Positions 1 through 64,000 of a stretch of DNA of 64,000 nucleotides are shown here, piece by piece. The translations under genes were made by a program, and so were the position numbers. The number at the start of each line of letters is the position of its first letter. The first letter of the stretch is position 1. The notes under the pieces are model-generated. The model saw only the letters and a program-made list of their open reading frames with translations, was not told the DNA's origin and ran no database searches. The stretch is from assembly GCA_013426755.1 (NCBI GenBank), contig AP019861.1, positions 889,638 to 953,637 of the forward strand. Direction: 5' to 3'. The stretch comes from Spirochaetota bacterium (GTDB lineage Bacteria; Spirochaetota; UBA12135; COTS27).

Positions 1-911
1 AATGTACTCCAGGGAGCGATGATAACAGGGTGGGGTACCTGATGTTCGGTTAGGAATTTTTCAATGTTTTTTTGTGCTTGGGCATCTAGTGAGATTGTGA
101 GAAGTGGAGAACTGATCGATAGAGGCGCTGGGCATGGGGTGGTTTTTAAAGATTTCTGAGTGGTGGCATCAGTAAAATTTTTAAATGATTGTGATTGTGG
201 ATGAGATTGTGAGTGAGACTGTGGGTGGGATTGTACGTGATGACGATACGCTGTGTCATGGGAGGTGTGGAGGTAATTATTTTTAGGAAGTACAGTGGGA
301 GTAGTGCGTTGGTGCTCTGACGTACTTAAAAGAGTTGGCGAGCTATGGTGTGGAGGGGGTTGTGCTTTATGGGTGTCTTTACGTTTTATCACGTCATTAT
401 GAATCTTGTCATGGATCTTAGGGGGGGTCAATGTAAGCGGTGTGAGTAGGTCTAGATTTTTATCGATAATGTTTTCATGATAGGTGCGTACTTTAACGTG
501 ATAAAACAGGTGACTGAGTTCACGACTATTCGTAGCGTCAAACCCAATGCGCAGGCGACTTTTCATTAAAAAAGCAATAAGGGCAGACTTCAATAATCCC
601 TGTGGGTCTAAAATAACGTCGTAATGGTCTGTACGGAGCGTTTTCCATAAAGTTCGATCGCAGAGAGTTTTTAAAAATTTCCATCCTGTCTGCAAGTTGA
701 AGCGTCTCGGAAGGGGAATAGCAATAATCTTATCGACCTCGTTAAAATGTTCCACCACAGAATAAAATCTCTCTTCGACGATCCACGTGATCTCAGTCTG
801 TTCTCGCTGCGCGGCATGAAAGTTTTTAATACTGCGTATTAGGGGACTGGTATGAAGAATGTCGCCCATCGATGACAGTCTTACGATCGCGTATTTGATG
901 ATAGGTTGCAT
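1..911 (-). CDS. waaC: ADP-heptose:LPS heptosyltransferase (GT9 family), 3' end beyond window
   Basis: This reading frame stays open from an ATG at 911-909 to the window edge, so the C-terminus is missing. The N-terminus reads IVRLSSMGDILHTSPLIRSI, the hallmark opening of heptosyltransferase I (WaaC) and other GT9 enzymes, which add heptose to the LPS inner core at the cytoplasmic face of the inner membrane. A later DPQGLLKSAL segment also fits GT9. Roughly residues 155-250 form a low-complexity insertion rich in His, Ser, Gln and Pro (SHPQSHSQSHPQSQS) that normal GT9 proteins lack; GT9-like sequence seems to resume after it (VIIAPWS). It starts 5 bp after the stop of the upstream secreted-protein gene, so the two are probably co-transcribed. 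The family is clear; the exact acceptor is inferred. Confidence 0.75.
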   Translation of the reverse strand, partial: MQPIIKYAIVRLSSMGDILHTSPLIRSIKNFHAAQREQTEITWIVEERFYSVVEHFNEVDKIIAIPLPRRFNLQTGWKFLKTLCDRTLWKTLRTDHYDVILDPQGLLKSALIAFLMKSRLRIGFDATNSRELSHLFYHVKVRTYHENIIDKNLDLLTPLTLTPPKIHDKIHNDVIKRKDTHKAQPPPHHSSPTLLSTSEHQRTTPTVLPKNNYLHTSHDTAYRHHVQSHPQSHSQSHPQSQSFKNFTDATTQKSLKTTPCPAPLSISSPLLTISLDAQAQKNIEKFLTEHQVPHPVIIAPWST

Positions 912-916
912 TTTTA

Positions 917-2326
917 TTATTTGCTCTTGATAAGTGAAGACGGGGGGAGGGTACTATTTTTCTCTAGTACGAGGCTTTGCGTTGGGCTTTTATTTCCGAA
1001 TGCGTCTTCACTGTAATAGTAGAGCAATGTACTTTTTTGAAAAGTGAGTGGCTTCTTAGTAGAGTCGGTTATTTTTGTGAATTGAATTTTCTCGGGGAGG
1101 GGTGGTGGTTTCTTAGGTGATTGTGTTGTAGTAGTGGATGAGGGAGCTAGGCTTGGATTAGGGGCTACGAAGGGCAATTGGAATTGGGCTATGAAGAATT
1201 GCACTGTTTTAGCATGATTGTCTGTGACGGTTGCGTATAGGTCTAGGCTATCTATGAAGGCTTTGTGATGATCTGTAATACGGGTAGGGTTTGGCTGATA
1301 CTTAGGTTCATGACCGTATAGCGTGATAGCGGGTGGTTCTTTATCAATGATAACGATCGCTACGAGTTCTGTTCGATTGCCTAGCACGTCTTGTAAGGTG
1401 ATGTGAAGATGATTGGTTGGGTTAGGTAGAGGAATGGATTTTATGCCTAGGTTTGTGGAGGGAGTGAAATGGGCTGGTGTTTGATTGGAAGCAGAATTTG
1501 CTTTGGGTACTTGAGTGGGTGGAGCGAAGTTATTTTTTAGGTCAATGTGATTGGGATTGAAATGATACGTATAGACTGTGGGTTTTGTCTTATTTGGCAG
1601 CTGTTTTTTGGAGCGGGGATTTACGGCGGCACTCAGTGTGACGGTACTGCTATGAAGAGGAGTGATTTTGGGATGGAAATGAACTTTAAAGGGCTCGTCG
1701 GGTGGAAAGATATACGCAGTGCTACCACGTGAATTATTTTTACTAGACTTGGCTGTATTATTAATTTTATAGGCTGTTTTACTGAGGTTTGTAATGAGAC
1801 TACGGCTTGGCAGAATGGGAATGATTGCACCGCCTTGTTTAGAAACAATCACGTTAATGGCTGTGAAAGTTTTTTTTGCGTTGGGTGGTGATTTTGCTGA
1901 GTTAGGAGCGGGTTTTTTTTGTAATAGGAATGTTTTAGCACTATCTTTGATAAAGACATAAAAAGTTCCTGTGTACGACCTTTTTCTGTGATTGAGTTGT
2001 GTTCCTGCGGCTAGTTTTTCGAGATCAATTTCTATTAATGTATGTCCTCTGGTAAAGATTTGGATACGGGTTTCGATTGTTTGTGTAAAAATGGCTTTTG
2101 TTCGTTTATTGTAGAGTGAAGTAGGAATAACGACAGTTTCTGGCTGATTTCTACCATTTTCAATGAACGTATTTGTGAATGTTATAAAAGAGGATTGGCT
2201 TGAATCTTTGGGGGCGGTGGGGGAGACTGTTTGGCTAGGTGATGGTTGGGGTTGCGTCGTAGCGGTGTTTTGTGAAGCAATGAACATTAAAACAATGAGG
2301 ATGATTGTCGTAGAACTGAGTTTCAT
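917..2326 (-). CDS. Secreted protein of unknown function with Ig-like C-terminal region
   Basis: The function is not recognised. The protein has 469 residues. It begins MKLSSTTIILIVLMFIAS, a typical signal peptide with no lipobox cysteine, so export to the periplasm or outer membrane is likely. The mature part is very rich in Thr, Pro, Ser, Asn and Lys. The C-terminal half contains phrases typical of bacterial Ig-like or beta-sandwich folds (VLGNRTELVAIVIIDKEPPAITLYG and YYYSEDAFGNKSPTQSLVLE, i.e. 'D-x-x-G-N-x-S' strands). Such domains are common in spirochaetal surface proteins, but I cannot assign a named family. It lies 5 bp upstream of the heptosyltransferase and downstream of plsC on the same strand, an envelope-related context. 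The start is supported by the signal peptide. Confidence 0.7.
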   Translation of the reverse strand: MKLSSTTIILIVLMFIASQNTATTQPQPSPSQTVSPTAPKDSSQSSFITFTNTFIENGRNQPETVVIPTSLYNKRTKAIFTQTIETRIQIFTRGHTLIEIDLEKLAAGTQLNHRKRSYTGTFYVFIKDSAKTFLLQKKPAPNSAKSPPNAKKTFTAINVIVSKQGGAIIPILPSRSLITNLSKTAYKINNTAKSSKNNSRGSTAYIFPPDEPFKVHFHPKITPLHSSTVTLSAAVNPRSKKQLPNKTKPTVYTYHFNPNHIDLKNNFAPPTQVPKANSASNQTPAHFTPSTNLGIKSIPLPNPTNHLHITLQDVLGNRTELVAIVIIDKEPPAITLYGHEPKYQPNPTRITDHHKAFIDSLDLYATVTDNHAKTVQFFIAQFQLPFVAPNPSLAPSSTTTTQSPKKPPPLPEKIQFTKITDSTKKPLTFQKSTLLYYYSEDAFGNKSPTQSLVLEKNSTLPPSSLIKSK

Positions 2327-2428
2327 TATAGAAATATCTAGTAAAGTTGAGTGGTTGTTCGTGAGATTTAAGGGTTTTTATTATGGGATGCTTTTATGAT
2401 ATGAAAGGTAGTATTTTAAGACATCGGT

Positions 2429-3235
2429 TCATGAATGTGAAGTGTGCAGGTCTCGTACAATGTTTTCAATACGCTTCATGAGCCCTTGTTTAGCATTTCC
2501 TGTGAGCATGTGGGGTTTAATGGTGAGGGGGTTACCAAAGATGAGTTTAACATGAGCGGGATAAATTCGCAAACTTCCCTTTTTTTGAATTTGCCTTGTA
2601 TTGACAATAGCTGTTGGAATGATCTTTATAGCACTTAGCTTTATAGTAGCATGGTGAGGAGATAATGAAGTTAAATGCTTAGAATCGGAATCGGCTAGGG
2701 TTTGCTGGTGTGGGACAAGGATTCTTAACGGACCTGTTTTAAAAGTCCCAATCGTTCCAGCTAGACTGCGTGTCCCTTCAGGAAAGATAATAAGAGACAA
2801 ATTCCCCGTTAAAATAGCCTCTTGTGCTCGAGCGATATCTATGAGGGCCTGGCGTCTATTCTTACGATCAATGGAAAAATGCCCCATATCTTTCATTGCA
2901 CGACCAAAAATTGGAATTTTAAAATACAAAGGTTTAGACATGAATACCACAGGCGGTTTAGCATATGCCATCAATGTAAAAATATCGAAACTGGATTGAT
3001 GATTGGCAAAAAAAACATAATTGACTCCTTGTTTTAGCGAGGTTTTGTGAATAACGGTAACGTTAGAACCACTTGCTGCGACCATTCGTGCTGCCCATCT
3101 TTTTTCTATTTGATGAAGATGTTCTCTGCGGACGTGTTTATCTTTTTTTGTCATTCTGATCCAGAGAATTATCAGTGATCCGACTAGTACATACCCGATC
3201 AAATACGTATGCCAATAAAGACTTCTTAAATTCAT
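2429..3235 (-). CDS. plsC: 1-acyl-sn-glycerol-3-phosphate acyltransferase
   Basis: This enzyme acylates lysophosphatidic acid to phosphatidic acid at the inner membrane, the second acylation step of phospholipid synthesis. The 268-residue protein has an N-terminal membrane segment at about residues 8-27. It carries the catalytic HX4D motif (NHQSSFD, H79 to D84), an FMSK segment near residue 98 and the glycerol-phosphate binding motif FPEGTRS at 151-157. Length and motif order match the LPLAT/PlsC family. The gene precedes the secreted-protein and heptosyltransferase genes on the same strand, with about 100 bp between stop and next start. Acyl-chain specificity cannot be read from the sequence. 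Confidence 0.92.
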   Translation of the reverse strand: MNLRSLYWHTYLIGYVLVGSLIILWIRMTKKDKHVRREHLHQIEKRWAARMVAASGSNVTVIHKTSLKQGVNYVFFANHQSSFDIFTLMAYAKPPVVFMSKPLYFKIPIFGRAMKDMGHFSIDRKNRRQALIDIARAQEAILTGNLSLIIFPEGTRSLAGTIGTFKTGPLRILVPHQQTLADSDSKHLTSLSPHHATIKLSAIKIIPTAIVNTRQIQKKGSLRIYPAHVKLIFGNPLTIKPHMLTGNAKQGLMKRIENIVRDLHTSHS

Positions 3236-3358
3236 CAGTAAAATGACTCTCAGCGCTGTAAATCCATTTTCACGTAGTTAATTTATGAAAGATGATTAAC
3301 AATGGTGTTTATTTATCAATGTTAACAATGGTATTTACTTATCAATGGTAGTTATCTG

Positions 3359-4174
3359 TCAAGGGTAGTGATAAACATTGGTTTCTGTAAAAATGTGGTG
3401 TAAGGGTTTATCGTGAGGAGTATGTGGGAGTGATTGGGGGTGTTTTTGAAATTCGAAGCAAACGCCAATTAGCTTGAGTTTAGATTTAGATTGCGGTTTA
3501 GAAATTGGTCTAGAAATTGGGTTAGAAATGGGTTGTGAAGTTGGTTGTGAAGTTGGTTGTGAAGTTGGTTGTGAAGTTAGTTTAAGGGTTGGTTTACTAG
3601 AAGGTCTGTTAGGAGAGCTATTTTTTAAGATAGTATCAATGAAATGATCGTAATATCCGCCGCCGTATCCCAATCTGTGTCCATTTTTATCGAAAAGTAG
3701 GCCTGGGATAATGAGAATATCAATTTCTTCTGGTTTGAGGATTTTTCCTGTGTGTACTTCCATAATACCGTATTTAGCGGGGTGGAGTTGATCGGTGAGC
3801 TGATGTTCTTTAGCTAGAGCAATAGGAATCATCTTGTTAACTGTATTTTTATGGGGGGCTGTATTATTAGAATTTGACGGTGAAGGCGTTTTTGAAGTAG
3901 GTGATGATGGCAAGGTACGTGGGAGGGCGAGTGTGATATTGGGATTGCTGTGAAGTTTTTCTAGCAAGGAACGAATGTCGGCTTCATCATGTAGTGGATA
4001 ATAGCCCATAATTGTCTGTTTAGCTTGGGTGTGTGAGAGAAATTGATAAACTTTGGAGCTAATTTTGAGTGAGAATTGTTCGTGTTTTAGCTTGTGGTGC
4101 GTATAAAAATGCTTGCGTTTTTTACGTGCTTCTAAACGCAATATTCGTTTAAGTTCGTAAAGATCAGCAGTCAA
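3359..4174 (-). CDS. fau: 5-formyltetrahydrofolate cyclo-ligase
   Basis: The enzyme converts 5-formyl-THF to 5,10-methenyl-THF with ATP, returning a storage folate to one-carbon metabolism. Visible signatures are an N-terminal Arg/Lys-rich helix (LRLEARKKRKHF), YYPLHDEADIRSLL, and the C-terminal core IIPGLLFDKNGHRLGYGGGYYD. The protein is 271 residues; the family is normally about 180-200. The excess comes from two low-complexity insertions: a Ser/Pro/Thr/Asn stretch near residue 95 and perfect SQPT repeats (SQPTSQPTSQPTSQP) near residues 205-220, just after the GYGGGYYD core. The start is a TTG at 4174, chosen because conserved sequence begins immediately after it. That TTG lies within a 31-bp tandem repeat that duplicates the first codons upstream. 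Confidence 0.88.
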   Translation of the reverse strand: MTADLYELKRILRLEARKKRKHFYTHHKLKHEQFSLKISSKVYQFLSHTQAKQTIMGYYPLHDEADIRSLLEKLHSNPNITLALPRTLPSSPTSKTPSPSNSNNTAPHKNTVNKMIPIALAKEHQLTDQLHPAKYGIMEVHTGKILKPEEIDILIIPGLLFDKNGHRLGYGGGYYDHFIDTILKNSSPNRPSSKPTLKLTSQPTSQPTSQPTSQPISNPISRPISKPQSKSKLKLIGVCFEFQKHPQSLPHTPHDKPLHHIFTETNVYHYP

Positions 4175-4235
4175 TTTGGTTGAGTTTGTGAAGATCAGCA
4201 GTCAATTTGGTTAAGTTCGTAAAGATCAGCAGTCT
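4155..4235. repeat. 31-bp direct repeat carrying copies of the fau start region
   Basis: The phrase AAGATCAGCAGTC recurs at about 4160, 4191 and 4222, with AATTTGGTT between the copies, giving a 31-bp period. On the minus strand each copy contains TTGACTGCTGATCTT or a near copy, the first codons of the folate cyclo-ligase. Because 31 is not a multiple of 3, only the innermost copy is in frame with the gene. The upstream copies are therefore duplicated, out-of-frame gene starts. Confidence 0.85.
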
Positions 4236-4384
4236 AAACTAGAATGTCATTAAAATAGGTTTTGGGTCAGACGAAATAAGTAGCCTTAATTTAATGGGTG
4301 TAGTGTTATTTATAAAATAGCTTATTTGGGTATTTTTTAGGGATTTATACGGATTGCATTACAGTTTGTATTGAAATAAGATAT

Positions 4385-4475
4385 TTGTGCAGACTGTATT
4401 ATGCAGCATGTATTGAATAAGGTATTTATGCAGACTGTATTATGCAGCATGTATTGAATAAGGATTCATGCGGGT
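4385..4475. repeat. 41-bp direct repeat, two copies
   Basis: CAGACTGTATTATGCAGCATGTATTGAATAAGG occurs at 4390 and again at 4431, a 41-bp period. Partial, diverged echoes lie on both sides (for example GGATTGCATTACAGTTTGTATTGAAATAAG before 4380). It fills the space between fau and the alpha/beta hydrolase. I see no gene in this stretch. Confidence 0.8.
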
Positions 4476-4501
4476 TGTACTACGGATTGTAATTGAAAAA
4501 A

Positions 4502-5551
4502 CTATAAAAATGATCTATTTTCTATGAAAGCATGGCTTGTTTGGGCGAATTTCTCGGGTTGTTCGTAATGAAGCCAATGTCCTGTATTGGGAAGTGTTTT
4601 TAGAATGTATGCAGGAAAGTACATTGGGAGAGTTTTTTGTGCTTGTGCATCTAAATAAGGACTGGTTTCGCCGCGCATAAAGAGAACTGGCAAGTTTTTT
4701 ATATAGGAACTAAGCGGTTTTTTCGGAGGAGGAACTGCTTTGATAATTTCTGACCTTTTTTTATAGAGAATAGGAAAATTGCATTGCCAGTATAGCTGTG
4801 ATGATTGAGTGGGCATTTTTACAGGTTCAGTGGACGTCTGAGAAGTATGAGAGGTTTGAGAAGTCAGATCATTAGGTTCTCGAGAGTTAGCAAGATGAGT
4901 TTGAGAGGTGAGTTCTTGGGAGTTAGTAAAATGGGTGGATGGTTGAGACACTTGTTCTTGGGAGTTGCTGGTAAAAGAGGTTTTGTGACGAAGGTTTTTT
5001 AAGAAGAAATTTCTAAGCGTAGCATTGGGCATCGTCTGTGCTAAATGTTCATTGACGGCTGAGCGTGATGAAAAATCACTGAGTCTTAGCTTGCTTAGGC
5101 GGGCAATATGTTGTTCACTGTGTGCCTGGGCATATTTACAGGGAGCAATATCGCCTATAATAAGCTTTTTGATAGAAATACGCTCACGTGTTGCGATTGT
5201 CATAGCGATTTTTCCACCCATTGAATGTCCGATAAGGACTGTATCGTGTAGATTTTCTAATTTTATAATCGCTTCAATGTCTTCTGCCATCGCTTCATAG
5301 GAAGTATTGTCGTTGTGTGGAGAGTGTCCGTGGTTACGAATGTCGATGAGGTAGAAATGAACGTGTTTTTGTTTATAAAGCTCTCTAAAATACCCCAGAA
5401 TACCTATCATATTGGTATGAGATGCAAAGTATCCGTGTAGAAATAGTAAACTGAGCGGACGGCGTTTGTGGTTGGGCGTGGTTTTTTTGCTTGGAAATAG
5501 CTTTTCAGTCGCGTCGGTACTGAAAATTTTGTAATACAGCGTGAGTGCCAT
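4502..5551 (-). CDS. Alpha/beta-hydrolase (YbfF-like esterase family)
   Basis: A cytoplasmic hydrolase of unknown substrate. The 349-residue protein shows the alpha/beta-hydrolase fold: LFLHGYFASHTNMIGILGYF (oxyanion region), IDIRNHGHSPH, the nucleophile elbow GHSMGGKIAM, and a late histidine in PNTGHWLHYEQPEKF. The 'RNHGxSP' plus 'GHSMGGK' combination is typical of YbfF-like esterases. About 60 residues in the middle (roughly 195-250) form a Ser/Thr/Gln-rich insertion (SQEQVSQPSTHF, LTSQTSHTSQTST) placed before the cap region, which makes the protein longer than the usual 255-280 residues. It stands apart from its neighbours (about 120 bp and 330 bp), so operon membership is uncertain. Confidence 0.82.
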   Translation of the reverse strand: MALTLYYKIFSTDATEKLFPSKKTTPNHKRRPLSLLFLHGYFASHTNMIGILGYFRELYKQKHVHFYLIDIRNHGHSPHNDNTSYEAMAEDIEAIIKLENLHDTVLIGHSMGGKIAMTIATRERISIKKLIIGDIAPCKYAQAHSEQHIARLSKLRLSDFSSRSAVNEHLAQTMPNATLRNFFLKNLRHKTSFTSNSQEQVSQPSTHFTNSQELTSQTHLANSREPNDLTSQTSHTSQTSTEPVKMPTQSSQLYWQCNFPILYKKRSEIIKAVPPPKKPLSSYIKNLPVLFMRGETSPYLDAQAQKTLPMYFPAYILKTLPNTGHWLHYEQPEKFAQTSHAFIENRSFL

Positions 5552-5673
5552 TGAAGGTTTTATAAAATTTCATCTACATGAAGGAGGAATGAAGGGAAGT
5601 ATTTATTAAGTAGAGCCTAATTTCTTTGAATAATGCCGATTTTATGTGTTAGGAGGAAGTATTCAAGTAGAAT

Positions 5674-7452
5674 TTAATTTTTTAAATAGGCAGATTTTAT
5701 GAGTTGTTGGGTATAAGGATCGGTACTGTTGTTAAAAATGTGGTCATTGGTTCCATAAGTGGTAACACTACCCTTCTTCATCACTAAAATGTGGTCAGAA
5801 AGGGCACGAATAACACGGAGATCGTGTGAAATAAATAAATAAGCAATATTTGTTTTTTCTTGTATGGCGAGTAATTTGTCTATCATTTTAATCTGCAGCG
5901 ATACATCGAGCGAAGAGGTCGGTTCATCTAGAACGAGTAGCTTCGGTTCCAAAATAAGCGCCCGAGCAATTGCAATGCGCTGCCGCTCCCCTCCTGAAAA
6001 TTCATGCGGATATCTGTTTTTCATAGTTTCACTGAGACCTACTTGTTGCATAATAGCATGAACACGGTCTAACAATAGAGATTGAGTGATATTGGGCTCA
6101 TGAAACTTGACTCCTTCACTGATAATGTCAACGGTAGTTAGACGCGGTGATAACGACGAATAAGGGTCTTGGAAGACAACCTGCATTTTTTTTCTAAATG
6201 GACGCAAGGCTGAGCCTGTTTGGGTATGAATCGGGCTATTTTCTAGAAAAATCTCGCCTTCTGAGTCAATAAGTCTTAAAATCGCTAGAGCAAGCGAAGT
6301 TTTTCCCGAACCAGATTCTCCTATGATGCCTACCGTTTTTCCATGCTGCAATTCAAAGTTAATATCCCGGACAGCAGTAAAATGTGCCACCGTTCGTCTC
6401 AGAAATTGTGATTTTATCGGATAGTTCACCTGAAGCGCATTTACTTTTAGAACAGAAGTCGTACGTTGATCTGTATTACCATTGTGCGGGTGGGTATTGT
6501 GAAGATGATGGTTATTTGTAGTGGATGTCCTTGCAAGCGGATTGGGCGTGGCTTTGAAGAGTTCTTTGGTATAGGGATGGCTAGGTTTTTTTATGATTGA
6601 TTTTGCAGGTCCTTGTTCGACAATAAGACCGTTTTGCATAATTGCGATATCATCTGCAAATTGCCGTACGATGTTCAAATCGTGCGTGATGAACATATAG
6701 GTAAGATCAAGCGTTTTTTGTAAATTTTTAAGCAGTTTTAGAATTTCTGCCTGAACGGTGACGTCTAGAGCTGTTGTGGGTTCATCAGCAATGATGAGTC
6801 TACTTGTTCCTGCGATTGCCATTGCGATCATGACGCGTTGCCGTTGTCCGCCTGAGAGTTCATGTGGATAACGGAGCATGAAGGATTTCTGCGTAGGTAA
6901 TTTGACCTGCTCAAATAGATCTGCAATCGTGTCTGCACGCTTATGTTTATGCTCTATTGATGAATGAAGTCTGAGTTTTTCTTCTAGCTGTTCGTGAATG
7001 GTTTTAAGTGGATTGAGCGATGTCATGGGGTCTTGGAAGATATAGCTGATCTCCCCGCCACGAATACGTCTGAGCGTATTATTATTTAATTGCAGTAAAT
7101 TTTGATAGGAAACAGCATTGTTTTCTTGAGCATTGTTTTTTTGAGATTTCTGAGGTGGTGTAGACGGTTGGGGAGGTGAATTTTTATTTTGAGTGGAGCT
7201 ATTTTTATGAAAATGCCCTAATTGTTTTTGATAGAAGACAGAACCTGAGATCTGCGGCAGAATATGCGGCGATATTAGCCGCACCAAGGACAATGCTGTA
7301 AGCGATTTGCCAGACCCTGATTCGCCGACCAGAGCAAAGATCTTGTGTGGATAAATACTAAAATTCACCCCTTTGACAGCATTAATTGTCTTGCCAGCAG
7401 AACTGATGGCAATATTTAAATCTTTTACGTACAGTAAGGGTTGCAGTGCCAA
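5674..7452 (-). CDS. yejF: Peptide ABC transporter ATP-binding protein, two fused ATPase domains (YejF type)
   Basis: This is the ATPase of a YejABEF-type importer. The 592-residue protein is a tandem fusion of two ABC domains. The first has Walker A GESGSGKS (about residues 39-46), signature LSGGQRQR and Walker B LIIADEPTT. The second has Walker A GESGSGKTS (about residues 380-388), signature FSGGERQR and Walker B LLVLDEPTS. The C-terminal segments after each domain (DPYTQQL, HPYTKELF) are those of the oligopeptide/nickel family. About 35 low-complexity residues (Asn/Ser/Pro/Gln/Lys) are inserted after residue 80 in the first domain, and a His/Asn-rich linker joins the halves. It is the last gene of the yejABEF group. 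Confidence 0.92.
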   Translation of the reverse strand: MALQPLLYVKDLNIAISSAGKTINAVKGVNFSIYPHKIFALVGESGSGKSLTALSLVRLISPHILPQISGSVFYQKQLGHFHKNSSTQNKNSPPQPSTPPQKSQKNNAQENNAVSYQNLLQLNNNTLRRIRGGEISYIFQDPMTSLNPLKTIHEQLEEKLRLHSSIEHKHKRADTIADLFEQVKLPTQKSFMLRYPHELSGGQRQRVMIAMAIAGTSRLIIADEPTTALDVTVQAEILKLLKNLQKTLDLTYMFITHDLNIVRQFADDIAIMQNGLIVEQGPAKSIIKKPSHPYTKELFKATPNPLARTSTTNNHHLHNTHPHNGNTDQRTTSVLKVNALQVNYPIKSQFLRRTVAHFTAVRDINFELQHGKTVGIIGESGSGKTSLALAILRLIDSEGEIFLENSPIHTQTGSALRPFRKKMQVVFQDPYSSLSPRLTTVDIISEGVKFHEPNITQSLLLDRVHAIMQQVGLSETMKNRYPHEFSGGERQRIAIARALILEPKLLVLDEPTSSLDVSLQIKMIDKLLAIQEKTNIAYLFISHDLRVIRALSDHILVMKKGSVTTYGTNDHIFNNSTDPYTQQLIKSAYLKN

Positions 7453-7539
7453 TGAACTTCGGTGCCTAGTAGCAGGTTTGATTGTATTGCTTGGTAGCAG
7501 GTTTTGAGCGTAAAAATAGCGGTTTATGGGTAGGGTTAG

Positions 7540-8619
7540 TTATGATTTCACTACGGAAGAGGCGCTTGATTCTGTGGAAGAGTCGTCTGGTTTAGAGGAT
7601 TTAAATGTTTTTTGATAATCAAACGCGTCGCGAATGGCTTCTCCTGCAAACATTAGCAAAGATAACATAATAGCGAGGACGAAGAATCCCGTTAATCCTA
7701 GCCACGGTGCACTTAGATTGTTTTTCCCTTGATAAATCATCTCTCCTAGGGAAGGTGTCGGAGGGGGTAGCCCAAATCCTAGAAAATCTAAGGCAGCGAG
7801 GGTTGTGATCGCTGCTGCTAGGTTAAAAGGAAGAAATGTAATGGTTGCAATCATTGCATTTGGAAGAACGTGGCGGAACATAATCGTAATATGTGAAAGC
7901 CCCATTGCCTTAGCCGAGCGAACATAGTCTAGGTTTCTAATTCTTAAAAATTCTGCTCGCACAACACCCGTATACCCAATCCAAGAAAAAAGCGATAGTA
8001 GTAGCAAAAACCACGCAAAAGACGGTATAATCACGCTCGAGAGGATGATAAGCAGATAGAGAGTGGGTATGGATTCCCAGACTTCAATAAACCTCTGAAA
8101 AAAGAGGTCAATCCATCCTCCAAAGTATCCTTGAATGCCGCCTGCACTGACGCCAATGACCATTGAAATGATAGTTAAGGCAAGTCCAAATACCGTTGAG
8201 AGCCGAAACCCATACACAACCCGAGCGAAGACATCACGCGCCTGATCATCTGTTCCTAGCCAGTTTTGTTGACTTGGTGGTGACGGCGCTGGTGTGTTTA
8301 AATTGGTAATAATAGTATCGTAATAATAACGCACAGGGGGAAATAATATCCAGCCTGCTGAATTGATCTTCTCTTGAATATATGGGTCTAAGTAGTCCGT
8401 TTCGGTTTCAAAATCACCACCAAAAGTCTTCTCACTGTACTTTTTTATGATCGGATAGTAGAACTCTCCTTCATAAGAAACCAATAATGGTTGACTATTG
8501 ATCACAAGTTCCGCACACAGCGAACAGCCAAACAAAATACCAAAAATCCATAAGGAATAGTACCCACGTTTATTTTTCCTTAGATTAGCCAGTCTTCGTT
8601 GTGTGATAGCAGAAAGCAT
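7540..8619 (-). CDS. yejE: Peptide ABC transporter permease (YejE type)
   Basis: One of two inner-membrane channel subunits of the YejABEF importer. The 359-residue protein starts LRKNKRGYYSLWIFGILFG, the typical YejE opening, followed by a periplasmic loop with YEGEFYYP and NWLGTDDQARDVFARVVYGFRLS. The ABC-permease EAA-like loop is visible in SAKAMGLSHITIMFRHVLPNAM. About six hydrophobic segments follow. The C-terminus has a short Ser-rich tail. It sits 87 bp upstream of yejF and 160 bp downstream of yejB, all on the minus strand. Confidence 0.93.
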   Translation of the reverse strand: MLSAITQRRLANLRKNKRGYYSLWIFGILFGCSLCAELVINSQPLLVSYEGEFYYPIIKKYSEKTFGGDFETETDYLDPYIQEKINSAGWILFPPVRYYYDTIITNLNTPAPSPPSQQNWLGTDDQARDVFARVVYGFRLSTVFGLALTIISMVIGVSAGGIQGYFGGWIDLFFQRFIEVWESIPTLYLLIILSSVIIPSFAWFLLLLSLFSWIGYTGVVRAEFLRIRNLDYVRSAKAMGLSHITIMFRHVLPNAMIATITFLPFNLAAAITTLAALDFLGFGLPPPTPSLGEMIYQGKNNLSAPWLGLTGFFVLAIMLSLLMFAGEAIRDAFDYQKTFKSSKPDDSSTESSASSVVKS

Positions 8620-8778
8620 GATAGATTTCTTGTGATTGTCAAGTAAATTATTATTGCGTTATGGATAAGCGAATTATTACTTTGTGGTTGATGGGCGAAT
8701 TATTATGACGACTCATCAATGATGACCGTAGAAGTGATGGAGGCTGTACTGTTAATAAAAAGTAGTGCTGCAGTCATA

Positions 8779-9858
8779 TTATCCTGCCCGTTTTTCAAAG
8801 TCAATCCGTGGGTCTATCAGGACGTACAGAAGATCTGAAACTAATTTTAATACTAATCCCAGTAGAGAGAAAAAGAACAATGTTCCAAACATAATAGGAT
8901 AATCATGACGAACAGTCGCTTCAAACCCAAGTAACCCCAATCCGTCTAGAGAAAAAATCACTTCTATAAGTAAAGATGATGTGAATAAGAGCGCTACAAG
9001 TGCTCCTGGAAATGAAGAAATAATCAGTAGCATTGCATTTCTGAAAACATGTTGGATAATGATCTGCGGTTCTGCTAGTCCTTTAGCCCGTGCTGTGGTG
9101 ACGTATTGTTTATGAATTTCGTCAATGAAAGAATTTTTTGTAAGCAATGTCAATCCCGCGAAACCTGAGATCGTCATGGCTATGACCGGAAGTGTCAAGT
9201 GGTGAAAATAATCTATAATTTTTTCACCCAGTGAAAGCTCAGCAAAATCTTCGCTCACCAATCCACGCAGCGGAAACCATTGAAAATATTCACCACCAGC
9301 AAAAACAATGATCAGTAATATAGCAAACAGAAAATTAGGTATCGCATACCCTACCATAATAATAGTACTGGTAGAAATATCAAAACGACTCCCATCACGG
9401 ATTGCCTTTAAAATTCCAATCGGAATTGAGATCAAGTAAATAATAAGTGTCGTCCACAGTCCTAGTGAGATAGAGACAGGAAGTTTTTCAATAACAAGTT
9501 CAATGACAGTCCTATCGCGATAAAAACTAGTACCAAAATCAAAGGTGAAATATTGTTTTAGCATAATAAAAAACCGCTCTAAGGGTGGCTTGTCAAGGCC
9601 GTACAGTCGTGTCAATTCGAGGCGAATTTCCTCTTCGATGCCACTAGCACCACGGTAAAATCGTGTTTCAATTGTTTCATTGCCGCCACCACTGGTGAGC
9701 CGAGAAATCGCTCCAGTATCGGTGATATGAGATAATTTTGCCATCATGTCCTCGACAGGACCCCCAGGTACTATCTGTATGACGAGGAAATTGATAGCCA
9801 TGATCCCAATCAATGTTGGAATGATAAGCAGGATGCGTTTAATAATATAGTAAATCAT
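8779..9858 (-). CDS. yejB: Peptide ABC transporter permease (YejB type)
   Basis: Second channel subunit. The 359-residue protein opens MIYYIIKRILLIIPTLIGIMAINF, the standard start of DppB/YejB permeases, with six transmembrane stretches. The EAA-like cytoplasmic loop reads TTARAKGLAEPQIIIQHVFRNAML. The insertion between TM1 and TM2 (LSHITDTGAISRLTSGGGNETIETRFYRGASGIEEE) is of the YejB kind. Substrates of the family are oligopeptides, including peptide-nucleotide antibiotics such as microcin C in E. coli; that role here is only an inference from homology. Confidence 0.93.
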   Translation of the reverse strand: MIYYIIKRILLIIPTLIGIMAINFLVIQIVPGGPVEDMMAKLSHITDTGAISRLTSGGGNETIETRFYRGASGIEEEIRLELTRLYGLDKPPLERFFIMLKQYFTFDFGTSFYRDRTVIELVIEKLPVSISLGLWTTLIIYLISIPIGILKAIRDGSRFDISTSTIIMVGYAIPNFLFAILLIIVFAGGEYFQWFPLRGLVSEDFAELSLGEKIIDYFHHLTLPVIAMTISGFAGLTLLTKNSFIDEIHKQYVTTARAKGLAEPQIIIQHVFRNAMLLIISSFPGALVALLFTSSLLIEVIFSLDGLGLLGFEATVRHDYPIMFGTLFFFSLLGLVLKLVSDLLYVLIDPRIDFEKRAG

Positions 9859-10008
9859 TACTAGGCAGAAAATAAAAATGATTTAATCTAAAAATAACGC
9901 TAGGTAAAGCGGATCGGACACCCACTAAGAAAAAGAGATGTTATAAAATAATCCATAACTTTACTGACTCAGCGACTTAGTGATTCAACTCCTCAGCAAC
10001 TTAGCACC

Positions 10009-11895
10009 TCAGCGATTCAGCGAAAACTTTTTTTTAAGAGCCGTTTCTTTTTTATTGTCAATCCACCACGTATTAAACCCCACAGCATAAGGAGGACGTT
10101 GTGTTGGAATACCAAATCTATCCCAGTAAATAAGACGAAATTTATCAATGTACCATTGGGGAATGATGTAATGATTCCAGAGTAAAATGCGATCGAGAGC
10201 TTTCGCGTGCGTGATGAGACTGCTACGGCTAGTGGTGCTGATCAGTTTTTCTATAAGATCGTCAATAGCGGGATTGGTAATACCAATGATATTACGTGAT
10301 CCTTTAGTCTTAGCAGCAGCAGTGCTCCAGAAATCACGTTGTTCGTTGCCAGGCGAGTCAGATTGCCCAAATGTTCCTACAACCATGTCAAAGTCAAAAT
10401 TATTGATAGTATTTTCGTATTGGGCGGTATTAAGCACTTTAATTTTTGCTTGAATGCCTAATTTTTTCAAGTTCTGGATAAAGGGTGCCACAACGCGTTC
10501 AAAAGCAGGTAGGACTATCGTAATCGTAAAGTCCAGTGGTTCGTCTGTTTTAGCGTTTACAAGGACATTATTTTTAACAACCCATCCTGCATTTTTTAGC
10601 AGGGTTGCTGCTTTACGGAGGTTGGCACGATTATTGCCTGATCCGTCTGTTTGAGGAAGTTTAAAGGGTTGGGTAAAAAGTTCAGCAGGTAATTTATTTT
10701 TATAGGCATTTAACAGTTTGAGTTCTTCTTTACTAGGCACACCTTTTGCCATTAGGATACTGTTATTGAAATAACTGCTGGCGCGTGTGTATGCCCCATA
10801 AAAAAGAACTTTGTTAGACCATTCGAAGTCAAAAGCATAGCCGATCGCTTCACGGACACGTTTATCTTGAAAGATTTTCTTACGAGTATTGAAGATAAAG
10901 CCTTGGACACCTTGGGGAATATTATGTGAGATAAGTACTTTATTTAATAACTTCTTCTTAACGACGTCAATGTCATACCCTGTAGCCCATTCTTTAGAAT
11001 TGTTTTCTTGAAAAAAATCTATTCTTCCTGAGCGCAGAGCTTCACGAAGAATTTCAAGGCTTTTATAATAATCGTAACGAATTTCATTGAAATTGTTATA
11101 TCCGCGCTGGCTGGGAAGGTTATCGCCCCAGTAATTGCGTACGCGTTCATAGACAATAAATTTCCCTGGCCGTACGGTTTTGATTTTGTAAGGACCGCTA
11201 CCTAGGGGAGGGTCTAGCGTTGTTTTACTGAAATCGCGACCTTGCCAGTAATGTTTGGGCAAGACAGCGAGCTGTCCTAATATGAGGGGGAGTTCTTGAT
11301 TGGCTCTGGCGAATTCGAAACGAACGGTGTTATTAGCGACTTTGCGAACGGACTTTACGTTTTGGTAGTAAAGCCGATAGGTGGGAATGCCTTTTTCGAT
11401 GAGGATATTGAACGTCCAGATAACGTCATCTACTGTGACGGGTTTGCCGTCATGCCACCTGGCATTAGACCTGATCTTAAATGCGACCCATGTGCGACTG
11501 TTGTCATAATAAACACGTTCGGCAAGCAGACCATAGGCAACACTTTTTTCATCTAGGGAACTGATGAGTAATGTATTGTAGATGAGATCAACCCCCGCTG
11601 CACTTTCACCTTTTATGATGAACGTGTTGAGATTGTCATAACCTCCTAGCGCGCCTAGGACTACTTTACCATTTTTAGGGGCATTGGGATTGACGTAATC
11701 AAAATTTTTGAAAGTGGCTGGGTATTTAGGTTTGCCATGAATAGTTACCGCATGGTGTGATTGATTGGCTCGCTGGCTATATAAAACTGCAAGCGAATGA
11801 GTTGCTGTGTACATGAGTAGGCATGTGACACCGTATTTCCAGATGAATGCAAGGTATTTAGTGATCATAGGAGTACTTCTTAGATGGCGGAGCAT
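10009..11895 (-). CDS. yejA: Periplasmic peptide-binding protein (YejA type, SBP family 5)
   Basis: Solute receptor of the YejABEF importer, 628 residues. An N-terminal hydrophobic stretch (YGVTCLLMYTATHSLAVL, about residues 21-38) acts as a signal sequence. Family-5 binding-protein phrases follow: ALGGYDNLNTFIIKGESAAGVDLIYNTLL, RWHDGKPVTVDDVIWTFNIL and IDKFRLIYWDRFGIP. Two starts are possible, the ATG used here and Met10 (MITKYLAF); neither has a strong Shine-Dalgarno sequence. It is the first gene of the transporter set and ends 150 bp before yejB. That gap holds CTCAGCGA/TTAGTGATTC-like short repeats (about 9965-10020). Confidence 0.92.
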   Translation of the reverse strand: MLRHLRSTPMITKYLAFIWKYGVTCLLMYTATHSLAVLYSQRANQSHHAVTIHGKPKYPATFKNFDYVNPNAPKNGKVVLGALGGYDNLNTFIIKGESAAGVDLIYNTLLISSLDEKSVAYGLLAERVYYDNSRTWVAFKIRSNARWHDGKPVTVDDVIWTFNILIEKGIPTYRLYYQNVKSVRKVANNTVRFEFARANQELPLILGQLAVLPKHYWQGRDFSKTTLDPPLGSGPYKIKTVRPGKFIVYERVRNYWGDNLPSQRGYNNFNEIRYDYYKSLEILREALRSGRIDFFQENNSKEWATGYDIDVVKKKLLNKVLISHNIPQGVQGFIFNTRKKIFQDKRVREAIGYAFDFEWSNKVLFYGAYTRASSYFNNSILMAKGVPSKEELKLLNAYKNKLPAELFTQPFKLPQTDGSGNNRANLRKAATLLKNAGWVVKNNVLVNAKTDEPLDFTITIVLPAFERVVAPFIQNLKKLGIQAKIKVLNTAQYENTINNFDFDMVVGTFGQSDSPGNEQRDFWSTAAAKTKGSRNIIGITNPAIDDLIEKLISTTSRSSLITHAKALDRILLWNHYIIPQWYIDKFRLIYWDRFGIPTQRPPYAVGFNTWWIDNKKETALKKKFSLNR

Positions 11896-12039
11896 TTTAT
11901 TATTTAGTGGAGTGAGGTAGTGAAGGTGAGTTGGAAATAGGTTTATAATGGGTGTGTATTAAAAAATTTAGGCGGGATTGAAAGTAGTTATTGAAAGCAT
12001 TTTAAGGTAACAATGATTAAATAATAGAGCACACAATGG

Positions 12040-12131
12040 AGATTATTTTTGAGAGATTATTTTTGAGAGATTATTTTTGAGAGATTATTTTTGAGGTCAT
12101 TTTTGAGGTCATTTTTGAGGTTATTTTTTAA
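12040..12131. repeat. 14-bp and 12-bp tandem repeat abutting the exonuclease stop
   Basis: Four copies of GAGATTATTTTTGA (14 bp) are followed by about three copies of GGTCATTTTTGA (12 bp); the last unit runs into the stop codon of the exonuclease gene at 12128-12130. The two unit lengths suggest that a shortened unit arose by a 2-bp loss and was then amplified itself. No gene is visible in 11896-12127. Confidence 0.85.
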
Positions 12132-13174
12132 AAAGGATGTTCTACTACTTCTCCTTTATCTGCGGCAGCTGTGGCTTTATCTATTACAGAAAAGACATTG
12201 TCTGGTTTAATCGTGGGGAGTTCTCTTAATCGCAGGACGATCTGGGCTACCGCCAAACAGTCGCGTTCACAATATTTACGAATGGTTTCAAAATCCTGCT
12301 CATCGTAATACAAGTTGTGAATAGCACTGCCATCTATTTTTTGTTCAGTTGATTTCTGTTCAATTGATTGCTCTTCAATTGACGATGACTTTGTGTGAGT
12401 GGTGATATTTTTAGGCGAAGGAAAATCAAGGACATGGGCTAGTGTTTCGAGCGAGGTAAAATTTTTTCTGCCATTAAATTGCCATAAATCCATAGTATCT
12501 AGCAACCAGTAGGTATCCCAGGGTCTTTTTTTGATGATTTGAAGTGTATAAGGAAGGGACATGTGATGAATGATGCTCCGTCTACAGATAAATGGGAAAT
12601 CAAAATTAAATCCATTGTGGGCGCACAGATAATAATCGGAATATTTCTCGAGTGTGTCATAAAAACGGTTTAGAATTTCTTTTTCATCGGTTCCATAAAA
12701 AGAATTGACACGAAAAGACAATGAAAACGCTGTATTAGATGGGGCTGTATTATTAGATTGGGGGGTATTGTTAGGTAGGGGGGGATTAGACTGCGGTGCA
12801 TTGGATTGGGATGTATTAGATTGGGATGTATTTGATTGGGGGGCATCGGATGGGGTTTTCATTAAAAAACCAATAGAAATACAGACAATTTTTCCAAATT
12901 CACTGTGAATGCCTGCTTCTTTCTGATAAACATCACTTATGATGGCGTTTTTGTCAGTGGCTGCGTCTTTATCGATCATTTGTTGGTGTTGGTTTTGATA
13001 TTTTTTACTGTACCACATAAGGTTTTCTGCTTTTTTTCTCCAGAGTTCTTGGTGTGTGGGATGCAGGTCTTCATAATGCCTGGATTCACCTACCGTTTCA
13101 ATATCAATAAAAAAAATTTTATCGATACCCATTTCATAAAAATCTCTTTTGGGGGGTAGTTTTCTGTGCTGCAT
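12128..13174 (-). CDS. Predicted 3'-5' exonuclease, DnaQ-like (PolB exonuclease-related)
   Basis: The 348-residue protein resembles the family of stand-alone 3'-5' exonucleases related to the proofreading domain of B-family DNA polymerases. Motif Exo I is FFIDIETVGES (D and E metal ligands). Exo II is CAHNGFNFDFPFICRR. Exo III is the YCERDCLAVAQI segment. WDTYWLLDTMDLWQF and EFGKIVCISIGF also fit this family. Two low-complexity inserts break the domain: a QSNTSQSNTSQSNAPQSN stretch near residues 115-145 and a Ser/Glu/Gln stretch near 258-285. A role in DNA repair is likely, but the partner polymerase is not visible here. It is transcribed divergently from rpmH. Confidence 0.82.
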   Translation of the reverse strand: MQHRKLPPKRDFYEMGIDKIFFIDIETVGESRHYEDLHPTHQELWRKKAENLMWYSKKYQNQHQQMIDKDAATDKNAIISDVYQKEAGIHSEFGKIVCISIGFLMKTPSDAPQSNTSQSNTSQSNAPQSNPPLPNNTPQSNNTAPSNTAFSLSFRVNSFYGTDEKEILNRFYDTLEKYSDYYLCAHNGFNFDFPFICRRSIIHHMSLPYTLQIIKKRPWDTYWLLDTMDLWQFNGRKNFTSLETLAHVLDFPSPKNITTHTKSSSIEEQSIEQKSTEQKIDGSAIHNLYYDEQDFETIRKYCERDCLAVAQIVLRLRELPTIKPDNVFSVIDKATAAADKGEVVEHPF

Positions 13175-13586
13175 CTACTTATATTTAAACGAACTTTCTA
13201 TATATAAGGGCTAATTTTTTAAAGATCGTTGTAATTTGCATGAAAATTGCTTTGTTTTAAATTTTGTTTGTATTAAAAGCAAGTTTTGAGGATGTAGGCG
13301 GCAATGCATATGAGATATAATTTGGAGTATATGGGGTATTAACTGCATGATTAAAGAGTACAATTTGAGTACAATTGAATACAATTAGCGTTTAAGTAGT
13401 GAATAATGATAGGTGCGGGGGTGTATTTACTTGTTTTTAATCGCTTGTTTTTGTTTGTAGTGGGTGATATTTTGTCTGCAGTGGGCTGCAGTGAAGGGAT
13501 TGTGTAGTGAATAATTTATAATGTAATGAATAATTTGTAAAAAAATTGGGTCAAATTGATTTAATAAAGATTTCTCCATAAAAACG
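13175..13586. other. Divergent intergenic region upstream of rpmH, no gene seen
   Basis: About 410 bp between the divergent exonuclease and rpmH genes. It is AT-rich, with short duplications (GAGTACAATTTGAGTACAATTGAATACAATTAG; AATAATTTATAATGTAATGAATAATTTGTAA) and a CTGCAGTGGGCTGCAG palindrome pair near 13480. I found no convincing DnaA-box cluster although rpmH often lies near oriC. Confidence 0.5.
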
Positions 13587-13615
13587 TTGACATCATTCAT
13601 TAAATATTATATAAT
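13587..13615 (+). promoter_or_regulatory. Consensus sigma70 promoter of the rpmH operon
   Basis: TTGACA (13587-13592) is followed after exactly 17 bp by TATAAT (13610-13615). A second overlapping TATAAT begins at 13615. The rpmH ATG is at 13638, so the expected 5' leader is only about 15-17 nt. Both hexamers match the consensus fully, as expected for a strong ribosomal-protein promoter. Confidence 0.88.
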
Positions 13616-13637
13616 ATAATTATATGGATTTAGCAGA

Positions 13638-13781
13638 ATGAAGAGAACTTATCAACCTAAACGCCTAAAAAGAGCAAGAAAATTTGGTTTTAGGCGCAGA
13701 ATGCTCACGAAAAACGGCCGTGCCATTATTAATGCGCGGCGGAGAAAGGGAAGAAACCGGCTCTCTTCGTCTGATGAATAA
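13638..13781 (+). CDS. rpmH: 50S ribosomal protein L34
   Basis: A 47-residue basic protein of the large ribosomal subunit. It opens [20 protein letters not shown] and continues with [19 protein letters not shown], which is the L34 pattern throughout. It is somewhat longer at the C-terminus than the usual 44-46 residues (SSSDE tail). It is first in the plus-strand block and starts about 23 bp after the -10 hexamer. Its last codons overlap the start of rnpA by 8 bp, the common rpmH-rnpA coupling. Confidence 0.97.
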
Positions 13782-14091
13782 ATGCATAAAGTGCGTTACA
13801 TTTAAAGATTATAAACAATTATTTGTAAAACGGAACAAAATATACGCTGGGTATTGTGTTTTTTACTACAAAAAACACTCTGTAAGGCGAGTTATTAAAG
13901 CCTCTGCAAGTAGAAAAGTAGGCAAAGCTCACGATAGAAACTATTATAAACGGCGCATAAGAAGCATTTTACAATCTTTGCCCCTTAAAGACAACATTTT
14001 AATTCTAGCAATCATTCTTAAGCCACACCAGATGACCTTTGACGATGAAAAAAAATATCTTGCTAAAAAGCTTAAGACACTTCTTTATTAA
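13774..14091 (+). CDS. rnpA: Ribonuclease P protein component
   Basis: Protein subunit of RNase P, which matures the 5' ends of tRNAs together with the RNA subunit. I place the start at the ATG at 13774 ([19 protein letters not shown]), because the longer upstream frame is only the +1 frame of rpmH; this gives 105 residues, normal for the family. The RNase P signature is recognisable though diverged: [28 protein letters not shown], corresponding to the usual 'SKKVGKAVxRNxxKR' core. The start overlaps the rpmH stop by 8 bp and the 3' end overlaps yidD by about 47 bp. This is the conserved gene order. Confidence 0.93.
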
Positions 14092-14347
14092 AAGTATATT
14101 GTTTTTGATTAGATTTTATCAGCAAGCTCTGGCGCCACATTTCGTGCCCACCTGCCGCTACTTGCCCACGTGTTCTCAGTACGCTTACGAAGCATTTGAA
14201 AAACGAGGTATTCTTAAAGGGATGATCCTAACGACGCGACGTCTCGCTTCATGTCATCCTTTTGCCGAGCCTAAATTTGATCCTGTACCTGATGCTACGC
14301 CACCGGCAGCAACCTCATCAAAGTCAGGCAGCCTCAAGTTAAGGTGA
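14045..14347 (+). CDS. yidD: Membrane protein insertion efficiency factor
   Basis: A small protein that assists YidC-dependent membrane insertion. The core FLIRFYQQALAPHFVPTCRYLPTCSQYAYEAFEKRG is the YidD signature, with its conserved cysteines and S-x-Y. MILTTRRLASCHPF completes it. I use the ATG at 14045 ([10 protein letters not shown]); a TTG two codons upstream is also possible. The frame overlaps the end of rnpA. The C-terminus (DPVPDATPPAATSSKSGS) is longer and more Pro/Ser-rich than usual. Membrane association through the amphipathic N-terminus is expected. Confidence 0.93.
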   Translation: MKKNILLKSLRHFFIKSILFLIRFYQQALAPHFVPTCRYLPTCSQYAYEAFEKRGILKGMILTTRRLASCHPFAEPKFDPVPDATPPAATSSKSGSLKLR

Positions 14348-14957
14348 CGCAGTACTTATCGCCATTCTGCCAATGTAGTGTCATGATTGTTCTTTTACCA
14401 GTATAAGTTTCCTAGAATCTCAAGCATTAATCCAATAAAATTTTTTATCAAACCTTTTATTAACCCTTAATGCCATTTAAAACAATAAATAACTCTCAGT
14501 TAAAGTACAGATGCAGATATAATTATCAATTTATTTCCATTTATTTACAGCTATTCATTCATTTCTATTTCAATTTTCTATGTTTTTGTTCTTTGAAATA
14601 AATTGTGGTCAGGTAATAGAGTATAAATTGGCTTTTGGAATAAAAAATAGTTTGTTTGCTATCGGTAGTTGTTAAATTTTGTTGCTTTTGTTGTAGTTGT
14701 TGTTTTTATTGTTTTTATCAATGGTTCTTAAAGGTGTGGTTATTGAGTTTGATTGAAAAATTTAGATTGAATATTGTAATGACTTGCTTAATTGTAATGA
14801 CTTGCTTGTTCGTTGAAGTTTAGCTGCGTGCTTGCACTTGATGCATTTTGAAAAGAACACAATAACTGCTCAGCAATTTTGTGTTTTTTTCTTCATTCTT
14901 TAAATCCATATTGAGATGCGGACTGCTTTTAAGCCTGTTGCTTAAATTGAGTCCATA
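14348..14957. other. Unusually long yidD-yidC spacer, no gene seen
   Basis: About 610 bp of AT-rich sequence lies between yidD and yidC, genes that are usually adjacent. It contains T-rich runs (about 14670-14720) and a direct repeat of TTGTAATGACTTGCTT (14775 and 14795). I recognise no promoter hexamer pair, terminator or ORF with support. A separate promoter for yidC-jag-mnmE may lie here, but I cannot point to it. Confidence 0.45.
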
Positions 14958-16883
14958 GTGACTGCTTATGATTGCTGCTGTGAATGTGGTAGTAGAGCGG
15001 TTAATTTTTTTATTTGTTATGTTAAAGGATGGTTATTAAATTTGGCACTGTTACCTGAAAATCGTTACGAGAAAATTCGCTACCCCATAGCAGTTGTGCT
15101 ATCTACAGCTGTTGTTTTAGGCTGGTATCTCTTCTTTGCACCTCCGCCAAACCAAGAAGAAGTGCCCGATCCCACGCCACCTGCCGACGTCACGAAGTCC
15201 ACCGACCCCACAGAACAATCCCCCCTGCCTACAGAAGAACAATCGAAACCAACGAATCCTGATTTTGTCTTAGACACAGAAAGCTTAAGCTCGTCTTCAC
15301 CGGCAGATAGTACCGATGCTTCATCGCTAGCAGAACAAAGTGTAGATAATGCTAAACCTCAACTCGTCGAACTCAGTACAGAAGCTATTAAAATTACATT
15401 GTCGACTGTAGATGCTGCTATTGTTAAGGCATTTATTGTGAACACCACTGAGCGGAGTTCTTCTACGAGTCAAAGCGAAGACCTAGAACAGATGAATTTG
15501 AAGGGCTTTCCGACGGGGAAACTCTTTTTTACACCAGACTTGCCTGGTTTGAATCAGGAAATCCCATCATTGGTGTATAAATTGGTCTCGGCAACAGAAA
15601 CTAAGGTTGTGTTTAAAACTGAACTCGCAGGACAATCGGGAATAGTTTCTATCTTTAAAACTTACACGATAAAAGACCGCTTTTCAATCGAACTAGCCGT
15701 TTCCTTTCTAGATGAAAATGGGAATGAAATTCGTGTTCCTTATTATATTTCTAATGGGTCTAATCTAGGCACCGATCAGAAAACAACAACGCCTTTTGAT
15801 ATTAAACAACTCTCCTATGAAGTAGGCTCAGACAATGAGTCAATCCTTGGCGCCTCTTTTTTGGGTTCTGATAAAACAATTGACGAATATAATGGAAGTG
15901 TTGACTGGGTTGCTATTGATAATCGTTTTTATGCACGCATCCTAGTCCCTAACAATAAAGAATTTAGCGATAAGAGTATTTTCATGAAACGCTCTTATTT
16001 AACGGATGAAGCCAATGAAAATTTCTATTTAGCGAGTGCTCTTAAAATCTCAGGAACTGGAACGGATGCCTTTACGTATTATTTTCTGCCTAAAAACAGA
16101 GCTGTTCTCAATATGTACTATGAAACCGAGAATCAGTACTTTTTTAATTTATTTCATCAATTTTCATTTATGCGGATTCTTTCTTCGATCATGTACTGGT
16201 TACTAGAAGAAATTAATGTCCTATTCAATAATTATGGATGGTCTATTCTTGTGATGACACTTCTTATCAAAGTAGCGACACTCCCGCTTTCACATAAGGG
16301 CATGAAATCTATGTATAAAATGCAGGCACTTAGTCCTAAGATCGAAGCTATTAAAGCCCAATATAAAAATAACCCACAAAAAATGAATGCTGAGATGATG
16401 TTGTTTTACAAAAAGGAAAAAATTTCTCCCTTAGGTGGATGTTTACCTATGTTAGTGCCTATCCCAATCTTTATTGCATTGTATTCATTATTTCAAAATA
16501 TGGTAGAATTGCGCGGCGTTCCCTTTTTCTGGATCAATGACCTCTCACTTCCAGATACTGTATATACATTAAGTTTTTCAATTCCATTCTTGGGCAATGG
16601 AGTCAATTTGCTGCCCATTATCATGACGGCAACAGCTCTCATCCAATCACTCCTCCCAATGTCACCACAGCAAACTAAAGCCAAGCTATCCACAAGTACT
16701 TCGCCTATGGCTGAGAGTATGCAAAAACAGATGACAATGATGAAATATATTTTTCCTATTATGTTTTTCTTTATCTGTTGGAATCTTCCAAGCGCACTTG
16801 TATTTTTCTGGACAGTCCAGAATGTTTTTTCATTAGCACAAACTTTTTATACAAAAAAAGTTATTAATCTTAGTAGAGGATAA
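14958..16883 (+). CDS. yidC: Membrane protein insertase YidC/Oxa1
   Basis: Inserts and folds inner-membrane proteins with or without SecYEG. The 641-residue protein has the Gram-negative layout. TM1 is at about residues 42-58 (YPIAVVLSTAVVLGWYLFF), followed by an acidic Ser/Thr/Pro-rich linker, a large periplasmic beta domain, and the C-terminal 60KD_IMP core (LNVLFNNYGWSILVMTLLIKVATLPLS, MKSMYKMQALSPKIEAIKAQY, SPLGGCLPMLVPIPIFIALY). The start is uncertain. The GTG at 14958 adds about 38 residues with a Cys-rich piece (CCCEC) before TM1 that other YidC proteins lack; a start nearer TM1, such as a TTG around LLNLALLPEN, is possible. It is followed 5 bp later by jag. Confidence 0.93.
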   Translation: MTAYDCCCECGSRAVNFFICYVKGWLLNLALLPENRYEKIRYPIAVVLSTAVVLGWYLFFAPPPNQEEVPDPTPPADVTKSTDPTEQSPLPTEEQSKPTNPDFVLDTESLSSSSPADSTDASSLAEQSVDNAKPQLVELSTEAIKITLSTVDAAIVKAFIVNTTERSSSTSQSEDLEQMNLKGFPTGKLFFTPDLPGLNQEIPSLVYKLVSATETKVVFKTELAGQSGIVSIFKTYTIKDRFSIELAVSFLDENGNEIRVPYYISNGSNLGTDQKTTTPFDIKQLSYEVGSDNESILGASFLGSDKTIDEYNGSVDWVAIDNRFYARILVPNNKEFSDKSIFMKRSYLTDEANENFYLASALKISGTGTDAFTYYFLPKNRAVLNMYYETENQYFFNLFHQFSFMRILSSIMYWLLEEINVLFNNYGWSILVMTLLIKVATLPLSHKGMKSMYKMQALSPKIEAIKAQYKNNPQKMNAEMMLFYKKEKISPLGGCLPMLVPIPIFIALYSLFQNMVELRGVPFFWINDLSLPDTVYTLSFSIPFLGNGVNLLPIIMTATALIQSLLPMSPQQTKAKLSTSTSPMAESMQKQMTMMKYIFPIMFFFICWNLPSALVFFWTVQNVFSLAQTFYTKKVINLSRG

Positions 16884-16888
16884 TAGCA

Positions 16889-17515
16889 ATGTTGTATGTA
16901 GATTACGAAGCCGATTCTGTGGAAGCGGCTATAAAAAAAGCAGTTCAAGAATTAGACCTCAATGAAAATGACATTATTACTGAGGTTCTAAGCGAGGGCA
17001 AACGTGGCTTGTTTGGCATTGCCAGAAAAGAGCTTGCTAAAGTTCGTATTTATTACAAAGAAAAAAACAATATCGACACGGTTCTTGGTGACATTGAAAA
17101 CTTGATTGCTTATCTAGATCAAAATGCCAAGTTAGATATTCGTAAAATATCTGATAATCGTTATGATATTGTTGTCAATAGTAACAATGTTTCTCATTTC
17201 ATTGGGAAGAAGGGCAAAACCCTTAAAGCCGTCCAGACGCTTGTCAATTCATTCGTCCAGAAACATAAAAAAGATTGTAGTGTGATTGTCGATATCGATC
17301 AGTATAATACTCGCCGTGAAGGACAATTCGCTAAGTGGGCAGAAATTCAAGCCCGCGAGGTCATTAAAACCAAACGAGCTATCATCGTTAAATCACTCAA
17401 TGCTTACGAACGCCGCATTATTCATATGGAAATAAGTAAGTTTGATAACGTAGAAACTGAGTCTAAAGGAGAAGGTCGTATCAAAAATATTAAGATCAAA
17501 TATACCGGTCGTTGA
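16889..17515 (+). CDS. jag: RNA-binding protein Jag/KhpB (Jag_N, KH and R3H domains)
   Basis: A single-stranded RNA-binding protein, usually the gene after yidC, linked in other bacteria to cell elongation and envelope control. The 208-residue protein has the Jag N-terminal domain (about 1-52: AVQELDLNENDIITEVLSEGKRGLFGI), a KH domain (about 75-150; SHFIGKKGKTLKAVQTLVN carries the GxxG-type loop), and an R3H domain (about 150-208; YERRIIHMEISKFDNVETESKGEGRIKNI, a variant of the usual 'R-x3-H'). The order is complete. Only 5 bp separate it from yidC, so co-translation is likely. Confidence 0.93.
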   Translation: MLYVDYEADSVEAAIKKAVQELDLNENDIITEVLSEGKRGLFGIARKELAKVRIYYKEKNNIDTVLGDIENLIAYLDQNAKLDIRKISDNRYDIVVNSNNVSHFIGKKGKTLKAVQTLVNSFVQKHKKDCSVIVDIDQYNTRREGQFAKWAEIQAREVIKTKRAIIVKSLNAYERRIIHMEISKFDNVETESKGEGRIKNIKIKYTGR

Positions 17516-17892
17516 GAGCACTGGCTTATAACATTGTTGCCGCTGGCGACTAGGCTGCGTATAGTTAGTTAGCAGGATAATTGCTTTAACGGGGGCTCAC
17601 TTGACGTTCTCTTTTTAGAGTGTAGTTATTATCTTGTTGACTGTCGTGATATTTTTCCAGCAACAAATTAAAATTAAAAAAGATTGTTGCTTTCAATTTG
17701 TTTCTGCCCAGACCTCGTTGTAGGCTAGGTGGTGTAGAGTTCTGCCTTTTTTAAGAAGGGGCGCTCTGCGGTTACAGCGGCAATTTTACGTAGCCACTCC
17801 AAGTAAATTGAATGGTTATTACAAATTCTAATTGTTTTAGCGTATGGTGATGAGGCACTAGGATATATACTTTTATATCTTAAGAGCGATTG
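17516..17892. other. jag-mnmE spacer with a possible hairpin
   Basis: About 375 bp with no credible gene. AGCAACAA (17659-17666) and TTGTTGCT (17684-17691) can pair across a 17-nt loop and are followed by T-rich sequence, which could be a weak terminator for the yidC-jag transcript. A minus-strand open frame here overlaps the mnmE start and looks like chance. Confidence 0.4.
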
Positions 17893-19743
17893 ATGGGATT
17901 GATTGATAGGGTAGCGGCGACTATTGTTCAGCTTGTGACACCGCGCCAACCGGGTGCTGTCCATATTATTAGGATTTCTGGTGCCGCTAGTACGGTATTT
18001 CTTGCCGCACATACAAAATTGAAATTTCCGCTCAAATCACGGTATTTCTACTATACAGCATTTAAGATACATTCATTGGCTGACCAAGGGACAAATACTG
18101 TTCAGACAAATAATCCTCCTGCTCCTACGCAGGCAATTTCTTCGTCACCACCGAATGAAAAGAAAGTTTTTACGGAGGACGCTTCCTCTTTTGTTATTGA
18201 CCGAATTTTATGTGTTTACTTTAAATCGCCTAAGTCTTATACAGGTGAAGATGTTGTTGAGCTTCATGTCCACGGATCGTTACTTATTGTTGATCAGATC
18301 TTAAATTGTGCTTTACGTGAAAATATTCTGTTAGCCGAGCGCGGGGAATTCACGTATCGTGCTTTTTTAAACGGAAAACTTACTTTAGAACAGGCTGAAG
18401 CCACACATGCACTTATCGCTGCGCGTAGTGATTACACGCGCGCCAACGCGCTGAGTATTCTAGAACAGAAAGTATCTCTACGGTTTCAGACGATCCAGCA
18501 GACCCTTCTTAAAATGCTAGCTAAATTAGAGAGCACGATAGAATTTCCTGAAGAAGACATTCCTGAATTAGACGACTCTAAAGACGACCTTTACCGTTCT
18601 TATGACAAAGACCTCAGAAAGCTTAAAAGTTATTTTGGTCGCATCCTTACCAATTATCAAACGGGTAGGAAATTAGAAGCGGGTATTAAGGTCGCCATCA
18701 TTGGCCCTCCCAATGTCGGTAAGTCTACTCTTATAAACGCACTTCTTAAAGAAGAGCGAGCATTGGTCTCTTCAATTGCCGGAACGACACGTGATTATAT
18801 CGAGGCGACCATTGTTATAAATGGCGTTCGTTTTGTTCTCATCGATACCGCAGGACTTCGCGTGTCAGAGGATGCTATCGAGCAAGCAGGTATGACTAAA
18901 ACACTAGAACGCGTAGCTACTGCGGATATTGTAGTCGTACTACTTGCATTGACTGCTGGGACGCGTGAAGAAAACTTAGAAACTATCACGAATACGATTA
19001 ATAACTTAGCCAGTTTTATTCCACTTTCAGAGCGAGCCGCAACCATAGTGCCTGAGCAGAGCAATTCAATCAAACAACCTAAAGATCATTTCCCTGCCTT
19101 CGCATATCCCAATCAAGCCACTTCCAATCAAATTAGCTTACCCGCAACCCATTCTACCTATAGTACCCATTCTACCCATAGTACCCATAGGCTAGTGTTG
19201 TTTTATCTCAATAAAAGTGATAATATACCAGCAGCGGATCATGATTTTTTTAGAAAGGAGTTTATGAAAAAAAATACGAATGATAATTCAGTTCAAGTCA
19301 AAGGAATGTACCCAAGTGAATTGAAGCTCAAAGGACTATTCTCTCTTAAAAATGCAAAAACTCCCGCTGTAGACCAGGTGTACGCTGATCTTACTTCTTA
19401 TCTAAGGCGGTTTCAATTTGATTTTGATTCTAACGGGTCACAATGTCCTGATCCGCATTATTCACAAACGCACCAGCATTCAGAAACCCATAATTCGGGA
19501 ATCTCTGTATTAGAGTTCGAAGAAGATTCCATTGCCTTACTCAATGTCCGTCAAGCAAAGCTAGCTGAGAATATTATTGAGGCTTTAGATCACATGTTAC
19601 AATTGGTACATTCAAATGAAAGCGAAGAGGTGCTGGCAGAGGAATTTCGTCTTCTGAGTGGTCATTTCTCCGAACTCAATCTTGCTATCGATCACGATAA
19701 GATCTATGACACTCTTTTTGCTGAGTTTTGTATTGGAAAGTAA
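17893..19743 (+). CDS. mnmE: tRNA modification GTPase MnmE
   Basis: With MnmG it installs the carboxymethylaminomethyl group at C5 of wobble uridine (U34) in tRNAs for split codon boxes. The N-terminal folate-binding domain is seen in IVQLVTPRQPGAVHIIRISG, the helical part in RGEFTYRAFLNGKLTLEQAEA, and the G domain in GPPNVGKSTL (P-loop), GTTRDYIEA (G2) and IDTAGLR (G3). The C-terminus ends FCIGK, giving the catalytic Cys. It is 616 residues against about 455 usual. One insert follows the first strands (residues 60-90) and a larger one sits inside the G domain after G3 (about 380-435), with a (S/T)THSTHSTH repeat. The NKSD motif (LNKSDN) is retained after the insert. I use the ATG at 17893. 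Confidence 0.93.
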   Translation: MGLIDRVAATIVQLVTPRQPGAVHIIRISGAASTVFLAAHTKLKFPLKSRYFYYTAFKIHSLADQGTNTVQTNNPPAPTQAISSSPPNEKKVFTEDASSFVIDRILCVYFKSPKSYTGEDVVELHVHGSLLIVDQILNCALRENILLAERGEFTYRAFLNGKLTLEQAEATHALIAARSDYTRANALSILEQKVSLRFQTIQQTLLKMLAKLESTIEFPEEDIPELDDSKDDLYRSYDKDLRKLKSYFGRILTNYQTGRKLEAGIKVAIIGPPNVGKSTLINALLKEERALVSSIAGTTRDYIEATIVINGVRFVLIDTAGLRVSEDAIEQAGMTKTLERVATADIVVVLLALTAGTREENLETITNTINNLASFIPLSERAATIVPEQSNSIKQPKDHFPAFAYPNQATSNQISLPATHSTYSTHSTHSTHRLVLFYLNKSDNIPAADHDFFRKEFMKKNTNDNSVQVKGMYPSELKLKGLFSLKNAKTPAVDQVYADLTSYLRRFQFDFDSNGSQCPDPHYSQTHQHSETHNSGISVLEFEEDSIALLNVRQAKLAENIIEALDHMLQLVHSNESEEVLAEEFRLLSGHFSELNLAIDHDKIYDTLFAEFCIGK

Positions 19744-19941
19744 ACGGTTATTTTTATAGAAAGTAATTTTTTCCAAGAAGTAGCGGTATTATTAGAGGTA
19801 GCAGTCTATTAATTCTGAGGAGTAATGATACGAGTAATGATATATTAAAGAAATGATGATGTATTAAGAATGTTAAATTTTAAGAATATCAGATTTAAGT
19901 TCAATTTTTTATAAACATTAAATAATGATGAGGAATCGCAA

Positions 19942-20457
19942 ATGATGATGGGAATACTAAGTTCTAAGTGGTTCTTAATAATATTAGCTATTGTTTTGAT
20001 AGCAATTGTTTTAATCTTTACAGGCAAAAAGTCTGTGAGAGCAGAAGTGTCAATTGAGTCCCCTAGGGAAGATGTTTGGAATGTTCTAACGGATGTATCT
20101 ACAATTAAAGAATGGAATAAAGTTCTCATTCCAATCGAAGGTGAAATCAAGACAGGCAATACGATTAAATATGAATTTTACCAAGAAGAAGAAGACAGCA
20201 AACCCGCCGTAACAAGTGCGAAAGTTAAGCAGTTTATTCCTTTAGAACTGATAAACCAGACTGGAGGCATCCCTGGTATTATAACCTTCAATCATAGCTA
20301 TATATTAACACAAAAAGAAAATATGACCACAGTGAGTATATATGAAAAATATACTGGAATTATGGTTAATTTCTGGAATCCTACACCTGTGAAAAATGCT
20401 TATGAAAGGTTATTAATATCGCTAAAAGAAAGAGTGATAGAACTTAGAAAAAATTAA
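19942..20457 (+). CDS. Membrane-anchored SRPBCC (START-like) protein
   Basis: A 171-residue protein with one N-terminal transmembrane segment (WFLIILAIVLIAIVLIFTG, about residues 10-28). A polyketide-cyclase/START-like SRPBCC domain follows: VSIESPREDVWNVLTDVSTIKEWNKVLIPIEGEIKTGNTIKYEF is the standard first helix-grip strand pattern, and a C-terminal helix (NAYERLLISLKERVIELRK) closes the fold. SRPBCC domains bind hydrophobic or ring-shaped ligands. No catalytic residues can be assigned. The orientation of the domain across the membrane is not clear. It lies between mnmE and an ATPase/TOPRIM-like pair, and a similar leader precedes it and that pair, so it may belong to that module. The ligand is unknown. 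Confidence 0.78.
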   Translation: MMMGILSSKWFLIILAIVLIAIVLIFTGKKSVRAEVSIESPREDVWNVLTDVSTIKEWNKVLIPIEGEIKTGNTIKYEFYQEEEDSKPAVTSAKVKQFIPLELINQTGGIPGIITFNHSYILTQKENMTTVSIYEKYTGIMVNFWNPTPVKNAYERLLISLKERVIELRKN

Positions 20458-20727
20458 AGATCGATTACAATTAAAGACCCATTACACAGTTACACAACTG
20501 CACAGTTACACAATTACACAATTACAATATATAAGTTCTATTCACAATCAATATAAGTTCCACTCACAACAACACTATTTACAATATAAAAAATGATGCA
20601 GGTTGTATTAATGGTTCGTCATCCGCTGAACTCAGGGTTTGTCAGACTCATAAATCATTGAAAACAAACGCTTTATAGAAGAATCGCTTTATAGAGCACT
20701 GCTATTTTCTGTGTTGGAGAATAAAGG
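20458..20727. other. Repeat-rich spacer without a gene
   Basis: It begins with short repeats of CACAGTTACACAA/CACAATTACACAA (about 20484-20525) and ATATAAGTTC(C/T)A(C/T)TCACAA (about 20529-20570). The rest is plain AT-rich sequence before the second leader copy. I see no ORF with support. Confidence 0.5.
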
Positions 20728-20876
20728 GTTTTTTATAGAAAGCAATTTTTTTTGAGAAACAGTGTCTGAGAAGCAGTGGTATTTCTGAGAAATAGTGGTG
20801 TATTAAAATGGTGGTATATTAAGAATGGCAGATTTAAGTTAAATTTTTATTAATATTCTTAGGAACGAGGGTAATC

Positions 20877-22064
20877 ATGAAAATTGAATACATAAGACTG
20901 AAAAACTTTAAGGCATTTAAAGATGTAGAAATGGAAGATATTCCTGATTTTTGTGTATTGGTGGGTGCCAATGGGACAGGGAAGACTACACTTTTTCAAG
21001 TTTTTAATTTTCTAAAAGATGCTCTGGAATCCAGTGTTGATACAGCACTAAGAAAGTTAGGAGGTTCACGTAAATTTAAAGAAGTTAGGAGTAGGAACAC
21101 GAAAGGTGCTATTGAAATTGAATTAAGATATAAAACAAAACCAGGCAGCACCAATTCTAAAAATCCACTTATTCATTACTTTCTCAAGATCAATGAAGAA
21201 AATGATAGTGCCTATGTTGAGAAGGAATACCTGTCATATCCGCATCCTAGTCGTAAAGGTAAGTCAGGAAGATATTGGAGATATATTGATTTCTCAAAAG
21301 GAAAAGGCAGAATTGTTGTGAGTCAAAAGACGAAAACTAGACAAAAACGTACATTTAACAAGGATTATCTGGCATTGAATGGATTAGCAATTGACGGACG
21401 TTATAAAAAGGTACAACCATTAGTTAAGTTTATTAAAAATTTTCATGTCTCGGATATCCGAATAGACAAAGCACGGTCTGATTCATATGATAATGAAGAA
21501 GAACTTTCTCCTACTGGAGATAATCTCGCTGGGGTTATTGGATTTCTTCATGATAAGCATAAAGATGTTCTTAAAAAAATCATTAGTATTTTAGAAGAAT
21601 GTATTAGTCATCTTGATAAAGTGAACGTGAAAGAAAACAAAATAGATGGCAGTATTGCACTTGAGTTTAAAGAAAAGCGGTTTCAAAAACCATTTCTAGC
21701 TAAATTTGTATCAGAGGGCACGATTAAATTACTCGCCTACCTAGTGCTACTATACACTCCTCATCGTTATCCGCTTATCTGTGTCGAGGAGCCGGAAAAT
21801 CAAATATACCCTAAATTTGTGCAGGATCTAGCAGAAGAATTCCGCTTTTATACAGAAAGCGAGAGTGGCGGACAGGTCTTTGTAACTACGCATTCACCTG
21901 AGTTTTTGAATGCAGTTGAGATCGAAGAAGCTTTTTATTTAGAAAAAAAATGGGGTTATACAACTGTTCAGAATCTTTCAAAAAATAAGCAAGTAAAAGA
22001 ACAGGGGGACAATGATGCTAAATTAGGGGAACTATGGAACGAGGGTTTTTTTGGACAGTTATAG
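20877..22064 (+). CDS. SMC/RecF-like AAA ATPase (AAA_21/COG4637-type), module 1
   Basis: First gene of a two-gene module. The 395-residue protein opens IEYIRLKNFKAFKDVEME, typical of RecF/OLD-like ATPases. Walker A is GANGTGKTT (G30, K36). The ABC-like signature is VSEGTIKLLAYLVLL. Walker B is PLICVEEPENQIYP with the catalytic Glu pair, and the H-loop is FVTTHSPEFL. There is no C-terminal TOPRIM domain in the same chain, unlike OLD. Instead the next gene encodes a separate TOPRIM-like protein 64 bp downstream. It is clearly paralogous to the ATPase at 27395: the first 40 residues are nearly superimposable and Walker A falls at the same position. A defence role is inferred from this architecture. 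Confidence 0.85.
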   Translation: MKIEYIRLKNFKAFKDVEMEDIPDFCVLVGANGTGKTTLFQVFNFLKDALESSVDTALRKLGGSRKFKEVRSRNTKGAIEIELRYKTKPGSTNSKNPLIHYFLKINEENDSAYVEKEYLSYPHPSRKGKSGRYWRYIDFSKGKGRIVVSQKTKTRQKRTFNKDYLALNGLAIDGRYKKVQPLVKFIKNFHVSDIRIDKARSDSYDNEEELSPTGDNLAGVIGFLHDKHKDVLKKIISILEECISHLDKVNVKENKIDGSIALEFKEKRFQKPFLAKFVSEGTIKLLAYLVLLYTPHRYPLICVEEPENQIYPKFVQDLAEEFRFYTESESGGQVFVTTHSPEFLNAVEIEEAFYLEKKWGYTTVQNLSKNKQVKEQGDNDAKLGELWNEGFFGQL

Positions 22065-22128
22065 TTTAAAACTAAGTAAATTTAAGAAAAATTACCGCTA
22101 ATTATACTGATAAAAAAAGGGCCTACTC

Positions 22129-22707
22129 ATGAGTAAAAAATTAGTATGTTTTGTCGAAGGAGCGTCTGATCAAAAATTTTTGAAGATCTTAATAAAGAAC
22201 ATTAAAGGCAAAAGTAATAAAAAAACAAAAATTGACTGCCTAAGTTTAGGAAGTTATGGCAAATTAAAAAGCAAAATTAAGAAACGTATTCAAAATATGC
22301 AGAGTTCAGATAACAATTTTTTAATAATGATAGACCAAGATAAATCTGACTGCAGGGAAAGAAAGAATGAAATAAGTCAAGAAGTTAAAATCGACAAGAA
22401 TAAAAGAGCTACCAAAGTAAAAATACGAGTTGCTTGCCGTCAGTTAGAGAGTTTTTATTTAGGTGATCTAAATGCTGTAAAAGAAGGATTAAATATCCGA
22501 AGTAAAAAACTTTTACAAAGAAAAACTAAAAAGCCGTTTAGTAATCCTGATGATATTACAAATCCGCTAGAAGAACTTAAAAAATTAACGGGTAGTAAAA
22601 GCAAGAATATACTTTCAAAAGCGATTACTCCTTATCTAAAAATAGATGGAACAAATAAATCTCATAGTTTTAACGTATTAGTAACAGCAATAGAACATCT
22701 CTTATAA
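22129..22707 (+). CDS. DUF4276-like, TOPRIM-like protein, module 1
   Basis: Partner of the preceding ATPase. The 192-residue protein begins KLVCFVEGASDQKFL, giving the acidic residue (E10) expected after the first TOPRIM strand. IMIDQDKSDC provides the D-x-D pair (D69, D71). The family hallmark VKIRVACRQLESFYLGDLNAV (about 98-118) matches the DUF4276 pattern 'R-x-A-x-R-E-(L/I)-E-x-W/F-x-L-G-D'. TOPRIM proteins use these acids to bind Mg2+ in nucleases or topoisomerase/primase folds. Nuclease activity is therefore plausible but not shown. It lies between mnmE and mnmG on the same strand. The paralogue is at 28789. Confidence 0.78.
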   Translation: MSKKLVCFVEGASDQKFLKILIKNIKGKSNKKTKIDCLSLGSYGKLKSKIKKRIQNMQSSDNNFLIMIDQDKSDCRERKNEISQEVKIDKNKRATKVKIRVACRQLESFYLGDLNAVKEGLNIRSKKLLQRKTKKPFSNPDDITNPLEELKKLTGSKSKNILSKAITPYLKIDGTNKSHSFNVLVTAIEHLL

Positions 22708-22737
22708 GAGTCAATATCATTTCAATGATAGGTAAGC

Positions 22738-22845
22738 ATGACGTATAGATTTGAGACATTGACACCCAATCCGGTGTGGAGTTTTAAGGAGTATTCGCCT
22801 AAGGAGACGTCTCGTATATTACACATGGTTATTACACCTACCTAA
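22738..22845 (+). CDS. Small ORF of 35 codons, possible decayed gene start
   Basis: ATG to TAA, 35 residues, beginning MTYRFETLTPNPVWSFKEYS. I recognise no family. Its first codons (ATGACGTATAGATTTGA) closely resemble the true mnmG start at 22885 (ATGACGTATCAATTTGA), which suggests a local duplication of the mnmG start followed by divergence. It could equally be a remnant of a gene lost when the ATPase/TOPRIM pair arrived. Whether it is translated cannot be judged. Confidence 0.3.
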   Translation: MTYRFETLTPNPVWSFKEYSPKETSRILHMVITPT

Positions 22846-22884
22846 TTAAATAAGCGAGAGTGCTAGAGATAAAAATAACCTACG

Positions 22885-24897
22885 ATGACGTATCAATTTG
22901 ACATTATTGTGATAGGCGCTGGGCATGCGGGCTTAGAGGCGGCGCTTGCGGCGGCGCGATTGGGACAAAAAACAGCCCTCATTACGATCAATACCGACCA
23001 TATTGTCTATATATCGTGCAATCCATCGATTGGAGGACTTGGGAAGAGTCATATTGTCAAAGAAATTTATGCCTTAGGTGGAGCAATGCCTATGTTAGCG
23101 GATAAATCGGCAGTGCAGTATAAGATTCTCAATAAATCTAAGGGAATGGCGGTATGGTCGTTGCGTGCTCAAATCGATAAATACTTGTACTCACAATATG
23201 CCAGTCAAGTAGCCCATTCGTGTCAAAATTTAGAGGTGATTCAAGATCGAATTACGGAATTGGTCATTGAAAAAGAGAATGGCGAACAAATTGTCAAGGG
23301 TGCGTTGGGTGAACGCGGCGCTTTGTATGAGGCAGGCGCAGTTATTTTAGCAACGGGTACGTTTCTGGGAGGAAAACTCTACATTGGCGATTACACGATG
23401 GAGGGAGGACGAATAGGAGAACTTAACGCATCAAAACTATCAGAAGCACTTAAAAAATTTGATTTTAAGCTCGATCGTCTTAAAACAGGAACACCCGCGC
23501 GAGTCCATAAAGACAGTATCGATTACGATAAATTGAAAGCCGAATGGGGTGATAAAGATGAAATACTGGCATTTACGAATGATTTCACACTCAATCAAAA
23601 TGAGAAATTGCCTTGTTATATCACGTATACAAATGAAGCGACGCATGAAATTATACGGAACAATAAGAATCGCTCTCCGCTCTATTCAAAGAAAATAGAA
23701 GGGATAGGCGCGCGTTATTGTCCGTCAATTGAAGATAAAGTCTTTCGATTTACGGATAAAATACGGCATCAATTGTATTTGGAGCCTGAGAGTCTGACAA
23801 CTAAAGAAGTTTACGTCAATGGGCTCTCTTCTAGTATGCCAGAAGACGTGCAGCATGAAATGATTCGAACCGTCCCTGGTCTGGAAGCGGTGAAAGTCAT
23901 TAAGCCTGCTTATGCGGTGGAATATGATTATATTGAGCCGACACATCTCAGGCATACATTGGAGAGTAAATTAGTAAAACGACTTTATTTTGCAGGACAG
24001 ATCAATGGTACCTCAGGTTATGAAGAGGCTGCTGGGCAGGGACTTATTGCTGGAATCAATGCAGCCCACCAATTGCTTGGTCGTGAAGCCTTTGTACTCA
24101 GTCGTTATGAAAGCTATATAGGAGTGATGATCGATGATCTTGTCCTTAAAGGTGTGGGTGAGCCGTATCGAATGTTTACTTCGCGGGCAGAACATCGACT
24201 TTCTTTGCGCTTAGACAATGCCGACATAAGACTGCTCGAAAAAGGGTTAGCGCTTGGTCTTATCGATATGAAGCGGCATGAAGATTTCAAGCGGCGTTCT
24301 GGAAACATTGTGAAATTAAAAAAATGGCTCACAGAGACTACGCTAGCCGAATCATTAGTGGTTCGTTATTATGGCGAGGTATCAATGCTTGATCGTAGGT
24401 TATCGTATTTATTTACGCGTGGTGATACGCCTTATAGCAGCCTTTTGCGTGATATTAGAATAGTTTTACTGCGGTTAGGTGAAAGCAATAAATTGCCTAC
24501 TAGTAGTTGTTTTAATGAAGAGCTAGTTAAGGTTGCAGAGCATGAAAAGCATGAGGGTGCAGGTGGTGATGATACTGAATTAGCGGTTGTCAACAAAATA
24601 GGAATTTTAGGAAATGATCTCATGACGGCTGTTTGTGATATTAAGTATAGCGGATATTTGAAGAAACAGGAAAAAGAATTGGCACGGCGTAAGAAATATT
24701 TAGACCGGGCAATTCCACATGATTTTGATTATACGACTGTTTCGAGTTTGAAACACGAAGCACGAGAAAAACTTATGTACATAAGACCACAGACACTGTT
24801 TGAAGCCTCACGAATACCCGGTGTGACGGCAAGTGATCTAGAAATTTTACTGTTTAGTCTTACCAGAAAGATGCATGCAAAATCAACTTCGTCATGA
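22885..24897 (+). CDS. mnmG: tRNA uridine 5-carboxymethylaminomethyl modification enzyme MnmG
   Basis: FAD-dependent partner of MnmE in U34 modification. The FAD motif is [21 protein letters not shown] at the N-terminus (GxGxxG type). [24 protein letters not shown] and [14 protein letters not shown] are classical GidA segments. LKTGTPARV and [20 protein letters not shown] follow. The C-terminal helical domain contains [25 protein letters not shown] and ends with [13 protein letters not shown] and [12 protein letters not shown]. At 670 residues it is about 40 longer than usual; an acidic, Gly/His-containing insert sits near residues 550-570. Start ATG at 22885 is set by the FAD motif. Confidence 0.96.
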
Positions 24898-24959
24898 AGA
24901 AGCTAGATATTTCAATATACTAGGCTCAATACACTAGGCTATTAGGTGAGTAAGGTTAT

Positions 24960-25793
24960 ATGAATTATCTTAAGAATATCGAATTGATTACAACAGGGGA
25001 TGGTTCACATTCACTTTACGTTAAAGCACTTAAAGAATCGTACCATTCATATGCGGGTGCGTACTTTGAAGCTAGACATGTCTTTATTCGTGAAGGATTG
25101 TTCGTGCTGTTCAAGCAGTTGGCACGTAGCAATAAGAATGTTACGAGACCTTCCTTATCTGATCGGTTTGTTGTGAAAGAAGACAATGTCTATCGTTCTT
25201 CTTTTAAAGAGGGAGAAGTGATAAATGGCTTGGCGGCTAGTGAGAATGAACGTCCTTATCCTGAGATATTAGAAATAGGCTGGGGAACGGGACTTAATGC
25301 GATACTTAGTTTTGAGCAGGGACTGTTATATAATTGTAGAATGAGGTATACGGCATTAGAGCCGCACCCGCTTCCGCTTTTTTTGGTTGAGCGGCTCAAT
25401 TATCGTAAATTTTTAGATGCGCGTGTAAAAGATTATTTTTTAAAACTGCATGAATGTGCTTGGGAAGTGGAGTATGATTTAGGAGTAATAACTAATGATT
25501 CTAAATTTGTTAAACACAAAGTAACTTTAGAAAAATTTGTTCCTGAAAAGAATAAATACAATTTGGTCTATTTCGATGCTTTTGCTATTAGTAAACAACC
25601 TGACGTATGGACGTTAGCTAATTTTAAGAAATTGGCATTGATGATGAAACCGGGTGGAATCTTAGTATCATATGCATCGAATCGTATTTTTCAAAATCAC
25701 CTGATAGCAAGTGGTTTTGCGATCGAGAAGATTCCAGGCCCGGCTAAGGGACTGCAGAGAAAACGTGAAATGGTCCGTGCTAAGCGACTGTAA
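24960..25793 (+). CDS. mnmD: SAM-dependent tRNA methyltransferase, stand-alone MnmC1/MnmD-like
   Basis: A 277-residue enzyme of the Methyltransf_30 type, the domain that in MnmC performs the last step to mnm5U34. The SAM site is EILEIGWGTGLNAILSF. YNLVYFDAFAISKQPDVWTLANFKKLALMMKPGGILVSYASN is the catalytic region with its D-A-F motif, and IPGPAKGLQRKREMVRAKR is the typical C-terminus. There is no FAD oxidase half, so it acts like the stand-alone MnmD-type enzymes and would need nm5U as substrate. It starts about 60 bp after mnmG and shares the pathway, which makes the assignment strong. The specificity remains an inference. Confidence 0.85.
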   Translation: MNYLKNIELITTGDGSHSLYVKALKESYHSYAGAYFEARHVFIREGLFVLFKQLARSNKNVTRPSLSDRFVVKEDNVYRSSFKEGEVINGLAASENERPYPEILEIGWGTGLNAILSFEQGLLYNCRMRYTALEPHPLPLFLVERLNYRKFLDARVKDYFLKLHECAWEVEYDLGVITNDSKFVKHKVTLEKFVPEKNKYNLVYFDAFAISKQPDVWTLANFKKLALMMKPGGILVSYASNRIFQNHLIASGFAIEKIPGPAKGLQRKREMVRAKRL

Positions 25794-25819
25794 ATAGCCA
25801 ATGAATCAATGGTTATTTA
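25791..25819. terminator. Hairpin between convergent mnmD and mdh, containing both stop codons
   Basis: TAAATAGCCA (25791-25800) pairs with TGGTTATTTA (25810-25819) through a 9-nt loop, with a single G-U or A-C pair. The first TAA is the stop of mnmD; the complement of the last three bases is the stop of mdh. No long U-tract follows on either side, so termination may be weak. Confidence 0.6.
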
Positions 25820-26818
25820 CGGATTGATGAAATCTTTAGCTAGGTCTCGTTCTTGTACGAGTTCACGATGAGTGGCTTGAATTTTCTGGTGAGCGAATTC
25901 ATCGTGTGAGATGCCTGTTGCGACTTTCCATGAAGTTCCGTCACTGATAAGCGGGTATCCGAAGATCAGTTCATCATCAATGTCATAGCGTTCACTGGCT
26001 GCGGCAGTAAAAACAGCGGCAGAGAACCAGTCGTCTTCTGGTGTGGGTGTAGTTAGGGCTTTTAGGGTAGAAATCACAGCATTGGCGGCGGAAGCGGCAG
26101 AAGAAGCGCCGCGTGCGGCAATAATGCTGGCACCACGTTTTTGAACGGTGGTGATGAAATCATTTTTAAGCCATGTGTGATCAGTAATAGCAGTTGGAAT
26201 GGGTTGCTGCGTCTTGGCAATCAAGCCATTAAAGAAATCAGGAAACTGTGTACTGGAATGATTCCCCCAGATGCACACTTTACGAATATCACGACTGTGA
26301 ACATTGGCTTTAGCAGCGAGTTGTGAACGTGCTCTGCTTTGGTCGAGCATCGTCATAGCGAAGAAATTTTTGGGGTCTAAGCGAGGACAATTTTTGAGCG
26401 TAATGAGAGCATTTGTATTACAAGGGTTACCGACAACGCAAACTTTACAACTTTTATCAGCATTTTCGTTTAGGGCCTTGCCTTGAATGGTAAAAATACC
26501 GCCATTGATTTTGATGAGGTCGTTACGTTCCATGCCTGCTTTACGTGGGGCAGAACCGACAAGGAGCGCCCAATTCGTGTCTTTGAAGGCAATATTGGGG
26601 TCAGCGGTTGTGGTTATTGAGGCAAGGGTTGGAAAGGCACAGTCTTCTAATTCCATGCGAACGCCATTTAGGGCTGGCAAGGCGGGTTCAACTTCTAGGA
26701 GGTTTAGATGAATGGGAACGTCGGTGCCGAAGATTTCACCTGCGGCAATCCTAAAAATAAGCGCGTAGCCAATCTGTCCTGCTGCGCCTGTGACAGTAAT
26801 GGTGAGTGGTGATTTCAT
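25817..26818 (-). CDS. mdh: Malate dehydrogenase (NAD-dependent, type 2)
   Basis: Interconverts malate and oxaloacetate in the TCA cycle. The 333-residue protein has the Rossmann motif [24 protein letters not shown] and substrate-binding arginines in [23 protein letters not shown] is the family fingerprint. The catalytic His sits in [24 protein letters not shown] is typical of the cytosolic-type MDH group found in many bacteria and eukaryotic cytosol. The gene converges with mnmD, and their stop codons share one hairpin. Confidence 0.95.
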
Positions 26819-27242
26819 AACAATGGATTCCTTATGATGAACTTAAACAAACAATCAAAATTTAAATAAATAACAAAACCAGCGATGGCAATCCAATAAA
26901 CCTATAACAATAAAGCGAGTTTAAAGTAAACTTATGACAATCCAATAAACGATATGCAGATAAAAAGCATTGATAGAGTTCTAGTTAAGCTAGGTTTTGT
27001 CGGTTAAGCTAGGCAAATAGAGTAAGTAATGGCATATCTACTGTATTATTGTACGATAATTTTATGAATCGTACAATGATTTTATGACAGTGCGAATGAG
27101 ATTCCTTTAAAAAACCAACTCTTCTTGAATAAATAGTAACGTTTTACAATGTTATATCTATAATGAGCATAGTACTTATAATGAGCGTAGCACCTATCAT
27201 GAGCGTAGTATGTAAATTTATGCTGATAGTTGGTAGGTAATA
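26819..27242. other. mdh-module 2 spacer with degenerate repeats
   Basis: Contains repeated phrases such as GACAATCCAATAAAC/GGCAATCCAATAAAC, GGTTAAGCTAGG, ATTATTGTACGATAATTTTATGA, and a run of ATAATGAGC(A/G)TAG units (about 27160-27215). The last part (about 27160-27242) is a diverged copy of the leader of the ATPase gene further downstream (about 27325-27394). Confidence 0.5.
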
Positions 27243-27320
27243 GTGAAAATGAGGTCAATCGTAAAAATTAAATCATTGCAGATTAAGAATTTTAAGGTAT
27301 TTCTTGCATATTTTGAATAA
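27243..27320 (+). pseudogene. Stump of a third ATPase gene copy (5' end only)
   Basis: A GTG-started frame of 25 codons reads ...KIKSLQIKNFKVFLAYFE and stops. It matches the first residues of the intact ATPase 150 bp downstream (KIRSLEIKNFKVFKD). The sequence upstream of both copies is also similar (TTTATGCTGATAGTTGGTAGGT versus TTTATATTGATAGTTAGCGGTC). This is a truncated duplicate of the start of the module-2 ATPase gene. It is too short to function as an ATPase. Confidence 0.7.
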
Positions 27321-27394
27321 TAACGTTATACTTATAATAGGCGTAGAACCATGATAAATTTATATTAATTTATATTGATAGTTAGCGGTCAGTT

Positions 27395-28756
27395 ATGAAG
27401 ATTAGATCATTAGAGATTAAGAATTTTAAAGTATTTAAAGACATGAAGATGGAGAAAATTCCAGACCTTTGTGTGATAGTGGGTGCAAATGGGACTGGGA
27501 AAAGCACTTTTTTGCAGGTATTTGAATTCTTAAAAGATGCTGTTATGTTTGATCTAAAGACGGCTGTTGGTAAGTTAAATTATATCTATAAATTAGATGG
27601 GATCAGAAGCATAGGTGCTAATAAAGAAGAGCCTATTACGATACGAATAGGCTTTTTGGATGAAGTGGAAGTGCCTGATAATAAAAAGCGTAAGAATAAA
27701 AAGCGTGATAATAAAAAACAAGATGTTGTAAAAAAAGAAGTGGACGTGACTTATGAACTGGTTTTTAATGATGGCGAAAATGGTCTATATATTAAAAAGG
27801 AGCAACTTTATTATAAAATACGAGGGAAAGAAAAAAAGACCGTATACTTTAAACGTGGTAAAAATAGTAAACTTAAACTGATAAATGATTTAGAATTTGA
27901 GGTTGTTGTAACCAACAAAGAAGGAAATCGCAAAGAGGAAAAAATAGCGCTGAATAATCCTCCAAAACATATCTTGGCACTTAAATGGATAACAGATTTT
28001 CGGAATATTCTTCCAATACCGATACCTCTTCCTTATTTGTCTAGAAAGATAAGCAATCTTATTAAGAGTTGGAGTCCCTCTGATTTTCAGATCTCTGAGG
28101 CTAGAAAGATAGAATTAAAAGGACATATAGATATGTCTCCACAGGGGGGAGGTCTCTTTGCTTCTTTGATTAATATCTCAAAAGATAAAAGAGAAAGAAT
28201 AGAATCAGATATGAAAAGTTATATCACTGATTTTGAGAGCTTAGATATTAATCGAGACTTTGATGCAGTTAGGATTAGGTATAAGCATTTAAATAGGCCT
28301 GTTTCATACCATCACTTGTCAGATGGGACTATTAAATTGTTGTATTATTTATTGTTACTCAATACGGCTTACTCTAATATGGATCCCTTTAATACGGATT
28401 TCCCTTTTCTTTTCATTAATGAGCCTGAGAACCATCTTTATCATGAGATCTTATGGAAATTAATGGAAGACTTTAAAATATACGCTAAGAATAGTCAGAT
28501 ATTCTTAACGACGCATTCTACTGATTTCCTTGATGAAGCCGAGCTAGATGATGTTTTCTGGCTTGAAAAAGAAAAAGGGTCCGTTAAAGTCTGTAGAGCG
28601 AAAGATAATGAGTACTTAAAAGTACAAGTTAAAGAAGGAGATAGATTGGGTACACTCTTTCAAGAAGGATCTTTTGGAAACGTTCACCCGCGCAGAGAAG
28701 TTGATTTTTCAGTTTCTAAGCGGGCTAAAAAACTATTAGTAAAGAAAAATAACTAA
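27395..28756 (+). CDS. SMC/RecF-like AAA ATPase (AAA_21/COG4637-type), module 2
   Basis: A 453-residue paralogue of the ATPase at 20877. It opens IRSLEIKNFKVFKDMKME, with Walker A GANGTGKST (K36, same position as module 1). The signature is LSDGTIKLLYYLLLL, Walker B is PFLFINEPENHLYH (note N-E-P-E-N in place of E-E-P-E-N), and the H-loop is FLTTHSTDFL. It is longer than module 1 by about 58 residues. Part of this is a Lys/Asp/Asn-rich insert with a K-K-R-(K/D)-N-K repeat near residues 97-115; the C-terminal tail is basic (SKRAKKLLVKKNN). It is followed 32 bp later by its own TOPRIM-like partner. The pairing of ATPase and DUF4276 in both loci argues that they work together. Confidence 0.85.
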   Translation: MKIRSLEIKNFKVFKDMKMEKIPDLCVIVGANGTGKSTFLQVFEFLKDAVMFDLKTAVGKLNYIYKLDGIRSIGANKEEPITIRIGFLDEVEVPDNKKRKNKKRDNKKQDVVKKEVDVTYELVFNDGENGLYIKKEQLYYKIRGKEKKTVYFKRGKNSKLKLINDLEFEVVVTNKEGNRKEEKIALNNPPKHILALKWITDFRNILPIPIPLPYLSRKISNLIKSWSPSDFQISEARKIELKGHIDMSPQGGGLFASLINISKDKRERIESDMKSYITDFESLDINRDFDAVRIRYKHLNRPVSYHHLSDGTIKLLYYLLLLNTAYSNMDPFNTDFPFLFINEPENHLYHEILWKLMEDFKIYAKNSQIFLTTHSTDFLDEAELDDVFWLEKEKGSVKVCRAKDNEYLKVQVKEGDRLGTLFQEGSFGNVHPRREVDFSVSKRAKKLLVKKNN

Positions 28757-28788
28757 ATTAATGGCTTTTCTTTTAAAAGGACTTTCTA

Positions 28789-29460
28789 ATGATTAAAAAG
28801 ACTTTGCTTTTCTTTGTTGAGGAAAAGTCTGCTAAAGAAGTGCTAGATGTGTTGATGCAGCGTATTCAAGATGAATATGAATTACGAGAGGTACTGGATT
28901 ATAAGATTATTGATAAGAAAGGCAAAGATGATCTTAGAATATACTCAAAGCAACTATTCTCAACAAATAGAATAGAGGGGTTTCGAAAATTGTACTCTAA
29001 TCCTATAGCAATCGTAATATATGATAATGATAATAATAAAGACTGTAAGCAGGAAAAGGAGAATTGGGCTAAAATAATCAATTCTAAATTTGCTAAGGTC
29101 GTGACTCTAAATCCTAATAATAAATATCCATTTCCTCTTTATAAACAACTTCCAGTCGTTATAAGGGTTGCTTGTCAAGAGTTAGAAAGTTTCTTCTTAG
29201 GAGATGTGAAAGCAGTCAACCAAGCACTGGGTACCAAATTAAATCAAGAGAAAGGGGATCATAAAGATCCTGATAAAGCTATTAAACCTAGCGATACTTT
29301 AAGCAAAAATATAATATATAGAAAGGGGAAACATCCACAAAGGATAGCTAATCATCTAGAAATAGAAAAAGAGGACATAAAAAATAAATCTTCTAGCTAT
29401 AAATTATTATTAACAACGATACATATTCTAATAAATTACAGTGGCAAATTCAGTCGATAA
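28789..29460 (+). CDS. DUF4276-like, TOPRIM-like protein, module 2
   Basis: A 223-residue paralogue of the protein at 22129. It begins KKTLLFFVEEKSAKEVL (Glu at 11/12), has IVIYDNDNNKDC (D79, D81) for the D-x-D pair, and the family core VVIRVACQELESFFLGDVKAV. The C-terminal half is Lys-rich and ends in a helix (SSYKLLLTTIHILINY) that corresponds to SHSFNVLVTAIEHLL in module 1. Between the two copies only the motif regions look well conserved, suggesting the pairs diverged long ago or were acquired separately. It lies 35 bp upstream of lipA on the same strand; a functional link to lipoate synthesis is unlikely. Confidence 0.77.
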   Translation: MIKKTLLFFVEEKSAKEVLDVLMQRIQDEYELREVLDYKIIDKKGKDDLRIYSKQLFSTNRIEGFRKLYSNPIAIVIYDNDNNKDCKQEKENWAKIINSKFAKVVTLNPNNKYPFPLYKQLPVVIRVACQELESFFLGDVKAVNQALGTKLNQEKGDHKDPDKAIKPSDTLSKNIIYRKGKHPQRIANHLEIEKEDIKNKSSSYKLLLTTIHILINYSGKFSR

Positions 29461-29495
29461 AAAACTAATAATATTAAGAGTTTATAAGAAAGAAA

Positions 29496-30485
29496 ATGAC
29501 AACATGCTATATCGCTTCTAATCAGTCTACTGATAAGAAAGCAAGTAGGAAACAGAAGCCGCTTGGACTGGGGGGGCGAAAACCTGAGTGGGTGCGAATG
29601 TCTTTAGCGAAAGCTGGGGAATTGAATAAGCTTAAAAATGAGCTTAGAACGGGAAAATTACATACGGTATGTGAAGAAGCAGCGTGTCCAAATCTCAATG
29701 AATGCTGGTCCCAAGGCACGGCAACGATCATGATCTTAGGAGACACGTGTACACGTTTTTGTAAGTTCTGCAATGTCAATACGGGCAATCCGCAAGGCAA
29801 AGTCGACGAGGACGAGCCGCGCCGTGTGGGAGAACAGATAGCTGGGAGTGGTTTTGAATATGTTGTGATCACGTGTGTGGATCGGGATGATTTAGCAGAC
29901 GGTGGGTCGTGGATTTTTGCCGAGACGATTCGTGAAATTAAACGCCGCGCGCCCCATATTAAAGTCGAGGCCTTAGTCTCAGATTACGCTGGGAAAATAA
30001 GCTCACAACAGACCATTTTAGCAGGAAATCCTGATGTTTTAGCACACAATGTAGAAACAGTTCGCGCATTGACACCAATAGTTCGTGACCGCCGGGCAAG
30101 TTATGACCAGTCATTAGAGTTTTTAAAGCGGATCAAGACATGGAATGCGGACAAATTGACTAAATCATCGATTATGGTGGGCTTGGGCGAGACAATGGAT
30201 GAATTAACTGCGACAATGGACGATTTACGCGAGGCCGGAGTCGATATTGTGACGTTTGGGCAGTACCTTAGGCCTGCTAGCCGAAATTTAGCAGTAAAAC
30301 GGTATTATCTTCCCGATGAATTTGTAGAGCTAGAAAAAATAGCCCGTGCGAAAGGCTTTTTATACGTCGCTTCAGGTCCCTTAGTCAGGTCTTCTTACCG
30401 GGCGGCAGAATTGTTTGTGCATGGGATTTTAAAAGAGCGTGCTACACAGAAACGAGATAAAGTGGTGAGTGGTGCACCAGGATAA
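29496..30485 (+). CDS. lipA: Lipoyl synthase
   Basis: Radical-SAM enzyme that inserts two sulphurs into octanoyl groups on the E2 and GcvH lipoyl domains. The auxiliary cluster motif is CEEAACPNLNEC (C-x4-C-x5-C). The radical-SAM motif is CTRFCKFC (C-x3-C-x2-C). MILGDTCTRFCKFCNVNTG, SIMVGLGETMDE and the C-terminal RSSYRAAE, which ligates the auxiliary cluster through Ser, are all present. 329 residues is normal. It implies lipoate-dependent dehydrogenases elsewhere in the genome, in keeping with icd and mdh here. lipB is not in the window. Confidence 0.97.
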   Translation: MTTCYIASNQSTDKKASRKQKPLGLGGRKPEWVRMSLAKAGELNKLKNELRTGKLHTVCEEAACPNLNECWSQGTATIMILGDTCTRFCKFCNVNTGNPQGKVDEDEPRRVGEQIAGSGFEYVVITCVDRDDLADGGSWIFAETIREIKRRAPHIKVEALVSDYAGKISSQQTILAGNPDVLAHNVETVRALTPIVRDRRASYDQSLEFLKRIKTWNADKLTKSSIMVGLGETMDELTATMDDLREAGVDIVTFGQYLRPASRNLAVKRYYLPDEFVELEKIARAKGFLYVASGPLVRSSYRAAELFVHGILKERATQKRDKVVSGAPG

Positions 30486-30656
30486 AAAGTATAGATGTAA
30501 CACGGATGAAGTACAGACGTAGTCGGTGGATAAGCCAAAGAGATAATAACAAGTGGGATGCCCCGTCAAAGTGGTATGGAAATTGAGTGGATTGATAGCA
30601 TAATTGATGGAATTCCTGGGGCAAGAATAACGTAGTAGCTGGAAATTGAGAGAACA

Positions 30657-32249
30657 TTGCAGAAAATAAGAAAAAAATCAACCACAGCCTTGATAGAAGG
30701 TGATACGGCTAGCATTAAGCGGGCCCAGCACTATGCTAGCGTGCATCGGAAGGATTTTGAGGAGACGCTTAGTGAGTTTTTACGGATTCCAAGCATCAGT
30801 GCGCAGACCAATCATAGCAATGACATAAGACGCGGAGCAAATTATGTGAAGAAAATGCTGGTCACAGCTGGACTTCACAATGTGATTGTAAATGACCCAG
30901 CATCTATAGCTTCTGATGGCAGTTCTGCTGGCGGTTCTGCTAGCAAGACAAAGCAAAGTAGTGGTCAGAAATCACAAAAAAATAAAATTGCTATGCGCAC
31001 TAAGGGAGTAATTCAAGGTCATCCGATAGTGACGGGAGAATACTGGGTGGGTAGCGATCGTCCGACAGTGCTTATTTATGGGCATTACGATGTCCAGCCG
31101 GTGGATCCTATCGGACTGTGGAAAACAGACCCATTTGAACCTGTTATTAAAAATAATCGTATTTACGCCCGTGGAGCAAGTGACGATAAAGGACAACTGT
31201 CCATTCACATTAAAGCATTAGAATCAATACTACGGAGAGAGAAAACATTGCCTGTTAATGTAAAAGTATTGATTGAAGGTGAAGAGGAGATCTCATCGCC
31301 TAGTTTACTGCCGTATATCAAGCAGAATAAGAATTGGCTGAGGAGTGATATGGTACTTATTTCGGATACGGAAATGGCAGGACAAGGACAACCTGCTATC
31401 ACGTACAGTCTGCGTGGAATAGTCTATCTAGAAGTAGAGATCACAACAGGTAGTCGCGATGTTCACTCAGGAATATACGGTGGAGCCGCACTCAATGCTA
31501 GTGAAATACTCATGAAAGCACTTACAATGCTTAAAGACATGCAGACAAATCGAATCCATATAGCAGACTTTTATCGTGATGTGAAGCCCATATCCGGCGT
31601 AGAAAAAAGAGAAATGCGTGATCTCTCTAGAAATGAACCACTATTTAAAAAAGAATTGGGTCTCAAATATTTCGGTTATGAAAAACCAGGTGGAAAAAAT
31701 ATTGCTGATAAGGGAAAATACTTGTTCCTAGAACGAACAACGGCAATGCCATCGCTAGAAATAAGTGGTTTTACAGCCGGTTATACAGGACTAGGTGCAA
31801 AAACAATCGTGCCTAGTACAGCTAGTGCGAAAATAGGTATTCGCTTGCTATCTGATCAGCATCCTAAGCATATCAACACATGCCTTAGGCGACAACTTCG
31901 TGCCAATCTGGAAAAACTCGTTCCAGGCGGTCTTAGCAATATCACGGTACGCTTCAAGGATCTTGGGTTAGGAAGTCCTGTTTGTGTGAATAGGAATTCA
32001 TCGTATATGCAAGCGGGGCTGAGTGCCTTAACCGCTGAGTATGGGTGTAAAGCCGTTTTACTACGCTCAGGCGGTTCTATCCCAATTGTGGCTGATTTTG
32101 TAAAAATACTCGGAGCAGAACCTATTCTTATGGGGTTTGGACACAAGCAGGATGCCGTACATTCACCCAATGAAAGCTTTTCACTCGAAGATTTCCATAA
32201 AGGCATATTGACTTCTATTCGCTATTTGTACTCCCTAGCAGGAAAGTAG
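30657..32249 (+). CDS. M20-family metallopeptidase (dipeptidase-like)
   Basis: A zinc-dependent peptidase or deacylase of 530 residues. Metal-binding motifs are VLIYGHYDVQP (His and Asp), ARGASDDKGQL (bridging Asp), IEGEEEISSPSL (catalytic Glu and ligand), SDTEMAG, and a late His in GFGHKQDAVHSPNESFSLEDF. The dimerisation domain begins around SRDVHSGIYGG. The combination matches the PepV/CNDP-like dipeptidase branch of M20. A Ser/Gly/Lys-rich insert of about 35 residues sits before the first metal motif (about residues 85-120). The TTG start at 30657 is the best fit but unproven. It could process peptides imported by YejABEF. Confidence 0.88.
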   Translation: MQKIRKKSTTALIEGDTASIKRAQHYASVHRKDFEETLSEFLRIPSISAQTNHSNDIRRGANYVKKMLVTAGLHNVIVNDPASIASDGSSAGGSASKTKQSSGQKSQKNKIAMRTKGVIQGHPIVTGEYWVGSDRPTVLIYGHYDVQPVDPIGLWKTDPFEPVIKNNRIYARGASDDKGQLSIHIKALESILRREKTLPVNVKVLIEGEEEISSPSLLPYIKQNKNWLRSDMVLISDTEMAGQGQPAITYSLRGIVYLEVEITTGSRDVHSGIYGGAALNASEILMKALTMLKDMQTNRIHIADFYRDVKPISGVEKREMRDLSRNEPLFKKELGLKYFGYEKPGGKNIADKGKYLFLERTTAMPSLEISGFTAGYTGLGAKTIVPSTASAKIGIRLLSDQHPKHINTCLRRQLRANLEKLVPGGLSNITVRFKDLGLGSPVCVNRNSSYMQAGLSALTAEYGCKAVLLRSGGSIPIVADFVKILGAEPILMGFGHKQDAVHSPNESFSLEDFHKGILTSIRYLYSLAGK

Positions 32250-32428
32250 AAGTAGCAGCCGCCGTAAGCATAAAGCCGTTCTTAAAGATGTTAATACCAA
32301 TTTTTTAAAACCAATTGTTCTAAAAGTTGCTAATACGTTTAGCCCTTAAAGAAATGATAATGACCGACCCTAAGTAAAAAAATAAAAATTCTAACCATTC
32401 TCCTAAGATAGCAGCCAGGACGCAAAAA

Positions 32429-35400
32429 TTGAAATCTTCTAACCAATCTTCCACAATCAAAAAAAAATTAAATAATCACAAAAAAATAAAGGCTGGCACT
32501 GAAAAATCTCGCCCAGCATTAGTCATAAAAAATGCTCGCGAACACAATCTTCGTAGTGTGTCATTAGAAATTCCCAAAAATGCTCTTTGTGTAGTCACAG
32601 GTGTTTCAGGGTCTGGGAAATCATCCTTAGCCTTTGATACCATTTTAAAGGAAGGACAACGGCGTTATGTCGCTTCATTGTCATCGTACGCCCGGCAGTT
32701 TATTCAAGCTTCCGATAAGGCAGATGTCGATGCTATAGAAGGACTTTCTCCAACGATAAGTATTGATCAGAAATCCGGTGGCGTCAATCCGCGTTCTACA
32801 GTGGGAACAATTACAGAGATCTATGATTATTTGCGGCTTTTTTATGCACGTATAGGTGTCCCGCATTGTCCCAACGGGCATGGTGTCATTGCCAATGAAA
32901 CTACAGATGTTGTCCATCGTACATTGATGCGGCAATGTGAAGGCAGAACGGTGCTTATTATGGCACCTATTGTTTTAGACCGCAAGGGTGAATATCGTAA
33001 AGAACAAGAAATGTTTTATAAAGACGGTTTTCTAAGAATGTTAATCAATGGAAAACTGCAGCGCATTGAAGAACCTGTGGCGCTGGCTAGATATGAAAAA
33101 CATCGCCTCGAAGTGGTTATTGATCGCGTGGACGTTGCTAGCCACCATGCTACGCGGATAATAGAAGCGATAAAGAAGGCAAGCGAATTAGCAGCGGGGA
33201 AGATCTCGGTATTACGCTATGATAAACTAGACCGCAATGACAACGTAAGTCGTGTCACGTATAAAGAAGGAAAAGATTATTTTTTATTTAACCTTAAAAA
33301 TACGTGTCGTGTGTGTGGGGTGGGTGTGCCAGAATTGGAACCACGGCTGTTTTCATACAATTCACTTCCACATGCTTGTCAAGTTTGTAGAGGACTTGGG
33401 GAGCAGAGTGCTTTTGATGGACGATTTTTTGTAGCCGATGAAAATGAAGGCATTTCTAACGGGGCGCTCCACGTTATCAATGATAGAGGCAATGTACTCT
33501 ATGCTAATTATGGAGGTGATCAGATCAAGGCTATCTATAAATACTATGGTTTTGCTCTCGATACACCCTGGAAAGAGTTGCCCGTTTGGTTTCATAACAG
33601 GTTGTTTTATGGCTACCGAGATGATGAAGCAGCTGTTGTTCACTCAAATACAGGAAAAAAGAAGCCGTTATCAGCGTTATCACCCGTTAAGCGTAGAAAA
33701 TTACTCAAACGTAAACGACGACACTCGGCTGTCGCTCTAGAGACAATACAACAAAAACTTGATGGCAATGCAATTGACGATAAAATCGATTTTCATATTA
33801 TTGAAGCATTGGATTGGGTGTATGACACGTATAAAATTCGTCCGTTGGAAAAATATCGCCGTGTGGACATGTGTAAAAGTTGTGATGGTAGTGGGTTAGG
33901 TGAGATAGCGCGTAATGTCTCATTTCGTGGCAAGGCTATTTATGAATTGAACGTACAAACAGTTCAAGTCCTTCACGATTATTTTACAAAACTTCTTAAA
34001 GGTGGCGTAAGTGAAGTTCATGAAGAGATCTGGAAGCCAGTTGTCCGTGAAATTCACGAACGATTAGGTCTTCTCTTGTATATAGGACTAGAATATTTGA
34101 CACTTAATAGAAAGGCAAACACGTTATCAGGCGGTGAGGCGCAGCGCATTCGTCTTGCTTCACAGATTGGAAGTGGATTAGAAGGGTGTTTGTATATACT
34201 AGATGAACCGTCTATAGGACTTCATGCCAGTGATAATCAAAAACTGATACAAATGCTCCGTAAATTGCGAGATAAGAAAAATTCGTTAATCGTCGTCGAG
34301 CACGACGAAGAGACGATGTTAGCCTCAGATTACCTTTTGGAACTGGGACCTGGCGCTGGAATTCGTGGTGGTGCTGTAACGTTTTCAGGGGGGTTGAAGA
34401 ATTTAACGGCTCAGCAGGTTAAAGGTGTGACGTTAGATTATTTGGTTGGAAAAAAATATTACACGCCTCCACTAAGAAATGATCGCTTCGAGAATTGGCT
34501 CAAATTTGAAGCTATCAATCGATTCAATCTAGCCAATTTAACGGTATCTTTCCCACTAGGACATTTGACGGTGATTACAGGTGTCTCTGGTTCTGGCAAG
34601 TCAACTTTAATGAACGTCATGACCCGTGCTATTAAAGATAGCCTCAATCATTACAAAAAACAGTGGCGTAAAAAACGGCAGCAGCCGACTACCGCTTACC
34701 ATAAGCGTGCTGCGACTAAGAAGGACAAAGCCAGCAGCCTCGATGAAGAGAGTACTAAGCAGTGCCCTGAAGAAAGACTTGCCGTATACGGACAAGGAAG
34801 TAGAGATGTCAAGTATATCACAGGGCTTAGGGCAGTAGAAAATTTCCTGCTTATCGATCAAAAACCGATAGGACGTACGTCGCGAAGTAATCCAGCAACA
34901 TATACAAAAGCTTGGGATACGGTTCGTGATATTTTTGCAAACCAGAAATCGGCTAAAATTCGTGGTTACACGAAGAGCCATTTTTCCTTCAATGTGCCTG
35001 GCGGAAGGTGTCAGCATTGTGAAGGATCGGGTGTGATTGAAATGGATATGCAGATGTTTGCACCTGTGGAGGTGGTCTGTGAGGTCTGCAATGGAAAGCG
35101 ATTCCATACGGGTGTATTGAATATTTTTTATAACGAGAAGAACATCTATGACGTGCTTGAAATGAGCATTGAAGAAGCGTATCAATTTTTTAAGGTTTTT
35201 AAAAAATTGGAACGGATTTTGGGTATTCTAGTTAATATTGGTCTTGGGTATATGAAGGTAGGGCAGTTGTCTACGACGCTTTCTGGAGGAGAGGCGCAGC
35301 GCATTAAGCTCGCTGCGGAGCTTTCAAAAAGCGCAACGGGAACAACAGTCTACTTTCTAGACGAACCAACAACAGGACTTCATTTCGAAGACATTAAACG

Positions 35401-38400
35401 ACTGCTCAGTGCCTTATATCAATTGACAAAAATGGGACAAACAGTCGTTGTTATCGAACACAATATGGAAGTGATTCAAGCTGCAGAATATCTATTAGAA
35501 CTAGGCCCGGGTGGTGGTGAAGCGGGCGGAAAATTGATTGTCAACGGGGCGCTTACCGAACTTTTAAAAAAGAAGACGCCAACCGCACTTGCATTTCAAG
35601 AATACAGTGATCGTCAGCACAAAAAGAAACAAGGGCATTACCTTAAAATGAAAAATTTTAATACGCTCTTAAAAAAAATGCCCGCCACTTCTACGGTTAA
35701 CCAGCTCCCGTCTCCAGTAAGAAAAGATACCGTTCGTAAAATCAATGCCCTAGCCAATGAAAATCAAATCATCGTCGAAGACCTTAAAACAAACAATCTT
35801 AAAAATGTCTCTTTCACAATACCTAAGTATCAAGTGACGGTTGTTACAGGTGTCTCTGGGTCAGGAAAAAGTTCTATTGCATTAGAAAGCATTTTTTTAG
35901 AGGGGCAACGTAAATATTTAGAGAGTCTATCGACTTATGCGAGACGATTTTTAGGACGTATCGGTCGTGTCAATGCCGAACGAATGGACAATCTTTCTCC
36001 GACGATCTGTATTGACAGAAAGCGTGTGGCACGCAGTCCGCGTTCTATTATTGCAACGCATACAGAGATTTACGATTATCTGCGTGTGCTCTACGGAAAT
36101 ATTGGAAGGCCGCATTGTCTTAAATGTGATCTTCCGTTAACACAATATACGCCTGCCCAAGTCGTCCAGAATATTACAAAAGAATACACGGGGGCGACGC
36201 TCTTATTTCTAGCGCCATTATGGTTAGAAGAATTCACTAAGCGGTCTCGGGCTTCCACTTCATCACAAGGAATTTATACGCCCGCTAGTGATTTCACGTG
36301 TTTTATCGAGACAAAAGATAAATTGAATTCTTATTTAGAATTAATTTTAGAGCGTGGCTATCTGCGCATGGTTATTGATGGGCAGTTGGTACGGATAGGT
36401 AGTGATGTAAAAGGAACAGATCGGACTGAACTTGTCGAGAAAATGAAGCAAGCTCACCATATCTTCCTGGTGATAGATAGATTTAAGATTAGAGAGCAGG
36501 ATTTTGCACGGATTTTAGAAGCAACAGAGCGTAGCTATAAGCTTAGCAATGGTCTATTACGAATTGAAGTCGTTACGTCTAGCCAATCTAAAGAACCTAC
36601 GCGAGCACAGCAAGTAGTCAATAGTCATAGTACTGCTAAAAAGAATGATTCCATTTCAAAAAAAGCCAGTGCGTATCAATATTACACGCGATTTCTTAGT
36701 TGTATGGATGATTTTATCGTGATGAAGGATGTTCCAACTGCGCGAGATTTTTCATTTAATTACCACCTTGGGGCGTGTGCTAAGTGCAGTGGACTCGGTT
36801 TTTCTCGTTCGGCTGCATTGACAAATATCATTTTGAACGAGAATGGAGTTATCTTTAAGGCAGGTTCTACCCGCAAGCAAAAACTAACTTCTGCGTGGGT
36901 CTCGGACCTTGATAATTGGATCAATTCTGATGATATTGAGGCTGTAAAGTTAAGAAATGAAGGTGGACACTGGACGCCTTCACTACAAAAATTGACATGG
37001 CGCGAGTTATTTTTACCTGAATATAGGGCAGAACACGATCTCTTTTTCTATGGCAAGGGACGGTGGCGTGGTTTTTATGCATTTCTAGAATTAATCACCG
37101 TAGACCGTTCTAAGCACTATCGTACGTTGCGAAATGTACTTTTATCTACTATTAGGATGACAACTTGCACAGCCTGTGGTGGCGGAAGACTCAATGCTGG
37201 ATTGCTTCGTGTTCGTGTGGCTGGCCATTCTATTTACGATGTGACACGTTACTCTGTTACAGATGCGTATATGTGGTCTAGTCAATTGTTAAAGCGTCTT
37301 AGTGGTCGTGAAAAAGAGATTGTTAAGGAGATTAGCAAAGAAATTACATTTCGGCTTAAGCAGATGCTCGATCTTGGGCTCGGTTACTTAACGTTAAATC
37401 GTAGAATGGCGACTTTAGCGGGTGGTGAAGTGGAGCGGATTCGGCTTTCTACGCAAATGGGAAGTCGTCTTTCAGATGTGATCTATGTTCTCGATGAACC
37501 TTCTGTTGGGTTGCATGAATATGAAAATCACTTGCTGGTTAAAATTATTAAGCGACTTAAACAATTAGGCAATACAGTTGTGATTGTAGAACATTCTGCT
37601 GGGGTTATTGAGCAGGCAGATTATATTATTGACGTAGGTCCTGCGGCGGGTGAACATGGCGGGACTTTGACGTATGTCGGACGCAATGATAAACGAGCTG
37701 CTGGATTTGATAAATGTAGTTTCTATCCCTACCTATATACGAAAAACCAAGGGCTTAGAAAATTGATTTACAATAGGAATTGTAACGTCTCAGAACGTAA
37801 TTTAGAACAAAAAACACTCCTTAAAACAGGAGGCTATCTGCAATTAACACATGTGAGACGGCATAATTTGAAAGATTTTACGGTACGAGTCCCACTTTGT
37901 GCGATAACGGGTATCTCAGGTGTCTCAGGTTCGGGTAAAAGTTCGCTTATTGAATGGATTCAAGAAAGATTTTCTGTCTCACCAGCAGATTCTAATGAAG
38001 AGGCGCTGCATTTTCATAATAAAGAACAAGCTGCCAATATTGGGTTTATCCAGGCTATAAAAAAAGATGTTGCCACTCAGCCGAGTTATAGCAGTAAGCG
38101 TAAAAAAAATGCTACTAAATCGTCTCCGTTAACAATGGAAGTGAAAGCATTTAAAATGCCTAAGGAATGTATCATGGTCGATCAAAGTGCAATCACCACC
38201 AGTAAACGGTTGATCGTTGCCAGTACAATGGATTTTCTAAGCGATATTCGTGAAGTTTTCTATAAAACTCGTCTAGCACGCGAACGTGGGTATACAATGG
38301 GACATTTCTCGTTCAATGTGGCACGGAAGGGCGGATGTGAACGGTGTCATGGTTTAGGCGAAGAAGAGATTGAAATGCATTTTCTGTCGGATATTTCAAT

Positions 38401-38929
38401 TACTTGCGATTCTTGTCGTGGGAAACGTTATCGCAATGAAATTCTTGAAGTTTATCACAATGGTAAAAATATTCATGAAGTCCTTGAGTTGACTATTGCT
38501 GAGGCGAAAGAGTTTTTTTACAGTTATACGAAGATTGTTAGGAAACTGGACAGATTAATAGACGTTGGGTTAGGGTATTTGAAGTGTGGATTTGCAACCG
38601 CTAAACTTTCCAGTGGTGAGCGGCAGCGGCTTAAAATAGCGCGCGAACTTGCTTTTGAAGCGGCTGAGAGCAAGCTTTATATTCTTGATGAACCGACTAC
38701 GGGGTTACATTTTAAGGACATTCAGACGCTAATTTATGCTCTAGATGCGCTTGTTAAGAAGGGTGGAACGGTAATTGTCGTAGAGCACAATGTCGAATTT
38801 CTCCGCAGTGTTGATTACCTTATTGACTTAGGTCCTAAGGGCGGCAATGAGGGGGGCTATGTTGTTGCTGAGGGAACGGTTGCTGAGGTTAAAAAAACTA
38901 AAAAAGGCTATACCAGTAAATATCTTTAA
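32429..38929 (+). CDS. uvrA: Tandem UvrA-UvrA fusion (excinuclease ABC damage-recognition subunit)
   Basis: UvrA finds bulky DNA lesions and loads UvrB. Normal UvrA is about 940 residues; this one is 2166 and consists of two complete UvrA copies in one frame (about 1-1090 and 1110-2166), giving four ABC domains. Walker A motifs (GVSGSGKSS/T) are near residues 58, 717, 1140 and 1831. Copy 1 has both canonical signatures (LSGGEAQRI, near 566 and 950). It also has paired CxxC zinc sites (CRVCG...CQVCRG; CQHCEG...CEVCNG). Copy 2 has altered signatures (LAGGEVERI near 1663, LSSGERQRL near 2059) and at its first insertion site only one obvious CxxC (CAKC). Chlamydiae also carry double-length UvrA. 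The start is a TTG behind AGGA. Confidence 0.95.
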   Translation: MKSSNQSSTIKKKLNNHKKIKAGTEKSRPALVIKNAREHNLRSVSLEIPKNALCVVTGVSGSGKSSLAFDTILKEGQRRYVASLSSYARQFIQASDKADVDAIEGLSPTISIDQKSGGVNPRSTVGTITEIYDYLRLFYARIGVPHCPNGHGVIANETTDVVHRTLMRQCEGRTVLIMAPIVLDRKGEYRKEQEMFYKDGFLRMLINGKLQRIEEPVALARYEKHRLEVVIDRVDVASHHATRIIEAIKKASELAAGKISVLRYDKLDRNDNVSRVTYKEGKDYFLFNLKNTCRVCGVGVPELEPRLFSYNSLPHACQVCRGLGEQSAFDGRFFVADENEGISNGALHVINDRGNVLYANYGGDQIKAIYKYYGFALDTPWKELPVWFHNRLFYGYRDDEAAVVHSNTGKKKPLSALSPVKRRKLLKRKRRHSAVALETIQQKLDGNAIDDKIDFHIIEALDWVYDTYKIRPLEKYRRVDMCKSCDGSGLGEIARNVSFRGKAIYELNVQTVQVLHDYFTKLLKGGVSEVHEEIWKPVVREIHERLGLLLYIGLEYLTLNRKANTLSGGEAQRIRLASQIGSGLEGCLYILDEPSIGLHASDNQKLIQMLRKLRDKKNSLIVVEHDEETMLASDYLLELGPGAGIRGGAVTFSGGLKNLTAQQVKGVTLDYLVGKKYYTPPLRNDRFENWLKFEAINRFNLANLTVSFPLGHLTVITGVSGSGKSTLMNVMTRAIKDSLNHYKKQWRKKRQQPTTAYHKRAATKKDKASSLDEESTKQCPEERLAVYGQGSRDVKYITGLRAVENFLLIDQKPIGRTSRSNPATYTKAWDTVRDIFANQKSAKIRGYTKSHFSFNVPGGRCQHCEGSGVIEMDMQMFAPVEVVCEVCNGKRFHTGVLNIFYNEKNIYDVLEMSIEEAYQFFKVFKKLERILGILVNIGLGYMKVGQLSTTLSGGEAQRIKLAAELSKSATGTTVYFLDEPTTGLHFEDIKRLLSALYQLTKMGQTVVVIEHNMEVIQAAEYLLELGPGGGEAGGKLIVNGALTELLKKKTPTALAFQEYSDRQHKKKQGHYLKMKNFNTLLKKMPATSTVNQLPSPVRKDTVRKINALANENQIIVEDLKTNNLKNVSFTIPKYQVTVVTGVSGSGKSSIALESIFLEGQRKYLESLSTYARRFLGRIGRVNAERMDNLSPTICIDRKRVARSPRSIIATHTEIYDYLRVLYGNIGRPHCLKCDLPLTQYTPAQVVQNITKEYTGATLLFLAPLWLEEFTKRSRASTSSQGIYTPASDFTCFIETKDKLNSYLELILERGYLRMVIDGQLVRIGSDVKGTDRTELVEKMKQAHHIFLVIDRFKIREQDFARILEATERSYKLSNGLLRIEVVTSSQSKEPTRAQQVVNSHSTAKKNDSISKKASAYQYYTRFLSCMDDFIVMKDVPTARDFSFNYHLGACAKCSGLGFSRSAALTNIILNENGVIFKAGSTRKQKLTSAWVSDLDNWINSDDIEAVKLRNEGGHWTPSLQKLTWRELFLPEYRAEHDLFFYGKGRWRGFYAFLELITVDRSKHYRTLRNVLLSTIRMTTCTACGGGRLNAGLLRVRVAGHSIYDVTRYSVTDAYMWSSQLLKRLSGREKEIVKEISKEITFRLKQMLDLGLGYLTLNRRMATLAGGEVERIRLSTQMGSRLSDVIYVLDEPSVGLHEYENHLLVKIIKRLKQLGNTVVIVEHSAGVIEQADYIIDVGPAAGEHGGTLTYVGRNDKRAAGFDKCSFYPYLYTKNQGLRKLIYNRNCNVSERNLEQKTLLKTGGYLQLTHVRRHNLKDFTVRVPLCAITGISGVSGSGKSSLIEWIQERFSVSPADSNEEALHFHNKEQAANIGFIQAIKKDVATQPSYSSKRKKNATKSSPLTMEVKAFKMPKECIMVDQSAITTSKRLIVASTMDFLSDIREVFYKTRLARERGYTMGHFSFNVARKGGCERCHGLGEEEIEMHFLSDISITCDSCRGKRYRNEILEVYHNGKNIHEVLELTIAEAKEFFYSYTKIVRKLDRLIDVGLGYLKCGFATAKLSSGERQRLKIARELAFEAAESKLYILDEPTTGLHFKDIQTLIYALDALVKKGGTVIVVEHNVEFLRSVDYLIDLGPKGGNEGGYVVAEGTVAEVKKTKKGYTSKYL

Positions 38930-39034
38930 AAATCCTGTTCTTACTAAAAATTGTCTTTATATGTAGGGAAGTGCCGTTTTTACTAGAAATTGCTCTTATT
39001 GGGGTATTTTTTGTTTTTCGGGGTATATTTGTCT

Positions 39035-39874
39035 TTAAAGTAGAGAACTCATGGCTAGGTCGTGTTCATAACGTTTGATCCTTTTTTTAGCGATGTCGAT
39101 ATAGGCTTTTGATATGTCAATGCAGAGAAATTGACGGTCGAGAAGTTTAGCCATTTTACCTGTTGTTCCACTGCCACACATTGGGTCGAAGACTAAGGCA
39201 TTTTTATTTGTCCACGATAGAATATGATCGTAGGCTAGTTTTTCTGGGAATACTGCTGGGTGCAGGAAGGCTTCTCGGTCGGTAGTTGTTCCGCCTAAGC
39301 CAACGGCGTATTGCCAGATATTTGTTTTTGTTTTTTCTTTGTTTAAGGTGGCTTTAGTCTTACGGTTTATCCCGTCTGCTTTTTTGTTATAAACGACCAT
39401 TTCTTCACCAGAACGGATAGTTTTTTGTTTGATCGGGTTAAAAACGGCAGGTTTGCCTTTGCAGAGCACGAACATAAATTCATAACAATTGGTATAAGCA
39501 TTGCTTCGCATAAAAGGTGTATTTTTCTTTTGATAAATCATGACGTCGTGCATATTAAAGCCAATGTCACGAAAATACAAACCTTGTTTGAAACTGGTAA
39601 GTGTCCTGCCGCCGGTTATTTTATCGCCAACGACCCAGACGACAATTCCATTTGGCTTGGTTATCCGGTATAATTGGTCTGCAATAGCCTCAAAATCAAA
39701 TTTGTATCCATCGTAGTTGCGTAAGTTATCATAAGGAGGAGAGGTGACGGTTAGGTCTACGGTACAAGGACGCATGCCTTGCATAAATTTAACGCAATCA
39801 CTCACATAAAAACCGCGTTTTTCATCATTGGCTAGAGAGGTTTTTGCGTTGCGTTTTACGGTGCGGGTTGCCAT
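39035..39874 (-). CDS. DNA methyltransferase, SPPY type (probable N4-cytosine or beta-class)
   Basis: A 279-residue SAM-dependent DNA methyltransferase. The catalytic motif IV is TSPPY (residues 44-48) and the SAM motif I is FDPMCGSGTTGKMA (about 229-242). Motif IV before motif I makes it a beta-class enzyme. SPPY is usual for N4-cytosine enzymes, but some N6-adenine enzymes also have it. The rest (ITKPNGIVVWVVGD, NAYTNCYEFMFVLCKG) fits the family. No restriction endonuclease gene is adjacent: the neighbours are uvrA and gabD. It may be an orphan regulatory methyltransferase. The target sequence cannot be read from the protein. Confidence 0.87.
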   Translation of the reverse strand: MATRTVKRNAKTSLANDEKRGFYVSDCVKFMQGMRPCTVDLTVTSPPYDNLRNYDGYKFDFEAIADQLYRITKPNGIVVWVVGDKITGGRTLTSFKQGLYFRDIGFNMHDVMIYQKKNTPFMRSNAYTNCYEFMFVLCKGKPAVFNPIKQKTIRSGEEMVVYNKKADGINRKTKATLNKEKTKTNIWQYAVGLGGTTTDREAFLHPAVFPEKLAYDHILSWTNKNALVFDPMCGSGTTGKMAKLLDRQFLCIDISKAYIDIAKKRIKRYEHDLAMSSLL

Positions 39875-40049
39875 AGATGATTTATGCTGCTTTTATGATT
39901 TATGCTGCTTTTTTTGTAGGCTTGCCAGTGGATATAAAATCTTTGATAGTTTTTGATGTTTTTAGTGTTTTGAATTACTGGGTAACACGAGGTAACATAA
40001 TTAAGAGAGTAGTGTATTTAGGTGTATTTGGGTCTGGTGAGGTGTTTGT

Positions 40050-41540
40050 TTAGGTGTCAATGCCGCCCATAAGTAGGTATTTCGTATAGAGGTATTCTTG
40101 AATGCCTTCTGTAGCGCCTTCGCGGCCCATACCGGATTCTTTGATACCGCCAAATGGAGCGGTTTCGTAGCTAATAATACCTTCATTGATCCCAATAATG
40201 CCCGCTTCAATGCTCTCAGCGACACGCCACACACGACCGACGTCGCGTGAATAGAAATAAGCGGCTAATCCATAAGGTGTATTATTCGCAGTAGCAATAA
40301 CCTCAGCTTCTGTTTGGAAAGGAATAATGCCGCCCACTGGACCAAAGGTTTCTTCAGTATTTAAGAGTGCGTCGGGGGAAACGTTACTTAGTACGGTAGG
40401 TGCGTAGAAGTTCTTACCCAAATGAGCAAGGGGTTTTCCACCCGTAGTGATTTGTGCGCCATGTGCGGTTGCATCGGAGACATGGTGCTGTACTTTTGTA
40501 AAAGCAGCGTCATTGATAAGAGGTCCGATCTGTGCGTCTGGTGTAAATCCATCAGCGACTTTAAATTGGCTCACCGCAGCGGTGAGTTTCTCAATGAAAT
40601 CTTTATAAAGCTTTTTATGGACAAATATACGATTGGCACAGACACATGTCTGTCCGCTGTTACGGTATTTGCAGATAAGAGCACCTGCGACAGCTTTGTC
40701 TAGATCGGCGTCTTCAAACACAATAAATGGCGCATTTCCGCCTAATTCTAGCGATAATTTTTTAAGTGTGGTAGCGGATTGTTCCATTAATATTTTACCA
40801 ACGCGCGTAGACCCTGTGAGTGATATTTTTTTTACGATTGGATTTGTGCAGGCTTCTTTACCGATGGCTACGGCGTCGCCTGTAAGTAATTGAATGACGC
40901 CTGCTAAGCCATTTGCCTTAGAAAAGCCTGCTTGTTCAGCGAGTTTGATAAGAGCGATAGCGGTATAAGGTGTGAATTCAGAACATTTGACGATCATGGG
41001 ACATCCTGCTGCAAGCGCTGGAGCGAGTTTTCGTGTGACCATGGCTGCGGGGAAATTCCACGGTGTAATAGCGAATGTGACACCGATAGGTTGTTGGATG
41101 ACCATAATTCGTGTGCCGTGTTTTTGGTGTGGAACATGGCGTCCATAAATACGACGTCCTTCTTCTGCAAACCATCTGATAAAGCTGGCGGCGTAAGCGA
41201 TTTCGCCTTTGGCTTCGGCGAGTGGTTTTCCATTTTCACTGGTTAAAATAGCAGCTAGATCGCTTTCATTGGCTAGAATAAGCCGATACCAATTCATGAG
41301 CATATTGGCGCGTTCTAAAGCGGTGTGTCCTTTCCAGTGTGGAAGTACTTTGCTAGCAGATTCAATGGCTAGTTTGGTTTCTCTCTGGTCCATCCATGGA
41401 ATGCTACCTATAAGTTTTTGTGTGGCTGGATTGTGCACTGGCTGGGTCTTTTTAGAATGCGCTTCAACCCATTCTCCAGCAATAAATCCATGTTCGGATA
41501 GCAATTCAGTATTTTTTATGGTTACAGGGTAGGTCGTCAT
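40050..41540 (-). CDS. gabD: Succinate-semialdehyde dehydrogenase (NADP+)
   Basis: Oxidises succinate semialdehyde to succinate. The 496-residue aldehyde dehydrogenase has GVTFAITPWNFPAAMVTRKLAPALAAGC (cofactor binding), SLTGSTRVGKILM, the general base in LSLELGGNAPFIVF, and the catalytic Cys in NSGQTCVCANRI. EEGRRIYGRHVP and the ending GIKESGMGREG are characteristic of the GabD branch. The gene stands alone on the minus strand, with repeats upstream (41541-43058). No GABA transaminase is visible in the window. Confidence 0.92.
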   Translation of the reverse strand: MTTYPVTIKNTELLSEHGFIAGEWVEAHSKKTQPVHNPATQKLIGSIPWMDQRETKLAIESASKVLPHWKGHTALERANMLMNWYRLILANESDLAAILTSENGKPLAEAKGEIAYAASFIRWFAEEGRRIYGRHVPHQKHGTRIMVIQQPIGVTFAITPWNFPAAMVTRKLAPALAAGCPMIVKCSEFTPYTAIALIKLAEQAGFSKANGLAGVIQLLTGDAVAIGKEACTNPIVKKISLTGSTRVGKILMEQSATTLKKLSLELGGNAPFIVFEDADLDKAVAGALICKYRNSGQTCVCANRIFVHKKLYKDFIEKLTAAVSQFKVADGFTPDAQIGPLINDAAFTKVQHHVSDATAHGAQITTGGKPLAHLGKNFYAPTVLSNVSPDALLNTEETFGPVGGIIPFQTEAEVIATANNTPYGLAAYFYSRDVGRVWRVAESIEAGIIGINEGIISYETAPFGGIKESGMGREGATEGIQEYLYTKYLLMGGIDT

Positions 41541-41604
41541 TGGTGTCGTGGGGCTTCTATTTTTTAGATGATTGTTTGCTAGAGTTTTTAAGAAATTTGA
41601 ATAA

Positions 41605-41685
41605 AAAATGTTATTTATAGTCCAATTTACAGTTCAATTTATAGCTCAATTTACAGTTCAATTTATAGAACAATTGACTGAGCCG
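41605..41685. repeat. Short tandem repeat of CAATTTA(C/T)AG(T/C)T
   Basis: About five units of (T)CAATTTATAG(T/C)(C/T) and TCAATTTACAGTT alternate (period about 14-15 bp, paired as about 29 bp). It lies just upstream of gabD, on whose strand it would be part of the leader or promoter region. I see no known binding site. Confidence 0.75.
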
Positions 41686-41784
41686 ATGTATGGCTAGGAC
41701 AATCACAATCGTTAGCAATCTATAAGATTATATTCTTAAAAGTACTGTTTTTAATAGGATTATTGGGTTTGCTCGATGATCTAA

Positions 41785-42297
41785 ATGGCTTCTCTGTCAA
41801 GATTCAATGCTTCCCCATCGAGATTGGGTGATTCTCAATCGAGATTCAATGCCTCCCCATCAAAATTCAATGTCTCTCCATTGAGATTGAGTGATTCTTA
41901 ATCGAGACTGAGCACTTCTCCATTAAAATTCAATGTCTCTCCATTGAGATTGAGTGATTCTTAATCGAGATTGAGTACTTCTCCATTAAAATTCAATGCC
42001 TCTCCATTGAGATTGAGTGATTCTTAATCGAGATTGAGTACTTCTCCATTAAAATTCAATGTCTCTCCATCGAGATTGAGTGATTCTTAATCGAGACTGA
42101 GCACTTCTCCATTAAAATTCAATGTCTCTCCATTGAGATTGAGTGATTCTTAATCGAGATTGAGTACTTCTCCACTAAAATTTAATGCCTCTCCATTGAG
42201 ATTGAGTGATTCTTAATCGAGATTGAGCACTTCCCCATCAAAATTCAATGTCTCTCCATCGAGATTGAGAGATTCTCAATCTAGCTCTGATGATTGA
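41785..42297 (+). repeat. 63-bp tandem array made of 21-bp subunits; ghost heptapeptide-repeat ORF
   Basis: GATTCT(T/C)AATCGAGA recurs at 41830, 41893, 41956, 42019, 42082, 42145, 42208 and 42271, an exact 63-bp period. Each unit divides into three related 21-bp parts (seven codons). On the plus strand a single frame from ATG 41785 to TGA 42297 reads heptads such as SRFNASP, SKFNVSP and SRLSDSQ. It is interrupted only by TAA in the six inner copies (at 41899, 41962, 42025, 42088, 42151 and 42214), where the two outer copies keep CAA. The first open part is 38 codons. GATTGAG and CTCAATC within units can also form hairpins. Whether it was ever coding is uncertain. Confidence 0.85.
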
Positions 42298-42392
42298 TTA
42301 TGGCTAGGTGTGGGCATAGAAGAAATAAAATGAATAAATCAAGGAAATTTTACGAATTATACTAAAATTTTTAAGCTATTATCGTACATAGG

Positions 42393-42500
42393 AGGTCTGT
42401 TAAAGATTAGGGTCTGTTAAGGATTGGGGTCTATTAAGGATTGGGGTCTGTTAAGAATTAGGGGCTATTTTAAGAATTAGGGTCTGTTTTAAGGATTATA
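42393..42500. repeat. 17-bp tandem repeat GGTCTGTTAAGGATTGG
   Basis: GGTCT(G/A)TTAA(A/G)(G/A)ATT(A/G)G recurs at 42394, 42411, 42428 and 42445, then continues in a stretched form (TTTTAAGAATTAGG). It follows the 63-bp array and precedes two hairpins. No gene is visible. Confidence 0.8.
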
Positions 42501-42503
42501 TTG

Positions 42504-42523
42504 CAATTGCTGTGGAGCAATTG
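42504..42523. other. Perfect 8-bp hairpin without U-tract
   Basis: CAATTGCT (42504-42511), loop GTGG, AGCAATTG (42516-42523). No T-run follows on either strand within a few bases, so it is not a standard terminator. It may be an RNA structure or a protein-binding palindrome. Confidence 0.55.
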
Positions 42524-42540
42524 TGGTGTGTTTATTGAAA

Positions 42541-42570
42541 AATTCTCCTACCTGAGAGAATTTTTTTTAA
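42541..42570 (+). terminator. Intrinsic terminator, plus strand
   Basis: AATTCTC (42541-42547) pairs with GAGAATT (within 42556-42562) across an 8-nt loop and is followed by a run of eight Ts. There is no annotated plus-strand gene upstream except the 63-bp repeat array, so this may terminate a transcript of that array. Confidence 0.65.
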
Positions 42571-42654
42571 AAATTCTCCCATCAAGGGAATAAGCTATTG
42601 AAATTTATTCGTTGCGAATGAGCTATTGAAACTTATTTGTTAGAATTCAATTTT

Positions 42655-42738
42655 TATGCGTATTATTATGCGTACTATTTTATTATGCGTGCTATTATGT
42701 GTGCCATTATGCGTACTGTTATGCGTATTACTGTCATG
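42655..42738. repeat. Short ATTATGCGTACT-type repeats
   Basis: About seven diverged copies of (T)ATTATGCGTA(C/T)T with 11-15 bp spacing. They create a chance open frame rich in Tyr, Met, Arg and Ile. They lie about 320 bp upstream of flaB. Confidence 0.7.
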
Positions 42739-43058
42739 TCTAAGAGGCGAATAACCACGAATTCGGTAAATTTAAAGACAATTTGTGAATTTTTCTTGGT
42801 CTATTTGTGCAGGGTTTTAGTGCTTATTTGAAAATGATAGTGTGAGAAAAAGAAAATAAGCTGTTTTTTGAGGGTAATTGTGTGTGAAAATTGAAAGTCT
42901 GGATCTTTAAAGCATAAATTTCTCCCTAGGAGTTGTATTATATGTTATAATTTCTGATGAAGGAAGAATACCTTCTTCTCCACATCGAATATCGGAGTCG
43001 GAGTGTGTAAACTTTAAAAAATATTTAATTATTATTTAATTAAGCTGGAGAACGCTAA

Positions 43059-43901
43059 ATGAAAATTAATCACAATATCTCTGCTGTGAACTCAACAAGA
43101 GTACTCAATGCACGTAACCTTACGATAAGAACTGGGTTTGAGCGTGTTTCTTCTGGAGAACGCATTAATAGATCGGGAGATGATCCTGCGTCTTTTGCGG
43201 TTTCAGAAAAGCTAAGAACACAGATCAGTTCGCTTGTTTCGGCAGGAAAAAACACAAACGATGCTATATCGTTTATTCAAACGACCGAAGGGTACCTGCG
43301 CGAATCGCAAAACCTTTTGACGCGCATCAAAGAACTTGCCATTCAGGCGGGTAATGGGATTTATTCGAGCTCAGATCGATTACATGTCCAGAAAGAAGTC
43401 AGTCAATTGGTTTCAGAGATCAATCGGATTTCATCTTTTGCTGAGTTTAATGGGCAGAAAATCCTCGATGGACGGTTTGCACGCGGGAGTGCTGAAAGTG
43501 TTCCACTCGCATCCTTATATTTCCACGTAGGACCTGATGTTGATCAGAGTATTCGCGCATTTATATCAACATTCAATTCAACCGCATTGGGTCTAGAAAA
43601 TATCAGTATTTCTTCACCTGCTAAGGCGAATCAGGCTATTGCGACCATTGATGAGGCGCTTTCGCGTGTCAATGACCAGCGCACCGACCTCGGCGCCTAT
43701 CAAAATAGGCTTGGTTCTGTGCTCAGCACGACTAATGTTACGGTTGAGAATTTTATTGATGCAGAAAGCAAAATTCGTGACGCAGATATCGCTCAAGAAA
43801 TTACTGATCTTGCCAGAGACCTTCTTGTCAATCAAGCCAATATTGCAATGCTCGCTCAAGCAAATACAAATGCCCAGAGTATCCTGCGCCTAGTTGGATA
43901 G
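43059..43901 (+). CDS. flaB: Flagellin, FlaB type (periplasmic flagellar filament)
   Basis: The core protein of the spirochaetal periplasmic flagellum. The 280-residue chain begins MKINHNISAVNSTRVLNA, with a D0/D1 helix (ERVSSGERINRSGDDPASFAVSEKLRTQI), SFIQTTEGYLRESQNLLTRIKELAIQAGNGIYSSSDR and INRISSFAEFNGQKILDGRFARG. It has no outer D2/D3 domains. The C-terminus (DLGAYQNRLGSVL, ESKIRDADIAQEIT, NIAMLAQANTNAQSILRL) mirrors the N-terminal helix. Both the short middle (ASLYFHVGPDVDQ) and the length match spirochaete FlaB. A GGAG Shine-Dalgarno lies about 10 bp before ATG. I found no convincing sigma28 box; TATAAT at 42946 lacks a good -35. No other flagellar gene is near. Confidence 0.94.
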   Translation: MKINHNISAVNSTRVLNARNLTIRTGFERVSSGERINRSGDDPASFAVSEKLRTQISSLVSAGKNTNDAISFIQTTEGYLRESQNLLTRIKELAIQAGNGIYSSSDRLHVQKEVSQLVSEINRISSFAEFNGQKILDGRFARGSAESVPLASLYFHVGPDVDQSIRAFISTFNSTALGLENISISSPAKANQAIATIDEALSRVNDQRTDLGAYQNRLGSVLSTTNVTVENFIDAESKIRDADIAQEITDLARDLLVNQANIAMLAQANTNAQSILRLVG

Positions 43902-44595
43902 GAATATTCCTAGTCTTTGAAGTGTAATTTCTTCTACTTTCTTCTTTTTAACTCTTTGTGTAGGCAAATTCCTAGTTTAACAGGGACTTATATCGTTGTT
44001 TAGGTGTTTTGTCTGCATAAAGAGGGAAGGAAAGTATTGTTTCTATAAATTACTCTTCTTATGTGGGGTTATTGCTATTCTTCCTTAAAAATCCATGTCT
44101 AATGTCCATTGAGTCATTCTAAAGCAGGGTTCTGGAGAGGGACTCTAAAAAGGCGGGTTCTGAACTTCATCTAAAAAAGTTGTTCTGGTCACGTGCGTGG
44201 CTAATATTGTGATTTCTAAGTGTGATAGGAGGGATTCTAAAAAGGGGATAAGGAGGAGCTCTGAAGTTCATCTAAAAAAGCTGTTCCTGTCGTGTGGATG
44301 GCTGAGAGTATGATCTTTTGGAATGTGATTTTACTGCAATTGGAATCATCGGTATCAATAGTCGTTTATCCATATCAATAGTCGTTTACAGGTATGAATT
44401 GTGTAGTTTACAGGTATGAATGGCATCAAAAGTAGCCTAGGAGTATGAATGATGTCAAAAATAGCTTGTGGGTGTGAATTTATTGCAATTAAAATCATTG
44501 CAGTACAAGGATAGTTGACTTTTTAGTTATAAAGAGTTATATTATAAATATAGCTTATAAGCAGCTTCGATAAATTCTGATATAAATGCTTATAT
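43902..44595. repeat. Degenerate duplications downstream of flaB
   Basis: About 690 bp with no supported gene. Two diverged copies of a segment (about 44143-44215 and 44236-44315) share TCTAAAAAGG, TCTGAA(C/G)TTCATCTAAAAAAG(T/C)TGTTC and GGATGGCT/CGTGGCT. A third family, (CA)TATCAATAGTCGTTTA and TTTACAGGTATGAAT, repeats at 44350-44420. The TAGGAATATTCCTA palindrome at 43899-43912 includes the flaB stop. Confidence 0.6.
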
Positions 44596-44898
44596 TCAAT
44601 GTGTTTCTATGATTTTAGTTAGCGATTGTAATTTTGTTATAAAGCCTTCAAGTTGTTTGTTACTAAAATGCTGCTTGCGAGCGGTCGATATGATTTTATA
44701 GTCTAAATTACAGCCTAAATCGGTAAGAGTTAGTGTATAATAGATAATGATACGGCATGGAGAATACGATATATAAGGTATGATTTTGGTATTTTTTGTG
44801 TTCCTGCACTTTTTGTATTTATCTGCTGTTGCAATAATCAATAATAAATCATCATGATAAACAAGAGTACCGTAAAATAAGGGTATTGTAACCCTCAA
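44596..44898 (-). CDS. Hypothetical protein, 100 residues, weak support
   Basis: A TTG-started frame of 100 residues. It has a hydrophobic strand near the N-terminus (LFYGTLVYHDDLLLIIATA), a middle with IIPYISYSPCRIIIYYTLTLTDLG, and an amphipathic C-terminal helix (NKQLEGFITKLQSLTKII). No family is recognised. It is not made of repeats, unlike the surrounding sequence, and its composition looks protein-like, which is the reason to list it. There is no clear Shine-Dalgarno sequence. It lies between flaB and ftsH on the opposite strand. Confidence 0.35.
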   Translation of the reverse strand: MRVTIPLFYGTLVYHDDLLLIIATADKYKKCRNTKNTKIIPYISYSPCRIIIYYTLTLTDLGCNLDYKIISTARKQHFSNKQLEGFITKLQSLTKIIETH

Positions 44899-44944
44899 TT
44901 ACAATAAATCGTTATAATAACAAATCATTACTCAATATCACTTA

Positions 44945-45115
44945 TCAATACCATTCAATACCATTCAATACCACTAATCACTAGCACCAGCAATCGTCAT
45001 AACAGTAAATTACCATTCAATACCACTAATCACTAGCACCAGCAATCGTCATAACAATAAATTACCTTAAATACCACTAATCACTAGCAGAGCAATTGTT
45101 ATAACAATAAATCAT
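44945..45115. repeat. 51/52-bp tandem repeat upstream of ftsH
   Basis: ACCACTAATCACTAGCACCAGCAATCGTCATAACA begins near 44970 and 45022, with a diverged third copy near 45073 (period 52 then 51). A short ATACCATTCA repeat precedes the array and a partial CATCAGCACCAGCATTC follows. The array ends about 80 bp before the ftsH start, so it may lie in or just before the ftsH promoter region. Confidence 0.85.
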
Positions 45116-45193
45116 CACCTAATACCATCAGCACCAGCATTCCACAACGAACCTGTTATTAAAAATTTATTAAGAGTAGTCAAAGTAGGTTTA

Positions 45194-47209
45194 ATGAATA
45201 AAAAAGATAAAGACGAAGAATTTCTTAAAGATATTGAAAAAAAATTGCGAAAGAAGAGTACTGATAGAAATTCAGAAAAAATGCCACTTCCGCCGCCGAA
45301 TAAAAAAGGACCCGCCCAAGCTTGGAATCGGTTCTCATACTTTCTGATTCTGGTACTTATTGTATTTACGTTCATTGCGCTTAATAGGAATGACGGCAAG
45401 TCTGATCTCACGCAGGTATCCTATTCGCAATTTATCAATGACGTCACCAATAATGCTATTTCTGAAGTATTGATTGTTGAGAATCTTAGTATCATTGAAT
45501 TTGAGAAAGACGGTGTCGGGTATAAGACACGTATTCCTTATACGGATATTAACTTAGTTGAGAAGTTGCTTGTGGGAAATGTCGTCATTCACTCTGAGAC
45601 GCGCGAACAATCAAAATTTCTACTGGTATTACTGCAATGGCTACCTTGGATTGTACTTATGTTGTTTTTTTGGTTTATTATTTCACGACAATTGCGCGGA
45701 CGGGGCAGCGAAGCCTTCAATTTCGGTAAAAGCAAAGCGCAGATGATCGACAGCAATGACATTAAGGAGCGTTTCGATGATGTTAAAGGTTGTCAGGAGG
45801 CAATAGAAGACCTTAAAGACGTTGTAGAATTTCTAAGGAATCCACGCAGTTTTGGTAGCTTGGGTGCCCAGATTCCTAAGGGTGTTCTCCTCGTGGGGAT
45901 GCCTGGTACTGGAAAAACATTGCTGGCTAAAGCGGTTGCTGGCGAGGCGAATGTTCCCTTTTTCTCGATATCGGGTTCTGATTTCGTTGAAATGTTTGTC
46001 GGTGTGGGAGCATCTCGTGTGCGTAGTTTGTTTGAAAATGGCAAGAAAAATTCACCTTGTATCATATTTGTAGATGAAATAGACGCTGTTGGACGTGCGC
46101 GCGGCGCTGGTTACGGCGGCGGGCACGATGAACGCGAACAAACACTCAATCAATTGCTCGTAGAAATGGATGGTTTTGCTACCGAACAGGGCATTATTTT
46201 GATTGCTGCCACCAATAGACCAGATGTTCTAGATAAAGCCTTGCTTAGACCGGGACGTTTCGATCGTCAGGTTGTTGTCGAAGTTCCCGATTTAGTCGGT
46301 AGAGAAGCTATTCTTAAAGTCCATGCAAAGAAAATTAAACTTAAAGAAGACGTCGATCTCAAACGTATCGCACGCGCTACAGTAGGCATGACAGGAGCAG
46401 ACCTTGCCAATGTTATCAATGAATCTGCACTCATTGCTGCTAAAAATCGTAGACGTGACGTTGATGCTGATTGTCTCGATAAGGCTAAGGATAAAGTTTT
46501 ACTGGGTTCTGAACGAAGGTCAATCTTCGTCTCTTCTCGTGAAAAACAGAACACAGCCTATCATGAAGCAGGACATGCGTTAGTGAGTCTGTTAATGCCT
46601 GAGGCCAATGATCTGGATAAAGTGACTATTATTCCTCGCGGTCGTGCTTTGGGGATCACGCATTTTCTTCCGCAAGACGGCAAATTCACAATGAACCAAA
46701 AATCACTCGAAGCCGAATTACGTGTCCTCTATGGCGGTCGTGTCGCTGAAGAGATTATCTTCAAAGACGTCACCAATGGCGCCATGAATGACATCGAGCG
46801 CGCTACGAAAATCGCTAAATCAATGGTCTGTGAATGGGGCTTAAGTCGTCTCGGACCTATAGCGTTCAGTGAAAAAAAGACACCCCTTTATCTGCCAACC
46901 AATGAATATGGCTCACCAGCAGCCGTGCATTCAGAAGAGATCACTAAGAAAATTGATCTTGAAATCAAGCGCATTCTCGATAACGCTTACAGTGAAACCA
47001 AAAAAATTCTAAAAAAGCATATCAAAGACTTGCATAAATTGGCTAAATTATTGCTTGAAAAAGAAACTGTGGGCATGGATGAAATTCGTGAGCTGCTTAA
47101 TTTCGAAGCGACTAAAATAGATCAAAAACGCTCACGTCATAAAAATAAAAACAAGTCTAAGAAACTAGGTGAAGTCAAGTCCGGTGACGTTGCGTTAAAT
47201 CCAGCTTAA
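45194..47209 (+). CDS. ftsH: ATP-dependent zinc metalloprotease FtsH
   Basis: Membrane-bound AAA protease that degrades misfolded membrane and short-lived regulatory proteins. Two TM segments lie at about 47-63 and 143-163, enclosing the periplasmic domain. The AAA module has Walker A GMPGTGKT (235-242), Walker [13 protein letters not shown], the second region [20 protein letters not shown], and pore residues in [19 protein letters not shown]. The zinc site HEAGH is at about residue 457. 671 residues with a Lys-rich C-terminal tail is normal. The N-terminus has about 45 charged residues before TM1, longer than in E. coli. Confidence 0.96.
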
Positions 47210-47310
47210 TCTTTGTCTTAGGTTTTCTCTTGTCCGATTTTGCTCTATCCTAGCTACTGCTATCTATTATTATGCCGTTACCTTTGTAAAAGAAAACTAC
47301 TTGGTGGAGT

Positions 47311-48507
47311 ATGCTTGTGGATTGGAAGAAAGGTTATTTGATTTTGCTTGTTATGACATTGCTAACAACGGTTGGCTACTTGATATTTGTCTTTTCACGT
47401 GATTATGCCGAGCAGTCCCTTGCTGCGAGTGAAGAGGTTTATCTAGATCAAAATCAGGCTACCGATGATGAGTTCGTAGCAGATAGTTTCAATCTTCGCT
47501 CAGCAGTTCCTGAAGTCCTCGAAGATGAGGTTCCTATTGGGTTAAATAGAAATCTTATCGCTATGGAAAAAGGAGTGCTCGATGAAAAATCTGAAGCGGG
47601 AAGTTTGCCAGCAGATGTTTTTAGTCAATTTGAAGACGAGCTTTTTGCTTATATTAATGCAGAACTCAATCAATTAATAGCACTGCAAGAACAAGCAGAA
47701 AAAGAACAAACAGACGACGCAGCTAGCGATAAAAACTTTCGTACAGAACTCAGTAATATTGGCAATACAGGACTTAGACGGATTGAAGGTTTCAAACAAG
47801 ACCATAAAACGTTATCTGCCGGTCAATTGAAGTACCTAGATGAAATAGAACTTTATATCAATCTACAAGTTTTGCGTGATCGTTTGCGTAGTGAGAGATT
47901 GATTGCTAAAATGCAGAACGGTCATACTAAATTATCTATGTTGATGAGTTATTTGCAGACGTTTGCTGAGAGTGAAGACCATAATGTTTTGCGTGAATTT
48001 GCGTTGGGAGAAAGCACTTGGGCTGAGCGCATCGAAGGCAATTATTCTAAGCACGTCAATCTCGTTCTCTTCAAAAGCAATCCAATCGGACAGTCTTTTC
48101 CTAATCACTTTAAAGGTGTAAAAAGCATTGAAAATGTGACTTTAAGTTTGGATCGGTTTAAAGGGAAGATTGTTCTTATTGACTTCTGGGCATCTTGGTG
48201 CGCACCATGTATTCAAGAATTTCCCTATCATAAAGAGGTCTATTACAAGTATAAAGACCTTGGTTTTGATATTATTTATGTCAATCTCGACACAGATGAA
48301 CGGGCATTTTTAGAAACTATTGAAGAATACGCTCTTCCATGGCATCATGTTTTCGATAAAAATGGTCTGCAGGGTGAGATTGCAAGAAATTATGGTGTAG
48401 AGCGGTTGCCTAGTTCGTTTCTTATCGATGGAAATCGTCGTGTTTTGGAGGTTGATCTTAAAGGCACTGAGTGGCGCCAGACAATAAGCAACCTTATTTC
48501 ATCCTAA
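47311..48507 (+). CDS. Membrane-anchored TlpA/ResA-like thioredoxin
   Basis: A 398-residue protein with an N-terminal signal anchor (YLILLVMTLLTTVGYLIFVF, about residues 9-28), a long acidic and helical periplasmic region (about 30-270), and a C-terminal thioredoxin domain. The active site is DFWASWCAPCIQEFP (CAPC near 297-300), followed by LGFDIIYVNLDTDE and a cis-Pro in GVERLPSSFLIDGNRRV. TlpA/ResA proteins reduce apocytochrome c or other periplasmic disulphides. The window also holds ResB/CcsA homologues at 61843 onward, which supports a cytochrome-maturation role by inference. It starts about 100 bp after ftsH. Confidence 0.87.
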   Translation: MLVDWKKGYLILLVMTLLTTVGYLIFVFSRDYAEQSLAASEEVYLDQNQATDDEFVADSFNLRSAVPEVLEDEVPIGLNRNLIAMEKGVLDEKSEAGSLPADVFSQFEDELFAYINAELNQLIALQEQAEKEQTDDAASDKNFRTELSNIGNTGLRRIEGFKQDHKTLSAGQLKYLDEIELYINLQVLRDRLRSERLIAKMQNGHTKLSMLMSYLQTFAESEDHNVLREFALGESTWAERIEGNYSKHVNLVLFKSNPIGQSFPNHFKGVKSIENVTLSLDRFKGKIVLIDFWASWCAPCIQEFPYHKEVYYKYKDLGFDIIYVNLDTDERAFLETIEEYALPWHHVFDKNGLQGEIARNYGVERLPSSFLIDGNRRVLEVDLKGTEWRQTISNLISS

Positions 48508-48663
48508 AATTTTTTTCATATGGTGTTTGAAGGGTGTTTTGAGTGCACTTCTGAGTGCACTGTTTAAAAATTTTGCCTTCTAAATTCTGCCTTCTTTCGT
48601 AGATATTTTTGCTTTTTTTAGCATTGTATTTTTAGGCTTGGTAAAGACAGTACCCGTATAGCA

Positions 48664-49554
48664 ATGGATCCAGTACTAGCAGCTAATCTTAAAAAAGTGC
48701 GAATGGCTATTAAATCAGCTTGTGCGCGTGGTTCACGTGACGTGAATTCAATTCATTTAGTTGTTGCTACAAAATACGTAGACGTAGAGAAGATAGAAGC
48801 ACTTATTGCGACCGATAAAAACGTCATTATCGGTGAGAGTCGTGTTCAGGATGCTGTTAGGAAAATTAAAGTCCTACTGGATAATGGCTGCGTAGCGGCT
48901 AGAACGGGTGGTCTTCAGAAAAAGGGGGAAATGAGTCGCTTAGGAATGGGAAAAGTCCATTTTATCGGACATTTGCAGACCAATAAAATAAAAGCTATCC
49001 TTCCCTACATTGATATGTTGCATTCTCTAGACAGGCTTTCCTTAGCAATTGCGTTGGAAAAAGCACTGGCTAGTGAAAATCGCGTATTACCTGTATTATT
49101 ACAGATCAATGTCTCTGGTGAAGCTTCTAAATTTGGTTTTTCGCCAGATGAAGCGCTACGGGTATTGCCATCATTGGCTACGTTCAAATCTCTTCGTATT
49201 AGCGGTCTTATGACAATGGCGCCTGATTTTCGTTCGTTATCGACACCTACACTAATAGCAAGTAGTAGCCCAAAAGATGCCCATTTAGATGCATCGAAGT
49301 CGCACGTGCGAGAACATAAGCCATTAGAACATAAGACGTTAGAACACAAGACGTTAGAACAGAAGCAAGCGGCTGTGCGTACTTGTTTTAGAACTCTTAG
49401 ACTGCTTGCCGATACATTTAGAAATAGGGCTCAGGCAGAAGGTTATGAAAATATCGTAATGGACGAACTTTCGATGGGAATGTCACAAGATTTTGAGATT
49501 GCTATCGAGGAGGGGGCTACAATGGTTCGGCTGGGAGGTATTGTTCTTAAATAA
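48664..49554 (+). CDS. yggS: Pyridoxal phosphate homeostasis protein (YggS/PLPBP family)
   Basis: A PLP-binding, non-catalytic protein that buffers vitamin B6. The 296-residue chain has the PLP lysine region LVVATKYVDVEKIEAL, IIGESRVQDA, KVHFIGHLQTNKIKAI, LLQINVSGEASKFGF, ISGLMTMAPDF and the final LSMGMSQDFEIAIEEGATMVRLG. Two insertions lengthen it beyond the usual 230 residues: a Gly/Lys-rich one (ARTGGLQKKGEMSRLGMG) before HFIGHLQ, and a repeat KPLEHKTLEHKTLEQK near residues 220-237. The SMGMS phosphate-binding motif is intact. Confidence 0.93.
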   Translation: MDPVLAANLKKVRMAIKSACARGSRDVNSIHLVVATKYVDVEKIEALIATDKNVIIGESRVQDAVRKIKVLLDNGCVAARTGGLQKKGEMSRLGMGKVHFIGHLQTNKIKAILPYIDMLHSLDRLSLAIALEKALASENRVLPVLLQINVSGEASKFGFSPDEALRVLPSLATFKSLRISGLMTMAPDFRSLSTPTLIASSSPKDAHLDASKSHVREHKPLEHKTLEHKTLEQKQAAVRTCFRTLRLLADTFRNRAQAEGYENIVMDELSMGMSQDFEIAIEEGATMVRLGGIVLK

Positions 49555-49721
49555 TATGAGAACAACAAAGTTTTGCTTGCTGAGGCTAGCTTTACGGCTA
49601 GTTATTACATGATTGGCTGCGGCACATTTTTGTACTGCTATCGTATCAATATACACTATCAATGGACACTATCAATGATGTTTCATTATCAACGATAGTT
49701 CTACGAACTTAATATTTAGAC

Positions 49722-50288
49722 CTATACGCCTGTAACTTTAACGTAATTGGGAGCTTTGAGAGGTTCTGGGTTATTTTTATCTTGAAGTGGGTTTTTATTC
49801 TTTAAGAAGCCTTTAATAATGAGGAGAATGCGTTCACAATCCTCTTGCGTTGCTGAGCGCCAGAGTTTGACAAGCTCTTTTTCTTTATAAGAAATGGTGA
49901 TAGGACTGTCTGGGTGGTCTTTTTCTTCGAACGATTGTGCTAGGTGGGCGTGATGACTTTTAAATTTGTGAAGATTGATATATTTTTTGATGTCTTCTTG
50001 TTCTTTTTGGTCTAGAGAGTAGTAATCTTCGAGGAGGGTTGCTGATTCGTTGTCTAGTGCTTCATTTTTAAGGAACATAGGCCCTTCTCCGTGTAACAGC
50101 CATCTATGACTGAGTGCGAATCTTGCTTGCAGTGAGAAGGCTACGGTGATCGGAATGCGTGCTCCTTTTAGATAGCGTGTAATATTTGAATGTGAAATTC
50201 CTAGTTTTTTTGAAATTTCTATTTGTTTGACGCCCAGGGTTGTGATAAATAGTTTAAGTCTTTCTGCCATATCAATCCTATGATTCAA
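49722..50288 (-). CDS. XRE/CI-repressor-like HTH protein
   Basis: A 188-residue DNA-binding regulator. An XRE-type helix-turn-helix is seen at about 7-60: ERLKLFITTLGVKQIEISKKLGISHSNITRYLKGARIP. It is followed by FALSHRWLLHGEGPMF, a phrase found in phage-repressor-like HTH proteins. The C-terminal part is charged and helical, with no LexA-type Ser-Lys peptidase motif visible. Either M1 or M7 (MAERLKLF) could be the start. There are no phage genes around it, so it may be a domesticated repressor. Just outside the gene near 49638-49696, CTATCGT and ACGATAG flank short (C)ACTATCAATG repeats. Confidence 0.82.
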   Translation of the reverse strand: MNHRIDMAERLKLFITTLGVKQIEISKKLGISHSNITRYLKGARIPITVAFSLQARFALSHRWLLHGEGPMFLKNEALDNESATLLEDYYSLDQKEQEDIKKYINLHKFKSHHAHLAQSFEEKDHPDSPITISYKEKELVKLWRSATQEDCERILLIIKGFLKNKNPLQDKNNPEPLKAPNYVKVTGV

Positions 50289-50544
50289 TCCTATGATTTA
50301 TTTTTAGATACTTGCTTGTTTGTGAGGGGGGTTATAGGGGGTATTGTAATAATGATTGTTCTTCTTAATTAGAATGTACGCTTAATTGGAATGTATTCAT
50401 TTAATAAAAAGCGGTATCTTATAATAATGAATTCTTATGTCCTCTAGAAAAATCTTATTTTTTTTACAAAAAATAAATTTTTTTTTAGACAATTTCTTTT
50501 TTATATGAGACATAGGTAGATTTAGTGCTTTATAGAGACTAGAA

Positions 50545-50660
50545 AGAGCCTTATACTAGCAAAATCTAGCTACTCATGACAGTAAAAGCTAGCCGTACTC
50601 AAACAAGAGCCTTATATTAGCAAAATCTAGCTATGCTTATAACAGTAAAATCCAGCCGCA
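50545..50660. repeat. 61-bp direct repeat, two copies, in the HTH-hemE spacer
   Basis: AGAGCCTTATA(C/T)TAGCAAAATCTAGCTA at 50545 returns at 50606, followed in both by an ACAGTAAAA(G/T)C(T/C)AGCCG block. The rest of the 478-bp spacer (50289-50766) is AT-rich, with long T-runs near 50455-50495. No gene is visible. Confidence 0.8.
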
Positions 50661-50728
50661 TTGTCAATGATATTCAAATTTCCATATAAAGGTCTAGGCT
50701 AAGGTATGCTAAGGTATGAATCCTTAGT

Positions 50729-50758
50729 CATTAAGCATTGATAAGACAATGCTTAATG
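50729..50758 (-). terminator. 12-bp perfect hairpin just after hemE
   Basis: CATTAAGCATTG (50729-50740), loop ATAAGA, CAATGCTTAATG (50747-50758). It starts 8 bp beyond the hemE stop on the minus strand. There is no U-tract after it in the direction of hemE, so it may protect the 3' end or act as a Rho-assisted terminator rather than a classical intrinsic one. Confidence 0.6.
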
Positions 50759-50766
50759 TGATCTTG

Positions 50767-51903
50767 TTAGTGGGTCAAATTTTTAACCGTCTGGCAGATG
50801 ATTTGGAGTGCTTTTTCCTGTGTTTCAGGTAAAACACCGTGACTTAGATTGACTATCCAATGCGGATAGGTCTTAAAAAAACGAAGATAATCGGTTAGAT
50901 ATTCTGTTAATTGGTCGTGGCTTAGATAAAGAGGGACTTGTGGATGAATATTGCCTTGCAGGACAATATTATTGGCTGGGTTATCGGGTTTATTGAAGAT
51001 TTTGCTAGCCGTGGTTAAGGTTAAGCTGTCATCAATGCTGATAGCATCAAATTCTTGAGTAGGTATTGAAGGATAAGCCGCTTTAAATAGTCGTGGAAAG
51101 TAGATGACCGGTGCTTTTTTTCTAATATGCTGTGCTAATCTTACAACATGCCCCATCACGTATTTCTCGTATGCAGCAGAGCTCAAAAGACCCGCCCAGC
51201 TTTCAAAGATCTGAAATACATCTACACCGCTACGCAGCTGTAATTCGGCGTATTCAATCGAGCAATCCGTTAAATACGCAATCCAATCACTAAAAAACTC
51301 AGGATTGTTCTCGATAAAAACAAGCGTTTCTTCAAAAGAACCCCCACTACCTGCGAATAAATACAAAAATATTGTAAGCGGACCACCACAGAAGCCAATA
51401 AGCGGTATTTCAGGACGATTTTGTTTGACTAGCTTGATTGCAGCACTCAAATTTTCAAGTTTCTTACAATCACTGCGATATGGATACTTTGTAGGAGGTA
51501 AGGGATTTGTTTTTAGCGGATTGTCAATATATGGAGTTAATTTTTGTGATACGGCTTGCTTACTGGAGCTGCTGGGACTATGGAGGGGGTATTTTTGTGA
51601 CTGCGACGCGGATACAGGGCGATGACTGGCTCCAAAACCGATAGTGAACCCCAGCGCTTCTATGATCACTAGAATATCTGAAAAAATAATAGCTGCATCG
51701 ACGCCTAAGTCTGTAATGGGAAGAAGTGTGATTTCGGCAGCTAAGTCTGGCGTGTTCAGCAGCGTTTGAAAATCATATTTATTTTTAAGCGCACGATAAG
51801 AACTCAAACTTCGTCCTGCCTGCCGCATAAACCACACAGGAGGTCTCGGTGTAGGTTCTTTTCTTAACGTTCTTAATAATAACGACTGCGAAACGTCTTT
51901 CAT
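50767..51903 (-). CDS. hemE: Uroporphyrinogen decarboxylase
   Basis: Decarboxylates uroporphyrinogen III to coproporphyrinogen III in haem synthesis. The 378-residue protein has TPRPPVWFMRQAGRSLSSYRALK (substrate Arg residues), LPITDLGVDAAIIFSDILVI with the catalytic Asp, IGFCGGPLTIFLYLFAG, FQIFESWAGLLS and HWIVNLSHGVLPET. A Ser/Lys/Pro-rich insert of about 45 residues (ASQSQKYPLHSPSSSSKQ...) lies near residues 95-140. Haem synthesis is absent from Treponema and Borrelia but present in Leptospira, which informs the placement of this organism. No other hem gene is in the window. Confidence 0.95.
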   Translation of the reverse strand: MKDVSQSLLLRTLRKEPTPRPPVWFMRQAGRSLSSYRALKNKYDFQTLLNTPDLAAEITLLPITDLGVDAAIIFSDILVIIEALGFTIGFGASHRPVSASQSQKYPLHSPSSSSKQAVSQKLTPYIDNPLKTNPLPPTKYPYRSDCKKLENLSAAIKLVKQNRPEIPLIGFCGGPLTIFLYLFAGSGGSFEETLVFIENNPEFFSDWIAYLTDCSIEYAELQLRSGVDVFQIFESWAGLLSSAAYEKYVMGHVVRLAQHIRKKAPVIYFPRLFKAAYPSIPTQEFDAISIDDSLTLTTASKIFNKPDNPANNIVLQGNIHPQVPLYLSHDQLTEYLTDYLRFFKTYPHWIVNLSHGVLPETQEKALQIICQTVKNLTH

Positions 51904-52048
51904 GAAATGCTAACCTAAAATAACCTTTATACTACTCATATAGATGCCAAACACCTAAGGGATCATTATTCATTGATAACTAGCGATTACGAATACTCTC
52001 TTTATAATTGGCTTGTTTGAATAATAACCACACACGTTAGCTTTTATG

Positions 52049-53410
52049 CTAGCTTTTTTTAAGAGCCTCTGCTAAGTCGGTCAATAAGTCCTCTACTTCC
52101 TCTATTCCGATAGAAAGTCTGATAAGATTTTCACTGATACCTAAGTACTGGCGGCGATTACGTCCTGATTCAAAAAATATTGTTGGAGCGACTGGAATCA
52201 CTAACGACCTTGTGTCGCCGAGATGTGTCGCACGTCTAAAAATTTTGAGACAATTGATCATTTTGAGCATATCGTGTGGAGGTTTGAGTTCAAAGGAGAG
52301 AATGCCTGACCCGAAGTATTCTTTTTTTTGTGACCCTGTGCATGAAAACCAATCATTCATGCGGTTGTGATGTGGATGCGAACGGAGAGTCGGATGATAG
52401 ACACGGGCTACTTTGGGATGTTTTTCTAGATATAAGGCAATTTCTTTAATATTTGACTTAATCCGTTCTATTCTTAATACAAAGGTTTCTAATCCCAATG
52501 CGATCGTTGCTGCGCTATCTGCAGATAGCGTACTTCCCATATCACGTAGTCCTTTTTTTCTAATTTGCTGCATAGCAAGGGAATTGCTGCGAGCTGCTGT
52601 GGCAGTTGTTTTATAAAAATCTAAAACATTTGGACTGTTTTGCCACTTCATGGTTCCTAAGTCCGTTAACGAACCGCCCAGCGCAGCCGCGTGACCACCT
52701 AAATATTTAGTAAGCGAATGATGACTGAACGTGAAACCTAATTTTTGCGGTTTAAAGAAATAGGGGGTTGTTAACGTATTGTCGACAATTGTAATAATAT
52801 CATGGTGCGCAGCTAGGGCTTGAATATTCTCTAAGTCTGGAATGTACGTCAGTGGGTTAGAAATGGTCTCTAAGAAGATAATACGCGTTTTGCCTGGTTT
52901 AATAGCGGCTTCTATTTCTCGCATGTCCGTCATGTCCACACAATCAAGATCAATACCGAACCGCTTAAGCGTATTAAAAAGATTGACTGTATTGCCAAAT
53001 AGATGTTTGCTCGTGATAATATGGTCTTCAGCACGGAGAAGGGCTAAGATCGGAAGGATAATGGCTGCCATTCCCGTAGCCGTACACACCGTAGAAATAC
53101 CATTTTCTAAGTGATTGATACGACTTTCTAGGTGTGTTACGGTGGGAGAGCTTGACCGTGCGTATGTGAAGCCACTTGGATGGTCTTTGGGCAGGTTTCC
53201 TTGAAACGCACCTATCAATTCTTCAACACTATCGTATGTGTAGGTTACGGAACGCTGGATAGCTGGATGAACACCGCCGTGGGGATCTTTGGGGGCGTTA
53301 GCATTGTGTAAGAGCTCTGTCGTCAGTCCTTTAAATTTTGTTGTTGAAGTGCCGTGTGAAGACGACGTTGCTTTTGGGTTAGGAATTGGGTTTTTGTGTT
53401 TTTCAGCCAT
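52049..53410 (-). CDS. Cys/Met-metabolism PLP enzyme (O-acetylhomoserine sulfhydrylase-like)
   Basis: A 453-residue enzyme of the trans-sulfuration PLP family. FTYARSSSPTVTHLESRINHLENG is the family start, and TATGMAAIILPILALL and ETISNPLTYIPDL follow. Asp in IIVDNTLTTPYFF contacts the PLP pyridine. The PLP lysine lies in HHSLTKYLGGH. RLSIGIEEVEDLLTDLAEAL is the typical end. Specificity among cystathionine gamma-synthase, O-acetylhomoserine sulfhydrylase and methionine gamma-lyase cannot be settled by eye. Its place directly upstream of hemE and downstream of ahcY-metK on the same strand favours methionine metabolism. The first 25 residues are Ser/Thr/Asn/Pro-rich and probably disordered. Confidence 0.88.
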   Translation of the reverse strand: MAEKHKNPIPNPKATSSSHGTSTTKFKGLTTELLHNANAPKDPHGGVHPAIQRSVTYTYDSVEELIGAFQGNLPKDHPSGFTYARSSSPTVTHLESRINHLENGISTVCTATGMAAIILPILALLRAEDHIITSKHLFGNTVNLFNTLKRFGIDLDCVDMTDMREIEAAIKPGKTRIIFLETISNPLTYIPDLENIQALAAHHDIITIVDNTLTTPYFFKPQKLGFTFSHHSLTKYLGGHAAALGGSLTDLGTMKWQNSPNVLDFYKTTATAARSNSLAMQQIRKKGLRDMGSTLSADSAATIALGLETFVLRIERIKSNIKEIALYLEKHPKVARVYHPTLRSHPHHNRMNDWFSCTGSQKKEYFGSGILSFELKPPHDMLKMINCLKIFRRATHLGDTRSLVIPVAPTIFFESGRNRRQYLGISENLIRLSIGIEEVEDLLTDLAEALKKS

Positions 53411-53477
53411 GCCACTACTATTTTCATCCTCTATTTTAGTGGGTATGCGTTGTGACCATGGGGAGCATGCAGCTTTT

Positions 53478-54824
53478 TTAATAGCGATACAGATCGTCTT
53501 TATAAGGGCCTATGGTAGGAACATTGATGTACTCGGCTTGTTTATCGGTGAGCACTTCTAGTTCAGCAGAAAGGTGTTTTAGATGCAGTCTGGCAACCTT
53601 TTCGTCTAGTTTCTTTGAAAGCCGATAGACTTTTTTATCATAGGTAGCGTGATTGTGAAATAACTCGATTTGAGCGAGAACTTGATTGGTAAAGGAATTC
53701 GACATTACCAGCGAAGGGTGTCCTGTCGCACAGCCTAAGTTGACAAGCTTGCCTTCAGCGAGTAAAATGACTTCACGGTCGCCATCATCATGAGGAATGG
53801 TGTAAAGATCAACTTGGGGTTTGATCGTTATTTTAGAATGTCCGTAGCGGTCATTGAGGGCACGGGTGTCGATTTCATTGTCGAAATGTCCGATATTGCC
53901 TAAGATGACTTTGTCTTTCATTAATTTGAAATGGTGATCGGTGATAATATCACAGTTTCCTGTGGCGGTAATAATAATATCGGCTTGGGGAATGGCTTTA
54001 TTCATTTTCATGACGGGGAAGCCATCCATTACGGCTTGGAGAGCACAGATGGGGTCTATTTCTGTGACAATGACGCGTGCGCCTGCGCCGCGTAGCGATT
54101 GGGCGGAGCCTTTGCCCACGTCACCATATCCAGCGACAATCGCTACTTTTCCTGCTAGCATAATATCTGTGGCACGTCTGATACTGTCTACGAGAGATTC
54201 GCGGCAGCCGTACTTGTTGTCAAATTTTGATTTAGTAACGGAGTCGTTGACATTGATAGCAGGAATGGGTAGTGTATTAGCGTTTTCGCGTTCTAGGAGG
54301 CGGAGTACACCTGTGGTGGTTTCTTCGGTAATACCACGAATGCTAGGAATCAATTCTGGAAATTCATCGAAGATCAGTTTAGTCAAATCGCCGCCGTCAT
54401 CTAGAATCATGTTAAGTGGCTTTGCGTCGTCTCCAAATTGGAGTGTTTGTTTGATACATTCCATGTAGTCACGTTCATTCATGCCTTTCCATGCGAAGAC
54501 GGGGACGCCTGTTTTTGCAATGGCAGCGGCAGCGTGGTCTTGTGTGGAGAAGACATTACATGAAGACCACCGTACTTCGGCGCCGAGGTCGGTAAGGGTT
54601 TCAATTAAAACAGCTGTCTGAATAGTCATGTGCAGACATCCTGCGATACGCGCGCCTTTTAGAGGGAATTTGCCCTTATATTCCTGGCGTAATGCCATGA
54701 GTCCTGGCATTTCTGCTTCGGCGAGGTGAATTTCTCTTCTACCCCATTCTGCTAGGTCAATGTTTTTTATTTGATAATCTTTTTTTTGTAGTGTCGTTTC
54801 CATCTCGTGCTGGGTATGAGTCAT
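53478..54824 (-). CDS. ahcY: Adenosylhomocysteinase
   Basis: Hydrolyses S-adenosylhomocysteine to adenosine and homocysteine, relieving product inhibition of methyltransferases. In the 448-residue protein, [33 protein letters not shown], the NAD motif [24 protein letters not shown] and [11 protein letters not shown] are diagnostic. It ends PYKDDLYRY, like the family's 'PxKPDHYRY'. It lies between the metY-like gene (67 bp) and metK (217 bp). Together they form the activated-methyl cycle. A methionine synthase is not in the window. Confidence 0.97.
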
Positions 54825-55041
54825 ATGCTCTTCTTGTGTATAGCTAATGATTTAAGAATAATGATTTAGAACAGTAGTGATTTTAGGGTGATTTAGCGTT
54901 TTGGGTGTTTAGATTATAAAGTAAATAGTTAAAATTTAGTAAAGACGGTTGTTAGGACGGCGATTGTTGGGAGAGTTGTCAAAAAATTAAATCAGATTGA
55001 ATTCAATTGAATTTAATTGAATTTTATTAGAATAGTTATCA

Positions 55042-56214
55042 TCAAGTGGCATTTTGAATAGCTTTAATTTTATTCATCTGTTCCCATGGATACGTAGGGT
55101 CGGTAAAATGTCCGTAATTGGCGGTTTGTTGGTACGACCACCCGTCAGGTTTGAGCAGGTCAAGCTCTTCAATAATCGCAGCAGGCCTGAAATCAAATAT
55201 TTTCCTATTTTGCAGCAGGTTTTCAATAGCCACTTCTGTGATTTTATGAGACCCGAATGTATTGACATTGATAGAAATGGGATGTGAGACACCGATAGCA
55301 TAAGAAACTTGAATTTCGCATTGATCGGCTAGGCCTGCTGCGACAATGTTTTTAGCGGCATATCTTGCGTAATAGGCGGCTGAGCGGTCGACTTTAGAAG
55401 GGTCTTTTCCTGAAAAAGCACCGCCACCATGCGAGCCCATACCACCATAAGTGTCGACAATGATCTTTCTTCCCGTCAATCCTGCGTCACCATGGGGGCC
55501 ACCAATGACAAATTTTCCTGTTGGATTGATATAAAACTGTGTTTGATCGGTGATGAGGTTACTTGTTTTGAAAAATGCTTTGATCTCAGCAATCAATTTT
55601 GCTTTAATTTCCTCGTAGGGAATGTCATCTGTTTGGTGTGAAAGAACGATGGAGGTAATGGCTTTGGGTTTTCCATTTGTGTAGTGAATAGAAATCTGTG
55701 ATTTAGCGTCGGGACGAAGAAAATCAATCTTTTTGTTACGGCGTAGTGTTGAGAAATGCCTCAGCAGGTTATGGCTGTAGCTAACGGTGAGGGGGAGATA
55801 GTCATTGCTTTCATTGTTAGCGTAGCCGAACATGATACCTTGGTCGCCTGCGCCGAGGTTGTTATCGGCTTGTTCGACGCCTTGGGCTATTTCTGCGGAT
55901 TGGGCGTGAAGTTTATTGATATATTCAAAATTCTTATAATAAAAGAGGTAGGCTTCATTGTCATAACCTATCTGCTTGACGACATTGCGGGCGATCTGTT
56001 CAGTATTAACATTTTCCCATCCTTTCACACGAATTTCACCACAATTGACGACAAGATTGGTTGAAACTACGGTCTCACAAGCCACGCGTGCGTTTTTGTC
56101 TTGAGCGAGAGCATTGTCTAGAATAGCATCAGAGATCTGGTCACAAATCTTATCGGGATGTCCTTCTGAGACCGATTCGGATGTAAATATATGGTCACGG
56201 GTGAGTTTACTCAT
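55042..56214 (-). CDS. metK: S-adenosylmethionine synthetase
   Basis: Makes SAM from methionine and ATP. The 390-residue protein begins FTSESVSEGHPDKICDQISDAILD, then has GAGDQGIMFGYA (signature 1) and GGPHGDAGLTGRKIIVDTYGGMGSHGGGAFSGKDPSKVDRSAAY (signature 2). Length is standard. The 5' leader has direct repeats (AAGTCAATTTAGAAT at 56252 and 56267; ATTTTAGCCATTTCTAGTAA twice near 56290-56330). I looked for, and did not find, a SAM-I-type riboswitch there. Confidence 0.97.
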   Translation of the reverse strand: MSKLTRDHIFTSESVSEGHPDKICDQISDAILDNALAQDKNARVACETVVSTNLVVNCGEIRVKGWENVNTEQIARNVVKQIGYDNEAYLFYYKNFEYINKLHAQSAEIAQGVEQADNNLGAGDQGIMFGYANNESNDYLPLTVSYSHNLLRHFSTLRRNKKIDFLRPDAKSQISIHYTNGKPKAITSIVLSHQTDDIPYEEIKAKLIAEIKAFFKTSNLITDQTQFYINPTGKFVIGGPHGDAGLTGRKIIVDTYGGMGSHGGGAFSGKDPSKVDRSAAYYARYAAKNIVAAGLADQCEIQVSYAIGVSHPISINVNTFGSHKITEVAIENLLQNRKIFDFRPAAIIEELDLLKPDGWSYQQTANYGHFTDPTYPWEQMNKIKAIQNAT

Positions 56215-56979
56215 TGGCTTTTTTCCTAAGCAAAGTTAATTTTAGAATAAGTCAATTTAGAATAAGTCAATTTAGAATAGTCAATCTTAGCCATTTCTAG
56301 TAATAGTCCAATTTTAGCCATTTCTAGTAAGTGTTTAATGATCTAATTCATTGATAGGTGGTTAGTATTATCTCAATTTATTTTACTGTGTTGAATGGTT
56401 CACGGGTATTATGGGGTTATGGATATTGGGGTATGGATATGAAATTTCAGTATCTGCGGTATCGTGCGTTATCATTACAATTATTTAGTATTTCTAGTGT
56501 TATTTACCATCATTAATATCGTCATAACCCTATATATATTAATATATCATAATATATCAAAATGTCAACTAGCTATTTTATAGGAAGTATAAAATTTAAA
56601 TATGGATAGATAATTCGTCAGTGATACTACAATTTAATGTTAGAATTTAAATTCACGGATATATACATTGCGGGAATTGTACTGCAGTATTTTCTCCGAA
56701 ATGATGCTTTTTTTGTGAGAATTGATCTATTATAAGAATTGATCCATTGCTTTAAAGGTTAAGATATTTTTAATTAAAGTGTTTGAAAAATGTTTGAAAA
56801 GTGTTTGAATGAAGTTGTTTTAAGCGGTTTTTACCAAGCCTTCCCTAGCGGGTTTTACTAAAACTTCTAATCAATATATATTTTTTTATTAATAAGTGAC
56901 TCCTATAAAAATACTAGACTCCTATAAAAATACTATTGAGTCTGTAAATAATGTAAAAAATTGAACGGATAGTTAAGAT
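56215..56979. other. Divergent metK-icd intergenic region, no gene seen
   Basis: About 765 bp between divergent genes. Near metK are the AAGTCAATTTAGAAT and TTAGCCATTTCTAGTAA repeats. Further on is a TATATATTAATATATCATAATATATC tract (about 56530-56560), GAAAAATGTTTGAAAAGTGTTTGAA repeats (56785-56815) and TCCTATAAAAATACTA twice (about 56911-56935). The last repeat is about 45 bp before the icd ATG. No riboswitch is recognised. Confidence 0.5.
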
Positions 56980-58200
56980 ATGAATAAAATAAAAGTACGT
57001 AACCCTATCGTGGAATTAGATGGGGATGAAATGACACGGATTATCTGGCAGTTGATAAAAGAAAAATTTATTCTGCCTTATTTGGATATTGATCTCAAAT
57101 ACTTTGACTTAGGGATGGAAAGCCGAGATAAAAGTGATGATCGCATCACGGTTGAGGCTGCTGAGGCAATTCTGAAATACCGTGTGGGTATTAAATGTGC
57201 TACAATTACGCCAGATGAAGCGCGTGTCAAGGAATTTTCACTCAAAAAGATGTACCGATCACCCAATGGAACGATTCGTAATATCTTAGGTGGAACAGTA
57301 TTTAGAGAGCCTATCATTATTAAAAATGTGCCACGGCTAGTGCCTGGCTGGGAGCAGCCTATTTGTATTGGGAGGCATGCTTTTGGCGATCAATACCGTG
57401 CTAGAGATATTTCCGTAGCAAAAGGCGGTAAAATCAAACTCATCGTTGAGAATCCTAGTGGTGAGGAAAAAGAGTACGAGGTTTATACGTTTGCTGATAC
57501 AGGGGGTATTGCGTTAGCGATGTACAATACAGATGCGTCTATTCGTGATTTTGCACGCGCGTCTTTCAATCAGGCTTTAACTAAGAAGTGGCCTTTGTAT
57601 CTCTCGACTAAAAATACGATTCTTAAGACCTACGATGGGAGGTTTAAAGATATTTTTGCTGAAGTCTATGAACAAGAATTTAAGGCTAAAATGACTGCTG
57701 CAGGACTTACGTATGAACATCGCCTTATTGATGATATGGTTGCTGCTTCATTGAAATGGAGTGGTGGTTTTGTCTGGGCATGTAAAAATTATGATGGCGA
57801 CGTCCAGTCTGATACCGTAGCGCAGGGATTCGGCTCCCTTGGTCTGATGACCTCTGTACTTCTCACACCAGATGGTAAAACAGTAGAAAGCGAAGCCGCA
57901 CACGGTACCGTCACACGTCATTACCGTAATCACCAACAAGGAAAAGCCACCTCAACGAATTCGATTGCTTCCATCTTCGCCTGGACACGCGGTTTGGCAT
58001 TTCGCGGTAAAATTGACGGTCAAGCAGAGCTTATTGATTTCGCCTCTAAATTAGAGCAATCTTGTATTAAAGCCGTTGAGAATGGCAACATGACTAAAGA
58101 CCTGGCTCTACTTATACACGGTGATAAGATGACGGCAGACCATTATCTTTCTACGGAAGCATATATGGATGCAGTGCTAGAGGTTTTTAAAGAATTGTAA
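56980..58200 (+). CDS. icd: Isocitrate dehydrogenase (NADP+, type II)
   Basis: Oxidative decarboxylation of isocitrate to 2-oxoglutarate. The 406-residue protein is of the eukaryote-like type II kind: [70 protein letters not shown], and [13 protein letters not shown]. Metal ligands sit in the [30 protein letters not shown] segment. [32 protein letters not shown] binds NADP. It is divergent from metK, and the next gene (a DNA methyltransferase) starts only 30 bp after its stop. Confidence 0.96.
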
Positions 58201-58230
58201 CTTTTTAGCAATCAAGCATTCGATCCATCG

Positions 58231-59550
58231 ATGAAGCAAGTCAATCTAGAAAATAGGACTGTCTTCTGTCATGACAATCTACCTGTACTAGAAAACATAG
58301 ATAGTGCTACAATAGACCTTATTTACCTAGACCCACCCTTCAATAAAAATAAGACATTCACGGCTCCTATAGGTACAAGTGCTGCGGGAGCGTCATTTGA
58401 CGATGTTTTTAAAGAAGCGGCCATTCAAACTGAGTGGCTTGAAACTATTCGAGAAGACCATGAGACCTTACATAGATTACTGACTGGCATTGGTCAGTTG
58501 GGCAATCGTTATCATTTCTGTTACCTCGCGTATATGGGAATAAGATTGGTAGAATGTCATCGGATTCTCAAAGATACGGGAAGTTTATACCTGCACTGCG
58601 ATCAAACGATGAGTCATTACTTGAAATTGCTACTAGACAGCATTTTTGGGGAGGTCAATTTTCAAAACGAGATCATCTGGAATTATAAAAGTGGTGGAGC
58701 TACGAAACGCCATTTTGCTAGGAAACACGATACGATTCTTTACTACGCTAAGGATAAAACTTGTGTCCTCTTCAATCCCCAGCATGAAAAATCTATCAAT
58801 AGAGCCTACAAATCCTATCAATTTAAAGATGTGACCGAATATAAAGACGTCAAATGTGATCTGTGTCAAAGTCCGTTACCCAAAAACTTAGGCTATTACA
58901 CAAAGCCATATATGCGTGATAGTTGGCATATTGATATGGTGGGTCGGACGGCACTTGAACGGACGGGTTATCCGACACAAAAACCAATTGCTTTATTAGA
59001 ACGAATCATCAAAGCAAGCAGTCGTGAAAATGACTGGGTGCTCGATCCATTTTGCGGTTCTGCAACGACTTGTATTGCAAGTGAAAAGTTAAAGAGACAT
59101 TGGGTAGGCATAGATAGTTCACATAAGGCTTATGAATTGGTTCAGGAGCGATTAAACAAAGAAATTACCGGTCTAACCTATCCCCTTAAATACAAAAATC
59201 AAGTGCATTATAGGACAAGTCCCCCAAGTAGAACGGACTCAGTAGCACGAGTACCCAAAGAAAAATACGTATACATCATCTCCAATAAACACTACCCTAA
59301 CGAATACAAAGTAGGTATTGCTAAAGAGCCGAAAAGGAAACTTGATAGCTATCAAAGTTCTGATCCTAATCGTGCTTATAAGATAGAGTTTGCCTTTCCG
59401 AGCCCCCATTTTAGAGCGATAGAGAAATATATTCATGATACCTTTAAAAAACGGCATGGGTGGGTGAGTGGTGATCTGCATAAAATCATTGAATTTATTA
59501 AAAACTACACTAATTGTATCCATCGCAACGAAAAAGAGGTAAAAAAATGA
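58231..59550 (+). CDS. DNA methyltransferase fused to a GIY-YIG (T5orf172-like) domain
   Basis: A 439-residue two-domain protein. Residues 1-315 are a beta-class DNA methyltransferase: catalytic DPPF in LIYLDPPFNKN (34-37) and SAM motif WVLDPFCGSATTCIASE (269-285). GYPTQKPIALLERII is the usual segment before it. Residues 344-427 look like a T5orf172/GIY-YIG domain: KYVYIISN, YKVGIAKEPKRKLDSYQSSDP (GIY-YIG-type glycine, then an Arg at 369), AFPSPHFRAIEKYIHDTF with Glu 398, and a final SGDLHKIIEFI. The methyltransferase probably modifies adenine (DPPF). The GIY-YIG part may cut DNA, so modification and cleavage could sit in one chain. A CxxC (CDLC) lies at 209-212. Confidence 0.87.
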   Translation: MKQVNLENRTVFCHDNLPVLENIDSATIDLIYLDPPFNKNKTFTAPIGTSAAGASFDDVFKEAAIQTEWLETIREDHETLHRLLTGIGQLGNRYHFCYLAYMGIRLVECHRILKDTGSLYLHCDQTMSHYLKLLLDSIFGEVNFQNEIIWNYKSGGATKRHFARKHDTILYYAKDKTCVLFNPQHEKSINRAYKSYQFKDVTEYKDVKCDLCQSPLPKNLGYYTKPYMRDSWHIDMVGRTALERTGYPTQKPIALLERIIKASSRENDWVLDPFCGSATTCIASEKLKRHWVGIDSSHKAYELVQERLNKEITGLTYPLKYKNQVHYRTSPPSRTDSVARVPKEKYVYIISNKHYPNEYKVGIAKEPKRKLDSYQSSDPNRAYKIEFAFPSPHFRAIEKYIHDTFKKRHGWVSGDLHKIIEFIKNYTNCIHRNEKEVKK

Positions 59551-60209
59551 AGAACTCCACATGGTTTGCTTCTATTGGTATAATTATTACAGCTGCAATG
59601 CTGCTTGCAGTGATTACAGGTTGTTTTCGTAAAACCAGTCCGTACCGAAGTTATACCGAAGAAACGTTTGAGGCGGTAGAATCTGCTAATAGGGTAGAAC
59701 AGAATATTATGCAGGAAATTTTGATGGACAGTGCGAATACTGGTGATATAAGGTGGACTTTGCCTGCTGATTGGAGGGAACAGGAGACAAGCGGTATTCG
59801 GTTCGCATCATTTCGGTCGCAGACAAGTGACATTGAGACGGTGATTGTAGGCTTCCCTGGTGAAGTGGGCACGTTAGAAGACAATGTTTTACGGTGGCTG
59901 CGCCAGATGGAAGCCAATGTCTCACTTCCACTTCTCAGCGCTTATTTGAATGGGATAATTCCACGGACGAATGCTGCAGGAATCTTATACCTCGATGTGG
60001 ACCTGACCGAATTTGCTGAGTACGGTCGTGATGAAGCTATTATTGTTGCTATTATAAGATTTAATGACCAGTCGGTATTTATTAAAATGCAGGACGAACG
60101 GCGGAAACTTGTCCAAGAACGTGCCAATTTCAATGATTTTATGGCTTCACTCCGATTGGAATCTTCTCCTTCTGCTGAAAACAAGCCTTCTTCTAAAAAA
60201 GCTTCTTAA
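59547..60209 (+). CDS. Probable lipoprotein of unknown function
   Basis: The ATG at 59547 overlaps the TGA of the methyltransferase gene (ATGA), with GAGG 8 bp upstream, so translation is coupled. The 220-residue protein starts MKNSTWFASIGIIITAAMLLAVITGC, a lipoprotein signal with lipobox VITGC. The mature part has IRWTLPADWREQETSGIRFASFRSQTSDIETVIVGFPGEVGTLEDNVLRWLRQM. This phrase resembles a family I associate with planctomycete and verrucomicrobial genes near cytochrome c assembly, though this is from memory and unverified. The resB/ccsA genes begin 1.6 kb downstream. It ends with a Ser/Lys-rich tail. Confidence 0.78.
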   Translation: MKNSTWFASIGIIITAAMLLAVITGCFRKTSPYRSYTEETFEAVESANRVEQNIMQEILMDSANTGDIRWTLPADWREQETSGIRFASFRSQTSDIETVIVGFPGEVGTLEDNVLRWLRQMEANVSLPLLSAYLNGIIPRTNAAGILYLDVDLTEFAEYGRDEAIIVAIIRFNDQSVFIKMQDERRKLVQERANFNDFMASLRLESSPSAENKPSSKKAS

Positions 60210-60265
60210 ATAGAACAAATTGAATATTAGCCACTAGTGAGATAAAAATATCTCAATCTTCCTCA

Positions 60266-60517
60266 ATCATACTTTTTTCGGCAATGGGAAATATGGTGTC
60301 AATCATCCATAACCCATGCTTTTTTCGGCAATGGGAAATATGATGTCAATCATCCATAACCCATACTTTTTTGGCAATGGGAAATATGGTGTCAATCATC
60401 CATAAACCATACTTTTTTCGGCAATGGGAAATATGGTGTCAATCATCCATAACCCATACTTTTTCGGCAATGGGAAATATGATGTCAATCATCTATAAAC
60501 CATACTTTTTCGGCGGC
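60266..60517. repeat. 46/47-bp tandem repeat carrying the end of the DCC-family gene
   Basis: GGCAATGGGAAATAT recurs at about 60280, 60327, 60373, 60420 and 60466 (periods 47, 46, 47, 46). Read on the minus strand, each unit contains GCCGAAAAA(A)GTATGG(G/T)TTATGGATGATTGA. That is the end of the neighbouring gene (...A-E-K-V-W-F-I-D-D-stop). The innermost copy is the functional gene end at 60485-60517. The rest are five extra copies of its last codons and stop plus a 16-bp linker. Confidence 0.9.
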
Positions 60518-60991
60518 AGTTGGAATGCGGCAACTACGGTTGTTGAAGTAGGGGAATTGTTTTCTATACTTGGCGATGATGTCATAGCCTTTATCGCGCC
60601 ATGATAGCGGGATAAGTTTTAAAGTTTGGGCTAAAATTCGCCACGGCAATGAAAATTGTTTCAATATTGCTATGATTGCTTCTGATCGTATGAGGAGTGA
60701 AGCGGGAATATCATTGGAAAAATTGGTTTTGCTGTGAGAATTAGGATGCGGGGGTGGAATTGGGTTGGAAGTGGAAGAGGTGTATGCTTGAAAAACTAGC
60801 GTATCTAAGGGCTTTTTTTGTGAATGGTTTAAGATTCTAAGAATGTTCTCTCCGCGCCTACTTTGAAGTGAAGTGTAGCGTAGGCGTCTTTTTTTGTCGT
60901 GCTTGATGAAGAAACTTACCGCACGACTACACAATCCACAATCTCCGTCGAAGAATATAAGTGCCTTAGGGTTTTTTTCAATTGCCGTCAT
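60485..60991 (-). CDS. DCC-family thiol-disulphide oxidoreductase (DUF393)
   Basis: A 168-residue protein with the diagnostic FDGDCGLCSRAVSFFIKHDKKRRLRYTSLQS. The D-x-D-C-x-x-C motif gives the family its name (DCC), and a redox role at CxxC is assumed. The C-terminal half (LPWRILAQTLKLIPLSWRDKGYDIIAKYR, F-x-C in NNRSCRIP) is also standard. A Ser/Pro/His/Asn insert (STSNPIPPPHPNSHSKTNF) lies near residues 73-91. The substrate is unknown. Its last ten codons and stop have been copied into a tandem repeat downstream. Confidence 0.88.
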   Translation of the reverse strand: MTAIEKNPKALIFFDGDCGLCSRAVSFFIKHDKKRRLRYTSLQSRRGENILRILNHSQKKPLDTLVFQAYTSSTSNPIPPPHPNSHSKTNFSNDIPASLLIRSEAIIAILKQFSLPWRILAQTLKLIPLSWRDKGYDIIAKYRKQFPYFNNRSCRIPTAAEKVWFIDD

Positions 60992-61194
60992 GATTGTTAT
61001 GATTCAATGGAATTTTCAATTGTTAAGGAATTGATGTGTACTGTAATGTTTATGAATTATGGGTGGTGCTTGCTTATAGGTTATTTTTTGTGGGGGTAGG
61101 TTATTTTTTGTAGGGGTAGGTTGTTTCTTATAAGGATTTTTTCTACTGTTTTGATAAAGCAATCATTTTAATGGTACGGTCAATAGTGCTGTAT

Positions 61195-61515
61195 AATACG
61201 GTAAGTAGTACGAGACAGTACATAGTGCCAGTTACAGTAAACAGTGCGAAATAAGATAAATAATGCTGAATACGATGCTGAATATGATGCTAAATACGAT
61301 AAACCAATATTGACTATTACGATAAATAATACTAAGTATGATAAATAGTACTGAATACAGTCAATAGTGCTGAATTACAGTCAATAGTACTGAATTACAG
61401 TCAATAGTACTGAATTACAGTCAATAGTGCTGAATTACAGTCAATAGTGCTGAATACAGTCAATAGTACTGAATAAAGTCAATAGTGCTGTAAACGGTGC
61501 TGTATACAGATAATA
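61195..61515. repeat. 20-bp tandem repeats (GAATTACAGTCAATAGTACT) in an 850-bp gene-free space
   Basis: From about 61340 to 61480, TGAATTACAGTCAATAGT(A/G)C repeats with a 20-bp period, about six or seven copies, with degenerate relatives (GATAAATAATACT, CAGTACATAGTGCCAG) before and after. The remainder of 60992-61842 holds two copies of GCTTGACTTTTTAA (61548, 61606) and 23-bp TTATTGAGGGAAAATGATTAGG-type repeats (61710-61800). No gene is visible. Confidence 0.8.
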
Positions 61516-61842
61516 TAACATAGGAGACAATCACTTCTGGTTAAATAGCTTGACTTTTTAAAAAAATTTTTCTATTTAAATCTTGCCTTAATTTTAATAA
61601 ATTGGCTTGACTTTTTAATAAAAAATGGCTATCTTAGAAGTGATGACTGGCGGCGTTAATATTGTAAAATTTCTGAGATTGTTTCTTATAACTGAAGTGA
61701 ATTTGAATATAAAGTGAATTGGGTTATTGAGGGAAAATGATTAGGTTGTTAAGAGAAAATGATTAGGTTATTGAGGCGGAATAATTGAATTGTTAAGAGG
61801 AAATCCAGTACTAGAAATGTTTGTTGCTGGAAAAGCTGTTAA

Positions 61843-63111
61843 ATGTTAGCAAGAATAATTGAAAATACGCGTTTATTGCGTGTGCGTGATATGATTGAGC
61901 AGATCGGTCAATCGCTTAGTAGTTTAAAGATAACGGTAGGAGCCTTACTACTACTTTGGTTGCTGACATTTTTTGGGACGTTGTATCAGGTGGAATACGG
62001 TCTTTATGCAGCGCAGCAACGTTATTTCTATTCGTGGTTTTTTATGGTGTTTAAAATCATCCCAGTGCCAGGTGCTAAGACGGTTTTATTGGTATTGACA
62101 ATCAATCTTATCTCAGCTTGTGTGTATCGGTATCGCTTTGAGCCCAAGAAGTATGGGATTTTGATTATTCATTATGCGCTTATATTTCTACTCGTAGCGT
62201 CGTCTATGACGCATTATTTTGCTAAGGAATCGTATATTGCGTTTAATGAAGGGGAAAGTGTAGGCGTATCGTACAATTATTACGACTCCGAATTGACGTT
62301 GTGGCGTGAAGCCTATGATGAAACAGGACGGATCAGTCGTGATATCGAAGCATTTTCAGCGCATGCGATTAAAATAGGTGACCCCATTGTGTTTAGCAAT
62401 TACAACGTAACACTTATTCCAGAGTATTATCACGAACACGCGCGCCCTGCCAATTTTGGAGCACCTGATGTTGCCAGTGTGAGTGGTCTTACGGCCTTGT
62501 CTTATATGAAGTTTCCGCTTGAACGAGAACAAATTTTGCCAGGCGGTCTTTTTACTGTAATTACAGAATTCAAGGCAGCCACTCCGCAGGACGTCCGCAC
62601 TAAACTGCAGTCCAATCAAAGTAACGCTCAGGCGCAAAATCCCCGTATTGAGTACGATCGATCATCACAAACGGTTCGTACTGAACAGAAGATCTTGCTC
62701 TGGGAAGCAGACCCTGAGCCTTATGTCTTAGAAACCGCTGAGGGACCTCTTTATTTACGACTGCAGCGAAAACGCTATCCACTCCCATTTATCGTAACTC
62801 TCAATGATTTTATCAAAGAAGATTATTACGGCACAGAACAAGCCAAAAATTTCGAGAGTAAAGTTACTCTACACCATGACAATGCAACACAAGAAAGTCG
62901 TATCTATATGAACACTCCCCTGAGAATTGACAATTACACGTTCTTTCAAGCCTCTTTCGCTCAAGATAACCAAGGACGCGAACGGTCAATTCTTGCTGTT
63001 GTTTACAATACGGGTTACTGGGTGCCCTACGTGGCAAGTATATTGCTTGTCTTAGGCTTGATAGTACATTTTATCTACATGTTCGTTGCACGGCATGTTC
63101 GTAAGACTTAA
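61843..63111 (+). CDS. Cytochrome c biogenesis protein, ResB/Ccs1 family
   Basis: Part of the system II (CcsBA) haem export and cytochrome c ligation machinery in the inner membrane. The 422-residue protein opens with IGQSLSSLKITVGALLLLWLLTFFGTLYQVEYGLYAAQQRYFYSWFF (TM1), the typical ResB start. TM2 and TM3 follow (KTVLLVLTINLISACVY; YGILIIHYALIFLLVAS). A large extracytoplasmic domain ends with RIYMNTPLRIDNYTFFQASF, the ResB signature. The last TM is GYWVPYVASILLVLGLIVHFIYMF. It is followed by a partial CcsA-type gene, completing the pair. A TlpA-like thioredoxin and hemE elsewhere in the window fit. Confidence 0.88.
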   Translation: MLARIIENTRLLRVRDMIEQIGQSLSSLKITVGALLLLWLLTFFGTLYQVEYGLYAAQQRYFYSWFFMVFKIIPVPGAKTVLLVLTINLISACVYRYRFEPKKYGILIIHYALIFLLVASSMTHYFAKESYIAFNEGESVGVSYNYYDSELTLWREAYDETGRISRDIEAFSAHAIKIGDPIVFSNYNVTLIPEYYHEHARPANFGAPDVASVSGLTALSYMKFPLEREQILPGGLFTVITEFKAATPQDVRTKLQSNQSNAQAQNPRIEYDRSSQTVRTEQKILLWEADPEPYVLETAEGPLYLRLQRKRYPLPFIVTLNDFIKEDYYGTEQAKNFESKVTLHHDNATQESRIYMNTPLRIDNYTFFQASFAQDNQGRERSILAVVYNTGYWVPYVASILLVLGLIVHFIYMFVARHVRKT

Positions 63112-63247
63112 TTTCTGACTGCTTTTGATTAATAATGGGTTATAATGGGTTATAATTTATAATAATTGATGGGTTGCTGAGTATTTATTAGGTTATTTTG
63201 TTTGATAGAGATTGATCTATAAGAATTGAGCTATAGGAATTGATGTT
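63112..63247. other. resB-ccsA spacer with short repeats
   Basis: It holds AATGGGTTATAATGGGTTATAATTTATAATAATTGATGGGTTG, small duplications of a 10-bp unit, then ATTGATCTATAAGAATTGAGCTATAGGAATTGATGTTATG leading to the next start. The TTATAAT elements could serve as -10 sequences, but no clear -35 is seen. Confidence 0.45.
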
Positions 63248-64000
63248 ATGACAAGCTACCGTTTTTTGATAGCAATTTTAGTTTTTTTACAAGTCTTTCT
63301 ACAAGTCCAATTGTTAGGACAGACCGAGACGGCTAGTCCTCCTAATCCACCTGAAAACAGTGATTTTAGCTATTTTCGTTCCAAGCAAAACGGTGATATA
63401 CGTACTAACGAACCTATCTTATCCAATGTGAGCAGTCGTTCTGGTTTAGAGACACTAGAAGTAGCGAAGTTGCGTGATATACTCATTCACGATGCTGGGA
63501 GAGTGAAGCCGCTAGCGGCGTATGCGAAGACGACCTTGCTTATTTTCAATGGAAAAACAACATTCGAAGCCAATGACGGACAGAAATATTCTGCCTTAGC
63601 GTGGCTTGCACATACCCTATTTGAGCCTGAGCAGGCACTTGACGATCGAATCTTTAAAATTACTTTTGAAGATGTGTTTAATGCCTTAGGAATATCACCC
63701 CATCCTAGCAAAAGGTATTCGTTTACTGACCTTGTGCAAGGAATCGGTACGCTACAGCAATTAGCTAGCTTTGCATATCAAAAACCTGAATCAGCACGCA
63801 ATGCCTTAGACAAAGAACTCATTCGCATATATGAAGCCTATATTTTATATTACCAATTGCTCAGTTCCTTTGTGTATGCGTTGCCTTCTGAGACGTTTTA
63901 TATTCCTGATGATGAAGTGAGAGCATTGTTGAGCCTTTCTGCTGAGAGATCCAATTTTTCATACCTGGAAATGATGGAAATTACAGAACAACTCTCCGCC
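63248..64000 (+). CDS. CcsA-type cytochrome c biogenesis protein, N-terminal part
   Basis: The frame opens at ATG 63248 and runs past the window end (251 residues seen). It begins MTSYRFLIAILVFLQVFLQVQLLGQTE, a signal peptide or anchor. LRDILIHDAGRVKPLAAYAKTTLLIFNGK matches the start of long CcsA-type proteins ('LRtLpVqdgGRvkPLdtfAr'). A periplasmic helical region follows (YSALAWLAHTLFEPEQAL). The tryptophan-rich WWD haem domain would lie beyond the window, so assignment depends on this N-terminal region and on the adjoining resB gene. Confidence 0.75.
   Translation, partial: MTSYRFLIAILVFLQVFLQVQLLGQTETASPPNPPENSDFSYFRSKQNGDIRTNEPILSNVSSRSGLETLEVAKLRDILIHDAGRVKPLAAYAKTTLLIFNGKTTFEANDGQKYSALAWLAHTLFEPEQALDDRIFKITFEDVFNALGISPHPSKRYSFTDLVQGIGTLQQLASFAYQKPESARNALDKELIRIYEAYILYYQLLSSFVYALPSETFYIPDDEVRALLSLSAERSNFSYLEMMEITEQLSA

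Follow-up and report, generated by a model that had tools for sequence, protein, structure and literature searches.

Long intergenic regions with tandem repeats that expand and contract have been described in Ehrlichia ruminantium (E. ruminantium), and slipped-strand mispairing has been proposed for these repeats, according to the account of the original work given in later papers (Collins et al., 2005, cited via PMC10710844 and PMC3287509). A 2012 survey counted 201 repeats detected by TRF in the 1.516 Mb of E. ruminantium, amounting to 6.3% of bases, which it described as the highest repeat content reported for bacteria as of that year (PMC3287509). The VNTR loci of Wolbachia are intergenic minisatellites that have internal sub-repeats and near-identical units, for which concerted evolution has been suggested, the wMel genome containing 93 repeats that constitute 1.6% of bases (PMC3287509).

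Here, we describe a tandem array from a genome of the phylum Spirochaetota (assembly GCA_013426755.1, contig AP019861.1), identified in a window, i.e., the whole stretch of DNA that was analyzed, of 64,000 nucleotides. As stated in a preliminary description of this DNA, the array consists of eight 63-bp units, each made of three 21-bp parts, at exact spacing; the sequence and TRF agree on this arrangement, and it is confirmed here. In all probability, the array is a neutral non-coding minisatellite with a higher-order repeat, made in place by slippage or unequal recombination. Its components are the following.

41785..42288, no strand assigned: tandem array of eight 63-bp units, each comprising three 21-bp monomers, A, B, and C
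Monomer A of the array at 41785..42288 (21 bp): AATGYCTCTCCATTGAGATTG
Monomer B of the array at 41785..42288 (21 bp): AGTGATTCTTAATCGAGATTG
Monomer C of the array at 41785..42288 (21 bp): AGTACTTCTCCATTAAAATTC
41785..41847, no strand assigned: unit 1, the diverged left edge, with CAA retained at 41836
41848..42225, no strand assigned: six homogenized inner units, with TTAA that gives TAA in the plus-strand frame of 41785
42226..42288, no strand assigned: unit 8, the diverged right edge, with CAA retained at 42277

TRF places the array at 41802–42281 with a period of 63 bp (7.6 copies, 91% matches, score 771), and its second call over the same interval has a period of 21 bp with 64% matches. 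The self-identity of the array is 0.64 at a shift of 21 bp vs. 0.88 at a shift of 63 bp, and hence the trimeric organization of the unit is real. The eight units are not separated by any indel. Approximately one-quarter of positions differ between units 1 and 2, and the final monomer of the array has diverged as well. As in a minisatellite, head-to-tail units within the range of 10–100 bp follow one another at constant spacing, outside genes and with no sign of coding constraint. Four variant sites recur at an exact distance of 189 bp; a third level of organization at this step was rejected, as only these four sites match and the overall identity is not above that at the 63-bp shift. Among the variable columns of units 2–8 (41848–42288), 11 are C/T and two are A/G on the plus strand, an excess that may reflect a strand-asymmetric mutation pattern.

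The array is localized in a 1518-bp intergenic gap, bounded by genes for an aldehyde dehydrogenase (minus strand) and a flagellin (plus strand). At least four further tandem repeats, unrelated to the 63-bp array, are found within the same gap, the features of which are listed below.

40050..41540, minus strand: aldehyde dehydrogenase gene, a boundary of the gap (Pfam PF00171, 2.8e-155)
41613..41675, no strand assigned: separate 12/24-bp tandem array
42394..42498, no strand assigned: separate 17-bp tandem array
Approximately 42537..42567, no strand assigned: AT-rich terminator-like hairpin with a T run
42588..42641, no strand assigned: separate 28-bp duplication
42650..42730, no strand assigned: separate imperfect 12-bp array
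43059..43901, plus strand: flagellin gene of the flaB type, a boundary of the gap (Pfam PF00669/PF00700)

The flagellin encoded at 43059..43901 is 65% identical to its counterpart in a genome of the same family, and a short flaB-type flagellin is common to all 60 relatives from the phylum. The hairpin at 42537–42567 had been taken for a plus-strand terminator. Such a hairpin is indeed present, but it does not single out the plus strand, since it folds equally well on both (−10.1 kcal/mol, z −3.8; opposite strand −9.6, z −3.5). There is no plus-strand gene upstream of it within the gap, and a G+C-based terminator scan did not pick it up. A terminator that is symmetrical on both strands is plausible.

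Searches of 60 genomes of the phylum and of phages and plasmids yielded nothing similar to this array. The preliminary description had pointed to related strains as the place to look for an intact frame; no homologous array in which such a frame could be read was found among the 60 genomes. In G001, the sole same-family genome compared, genes for an M20 peptidase, a double-length UvrA, and flaB are located in a row, and the interval between UvrA and flaB is 502 bp long and contains no array. The order in the window is M20 peptidase, double UvrA, DNA methylase, aldehyde dehydrogenase, the array-filled gap, and flaB. Based on the similar gene order and on the array-free interval in G001, the array is best read, from sequence comparison, as having been acquired locally once the two lineages had split.

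The double UvrA is itself common to both members of this spirochaete family. It is a head-to-tail protein of 2166 aa with two UvrA_inter domains and six ABC stretches, encoded at 32429–38929 of the window and at L141:1474–7929 in G001, and the two versions are 47% identical. The DNA methylase and aldehyde dehydrogenase genes (39035–41540 of the window) separate UvrA from flaB, which are neighbors in G001. In the latter genome, a methylase gene is located beyond the M20 peptidase gene, and the closest dehydrogenase, with 54% identity, is on another contig.

The load of tandem arrays in the genome was estimated from 20 evenly spaced 20-kb stretches, i.e., 400 kb, or 15% of the 2.68-Mb chromosome. 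This sample contains 296 non-overlapping arrays (74 per 100 kb), compared to two of any kind in 400 kb of control sequence from an order-1 Markov model of the genome. As a repeat, the array at 41785–42288 therefore exceeds chance by far. In the same 15% sample, arrays occupy 31% of non-coding bases, an unusually high intergenic share of tandem repeats of the kind seen in E. ruminantium, and the entire chromosome is estimated to hold a couple of thousand arrays. Four other genomes of the phylum, with 80–100 kb sampled in each, have 2.0–8.0 arrays per 100 kb, and a small sample of G001 has 31 arrays per 100 kb, with 30% of non-coding bases in arrays.

The array at 41785–42288 would rank sixth by score against the 224 non-coding arrays of the sample. 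Higher-order periods were observed in 36 of 336 arrays, approximately one in nine. Comparison of 138 arrays with each other yielded 14 similar pairs, the members of a pair always sharing the same 20-kb locus. Since arrays at different loci are unrelated, each of them arose from local sequence; a mobile repeat family as their source was rejected, as arrays are alike only when they share a locus. It is the number of arrays per genome that is unusual, not the array studied here or its supposed broken gene, and this array is unremarkable within a minisatellite population of unusual density. The genome, assembled as a single 2.68-Mb contig, has only 35 tRNA genes and an estimated completeness of 75.7%; the few tRNAs and the low completeness may indicate a reduced or host-associated lifestyle.

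Several observations would fit a structured non-coding RNA or a hairpin array, possibly on the minus strand, where the plus-strand C/T changes of units 2–8 would be tolerated via G-U replacing A-U pairs. The 63-bp unit is quasi-palindromic, with its palindrome content exceeding that of shuffles (P 0.002–0.003), and the minus strand of the array folds with z of −2.8 to −3.2 relative to tile-preserving nulls, one or two of 150 repeat-preserving nulls being as low. We nevertheless consider this explanation, which the preliminary description had offered as an alternative, very unlikely. The minus-strand fold is moderate, the plus strand shows no folding advantage over shuffled tiles (z −0.9 to −1.7), single units fold no better than shuffles, and an Rfam search of the array gave no match. 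In a comparison of 110 non-coding arrays the palindrome P-value of the unit is 0.01, the joint-lowest, which is the level expected by chance for the best of 110; given this distribution, the palindrome signal can be a chance tail. Moreover, arrays overall barely exceed control intergenic DNA in palindrome content, P ≤ 0.01 being reached by two of 110 non-coding arrays vs. none of 110 control segments, and P ≤ 0.05 by nine vs. seven. The case for a hairpin array at 41785–42288 is, consequently, weak.

The main proposal of the preliminary description was a relic gene for a repetitive protein made of heptapeptides, inactivated when a CAA codon mutated to TAA and the change spread from unit to unit. 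The plus-strand frame from the ATG at 41785 to the TGA at 42295–42297 comprises 170 codons and is interrupted by TAA at 41899, 41962, 42025, 42088, 42151, and 42214 and nowhere else; TAA in the six inner units and CAA in the first and last are exactly as had been noted, and the unit length of 63 bp is divisible by three. However, such openness is expected by chance. The numbers of stops in the six frames of the consensus unit are 1, 4, 1, 1, 1, and 1, so that all but one of the six frames contain a single stop, and some frame with at most one stop is present in 99.7% of freely shuffled units and in 99.9% of units with permuted monomer columns; hence, the near-open frame of 41785 carries no weight. 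Elsewhere in the genome, non-coding arrays whose period is a multiple of three often surpass this array in openness. The periods of non-coding arrays modulo 3 (0/1/2) are distributed as 61/76/87, with no preference for multiples of three; among arrays inside open coding frames, the period is a multiple of three in 63 of 72.

Differences between units in the frame of 41785 show no synonymous bias (6 of 11 with 5.0 expected, and 7 of 17 with 6.7 expected; P 0.37–0.53). No ribosome site precedes the ATG, the nearest candidate, AGGA, ending 25 nt upstream, and an in-frame TAA immediately precedes the ATG. The longest actual open reading frame in the array is 38 aa. Pfam matches of the read-through frame are weak and summed, to the unrelated domains Rb_C and DUF6820, with no single stretch being significant, and, as described above, a homologous array is missing both from the relatives searched and from the corresponding interval of G001. 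Of the features of a repetitive-protein gene or pseudogene that were looked for, namely openness beyond chance, synonymous bias, and an intact homologous gene, none was found. The array has no coding signal, and a heptapeptide gene, dead or alive, is highly unlikely here. What stands of the proposed spreading mutation is that the TAA variant is most simply a C-to-T change propagated by unit duplication or conversion; its interpretation as a nonsense mutation in a gene does not stand. A gene made readable by UAA suppression or reassignment, consistent with a frame interrupted by TAA alone, has a negligible probability. The suppressor tRNA that had been proposed as a check is absent from the 35 tRNAs that ARAGORN read in the genome, not one of which has the UAA-reading anticodon UUA; to the extent that these tRNAs are the full set, this reading is refuted. 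Moreover, TAA ends 22 of the 33 genes of the window, more than any other stop.

For the array as a neutral minisatellite, we infer an origin by slippage and exchange. A local 21-bp stretch would have been duplicated in tandem, with subsequent divergence of the copies, and three diverged monomers would then have been amplified as one 63-bp block by replication slippage or unequal recombination. The C-to-T change that produced TTAA may have been present in the 63-bp block already or have been gained soon after. Further unequal exchange or conversion would keep the inner units alike, leaving older sequence at both edges. Such an array would not yield any specific product and, if it has an effect at all, would lengthen the gap upstream of flaB. 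At the level of the genome, the lineage would tolerate or generate tandem duplications throughout its intergenic DNA, the array being one of many independent ones.

Loss of mismatch repair or of RecA was rejected as a cause: MutS, with intact ATPase motifs, MutL, and RecA are all present in the array-bearing genome, and hence the expansion is not accounted for by a simple defect in repair. The MutS protein (L103:5221–8226) is 1016 aa long and contains approximately 90 proline/glutamine-rich residues between two conserved blocks. The SbcD model has no match in the two repeat-rich genomes, nor in several other relatives, so this lack of a match is uninformative as to the cause. Hairpin-driven slippage was also rejected as a general cause, given that palindromes are hardly more pronounced in arrays than in control DNA. 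We tentatively suggest that the load of local tandem duplications in this family may be among the densest seen in a bacterium, with higher-order repeats formed by the rules of eukaryotic satellites. The cause would then be lineage-wide: an enzyme of replication or repair may be altered, for example, or selection on the length of intergenic DNA may be very weak.

In higher-order repeats of the alpha-satellite type, a multimer of diverged monomers is amplified and homogenized, and older monomers are found at the edges. The present array shares this layout, having diverged monomers, a homogenized multimer, and older edges, but it is bacterial and spans only about 500 bp, and we know of no centromere or other role for it. 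Like the VNTR loci of Wolbachia, it is intergenic and contains sub-repeats and near-identical units, whereas such loci are far fewer per genome in Wolbachia. The array leads to a bacterial lineage with nearly a third of its intergenic DNA remodeled by tandem duplication, and this repeat-rich lineage of spirochaetes would allow one to ask directly what keeps minisatellites from accumulating in most bacteria. For the genome-wide expansion, the closest described case that it resembles is E. ruminantium, an alphaproteobacterium rather than a spirochaete, which likewise has long intergenic regions full of tandem repeats. The repeats of E. ruminantium change their copy number, while the present arrays are known from the sequence of one strain. 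With TRF scoring as in the 2012 survey, the 400-kb sample, i.e., 15% of the chromosome, yields 389 rows (972 per Mb), covering 10.2% when summed and 6.9% as a union, and thus its array density is above that of E. ruminantium at equal scoring.
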